DNA of 13,246 nt from Chloroflexota bacterium (lineage in GTDB: Bacteria > Chloroflexota > Anaerolineae > Promineifilales > Promineifilaceae). Position numbers and translations under genes: made by a program. Positions 1 through 13,246 of the stretch are shown here, piece after piece (position 1 is the stretch's first letter; every line of letters begins with the position of its first letter). The notes below the pieces were generated by a model. The model had not been told where the DNA came from and did not search any database. It worked only from the letters and a program-made list of their open reading frames with translations. The stretch is taken from assembly GCA_024223125.1 (NCBI GenBank), contig JAAEOP010000275.1:1-13246 (forward strand), given 5' to 3'.

Positions 1-25
1 CAAGTTTATCATCATTGATATTCAT
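1..25 (-). CDS. Possible start of a truncated downstream gene
   Basis: An ATG on the minus strand at 25-23 opens a frame reading MNINDDKL before the window ends. It lies 7 nt downstream of the stop of the aminotransferase remnant, as expected for the next gene of a minus-strand series. Only AGAGAA-like purines precede it, so the ribosome site is weak. Eight residues are too few to identify a product, and this may not be a gene. Confidence 0.25.
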
Positions 26-32
26 GATTTCT

Positions 33-203
33 CTAAACGGCCGTTTCCACCAAAGCCAATTTCAGCCCATCTTCAAACTTCTGCAGCGTCTCGGCCGTAT
101 TCTCAACAAGCCCTTCCTCATCAATCACATCAATCGTGGCGCAGACTGCGGCGACGGCAATGGCACTGCCCCCGCCAAATGTCTCGCCATGCGTTCCTGA
201 AAT
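33..203 (-). pseudogene. Class III aminotransferase remnant
   Basis: Reading from the end of the M20 hydrolase gene, the frame encodes about 56 residues starting ISGTHGETFGGGSAIAVAAV and continuing with IDVIDEEGLVEN before a TAG stop at 33-35. This matches the internal segment of PLP-dependent class III aminotransferases, in which a TFGGNP-like phosphate-binding loop is followed by an ATLDVIEEEGL-type helix. The catalytic-lysine region, the N-terminal domain and most of the C-terminal domain are absent, and no start codon fits the conserved part. I read it as a gene remnant. Class III aminotransferases often neighbour hydantoinase/carbamoylase-type hydrolases, so it may be what remains of a former amine/ureide catabolism operon. 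The iterated octamer ACGGCCGT lies at its end and supplies the last Thr-Ala-Val. Confidence 0.6.
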
Positions 204-204
204 C

Positions 205-1452
205 TTAAGCCGCTTGCGCCAGCACAGCGTGGAGTAGCACATTGGCTCCGGCAACAACGTCCGCTTTGGTCGCATTTTCTAATTCGTTATGGCTCAAGCC
301 ATCTTCACAGGGAATAAAGATCATGCTGGTGGGAGCTACCCGTGCCAGGTAGACCGCGTCATGACCTGCCCCACTCACAATTTCCATCGCCGTTGCGTCA
401 ACCGTTTCGACCGCGTTACGGACTGAATTAATGCAAGTGGGAGCAAAAGCAATAGGCGGCGAATACCAGATTTCGTTGACCTGTCCGTTAAGCCTGACTG
501 TGGCACATTCTTCAGCCACAATTTGTTGTAGAGCAATGTGCATTGAGTCAAGAACGGCCGTTTCTGGGTGGCGTAAATCAACCTGAATTTTCAAACGACC
601 GGGTACAGTGTTGATCACCCCCGGTTCGGCCTGAATAACGCCAACGGTTGCACGGCCGTGCGGTGTATATTTGGCCGCCAGTTCATAAATGCGGCCCAAA
701 ATCGGGACCATCCCCTGCACCGGGTCGCGGCGATGGCTCATTGGTGTGGGGCCAGCATGGGTTTCCTTGCCTTCGATGATGAGTTCATACCAGCGCATTC
801 CCTGGACCCCCGTCACAATGCCTACCACCTTGCCTTCGCTTTCCAAAATGGGGCCTTGCTCGATGTGCAGCTCAAATGTCGCCTTGATGGTGTGATTGCC
901 CATAGGCGTATCACCTGCATACCCGATTTCTTGCAGGGATTGACCGAGGGAACGGCCGTCACCATCCTCTCTACTCCAGCCATACGCCAAATCAAACACC
1001 CCGGCAAACACGCCTGAGCCAATCATCGCCGGAGCAAACCGCGCTCCCTCTTCATTTGTCCAAGAGACGATCTCTACTGGGAATGTTGTTTGGATGTTGT
1101 GATCATTTAATGTCTCCACAACCTCTAAAGCAGCTAACACGCCATACGCGCCGTCAAACTTACCCCCAGTTGGTTGGCTATCCAAATGGCTACCAGCCAA
1201 CACGGGCGGCAGATCGTTATGAGTACCAGCCCGCCGAGCAAAAATATTGCCCATCTGGTCAATCGCAATCGTGCAGTTGGCTTCGTGGCACCATTCAATA
1301 AACAGGTCGCGCCCCTTTCTATCTTCCTTAGTCAGCGCCACCCGACAAACGCCCCCTTTGGGGGTGGCTCCAATTTGAGCCATCGTCATTAGACGTTGCC
1401 AGAGTCGTTCACCGTTTATTCGTAATGATGGATGGTTTCGAGTTGACATCAT
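205..1452 (-). CDS. M20-family Zn-dependent hydrolase (N-carbamoyl-L-amino-acid hydrolase / beta-ureidopropionase type)
   Basis: This 415-aa protein has the usual length of the hydantoinase/carbamoylase branch of peptidase family M20. These cytoplasmic dinuclear metal enzymes hydrolyse N-carbamoyl amino acids, ureidopropionate, allantoate or ureidoglycolate-type substrates. The metal-site motifs appear in order: GSHLDSQPTGGKFDG (H89, D100), TNEEGARF (E134/E135), ELHIEQGP (H196), and near the C-terminus SGAGHDA and LSHNE (H388). GKETHAGPTPM around 228-238 belongs to the dimerisation/substrate domain. All expected ligands are present, so it should be active. The substrate cannot be read from sequence alone; allantoate amidohydrolase and carbamoylase remain alternatives. 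The start is one of two adjacent ATGs (1452 or 1449) with only a weak purine stretch upstream. An aminotransferase remnant follows immediately, and an agmatine-deiminase-like remnant lies upstream. Confidence 0.9.
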   Translation of the reverse strand: MMSTRNHPSLRINGERLWQRLMTMAQIGATPKGGVCRVALTKEDRKGRDLFIEWCHEANCTIAIDQMGNIFARRAGTHNDLPPVLAGSHLDSQPTGGKFDGAYGVLAALEVVETLNDHNIQTTFPVEIVSWTNEEGARFAPAMIGSGVFAGVFDLAYGWSREDGDGRSLGQSLQEIGYAGDTPMGNHTIKATFELHIEQGPILESEGKVVGIVTGVQGMRWYELIIEGKETHAGPTPMSHRRDPVQGMVPILGRIYELAAKYTPHGRATVGVIQAEPGVINTVPGRLKIQVDLRHPETAVLDSMHIALQQIVAEECATVRLNGQVNEIWYSPPIAFAPTCINSVRNAVETVDATAMEIVSGAGHDAVYLARVAPTSMIFIPCEDGLSHNELENATKADVVAGANVLLHAVLAQAA

Positions 1453-1491
1453 AATCCACTAAGGGCTTGTCCGTAAATAACTTTTGAGTTT

Positions 1492-1529
1492 CCAGATTGG
1501 TTCACTCTTTCGAGAGTGAACCAATCTGG
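1492..1529. repeat. Perfect 17-bp inverted repeat with TTCG loop
   Basis: CCAGATTGGTTCACTCT (1492-1508) and its exact reverse complement (1513-1529) are separated by TTCG, giving a 17-bp stem with a tetraloop. It lies upstream of the M20 gene and at the broken 3' end of the agmatine-deiminase-like remnant. The core AGATTGGTTCA recurs in the inverted repeat at 1890-1948, so the two belong to one dispersed family. No T-run follows, so a terminator role is not clear. Confidence 0.9.
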
Positions 1530-1556
1530 CCAAGTTAAAAACGAGCGTTTCCTTAG

Positions 1557-1655
1557 CAGCCACACCACCTTCGTCACGCCAAAAGCCTCTGCAAACTGCT
1601 GATCCCATTCGACCTGGCTCACCCCCGGATTTCTATCTTCCAGCACCGCCTCGTT
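1557..1655 (-). pseudogene. Agmatine deiminase / peptidylarginine deiminase-like remnant
   Basis: The minus-strand frame reads NEAVLEDRNPGVSQVEW followed by DQQFAEAFGVTKVVWL. This pattern (RNPxLSxxExExxLxxxxGVxKVIWL) is typical of the agmatine deiminase (porphyromonas-type peptidylarginine deiminase) family. Only about 33 residues survive. The frame then runs into the 17-bp hairpin repeat, and none of the catalytic motifs follow. Upstream it is preceded directly by the stop of the small membrane protein gene. I interpret it as an internal fragment of a destroyed gene. The assignment rests on one short motif. Confidence 0.5.
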
Positions 1656-1657
1656 TC

Positions 1658-1873
1658 TTATTCGTCATGAGAGGCCGACGGCCGTGTCAAGTCCTTTGCC
1701 TCCAATATGAAAAACACAACGCCAAATAAGAAAGCCAGAAAGAAAGCGGTGTCCCAATCTGGGGTCGTGACATCATGGAAAATAATGTTCCATAACAACG
1801 TCACAACTGCGGCCGCGACCAGTGTAGCCAGGAATGTAACCAAAAACCTGGCAAACAATTGCCTGAATCGCAT
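1658..1873 (-). CDS. Small two-helix membrane protein
   Basis: This 71-aa protein has two hydrophobic segments, about residues 9-31 (FLVTFLATLVAAAVVTLLW) and 43-60 (TAFFLAFLFGVVFFIL), joined by a short polar loop with acidic residues, and a charged C-terminal tail. It should be an integral inner-membrane protein with both ends on the same side. I do not recognise the family. The open frame extends upstream to 1954, but that extension is translated from the inverted repeat at 1890-1948. The ATG at 1873, preceded by an AAAGAGAAAAAGAGA purine tract, is therefore the better start. The dodecin gene lies upstream on the same strand, with the repeat between them. Confidence 0.6.
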   Translation of the reverse strand: MRFRQLFARFLVTFLATLVAAAVVTLLWNIIFHDVTTPDWDTAFFLAFLFGVVFFILEAKDLTRPSASHDE

Positions 1874-1889
1874 TCTCTTTTTCTCTTTT

Positions 1890-1948
1890 AAGATTGGTTC
1901 AACAGTTCGACTACACTCAGCACAAGTCATTGAGATTGAACCAATCTT
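1890..1948. repeat. Inverted repeat, 12-bp arms (AGATTGGTTCA family)
   Basis: AAGATTGGTTCA (1890-1901) pairs perfectly with TGAACCAATCTT (1937-1948) across a 35-nt loop containing TTCGACTACACTCAG. The arm shares its core with the hairpin at 1492-1529. It fills most of the gap between the dodecin stop and the small membrane protein start, and it creates a spurious N-terminal extension of the latter reading frame. Confidence 0.8.
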
Positions 1949-1958
1949 CGTCAATCAA

Positions 1959-2165
1959 TTATTCAAACTTAAACGAGACCTTTACTTTGGCTCGGTACAT
2001 TTTTACCTTGCCATCTTCCAGGTGCATATCCAGCGTAACAACTTCAGCAACACGCAGATCACGTAATGATTGGGCGGCTCGTTCTACGGCCGTCGTCGCT
2101 GCCTTTTCCCACGATTCTGTACTCGTTCCTACTAACTCAATCACTTTATAAACACTTTCAGACAT
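1959..2165 (-). CDS. Dodecin family flavin-binding protein
   Basis: This 68-aa protein matches dodecin in length and sequence: YKVIELVGTSTESWEKA at 6-22, AVERAAQSLRDLRVAEV at 26-42, and the closing strand GKVKMYRAKVKVSFKFE. Dodecins form hollow dodecamers that bind riboflavin, FMN or lumichrome and are thought to store or buffer flavin in the cytoplasm. The position of the flavin-stacking tryptophan of archaeal dodecin (in a W-x-EV context) appears to be Val39 here (RVAEV), so ligand stacking may differ; many bacterial members share this form. The start at 2165 is set by GAAAGGAG seven bases upstream. An in-frame codon at 2189 would add eight residues with no support. Confidence 0.9.
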   Translation of the reverse strand: MSESVYKVIELVGTSTESWEKAATTAVERAAQSLRDLRVAEVVTLDMHLEDGKVKMYRAKVKVSFKFE

Positions 2166-2203
2166 GGTGAAACTCCTTTCACAACTCACGTTTGTGATTA
2201 TTC

Positions 2204-2229
2204 AGGTGCGACGCACTTTTCCTAGAGTA
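2204..2229 (+). repeat. Dispersed repeat, copy 1 (GGTGCGACGCAC family)
   Basis: AGGTGCGACGCACTTTTCC followed by TAGAGTA matches 4206-4231 with one mismatch (T versus C) over 26 bases. The complementary second arm found at 4255-4269 is not recognisable here, so this looks like a half or eroded copy. It lies about 40 bp upstream of the dodecin start. Confidence 0.8.
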
Positions 2230-2287
2230 CGTCACACATCTGGTACGTTTTATAATTCACCGCCTGCCAATCCCACCGGTTCCCATT

Positions 2288-2470
2288 TTATTCCGGGAAC
2301 AACTCCCAGAAAAAATTGGGGGGCTCAGAATTTTCCAGGGTGTCAATCAAAATATAATCGAGATAATATGGCCCCACGATTAGTTCGCTTACCTGAGATG
2401 GTGAGGTTGTGAATGCTCTATCCACCTTCATCCGGTTCTGATGCTGGGCAATGTAGCCAACGTTTCCAGA
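2288..2470 (-). pseudogene. Degraded coding segment of unknown function
   Basis: The minus-strand frame encodes 60 residues from just after a TAA at 2473-2471 to a TAA at 2290-2288, including NVGYIAQHQNRMKVDRAF, VGPYYLDYILIDTLENSE and a final NFFWELFPE. The composition is protein-like (balanced, aromatic-rich, few Arg/Ser runs), unlike the shadow frames nearby. The frame is the same as that of the short gene at 2587-2691 once the 2501-2603 element and one target copy are removed, with a single stop between them. The two may be pieces of one former gene. An ATG at 2431 would give a 47-aa product with no good ribosome site. I do not recognise a family. Confidence 0.35.
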
Positions 2471-2490
2471 TTAGTCTGCGATGGGCGTAT

Positions 2491-2613
2491 GACCCTGGTC
2501 CATAAGTGTTAACTTAAGCGAAGACCTCGCAGGTTTTAACGCAAAACCTCAGAGGGGCGTAGATCATTTTGGAAACCTGCGAGGTCTTAAGTTAACGACA
2601 ATGGACCCTGGTC
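2491..2613. mobile_element. MITE-like element with 10-bp target site duplication
   Basis: A 103-bp element (2501-2603) is bounded by identical 10-bp direct repeats GACCCTGGTC at 2491-2500 and 2604-2613. Its ends are inverted: GTTAACTTAAG then ACCTCGCAGGTTT on the left (2508-2536, with a 5-nt bulge) pairs with AAACCTGCGAGGT then CTTAAGTTAAC on the right (2573-2596). The outermost bases are CAT and ATG. A second small hairpin (AGGTTTT/AAAACCT, 2531-2549) lies inside. It encodes nothing. Size, terminal inverted repeats and target duplication fit a non-autonomous miniature transposable element. The source transposase is not in the window. Confidence 0.75.
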
Positions 2614-2691
2614 TAATTCTTTGGCAATGCGGTCAATGACTTTCTTGGCCCCATAAAGCGCCAGTGGAATCCAAAACCCACCTGTCCACAC
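2587..2691 (-). CDS. Short membrane-anchored peptide, C-terminus altered by MITE insertion
   Basis: A GTG at 2691, with GGAGGT five bases upstream and an in-frame TGA just before it, opens a 34-aa frame. It reads MWTGGFWIPLALYGAKKVIDR and then IAKELDQGPLSLT. A short hydrophobic segment is followed by an amphipathic helix. The last residues come from the 2501-2603 element. Excising the element with one target copy gives a tail ELDQGHTPIAD and a stop, which is the same reading frame. The strong ribosome site and protein-like sequence support a real small gene or the 5' end of a decayed larger one. The function is unknown. Confidence 0.4.
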   Translation of the reverse strand: MWTGGFWIPLALYGAKKVIDRIAKELDQGPLSLT

Positions 2692-2789
2692 AATCCACCT
2701 CCGTCAGTTATTGAGGATCAAGCAACGGCCGTTTCCCGCCATATACCATTACAGGGCAACGGCCGTTACCCGATTAAACATGTCTGGGT

Positions 2790-3056
2790 CTAACTTCGTA
2801 CTCCTCTATAGCGCCTATCCAGCAGACAGTAGCCAAAGGCCAGCGCAAAAAACAAATACAGAATAATGGGAATCCAGGACCAGTTGTTGCCCAACCCATC
2901 CAATTTGTGCATCAACGCCACCACAAAACCAATAACATTCATGACAAAGTTGCCCAGGAAAATAGGACGGGCATCTTCCAGAACATGAATATTACGCACC
3001 GTCCAGTTCATGGCTGCCAGGCCCAGGAAAGCTGTGCCCAGAAGTTGGGTCATCAT
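2790..3056 (-). CDS. Small integral membrane protein, possibly N-terminally truncated
   Basis: This 88-aa hydrophobic protein has about three membrane segments: LLGTAFLGLAAMNW near the N-terminus, FLGNFVMNVIGFVVALM in the middle, and WIPIILYLFFALAFGYCLL near the end, followed by a basic tail DRRYRGVRS. Comparable small membrane proteins usually carry another hydrophobic helix before the LLG-AAFLGLA-NW segment. Here the frame is closed by a TGA just upstream, so the N-terminus may be lost. Start choice is poor: ATGs at 3056 and 3053 and a TTG at 3068 are available, none with a good ribosome site. It follows the DUF2157 gene by about 35 bp on the same strand and is probably co-transcribed. Confidence 0.6.
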   Translation of the reverse strand: MMTQLLGTAFLGLAAMNWTVRNIHVLEDARPIFLGNFVMNVIGFVVALMHKLDGLGNNWSWIPIILYLFFALAFGYCLLDRRYRGVRS

Positions 3057-3090
3057 GATCAAGGACAATCACACCTGCACACTTGCCAAC

Positions 3091-4131
3091 TCATCCTATC
3101 TGTATGGTACGGTACAGGCGGCCAGTGCCCAATCCTAACCCAATAAGGATAACGCCGGTGATGAAGAGTGTGATAGGCAGTCCAATCGTATCTGCAAAAT
3201 GCTCGAAGTTTAGATAGATGATCAGCAGCAGCAAGAAAGCGGCGCCACAGTAGAGAAAGGTGCGTGTCTGTAACTTTACACTGGCAATGATGAAACTGAC
3301 ACAGGCTGCAAATGCGAGTACCTCCAGAATAATTTTTTGCCAGGTGAACGGGTAATATTCCACGGCCGCGATCATAGTACTGCCAAGAATTATCAGAGCG
3401 CCAAATAGACGAGATACACGCACGATACCCCGTTGCGCTCCTTTACCTACCAACCATTCAGATAAAGCCAGCCACAAACCGCCAACTACCAGCCCAATAC
3501 CCAGGAAGCGAAGATTGGTATAGAAAGGATTCAAAATTGGCTGTGTTTGATCCAACCAGCCCATAAAGGAAAACATCACGGCCGTACCGCCAATATGCAA
3601 CGCCACACTTTGCGTTACCGTTGGCAGCCACAGAAAAAGCAACCCGGCTACGGCCGTAACCAGCACACAACTTAGAACAAAAAAAGGATCGCCAGGCCCT
3701 TTCATATGCCAATCAATCCAACCCAGCGCATCAAAAATAACAACTGCCGACAGCCCACAAAGCAAAGTCCCGCCCAACCATAACGCCTGTGCCCCGCGTC
3801 GAAAACGTGGCTCAACTGGCCCCATTTCCAGTAGCCACCGGCCAGCCCCTAGCATAGCGGCCGTCGGCGCCAACACCACCAAAATCCGGCCCACATCACC
3901 CAGGATTTGCCAGTTCGCCACTACCAGAAAGGCCAAGGCCATAAAGATGACCAGACTACCCAAATAAACGAGTATCTCGTCCAGCTTGACCCGACCGGTC
4001 ACGGTTACGGTTACGGTTGTGTCCGCAGCTTCCCTTTGCCTGATCTCCTGCGCCTGTTCCGGGGAGATCAAACCCTCATTCGTCCATTCCTCAATTTTAT
4101 CTATCAGAATCGCGGGTGTATATCTGCTCAT
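3091..4131 (-). CDS. DUF2157-type polytopic membrane protein
   Basis: This 346-aa protein begins with a soluble helical segment of about 45 residues (IDKIEEWTNEGLISPEQAQEI), typical of the DUF2157 N-terminus, followed by roughly ten hydrophobic helices from about residue 50 to 335. Between the two lies a Thr-Val run (TTVTVTVTGRV) encoded by a (ACGGTT)3 microsatellite at 4001-4018. The molecular function of DUF2157 is unknown; it is a predicted inner-membrane protein. The ATG at 4131 is preceded by GAGGAG at an 8-base spacing. An in-frame GTG at 4140 lies too close to that site, so 4131 is preferred. It heads a two-gene unit with the small membrane protein downstream. Confidence 0.8.
   Translation of the reverse strand: MSRYTPAILIDKIEEWTNEGLISPEQAQEIRQREAADTTVTVTVTGRVKLDEILVYLGSLVIFMALAFLVVANWQILGDVGRILVVLAPTAAMLGAGRWLLEMGPVEPRFRRGAQALWLGGTLLCGLSAVVIFDALGWIDWHMKGPGDPFFVLSCVLVTAVAGLLFLWLPTVTQSVALHIGGTAVMFSFMGWLDQTQPILNPFYTNLRFLGIGLVVGGLWLALSEWLVGKGAQRGIVRVSRLFGALIILGSTMIAAVEYYPFTWQKIILEVLAFAACVSFIIASVKLQTRTFLYCGAAFLLLLIIYLNFEHFADTIGLPITLFITGVILIGLGLGTGRLYRTIQIG
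4001..4018. repeat. Hexanucleotide microsatellite (ACGGTT)x3
   Basis: Three perfect copies of ACGGTT lie inside the DUF2157 gene and encode the Thr-Val repeat on the minus strand. The unit is a multiple of three, so copy-number change would keep the frame and only alter the linker length before the first membrane helix. Confidence 0.8.
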
Positions 4132-4205
4132 TTTCAACACTCCTCAGATTCAGACCAACGCCAGGTGAGGGTGTGGCAAATTAGGTTTTTTCGGTGTAAC
4201 TGTAC

Positions 4206-4269
4206 AGGTGCGACGCACTTTTCCCAGAGTAATGTCAATGCCGCTGCTCTTTGCAAGTGCGTCGCACCT
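4206..4269. repeat. Inverted repeat, 15-bp perfect arms (GGTGCGACGCAC family, copy 2)
   Basis: AGGTGCGACGCACTT (4206-4220) and AAGTGCGTCGCACCT (4255-4269) are exact reverse complements with a 34-nt loop. The left arm and following bases match 2204-2229. The element lies in the 197-bp gap between the CBS gene stop and the DUF2157 start, both minus strand, so it would be transcribed as a hairpin if the two genes shared a transcript. I see no other gene in this gap. Confidence 0.85.
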
Positions 4270-4328
4270 CTGAAAGCTGAATAGTTACTTTTCGGAAATT
4301 AAATGATCCAATTCGTACCGAAAAAGCC

Positions 4329-4787
4329 TTAAACCATATCAGGCAGCGCCATTTCCATAACCGGCGTCTTTTTCCATGCCTGAACAACAAGGCGAAAAAT
4401 GTCTGACTCAGTAATGATGCCCACCAGCCTGTGATCATCATCCACCACCGGTAAGCCGCTAATTTTAGATTCCAACATCTTCTCGGCCGCGTCAGCAATG
4501 GTAGCTTTCGGCGAGATGATGATCGGGTTATGGGTCATCACATCTTTCATCCTTACTTTTGAAATCAGATAATGCAATTCCCAAATACTTAACGTAGTGG
4601 CGTCAGATGCATCGGCGCCTCGAATATCACCCAGCGTAACAATGCCTACCAGACGGCCCCTTCCCACAATGGGCAGCCGCCGAATCTGGTTTTCTGTCAT
4701 CAAGCGGTGCGCCTCGTGTAAGTTTGTATCTGTCGTTGTTGTGATGACATTGCGGGTCATCCAATAGTTAACTAATTCTTGTTTCAT
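4329..4787 (-). CDS. Two-CBS-domain protein
   Basis: This 152-aa protein consists of two CBS motifs. CBS1 covers about 8-60 (YWMTRNVITTTTDTNL, then RRLPIVGRGRLVGIVTLGDI) and CBS2 about 80-135 (MKDVMTHNPIIISPKATI, then GLPVVDDDHRLVGIITESDI). The GIVTLGDIR and GIITESDIF strands are the adenosyl-ligand signature. A stand-alone Bateman module of this size binds AMP, ATP, SAM or a related nucleotide and acts as an energy or stress sensor; the partner is not evident. The start at 4787 is fixed by AAGGAGGT (4802-4795). The open frame upstream to 4850 crosses that site and is not used. It lies 82 bp downstream of the GreA gene on the same strand. Confidence 0.9.
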   Translation of the reverse strand: MKQELVNYWMTRNVITTTTDTNLHEAHRLMTENQIRRLPIVGRGRLVGIVTLGDIRGADASDATTLSIWELHYLISKVRMKDVMTHNPIIISPKATIADAAEKMLESKISGLPVVDDDHRLVGIITESDIFRLVVQAWKKTPVMEMALPDMV

Positions 4788-4794
4788 TTCGAAC

Positions 4795-4802
4795 ACCTCC
4801 TT
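4795..4802 (-). promoter_or_regulatory. Strong Shine-Dalgarno site of the CBS gene
   Basis: AAGGAGGT on the minus strand, 7 bases before the ATG at 4787, is a full anti-SD complement. It decides the start of the CBS-domain protein against the longer open frame. It also shows that the organism uses canonical SD-led initiation. Confidence 0.85.
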
Positions 4803-4869
4803 ATGGTTATTGTTATCAACCTGATGCAGATGGTTTACCCGGCCGTTCAAGACAAATCATTCAGGCTGA

Positions 4870-5343
4870 CTATCTAACAGCTACAATGCGGTAGCGAAGT
4901 TCCCCTACAGGGGCTTGTACCACTACCTCTTCGCCCACTTTATGATTAAGCAAAGCCTGCCCCAACGGTGACTCGTTGGAGATAAGCCCATTGCCCGGAT
5001 CAGCTTCAGCCACGCCTATGATGGTGTATTCTTCCAGTTCGCCATCACTGGTCTCAATGACGACAGTTTCACCCACGTCAACGATGTTATTTTCGTTGTC
5101 TGGTTCTATTATTTGGGCATGATAGAGCATGTAATTCAGTTCCCGGATACGGCCGTCAACAAAAGCCAGTTCCTCTTCAATCAACATATGCTCGGTACTA
5201 TCCATCCAGTCACCGCCTCCTCTCGCATCTTGTAGGCGGTCAATAATTTCCAAACGCTTCACCGTTTGCAGAAACATTAGTTCCTGTCCCAATTCAGTTT
5301 TGCCTTTATTCGTCAGGTAGGCAGGTTTGTCAATTGCCACCAT
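4870..5343 (-). CDS. greA: GreA/GreB-family transcription elongation factor
   Basis: This 157-aa protein has the usual GreA length. An N-terminal antiparallel coiled coil (about 9-80, starting YLTNKGKTELGQELMFL) enters the RNA polymerase secondary channel. A C-terminal FKBP-like domain (about 88-157) carries GNGLISNESPLGQALLNHKVGEE, the typical SPLGxALLGxxxGD signature. Gre factors stimulate transcript cleavage in backtracked polymerase. The coiled-coil tip reads GDWMDSTEH where canonical GreA has GDLSENAEY. The first acidic residue (D45) is kept, but the usual Glu is Asp48, so cleavage activity could be altered. The start at 5343 follows AAGGAAGG at a 6-base spacing. A duplicate GreA paralogue, rather than the housekeeping copy, is possible given the divergent tip. 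Confidence 0.85.
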   Translation of the reverse strand: MVAIDKPAYLTNKGKTELGQELMFLQTVKRLEIIDRLQDARGGGDWMDSTEHMLIEEELAFVDGRIRELNYMLYHAQIIEPDNENNIVDVGETVVIETSDGELEEYTIIGVAEADPGNGLISNESPLGQALLNHKVGEEVVVQAPVGELRYRIVAVR

Positions 5344-5509
5344 CTTATACCTTCCTTTCCATGTAAAATATGGTCGTCGTGTCCCCCAAGAAAAAATCTA
5401 TATCCCCTTATGTCACTATAAAATTGTTACAGGTGCAGGGATAGTGATAAAGGACATTGCCAGTTTGGAAGAAAGTCATCGTTTGTGCGGCAGTTGAATT
5501 AATCTCAAG

Positions 5510-5515
5510 TATAAT
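5510..5515 (+). promoter_or_regulatory. Candidate -10 element for the pRiA4b-like gene
   Basis: A perfect TATAAT lies about 190 bp upstream of the start at 5705. No good -35 hexamer is found 16-18 bp upstream; the nearest TTG-containing words are at spacings of 10 and 22. If used, the transcript leader would contain the whole 5521-5628 hairpin. Confidence 0.25.
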
Positions 5516-5520
5516 AGACA

Positions 5521-5628
5521 TTATCGGAAACAACTTTTTTGACAGGATTAACAAGATTAACAGGATGAAATAATCTTGTTAATCCTGTCCAATTTCTTAT
5601 TTCCGATAAGGTTTATTTCCGATAAGGT
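5521..5628. repeat. Nested inverted repeat plus 16-bp tandem duplication
   Basis: The inner arms GACAGGATTAACAAGATTA (5541-5559) and its exact complement (5571-5589) form a 19-bp stem with an 11-nt loop. The outer arms TTATCGGAAA (5521-5530) and TTTCCGATAA (5600-5609) form a second 10-bp stem around it. The right outer arm lies within TTATTTCCGATAAGGT, which is duplicated exactly in tandem (5597-5612 and 5613-5628). Repeats of the AGGATTAACAAGATTAACAGG type occur in the intergenic DNA of many bacteria. It could be a remnant of a small mobile element. Confidence 0.85.
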
Positions 5629-5704
5629 CTAATTAGCGTATATCTAAATTTGGCAGACTACTGGGCAGACAATATTATTTAACAACAATTTAGAGGAAGA
5701 AAAA

Positions 5705-6259
5705 ATGGCAGCTAAAAAAGTTTATCAATTCAAAGTGACCCTCAAAGGTATTCGTCCCCCTATCTGGCGACGATTTCAGGTAGTTGACAACATCACTTTC
5801 TACGAACTGCACCATATCTTGCAAGAGGTTATGGGCTGGTACAATGCCCATCTGCACCAGTTTGATCTGGGTGGGTTGATCTTGGCGGATGCTGAAATAT
5901 TGGCGGAGATATGGGAAGATGGCGTAGATGAACAGAAGTCGCGTCTGAACGAATTTGTAGGCCAGGAAGGGCAAAAACTGAGCTATGAATATGATTTTGG
6001 CGATAGTTGGGAACATATCCTCCTGCTGGAGAAGATTCTACCAACCGAAACAAACATTCATTATCCCTGCTGCCTGAAAGGGAAACGGGCCTGTCCACCA
6101 GAGGATTGTGGCGGTGTCTGGGGCTACGCCGAATTGTTAGAAGCGCTAGCAAACAAGGATCACCCAGAACATGAAACGTATCTGGATTGGTTGGGGGACG
6201 ACCTTGACCCAGAGGCTTTTGACCTGGATGGAATTAACGGGATTTTGCAGGATATGTAA
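5705..6259 (+). CDS. pRiA4b ORF-3-like family protein
   Basis: This 184-aa protein begins with the family hallmark YQFKVTLKGIRPPIWRRFQV (7-26), then FYELHHILQEVMGWYNAHLHQF, YEYDFGDSWEHILLLE, a cysteine-containing segment (CCLKGKRACPPEDCGGVWGY) and a terminal acidic helix. This is the single-domain form of the plasmid pRiA4b ORF-3 / IS1096 TnpR-like passenger family. The family is widespread in mobile and chromosomal settings and has no firmly established biochemical role. Four cysteines in CC-x6-C-x4-C spacing could form a metal site. The ATG at 5705 is preceded by AGAGGAAG. It lies 99 bp upstream of the probable defence operon on the same strand, and I see no evidence that it belongs to it. 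Confidence 0.85.
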   Translation: MAAKKVYQFKVTLKGIRPPIWRRFQVVDNITFYELHHILQEVMGWYNAHLHQFDLGGLILADAEILAEIWEDGVDEQKSRLNEFVGQEGQKLSYEYDFGDSWEHILLLEKILPTETNIHYPCCLKGKRACPPEDCGGVWGYAELLEALANKDHPEHETYLDWLGDDLDPEAFDLDGINGILQDM

Positions 6260-6344
6260 GGAGGTTAGGATAACGGCCGTTACCGTTTTTTGCTTCAAAC
6301 CAACATCCCTTCTAAAATCCGTCCGATCATTTTTGTAATTCAAC

Positions 6345-6350
6345 AGGAGA
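6345..6350 (+). promoter_or_regulatory. Shine-Dalgarno site that sets the start of the 274-aa protein
   Basis: AGGAGA lies 8 bases before the ATG at 6359. The open frame continues upstream to a TTG at 6290 and would add 23 residues, but those have no ribosome site and cross this one. The start at 6359 is therefore preferred. Confidence 0.7.
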
Positions 6351-6358
6351 AAAACTCA

Positions 6359-7183
6359 ATGGAAAATGTCCTAGCCCAATTATTAACCTCTCAAGCCGAA
6401 CTAGAACCACAGTTTAAGGCTCTACGTACCACGATGAGCGCCTTAAGAACGGCCCTGCGTCTGGCCAATGAAGAAACGGCCGACGCCCTACCCATGCACA
6501 AAGCTCTGACCAAACTAGAAACGGCCGCAGCCGAAGTAGAAAGCGAAACCTTGGACACGGCCGTAGCCACCTTCGCCGCCGCCACCCAAACAGCTCTAGA
6601 CAACCTAGCTTTTGAATTTGCCCAAGATTTGCGGTTAGAATTTGCCAAACGAGGCGAAACAGTAGACGGTCGTCCGCCCACCCTCACCATCGGCATCCTC
6701 ACTTTCAGAATAGAAATGGCCGCCCGCAAAGGACAGTGGCTCTACGGCAAAGAAGCTCTCACCAAGCCCATTCCTCTTTCCCTCACCGGCATCCTCAAAG
6801 CGTATGACCGGCAGGTGAAGCGCATTATCAACCGCGAACTGGCTGCCAATTTCCGGCCCGATTTACAAAAAGCGTGGCAGGATTGTTTAGATAAACGGAA
6901 AAGTCGGCCTGGTGGTGGACGAATCAATCTGGTCGAAGTTTATAGTAAGCTAACCCTCAACAGGCAAAGCGCCCGCTTTTGGAATCAACCCTCCCGCAGC
7001 ACCTTCAAAGATTACGAGCGTGTCCTATTCGTGCGCGACCTGGTTTTGGCACAGGCGCAGGGGGAAACACCATTCCGCCTCGGCGTCGCCACCAAAAGTC
7101 AGGCCGAACAAGCCAGCCGCTCTATTTGGATTCCCAAAACGGCCGTAAACGGCGTTTACTACAGCGATATTACCTTCGACTAA
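6359..7183 (+). CDS. Unrecognised helical protein heading the ATPase operon
   Basis: This 274-aa soluble protein has no signal peptide or membrane segment. Residues 1-100 are Ala/Leu/Glu-rich and look like long amphipathic or coiled-coil helices (for example PQFKALRTTMSALRTALRL, KALTKLETAAAEVESETL). A mixed segment around 107-145 (PPTLTIGILTFRIEM, GKEALTKPIPLSLTGIL) precedes a basic region, 146-190 (YDRQVKRIINREL, DKRKSRPGGGRIN), that could contact nucleic acid. The C-terminal part includes YERVLFVRDLVLAQAQ and ends KTAVNGVYYSDITFD. I do not recognise the family and see no catalytic motif. Being first in a unit with two BrxD-like ATPases, it may be a structural or adaptor subunit of that complex; this is inference from position only. 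The next start is 79 bp downstream, across a hairpin repeat. Confidence 0.8.
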   Translation: MENVLAQLLTSQAELEPQFKALRTTMSALRTALRLANEETADALPMHKALTKLETAAAEVESETLDTAVATFAAATQTALDNLAFEFAQDLRLEFAKRGETVDGRPPTLTIGILTFRIEMAARKGQWLYGKEALTKPIPLSLTGILKAYDRQVKRIINRELAANFRPDLQKAWQDCLDKRKSRPGGGRINLVEVYSKLTLNRQSARFWNQPSRSTFKDYERVLFVRDLVLAQAQGETPFRLGVATKSQAEQASRSIWIPKTAVNGVYYSDITFD

Positions 7184-7193
7184 TAGCAAAAAA

Positions 7194-7243
7194 TGAACAA
7201 TGAATTGTGAATGGATTGTTCATCATTCACAATTCATTGTTCA
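7194..7243. repeat. Perfect 20-bp inverted repeat within the operon
   Basis: TGAACAATGAATTGTGAATG (7194-7213) and its exact reverse complement (7224-7243) are separated by a 10-nt loop. The AT-rich 20-bp stem lies 10 nt after the stop of the 274-aa gene and ends 19 nt before the ATG of the first ATPase. TTCACAATTCA recurs just downstream of the stem. In RNA the stem would lie next to the ATPase ribosome-binding region. No U-tract follows, so attenuation is more plausible than termination. Confidence 0.9.
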
Positions 7244-7262
7244 CAATTCAAAATTCATTATT

Positions 7263-8540
7263 ATGGATATTTCCCGCCCCCTCGCCCGACACATCATCGA
7301 AATTCTCGGCAGCTATGGCACACCACCCACACGCGGTATTCAACATTTCAACGTTGGCAATAAATCCCTGTTAGACGCGCTAGACGAATTTTATCTCTCC
7401 TCCTATCTGCAAGATGGCGGAGCTGGCTACAAAATGGTTATTGGCGATTATGGCAGCGGCAAATCACACTTCCTCTACTGCCTACGCGATGTGGCCTGGG
7501 AACGTAATTTCGCCGTCGCCAAAGTAGACCTCAGCCCCGTGGAAACGCCGTACAACGACCAGAAAAAAGTGTACCAGGCCGTCGTGCAACACATCATCTG
7601 GCACGAAACGGAAGAAGCATTCAGCGATGAAACAGGGCTGATGCGATTCTTGGAAGGTACGTTGACCCGCATCGTCGGCCGTTCGTTAAACCTGGAAACA
7701 TTAGCCAATCCCCTTTATCGTGGATTGATGGATACATTAGAAGCCACACCCATAGACAGTCCTGCTTATCAGACGGCCGTGCTATCCTACTTTGATGCCT
7801 TGATTCGAGACAATGAAGAACGGCTCGACTCCCTCTCCCGTTGGCTCATGGGCGAAACCACCAGTCCCGATGATACAAAAATCCTACGTGAAGTGGGCGT
7901 CACCGGCAAAATCAATAAGCCTAACGCCTTCCGCATGTTACGGTCTCTCTGCCAAGTCATCCGTGCCCTCAGCTACAGCGGCCTGATTCTGCTCTTCGAT
8001 GAAGTAGACCGCATGGCCTCCGTTGGTGGCAAAGCGGAAAAACTTGCCACCGACACCCTACGCGAAGTGATTGACCGCACCCGTGAAGATTTGCCCGGAG
8101 CCATGTTCGTTTATGCCGTACCGCCCCAATTCATCAACGACGTCGTACCCAAATATCCCGCTTTGCAGCAGCGAGTACGCGCCCCCGGCCATTTCAGCCG
8201 CGTCAACCATTTTAGCCCCCTTATTAGTCTGGACACGCTCGACCTGGACGAAAATGGCCTGATGTTGGCCATCGGTGAAAAGCTGATTCCCATCTACGAA
8301 GCCGCCTTTGATGCCCAGCTAGACCACACCACCCAGCAGGCCAACGCCGTCATTTTAGCCAACGTGGCCCGCGATGTATTTTTGGACATCAGCCATCGCC
8401 GCCTATTCGTCAAATCCTTTGTGGTAGAACTGTCACGCCAACATTACGGCGAAGAACACACCATCACCGAAGCCGAAGCCCAGGCCATCTTACGCGGCCA
8501 GATTGATGAACTTTCCGGCGGCGAGACGCCACCATACTAA
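7263..8540 (+). CDS. BrxD-like (DUF2791-type) P-loop ATPase, first copy
   Basis: This 425-aa AAA+-like ATPase has a family N-terminus (IIEILGSYGTPPTRGIQHFNVG, then LLDALDEFYL). The Walker A is GDYGSGKSH at 61-69, followed by FLYCLRDVAWERNFAVAKVDL. The Walker B is LILLFDEVDRM at 241-251, and a P-x-L-x-x-R-type element is at YPALQQRVRAPGHF (298-311). This arrangement matches the BREX ATP-binding proteins BrxC/BrxD. In type 2 BREX, brxD sits beside an Lhr-like helicase gene, as a related helicase does here at 11933. The catalytic lysine and acidic residues are intact. The start at 7263 is chosen because the upstream in-frame extension is translated from the hairpin repeat. The ribosome site is poor, perhaps because the repeat displaced it. 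A second ATPase follows after 66 bp. Confidence 0.85.
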   Translation: MDISRPLARHIIEILGSYGTPPTRGIQHFNVGNKSLLDALDEFYLSSYLQDGGAGYKMVIGDYGSGKSHFLYCLRDVAWERNFAVAKVDLSPVETPYNDQKKVYQAVVQHIIWHETEEAFSDETGLMRFLEGTLTRIVGRSLNLETLANPLYRGLMDTLEATPIDSPAYQTAVLSYFDALIRDNEERLDSLSRWLMGETTSPDDTKILREVGVTGKINKPNAFRMLRSLCQVIRALSYSGLILLFDEVDRMASVGGKAEKLATDTLREVIDRTREDLPGAMFVYAVPPQFINDVVPKYPALQQRVRAPGHFSRVNHFSPLISLDTLDLDENGLMLAIGEKLIPIYEAAFDAQLDHTTQQANAVILANVARDVFLDISHRRLFVKSFVVELSRQHYGEEHTITEAEAQAILRGQIDELSGGETPPY

Positions 8541-8606
8541 TGGTCAATTGCCAATTGTTAATGCCGTTGACAATTGATCATTGACAATTAGTAATTGATA
8601 ATTTTC
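8541..8606. repeat. CAATTG-rich imperfect inverted repeat between the ATPase genes
   Basis: The whole gap between the two ATPase genes is made of CAATTG-containing words (at 8545, 8552 and 8571, plus half copies). TGGTCAATTG (8541-8550) pairs with CAATTGATCA (8571-8580), with one G-T pair. This AT-rich palindromic filler resembles the 7194-7243 repeat in position and style but not in sequence. No clear ribosome-binding site is left before the next ATG. Confidence 0.7.
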
Positions 8607-9998
8607 ATGATCGGACAACAAGTAGAACATCCCCAATTTGGACATGGACAGATAACGGCCGTCTACCGCAACGGTTCTGAATGGTTAGTACGTTTTGAAA
8701 ATGGGCTGCGCTTTCGCCGCTCCAGCAGTGAATTTATGCTGGATGGGCAGGCAATAGCCGAACCAAAACCCGATTACATCATCCCTTTTCAACCGGCGCC
8801 CATGCCCCAAACCCAATTAGACGCCCGTCAACTCATTGAATCACTGCGGGTGGGCATTGCCCCAGCACAGCATGTACCGGAGCTGACCATTGATTTGAAC
8901 GTGGAACAGGAAAGCATTATTCGCGGGCTAAACCAGGCCCACCAACAGGGCGGCGCAGTGCGGGCGGTGGTAGGCGAATATGGCTACGGTAAAAGCCATA
9001 TTGTGGAATTGGCAACACAAGAAGCGCTGAACCGTGATTTTCTTGTGGCGACGGTCAGTCTGGATTTGCTGGAACTGCCGCCGCATCGCGCCTTTTCCAT
9101 TTACCGTGAGGCAATGCGGCATTTACGTTACCCAGATACGGATGAACGAGGATTGGAGTCACTGTTGGAGAAAACGGCCGTTCTCCCCCATACCCTCGCC
9201 CAGCTACAAGACCTCTCCCCGGCAGAACGCGACCCGGTCGTCACCGGTTTGCAAGCAATTATCAGCACGGCTTCTTCCCACCAACGAAAAGTGTGGATCG
9301 ACTGGCTGGCTGGCGGCCGTCGTGTCAAATTGATGAACAAAGCCAAACCACGCGGCGTCAAGTTCCCCTCAATTTACAAAATTGGGCACAATGCACGGCA
9401 GATGGCTTATCTATTTACGGCCGTTTCCGTCCTGGCGCGTTTGGGCAATTACAGCGGTCTCTGTTTATTGGTAGATGAGGCAGAGAGTTATTCTTTGTTA
9501 CGGCCGTACCAACGCCCCAAAGCCACCCTCTTCTTCCAGGCCGTCATTTACGCTGCTCTACGCGAGCAGCAAGACAAAATCAGCGCCGACCAATTCCCCC
9601 AACATCGCTGGTGCGACTACCCGATGGCCTACGACCAGGGGCAATCGCTCTTTTTCCTCTTCACCATTACCCGCAGCGACAACCGGCTGCCCCTGCACGA
9701 CTGGCTGACCGACGACGACATCTTTTACCTGGAGCCGGATGCCGAACCCAAAGAAGTGGGGCACTTTTTGCAGTGCATCCTCACCTACCACGCCCAGGCT
9801 TATGGCTACGAACCAGACGAACGACAAACACAAATCCGGCGCGGCGCGGCCGAACATTTAGCCATGGGAGTAAGAAACGGCCGTTTCTCCATGCGCACTG
9901 TCGTCCGTCTTGCCGTCGAACTCTTCGACCTCCTCTACCTCCACCCCGACTACGATATCGCCACCCTTTTGGACGAACTGCGTGCCCAGGTACGTTGA
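8607..9998 (+). CDS. BrxD-like P-loop ATPase, second copy, with N-terminal Tudor/SH3-like segment
   Basis: This 463-aa protein starts MIGQQVEHPQFGHGQITAVY, then WLVRFENGLRFRRSS. The pattern G-x-x-V-x-H-P-x-F-G-x-G-x-I, a strand, then V-x-F-x-x-G resembles the small Tudor/SH3-like barrel at the C-terminus of UvrD/PcrA helicases and CarD-type modules. It is followed by the ATPase core: ELTIDLNVEQESIIRGL (92-108), Walker A GEYGYGKSH (123-131) and Walker B LCLLVDEAESYSLL (285-298). The core is related to, but clearly divergent from, the preceding ATPase, so the pair could form a heteromeric ring. The start at 8607 (ATG) is preferred over an upstream TTG at 8595 within the repeat. Four or more ACGGCCGT octamers lie in the gene, three read as Thr-Ala-Val. 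The restriction gene begins 12 bp after the stop. Confidence 0.85.
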   Translation: MIGQQVEHPQFGHGQITAVYRNGSEWLVRFENGLRFRRSSSEFMLDGQAIAEPKPDYIIPFQPAPMPQTQLDARQLIESLRVGIAPAQHVPELTIDLNVEQESIIRGLNQAHQQGGAVRAVVGEYGYGKSHIVELATQEALNRDFLVATVSLDLLELPPHRAFSIYREAMRHLRYPDTDERGLESLLEKTAVLPHTLAQLQDLSPAERDPVVTGLQAIISTASSHQRKVWIDWLAGGRRVKLMNKAKPRGVKFPSIYKIGHNARQMAYLFTAVSVLARLGNYSGLCLLVDEAESYSLLRPYQRPKATLFFQAVIYAALREQQDKISADQFPQHRWCDYPMAYDQGQSLFFLFTITRSDNRLPLHDWLTDDDIFYLEPDAEPKEVGHFLQCILTYHAQAYGYEPDERQTQIRRGAAEHLAMGVRNGRFSMRTVVRLAVELFDLLYLHPDYDIATLLDELRAQVR

Positions 9999-10010
9999 CG
10001 TAATAAAAAA

Positions 10011-10652
10011 ATGAATGATAAAAACCCAGAATTCCAGGCTTGTATACCTATTCCCATAAATTCTGGTCAGTTCAACCCTAGTTGTAATCTCCCCTACGAC
10101 TTGACAGTAGCGCATGTAACATCGGCCATGATTGACTTCATTGACTTTCTAGGATTCATCAACCAACAATTACACACCAAGCAAATTCCACGCCTGGAAA
10201 GTTTCTTGATGCCCGCCAATTTCAGCAGTATTGTGGGTGAGTTCATGAATATGAGCATTCCCAAATATTGCTCCAATCTGGTGAAAAATCAGTACCACAA
10301 CGGACATCCTGACTTGATTCCACGCGGATTGTTCCCTGAAGACGCCGTACAATATGCCCATGACGGTATCGAAATAAAAGGCTCTCGTCGCGCCAGCGGT
10401 TGGCAAGGACATAATCCCGAATCGGTCTGGTTGATGGTGTTTCATTTTGACAGCAATACCGCTAATGACAAACGAAAAGGAATTGCGCCTAAACCATTTC
10501 GTTTTAAGGGCGTATATATTGCCAAATTAGAAATAGAAGACTGGTCATTCTCAGGACGTTCAGCTACCAGCCGTCGCACAATTACGGCCAGCGTTACCAA
10601 AACTGGCCGGGAGAAAATGAAGTCTAATTGGCTTTATCAAGATTTAAGTTAG
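10011..10652 (+). CDS. Probable PD-(D/E)XK type II restriction endonuclease
   Basis: This 213-aa protein contains HPDLIPRG (P100-D101) and GIEIKGSR (E121-x-K123), a PD-x19-ExK arrangement typical of PD-(D/E)XK nucleases, followed by SGWQGHNPESVWLMVFHFD. Catalytic residues D101, E121 and K123 are all present, so it should cleave DNA with Mg2+. The pairing with a DNA methyltransferase encoded tail to tail on the other strand supports a restriction enzyme. The recognition sequence cannot be predicted. The start ATG follows the ATPase stop by 12 bp with only A-rich sequence before it, so expression may depend on readthrough from the ATPase operon. The gene carries no ACGGCCGT octamer, consistent with horizontal acquisition but not proof of it. 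The last 9 bp overlap the methyltransferase gene. Confidence 0.7.
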   Translation: MNDKNPEFQACIPIPINSGQFNPSCNLPYDLTVAHVTSAMIDFIDFLGFINQQLHTKQIPRLESFLMPANFSSIVGEFMNMSIPKYCSNLVKNQYHNGHPDLIPRGLFPEDAVQYAHDGIEIKGSRRASGWQGHNPESVWLMVFHFDSNTANDKRKGIAPKPFRFKGVYIAKLEIEDWSFSGRSATSRRTITASVTKTGREKMKSNWLYQDLS

Positions 10653-11588
10653 CGCAAGCGGCAATTGTTGTTCGAGGGTAGGGATTTCGGCCAATCGTGA
10701 CGCGGCGTCAATACTCATTTTGTAATAATTAGGGAGGCGTTCCAGGCCAATGCAGGTATACCCAACTGCTTCAGCAGCGGCAACGGTAGAACCTGATCCC
10801 ATGAAGGGGTCAACAACAATACCTTTTCCAAGAGGCAACGCCGCATACACGATCTGACGTAAAAATGATTGTGGTTTCAAGCTAGGATGGTCAGCGATGT
10901 CACGCTCCCTACGCGGTGTGCGTTCGCTGTTGATGATATCTTCAAAGGGCTTACCGTTTGGTTTACGTCGTAATCCCCCAGTTTGATAGGTTCGAAGACA
11001 GTTACTGACGGTCATCTTTGGCGGCATAGGTTTGCGAAAAATGCCCCAGGGTTCATAACAACCTCTTGGCATCGTGCAGACATCGGGGAACTCTTTTTCG
11101 GCGTTTTTGGGCCTGTCGCCGCCGCGCAAAGTACGCACCAAGCGGACAATTTGGCCCCGGAATTCAAACCCGGCATCGGCAACGGCCGTAAAAACGATTT
11201 GCGACAGGAAAGTATTCGAGGCCAGAATAACATGCCCCCCAGGTCGAAGAATTTGCAAAGCCAAACCAGCCCAATCAAAAAAGTATTGCTGCACGTTTCG
11301 TCTCTCTGCCTGGTTTAGGGCTGTAAATCGGGGCAGCGGCGAGCGCGTATGGCCATCAAATGAAGGGGGAATTCGCCAGACGCCGCCGTTACCATTTGTT
11401 CTTTTCTCCAATTGTTTGGGGTCATACTCTTTGACGCCATAGGGCGGATCAGTCACAATGGCATGAACACTTTCCGGCTGAATTTGTTTCATCCATTGAA
11501 AACAGTCTGCATAAAGCAATAATGAATTACTGATAAAAACATGTTCATAATTCAGAATGAATGGCGCTAACGTTGTTGGAGCGTTCAT
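10644..11588 (-). CDS. Beta-class DNA methyltransferase (DPPY type) of a restriction-modification pair
   Basis: This 314-aa methyltransferase has motif IV TDPPYG at 46-51, a target-recognition region between about 55 and 225 (including RLVRTLRGGDRPKNAEKEFPD and EPWGIFRKP), motif X HPSLKP at 234-239 and motif I DPFMGSGST at 260-268. The IV-TRD-X-I order is that of beta-class amino methyltransferases. DPPY favours N6-adenine methylation, though N4-cytosine cannot be excluded. It should protect host DNA from the nuclease encoded convergently, with which it overlaps by 9 bp. The ATG at 11588 has GAGAAA upstream; a TTG at 11606 would add six residues. It follows the Phd/YefM-type antitoxin gene by 23 bp and probably shares its promoter. 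Confidence 0.85.
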   Translation of the reverse strand: MNAPTTLAPFILNYEHVFISNSLLLYADCFQWMKQIQPESVHAIVTDPPYGVKEYDPKQLEKRTNGNGGVWRIPPSFDGHTRSPLPRFTALNQAERRNVQQYFFDWAGLALQILRPGGHVILASNTFLSQIVFTAVADAGFEFRGQIVRLVRTLRGGDRPKNAEKEFPDVCTMPRGCYEPWGIFRKPMPPKMTVSNCLRTYQTGGLRRKPNGKPFEDIINSERTPRRERDIADHPSLKPQSFLRQIVYAALPLGKGIVVDPFMGSGSTVAAAEAVGYTCIGLERLPNYYKMSIDAASRLAEIPTLEQQLPLALT

Positions 11589-11611
11589 TAGTTGACTTTC
11601 TCGCAAATTTA

Positions 11612-11875
11612 CTACGAACTGTTGTCTTCTGGTTGGACAACTGATTCGCCCAAACTATAAACTGGTGTTAGTGTACGCAAAATGTTGGTCATTTTATTTT
11701 GTTCGGCTTGATTGGTAAGAATTTGCTCAAAATCACTCAAACTAAGTATGATGGCTTGTGGCGTACTGCGACGTTTAACCACATATCGGGTATGATTGAG
11801 GATGACATCATTCAGAATACGGCCAAAATTGTTTTGAGTTTCAGTTGAGGTAATTGTTTTTGTTTCCATTGTCAT
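11612..11875 (-). CDS. Phd/YefM-type antitoxin-like DNA-binding protein, no toxin beside it
   Basis: This 87-aa protein carries the Phd/YefM N-terminal dimerisation and DNA-binding fold: TITSTETQNNFGRILNDVI, then RYVVKRRSTPQAIILSLSDFEQIL. The C-terminal tail (about 55-87) is polar and acidic at the end, where antitoxins contact their toxin. In type II toxin-antitoxin operons a RelE, Doc or PIN toxin normally follows. Here the next gene on the strand is the DNA methyltransferase, and no toxin-like frame exists nearby. It may be an orphan, or it may serve as an autorepressor controlling the restriction-modification cassette; the second idea is inference. Starts at 11875 or 11869 are both possible, the latter having GGA at a 9-base spacing. 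A strong promoter lies just upstream. Confidence 0.8.
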   Translation of the reverse strand: MTMETKTITSTETQNNFGRILNDVILNHTRYVVKRRSTPQAIILSLSDFEQILTNQAEQNKMTNILRTLTPVYSLGESVVQPEDNSS

Positions 11876-11894
11876 AATTCCATAAGTTAGGTAA

Positions 11895-11904
11895 TTTAGC
11901 TAAA
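11895..11904. promoter_or_regulatory. Candidate operator palindrome TTTAGCTAAA
   Basis: This perfect 10-bp palindrome overlaps the first base of the -10 box and the expected transcription start of the antitoxin-methyltransferase promoter. Phd/YefM proteins repress their own operons by binding short palindromes at the promoter, so this is a sensible candidate site. It does not match the known YefM core (TGTACA), and short AT-rich palindromes occur by chance. Confidence 0.3.
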
Positions 11905-11932
11905 ATATATAAGAGCATAGATTGATTGTCAA
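11904..11932 (-). promoter_or_regulatory. Sigma70-type promoter for antitoxin and methyltransferase
   Basis: On the minus strand TTGACA (11932-11927) is followed after exactly 17 bp by TATATT (11909-11904). This is a consensus -35 box with optimal spacing and a five-of-six -10 box. Transcription would begin near 11897, about 20 nt before the antitoxin ATG. The -35 box directly abuts the ATG of the helicase gene on the opposite strand, leaving almost no room for a separate helicase ribosome site. Confidence 0.75.
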
Positions 11933-13246
11933 ATGGCTGGAAAATTAAGTCAACAAGCAGTAAAGAAGCACATTCCGAATACTTGGCCGCTGTTTTTTGC
12001 CCGCCACGGCCGTTTCACCCCCATCCAACAACAAGCCATACCGCCCATTTTGGACGGCCGTGACACTCTCGTCATCGCCGCCACCGCTTCCGGTAAAACC
12101 GAAGCCGTCATTTCACCGCTGTTGGAGCGATTTTGGCAGCAATTGAAGCAGCCAGGGTTGTCTATTTTGTACATTTGCCCCACACGGGCATTGGTGCGGG
12201 ATTTGTACGAACGCTTACGGCCGATTCTCGACAACACAGACATCACCATAGGTATGAAAACAGGGGATGTAACCCTGGCGCGGCAAATGCCAGCCATTTT
12301 GCTCACCACGCCAGAATCAACCGACTCACTGCTCACCCGCGCTCCCAAACTGTTTATTGGGTTGCAAGCCATTGTGCTGGACGAAATTCACCTATTTGAC
12401 AACGCACCACGCGGCGACCATCTACGCTGTCTGCTGCCACGCATCAAACGTATCCGCCAATATGCCCAGCCAGAGATAGAATTGGTGCAGCGAGTAGCTC
12501 TCTCGGCAACCGTACCCGACCCAGATGGGGTAGCCAAACGCTATTTGAATAGTGGGGTCATCGTTCATGTTCCTGGCGGACGGATGATTGAGGCGGAGAT
12601 ACGGCCGTTATACAACCTAGCCGAACTCATAGACGCATTAGCCGAACGGCCATCTTACAAATCTCTTGTCTTCTGCAATTCACGGGATGAGGTAGAGGAA
12701 ACGGCCGTTACCCTACGCCAGCAATTACCCCATCATGCCGACATCTTTGTCCATTATAGTAACCTGGACGCCGCCATGCGCCGCGACGTAGAAAACCGAT
12801 TTGCCGAGGCAGCTACGGCCGTTTGCGTCTGCACCTCCACACTAGAACTGGGTGTAGACATTGGCAGTGTAGACGATGTAGTTTTGCTCGGAGCGCCACC
12901 CAACCTGAACTCGTTTTTACAACGCATCGGCCGTGGTAACCGCCGCAGCGCCCACACACAAACCCTCTGTATGCCTAAATCGCCAGGTGAATGGGCACGA
13001 TTTGAAGCGTTTCTGGAGTTTGCAAGTGGCAAGTTGCAAGTGGCAAGTAACGCGTTGCAAGTGGCGAGTAACCAGAAACTAACGACTAACAACCAACAAC
13101 CAATTCTCATTGAAGATGTCACCGCCTATGGCTTTCGCCCCTCAGTATTAGTTCAACAAATCTTCAGCCTCATCAAGCAAAGCCCGACGGGCAGTGTGCG
13201 CCTGGCCGATCTGCGCCGGATTACGCCACTGGACATCAGCAGCAAG
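11933..13246 (+). CDS. Lhr-like superfamily 2 DEAD/DEAH-box helicase, 3' end outside the window
   Basis: The frame from the ATG at 11933 stays open for 438 codons to the window edge. The SF2 motifs appear in order: Q-motif FTPIQQQAIPPIL (28-40), motif I ATASGKTE (52-59), Ia PTRALVRDL, Ib TTPES, motif II LDEIHLFD, motif III SATVPD, motif V CTSTLELGVDIG and motif VI QRIGRGNRR. The DEIH box, VDIG and GRGNRR are characteristic of Lhr-type helicases, to which BrxHI of type 2 BREX also belongs. A winged-helix-like segment (FRPSVLVQQIFSLIKQSP) starts at the end. An in-frame low-complexity repeat (13020-13068) separates core and C-terminal part. No Shine-Dalgarno is visible before the ATG, and a TAG closes the frame upstream. 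It probably functions with the two BrxD-like ATPases, from which it is separated by the restriction-modification cassette. Confidence 0.9.
   Translation, partial: MAGKLSQQAVKKHIPNTWPLFFARHGRFTPIQQQAIPPILDGRDTLVIAATASGKTEAVISPLLERFWQQLKQPGLSILYICPTRALVRDLYERLRPILDNTDITIGMKTGDVTLARQMPAILLTTPESTDSLLTRAPKLFIGLQAIVLDEIHLFDNAPRGDHLRCLLPRIKRIRQYAQPEIELVQRVALSATVPDPDGVAKRYLNSGVIVHVPGGRMIEAEIRPLYNLAELIDALAERPSYKSLVFCNSRDEVEETAVTLRQQLPHHADIFVHYSNLDAAMRRDVENRFAEAATAVCVCTSTLELGVDIGSVDDVVLLGAPPNLNSFLQRIGRGNRRSAHTQTLCMPKSPGEWARFEAFLEFASGKLQVASNALQVASNQKLTTNNQQPILIEDVTAYGFRPSVLVQQIFSLIKQSPTGSVRLADLRRITPLDISSK
13020..13068 (+). repeat. In-frame tandem repeat inside the helicase gene
   Basis: TTGCAAGTGGCAAG occurs at 13020-13033 and 13034-13047, and with one change at 13055-13068. 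The last two copies have a 21-bp period that extends into AGTAAC, so the protein contains LQVASNA then LQVASNQ. A run rich in ACTAAC/CAACAA words (TTNNQQ in protein) follows to about 13101. The tract looks like an intergenic-type iterated word inserted into a surface linker without breaking the frame. Confidence 0.8.

Follow-up and report, generated by a model that had tools for sequence, protein, structure and literature searches.

Gene organization of the locus

The window, the whole 13,246-nt stretch of Chloroflexota DNA analysed here, encodes a 274-aa protein (P274), two ATPases (ATP1 and ATP2), a restriction-modification (R-M) cassette and then a helicase (HEL), the gene of which is cut by the window end. 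The features are listed below.

6359-7183, plus strand: P274 (core subunit 1), 274 aa
7194-7243, no strand: perfect 20-nt inverted repeat in the P274-ATP1 gap
7263-8540, plus strand: ATP1 (core subunit 2), PF10923 (BrxC/BrxD family) ATPase, 425 aa
8607-9998, plus strand: ATP2 (core subunit 3), second PF10923 ATPase
10011-10652, plus strand: cargo, possible type II restriction endonuclease (weak, PADLOC REase_II at E 5.7e-5 only)
10644-11606, minus strand: cargo, N6/N4 DNA methyltransferase (PF01555, 66 bits; PADLOC MTase_II, E 1.4e-101)
11612-11875, minus strand: cargo, Phd/YefM-like antitoxin or regulator (PF02604, 36.6 bits)
11933-13246, plus strand: HEL (core subunit 4), Lhr-like SF2 helicase, first 438 residues

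The 274-aa protein, two BrxD-like ATPases, Lhr-like helicase and R-M pair claimed in the first-pass annotation were all present where it had placed them; the Phd-like gene was missing from its entry. For ATP1, the ATG at 7263 was preferred over an upstream alternative at 7200, because the resulting length fits the ATP1 relatives, mostly of 424-436 aa. A second inverted repeat (27 nt, 81%) was detected at 8535-8593 around the ATP1-ATP2 gap, and resembles that of the P274-ATP1 gap.

Properties of the core proteins

Both ATPases belong to PF10923, with scores of 161 bits for ATP1 and 91 bits for ATP2 (Pfam gathering cut-off, 22.2) and with the Walker A and B columns kept in both alignments; the Walker A sequence is GDYGSGKSH in ATP1 and GEYGYGKSH in ATP2. 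The NCBIfam equivalog cut-off for BrxD (350 bits) was missed by both (132 and 81 bits, respectively), and a PADLOC match of a window ATPase to SngB at 102 bits was taken as kinship. Comparison of ATP1 with solved structures by sequence gave no match. ATP2 was ORC/Cdc6-like in the fold search and falls by its fold within the ORC/Cdc6 AAA+ clade. It also carries an extra N-terminal stretch of about 45 residues, which may resemble the UvrD C-terminal (Tudor-like) domain, as judged from a weak sequence match to 7egt_B at E 0.31; the fold search barely covered this stretch.

HEL contains the DEAD and Helicase_C domains of Pfam and the motifs ATASGKT, DEIH, SAT and QRIGRG. Its PADLOC matches to BrxHI (258 bits) and SngC (232 bits) were again taken as kinship. 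The best solved relatives by sequence were the helicases 7lhl and 5v9x, which we take to be Lhr proteins. HEL shares the SF2 helicase core with these Lhr-type DNA-repair helicases, but differs in length, the two solved chains being of 877 and 1508 aa against about 690 aa for HEL (its relatives are mostly of 650-725 aa), and in being tied to two ATPases and P274. In genome G263, P274, ATP1 and ATP2 are present with no close helicase relative anywhere in the genome, and loci L066 and L082 showed no HEL within the 3.4 and 2.0 kb remaining on their contigs. Because of these cases, the helicase may be dispensable or replaceable.

P274, described earlier as a protein without recognisable motifs, gave no family at E <= 0.001 in Pfam, PADLOC, NCBIfam or PHROGs and would on this basis represent a new protein family. 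Its predicted structure consists of a helical N-terminal half, a short beta part and a C-terminal winged-helix-like region; the scores for a winged-helix-like C-terminal half were middling. Against solved structures, the best E by sequence was only 0.21, and Foldseek detected nothing at E <= 0.001, the best match being RepE (E 0.26, probability 0.10). BrxA was absent among the structural matches, an absence that excludes nothing. A 451-aa protein of Deinococcus (locus L156), considered as a P274 relative, was rejected at an hhalign value of 0.7%.

Conservation and distribution of the four-gene unit

Order and strand were the same in 31 of 31 loci that hold all four core genes, a count for which 36 loci were passed over as duplicates or short re-fetches or, for L018 and L024, as partial. 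Because of this constancy, the arrangement is not a matter of chance. The four genes thus share a conserved neighbourhood in other genomes, the lack of which had been named earlier as a reason to drop the idea of a separate system. When P274 and ATP2 were searched at E <= 1e-100 in 395 genomes, both were found in 44, one alone in 2 and 3, and neither in 346. That 44 of the 49 genomes carrying at least one of the two genes carry both bears out the suggestion that the 274-aa protein is a specific subunit. Cross-gene distance correlations of the four genes ranged from r 0.85 to 0.97 (27 genomes). A passive mobile island of unrelated genes lying together by chance might be suspected from the R-M and toxin-antitoxin genes within the operon, but it is already contradicted by the ordered loci, the co-occurrence and the distance correlations, and we regard it as highly improbable.

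In phylogenetic trees, for which the program warned of long branches, ATP1, ATP2 and HEL each formed a clade of their own, with supports of 100/99, 93/98 (slightly under full support) and 100/100, respectively, that of HEL being apart from BrxHI and SngC. The three trees repeat the same types A, B and C, and the two-ATPase layout is common to all three types. The four core genes are an old, conserved unit. A fifth conserved gene was sought in the flanks and rejected, since the largest flank cluster was found in 7 of 51 loci with very different protein lengths; the next was a neighbour of about 810-854 aa in 6 of 51 loci.

The values of dN/dS in 22 type A comparisons were 0.05-0.33, indicating purifying selection. 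Divergence was compared with that of RpoB in 27 of 30 genomes (G352 had no match, G370 a fragment, and G249 was left out). Within closely related genomes, divergence of the unit runs parallel to that of RpoB (r 0.67-0.81), and over all 27 genomes the correlation falls to r 0.25-0.47. ATP1 is the slowest-evolving of the four, its identity exceeding that of RpoB in 92% of 253 close-clade pairs; such conservation is unusual for a mobile defence gene and speaks against defence. Types A, B and C have diverged far beyond RpoB, with P274 at 27% identity where RpoB is at 67% (G003 versus G237), and strict vertical inheritance across the whole class was rejected on this ground.

The distribution is patchy. 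The operon was found in 20 of 52 and 15 of 46 genomes of two families, with one decayed remnant; all presence counts are lowered by the incompleteness of metagenome-assembled genomes (MAGs). Any match to the ATP2 profile was given by 69 genomes of the class, the weaker ones inspected in part, and the scan of genome contigs covered type A patterns only, so that types B-D may also occur outside Chloroflexota. The unit was also found in a MAG classified as Litorilinea aerophila (locus L024); strains of this species are in culture. P274 of types A and B was found in none of 72,556 plasmids, ATP2 in none of 50,697 phage records, and scans of viral contigs gave no relative of either ATP2 or P274. 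Against plasmids, ATP2 gave 5 weak matches, of which 3 were inspected; 4 lie next to a TerB protein and 1 is of BREX. A search of plasmids with type B ATP1 gave 647 records, none reaching 60% identity and 6 with a coverage of at least 80%; of these records, 5 newly inspected loci comprised three of BREX, one of TerB and one unclassified locus of Deinococcus, and the others may include unusual arrangements.

The unit might be a lineage-specific genome-maintenance machine of Anaerolineae for replication restart, fork repair or chromosome organisation, in which a pair of Cdc6-like loaders acts with a DNA-binding subunit and a repair helicase of the Lhr type, the R-M and toxin genes being chance insertions. 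The conservation of ATP1 beyond RpoB, the agreement with RpoB among close relatives, the purifying selection and the lack of plasmid, phage or viral copies in the above searches, the last of which also runs against defence, all fit such a machine. Its presence in only about one-third of the genomes of two families (a figure lowered by MAG gaps), its decay in one and the wide divergence of types A, B and C do not, and we consider this reading rather unlikely.

Cargo genes inside the operon

Relatives of the putative endonuclease adjoin the same methylase in L010 (80%) and L093 (74%), and the Phd-like gene is also located beside the methylase in L002, L010 and L093. In L062, an environmental copy from Chloroflexota, cargo is absent between the core genes, which are separated from their neighbours by no more than 24 bp. 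A total of 51 inserted ORFs was compiled from 48 of 53 inserts and the 3 window genes, one ATPase of L084 and four ORFs of L017 outside the operon being dropped. About 28 of the 51, if none was counted twice, are of restriction, toxin-antitoxin or abortive-infection types. The tally included 5 N6/N4 methylases, 5 AAA_21/AAA_15, 3 PIN, 2 HNH and 2 DUF4276 proteins, one CARF_Card1, and one each of C5 methylase, GmrSD, HicB, HEPN, nucleotidyltransferase, YoeB, BrnA, Uma2, AHJR and Phd.

At E <= 1e-10, PADLOC families numbered 196 for the 51 inserted ORFs, 68 for 120 flank ORFs and 49 for 120 control ORFs, these counts being raised by the overlap among many methylase and ABC models. The flank and control sets were random draws, up to 900 aa, from 215 and 165 ORFs, respectively, and the control DNA consisted of 19 of 20 arbitrarily chosen stretches. 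Defence-type genes are thus concentrated inside the operon and not around it. The R-M pair had been taken to strengthen the reading as a defence island, but the outer flanks resemble control DNA with no clear defence-gene enrichment, and a classical defence island was rejected. The flanks speak against defence and accord with a maintenance machine, against which the frequent defence-type inserts must be set.

Comparison with BREX and Shango

In type 2 BREX, BrxD and BrxHI form a linked pair of an ORC/Cdc6-type ATPase and a Ski2/Lhr-like helicase, as in the unit. Effectors of the same kinds are found embedded in BREX operons as well (PMC12839542). The unit differs in having two ATPases and no accompanying PglZ, and its ATPases and HEL are located outside the BrxD and BrxHI clades. 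Rakesh and Krishnan (2026) describe BREX-related (BR) systems that likewise join nuclease effectors to an ATPase-helicase core resembling that of BREX, but these are built around DUF499 ATPases and have Swi2/Snf2 helicases in place of PF10923 ATPases and an Lhr-like helicase (PMC12839542).

Shango consists of a TerB protein (SngA), an ATPase (SngB) and a helicase (SngC), and is reported to protect P. aeruginosa PAO1 modestly against phages (PMC10250203). As in the unit, a PF10923 ATPase gene directly precedes an SF2 helicase gene, with a system-specific first gene ahead of the ATPase, an order seen in L079, L080, L150 and L157. However, the TerB_N/TerB_C protein of Shango is replaced by P274 in the unit, which has two ATPases, the second with its extra N-terminal stretch, and SngB and SngC form clades separate from those of the unit. 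That these closest relatives are parts of defence systems is a further point against the maintenance reading.

The unit could be proposed to be a BREX or Shango locus in a minimal or degenerate state, its other genes lost or its partner BREX/Ter genes located elsewhere in the genome, because the ATPases and helicase come from families used by both systems. PglZ (PF08665) matches were indeed detected in 7 of 36 operon genomes (6 over the cut-off), none of them on the operon contig, many contigs being short, and TerB_N matches in 2 of 36 (1 over the cut-off), both on other contigs. The remaining 29 genomes gave no PglZ match and 34 no TerB_N match, the clades are separate, the two-ATPase layout is common to types A-C, and P274 showed no relation to the one TerB protein compared, that of L079 (hhalign, 0.2%); the proposal therefore appears improbable. 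Among the top-25 PADLOC families tallied for 120 of the 215 flank ORFs, PglX, PglW and BrxC did not appear. The earlier notion of a separate ATPase-helicase system, which a full BREX locus or TerB cassette would contradict, agrees with the conserved four-gene unit, its own clades and the lack of any BREX or TerB gene belonging to the unit among the relatives. The unit is neither BREX nor Shango.

Possible function of the unit

We favour, with reasonable though limited confidence, the reading that the products of the four core genes work as a single machine, probably for defence against invaders, and represent a third relative beside the BrxD-BrxHI and SngB-SngC dyads; the defence function itself is what we infer. 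P274 would recognise or clamp DNA through its winged-helix-like half. ATP1 and ATP2, as diverged ORC/Cdc6-type ATPases, would assemble with P274 into a mixed loader, by which the Lhr-like helicase would be brought onto DNA that is foreign or being replicated, and the helicase would then unwind or strip the template so that replication is blocked. None of the four core proteins showed a recognisable nuclease family. Any destruction of DNA would therefore be the work of the exchangeable effectors carried within the operon, in this window the R-M cassette; possibly, a nuclease is hidden in the unassigned C-terminal part of HEL. More tentatively, and with the balance slightly against it, the unit may define a so far undescribed class of prokaryotic immune machine that lacks its own nuclease. 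In this view, two diverged Cdc6-like ATPases, together with a subunit dedicated to DNA binding, would load a helicase onto invader DNA, and the operon would act as a socket for interchangeable killers such as restriction enzymes, OLD-type ATPases, GmrSD, CARF and toxin modules.

A literature search, with most subscription papers outside its coverage, found no description of the four-gene unit. A helicase-loading role has been proposed for BrxD, and the same source describes what the BrxD-BrxHI dyad does in BREX as uncharacterized (PMC12839542). The unit offers a four-protein object for direct testing of the helicase-loading idea, and the cargo within but not around the operon is a natural survey of the effectors able to join such a module. 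The existence of a third relative that is complete in itself, with neither BREX nor Ter genes, suggests that several systems have drawn on one independent module, an ORC/Cdc6-type ATPase combined with an Lhr-like helicase.

Gene organization of the window

The operon in the window, referred to below as type A, includes four core genes, the last of which is cut by the window end:

6359-7183, plus strand: P274, encoding a 274-aa protein
7263-8540 (alternative start 7200), plus strand: ATP1, encoding a BrxD-like ATPase that matches PF10923
8607-9998, plus strand: ATP2, encoding a second BrxD-like ATPase that matches PF10923
between ATP2 and HEL: cargo cassette of a possible restriction endonuclease, a methylase and a Phd-like gene
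11933-13246, plus strand: HEL, start of the gene for an Lhr-like SF2 helicase

The nearest relatives of the window are Chloroflexota, and no tRNA was found within its 13,246 bases. P274 gave no match at E <= 0.001 in Pfam, PADLOC, NCBIfam or PHROGs. A gene for a pRiA4b ORF-3-like protein (5705-6259; PF07929, 230 bits) is located directly upstream of P274. The AT-rich intergenic spacers carry a perfect 20-nt (7194-7243) and an imperfect 27-nt (8535-8593) inverted repeat, and 21-nt direct repeats were detected in the HEL coding region (13022-13077), within a linker of which the protein sequence differs in the related locus L010.

Conservation of the four genes as one unit

The four genes form a real, conserved system. 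Any core match was found in 62 fetched loci, of which 31 carry all four genes, without exception in the order P274-ATP1-ATP2-HEL on one strand; most of the other 31 are truncated at a contig end or were included for comparison. The exceptions among these incomplete loci are L061 (6211-10009, genome G263), in which P274-ATP1-ATP2 stand without HEL, L084, treated below as type D, and L065 (9318-10170, genome G318), a decayed remnant consisting of fragments of P274 and of the C-terminal half of HEL, at which ATP1 and ATP2 were not found. No close HEL relative was detected in the G263 genome, its best helicase matches being weak, and no HEL was found in the remaining 3.4 kb and 2.0 kb of contig at L066 and L082, respectively.

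Of 395 genomes from the class, 46 contained P274, 47 contained ATP2 (E <= 1e-100) and 44 contained both (Fisher p 3e-52). The two genomes with P274 only represent a contig-end fragment (G162) and the G318 remnant, and in the three with ATP2 only, 0.1, 1.3 and 2.7 kb of contig are left upstream of the gene. The type C genome G171 was scored as neither because its matches are weaker. Spacing was within 150 bp for P274-ATP1 in 38 of 43 cases, for ATP1-ATP2 in 27 of 40 and for ATP2-HEL in 19 of 35, and at L062 adjacent core genes are no more than 24 bp apart. Pairwise distances of the four genes were correlated with r of 0.85-0.97 (27 genomes; fewer for HEL).

The protein database contained 507 homologues of P274 and at least 337 of ATP2; among the 120 matches listed for each, all organism-named ones were Chloroflexota. 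When genomes from 84,980 species were scanned with P274, 30 loci were detected, all bearing Chloroflexota names. Over the whole phylum, a mixed P274 profile matched 7 of 400 genomes, 5 of them strongly. The operon is patchy in two families, being present in 20 of 52 genomes (including the remnant) and 15 of 46 (including a type B match), type C being missed in these counts. In genome G394, P274 occurs twice, on separate contigs (L067 and L068), with one copy at a contig end. At L096 (genome G046), a 393-aa frame is 27% identical to ATP2, and no other core genes were recognised nearby.

Relation to BREX and Shango, and types of the operon

As judged from sequence, the four-gene system is neither BREX nor Shango. 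In one ATPase tree, ATP1 (100/99), ATP2 (93/98), the Shango ATPase SngB (100/100) and the type 2 BREX ATPase BrxD (100/97) formed separate groups, and HEL formed a clade (100/100) distinct from the helicases SngC and BrxHI; the tree program warns of long branches, worst for L084 and between the ATP2 types. Reference rows were L079, L080, L150-L155 and L157, all from TerB or BREX context, with L156 kept ungrouped. Of 36 operon genomes, the BREX protein PglZ exceeded the cut-off in six and the Shango marker TerB_N in one, in no case on the operon contig (many contigs are short). In genome G007, a TerB_N protein and the operon lie on different contigs, and the two can therefore coexist. As far as the literature was searched, the system is new as a combination, and the P274 family carries no name.

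The Deinococcus psychrotolerans plasmid L156 (1011-8945) carries in a row genes for an 851-aa and a 451-aa protein, both without annotated function, a BrxD-like ATPase, a BrxHI-like helicase and an HNH gene. The 451-aa protein has no detectable kinship to P274, and this row is possibly another undescribed ATPase-helicase system.

The operon is old and falls into types, A-C being recovered by each of the ATP1, ATP2 and HEL trees. Type B comprises L061-L064, L066 and L081, with P274 27-31% identical to that of the window in L061-L064; type C comprises L078, L082 and L083, with 23% identity for P274 of L078. L084 (4009-9460, genome G507) is probably type D: a 299-aa protein, matching P274 in profile comparison (probability 96.7, E 3.9e-10), is followed by two ATPases and a helicase, and the N-terminal ATP2 motif was seen in the first 70 residues of neither ATPase.

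Within type A, purifying selection acts on each of the four genes (dN/dS 0.05-0.33 in 22 comparisons; three more had no changes). In a set of 23 close relatives, each of the four tracks RpoB (r 0.67-0.81, Mantel 0 of 500), and in 92% of 253 pairs the conservation of ATP1 exceeds that of RpoB. For all 27 genomes, the correlation with RpoB drops to 0.25-0.47, with Mantel still 0 of 500. Across types the unit diverges far more than RpoB, which probably reflects ancient transfer, replacement or paralogy.

Inserted cargo and possible function

Genes inserted between the core genes comprise 51 ORFs (48 from relatives and three in the window). By Pfam tallies covering the top 25 of 41 families, about 28 of the 51 are of defence type, provided none is counted twice; they include methylases, AAA_21/AAA_15 (OLD/Abi-type) ATPases, PIN, HNH, GmrSD, HEPN, HicB, YoeB, BrnA, Uma2 and similar families. 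The inserts outside these 28 match other families or nothing at all, and part of them may not represent genuine genes. Nine of ten inserts examined singly gave a match. One of the nine, located between ATP2 and HEL (L090, 5776-6759), is a CARF_Card1 protein, belonging to a type that senses cyclic oligoadenylates in CRISPR systems. PADLOC families (E <= 1e-10) numbered 196 for the 51 insert ORFs, 68 for 120 in the flanks and 49 for 120 in arbitrary stretches of operon genomes, all counts overstated because many models overlap.

The Phd-like gene of the window (11612-11875) stands beside the methylase, and one is also found between methylase and HEL in L002, L010 and L093. Between L002 and the window, Phd is 64% identical and the methylase quite different (37%). 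Since it is kept beside so different a methylase, the Phd-like gene may serve to regulate the cassette or HEL instead of forming a toxin-antitoxin pair.

We consider defence the probable role of the four-gene system. The defence-type inserts, the patchiness and the decay in one genome speak for it, together with a parallel in BREX, the operons of which are reported to harbour the same kinds of embedded effector (PMC12839542). Counted against defence are the ordinary gene content of the flanks, the conservation of ATP1 above RpoB, the agreement of the unit with RpoB among close relatives, and the failure to find mobile copies in plasmid, phage and viral-contig searches. Genome maintenance is a possible but less likely role.

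Directly seen are the parts list, the linkage and the motifs, from which we infer a mechanism. Most likely, P274, ATP1 and ATP2 would bind DNA as a complex and load HEL, which would then block replication of the invader. For G263, this loader model must invoke loss or replacement of HEL. BREX restricts via inhibition of phage DNA replication, as reported in PMC13326643, and by this analogy a nuclease-free core would be plausible, with destruction added by the cargo nucleases.
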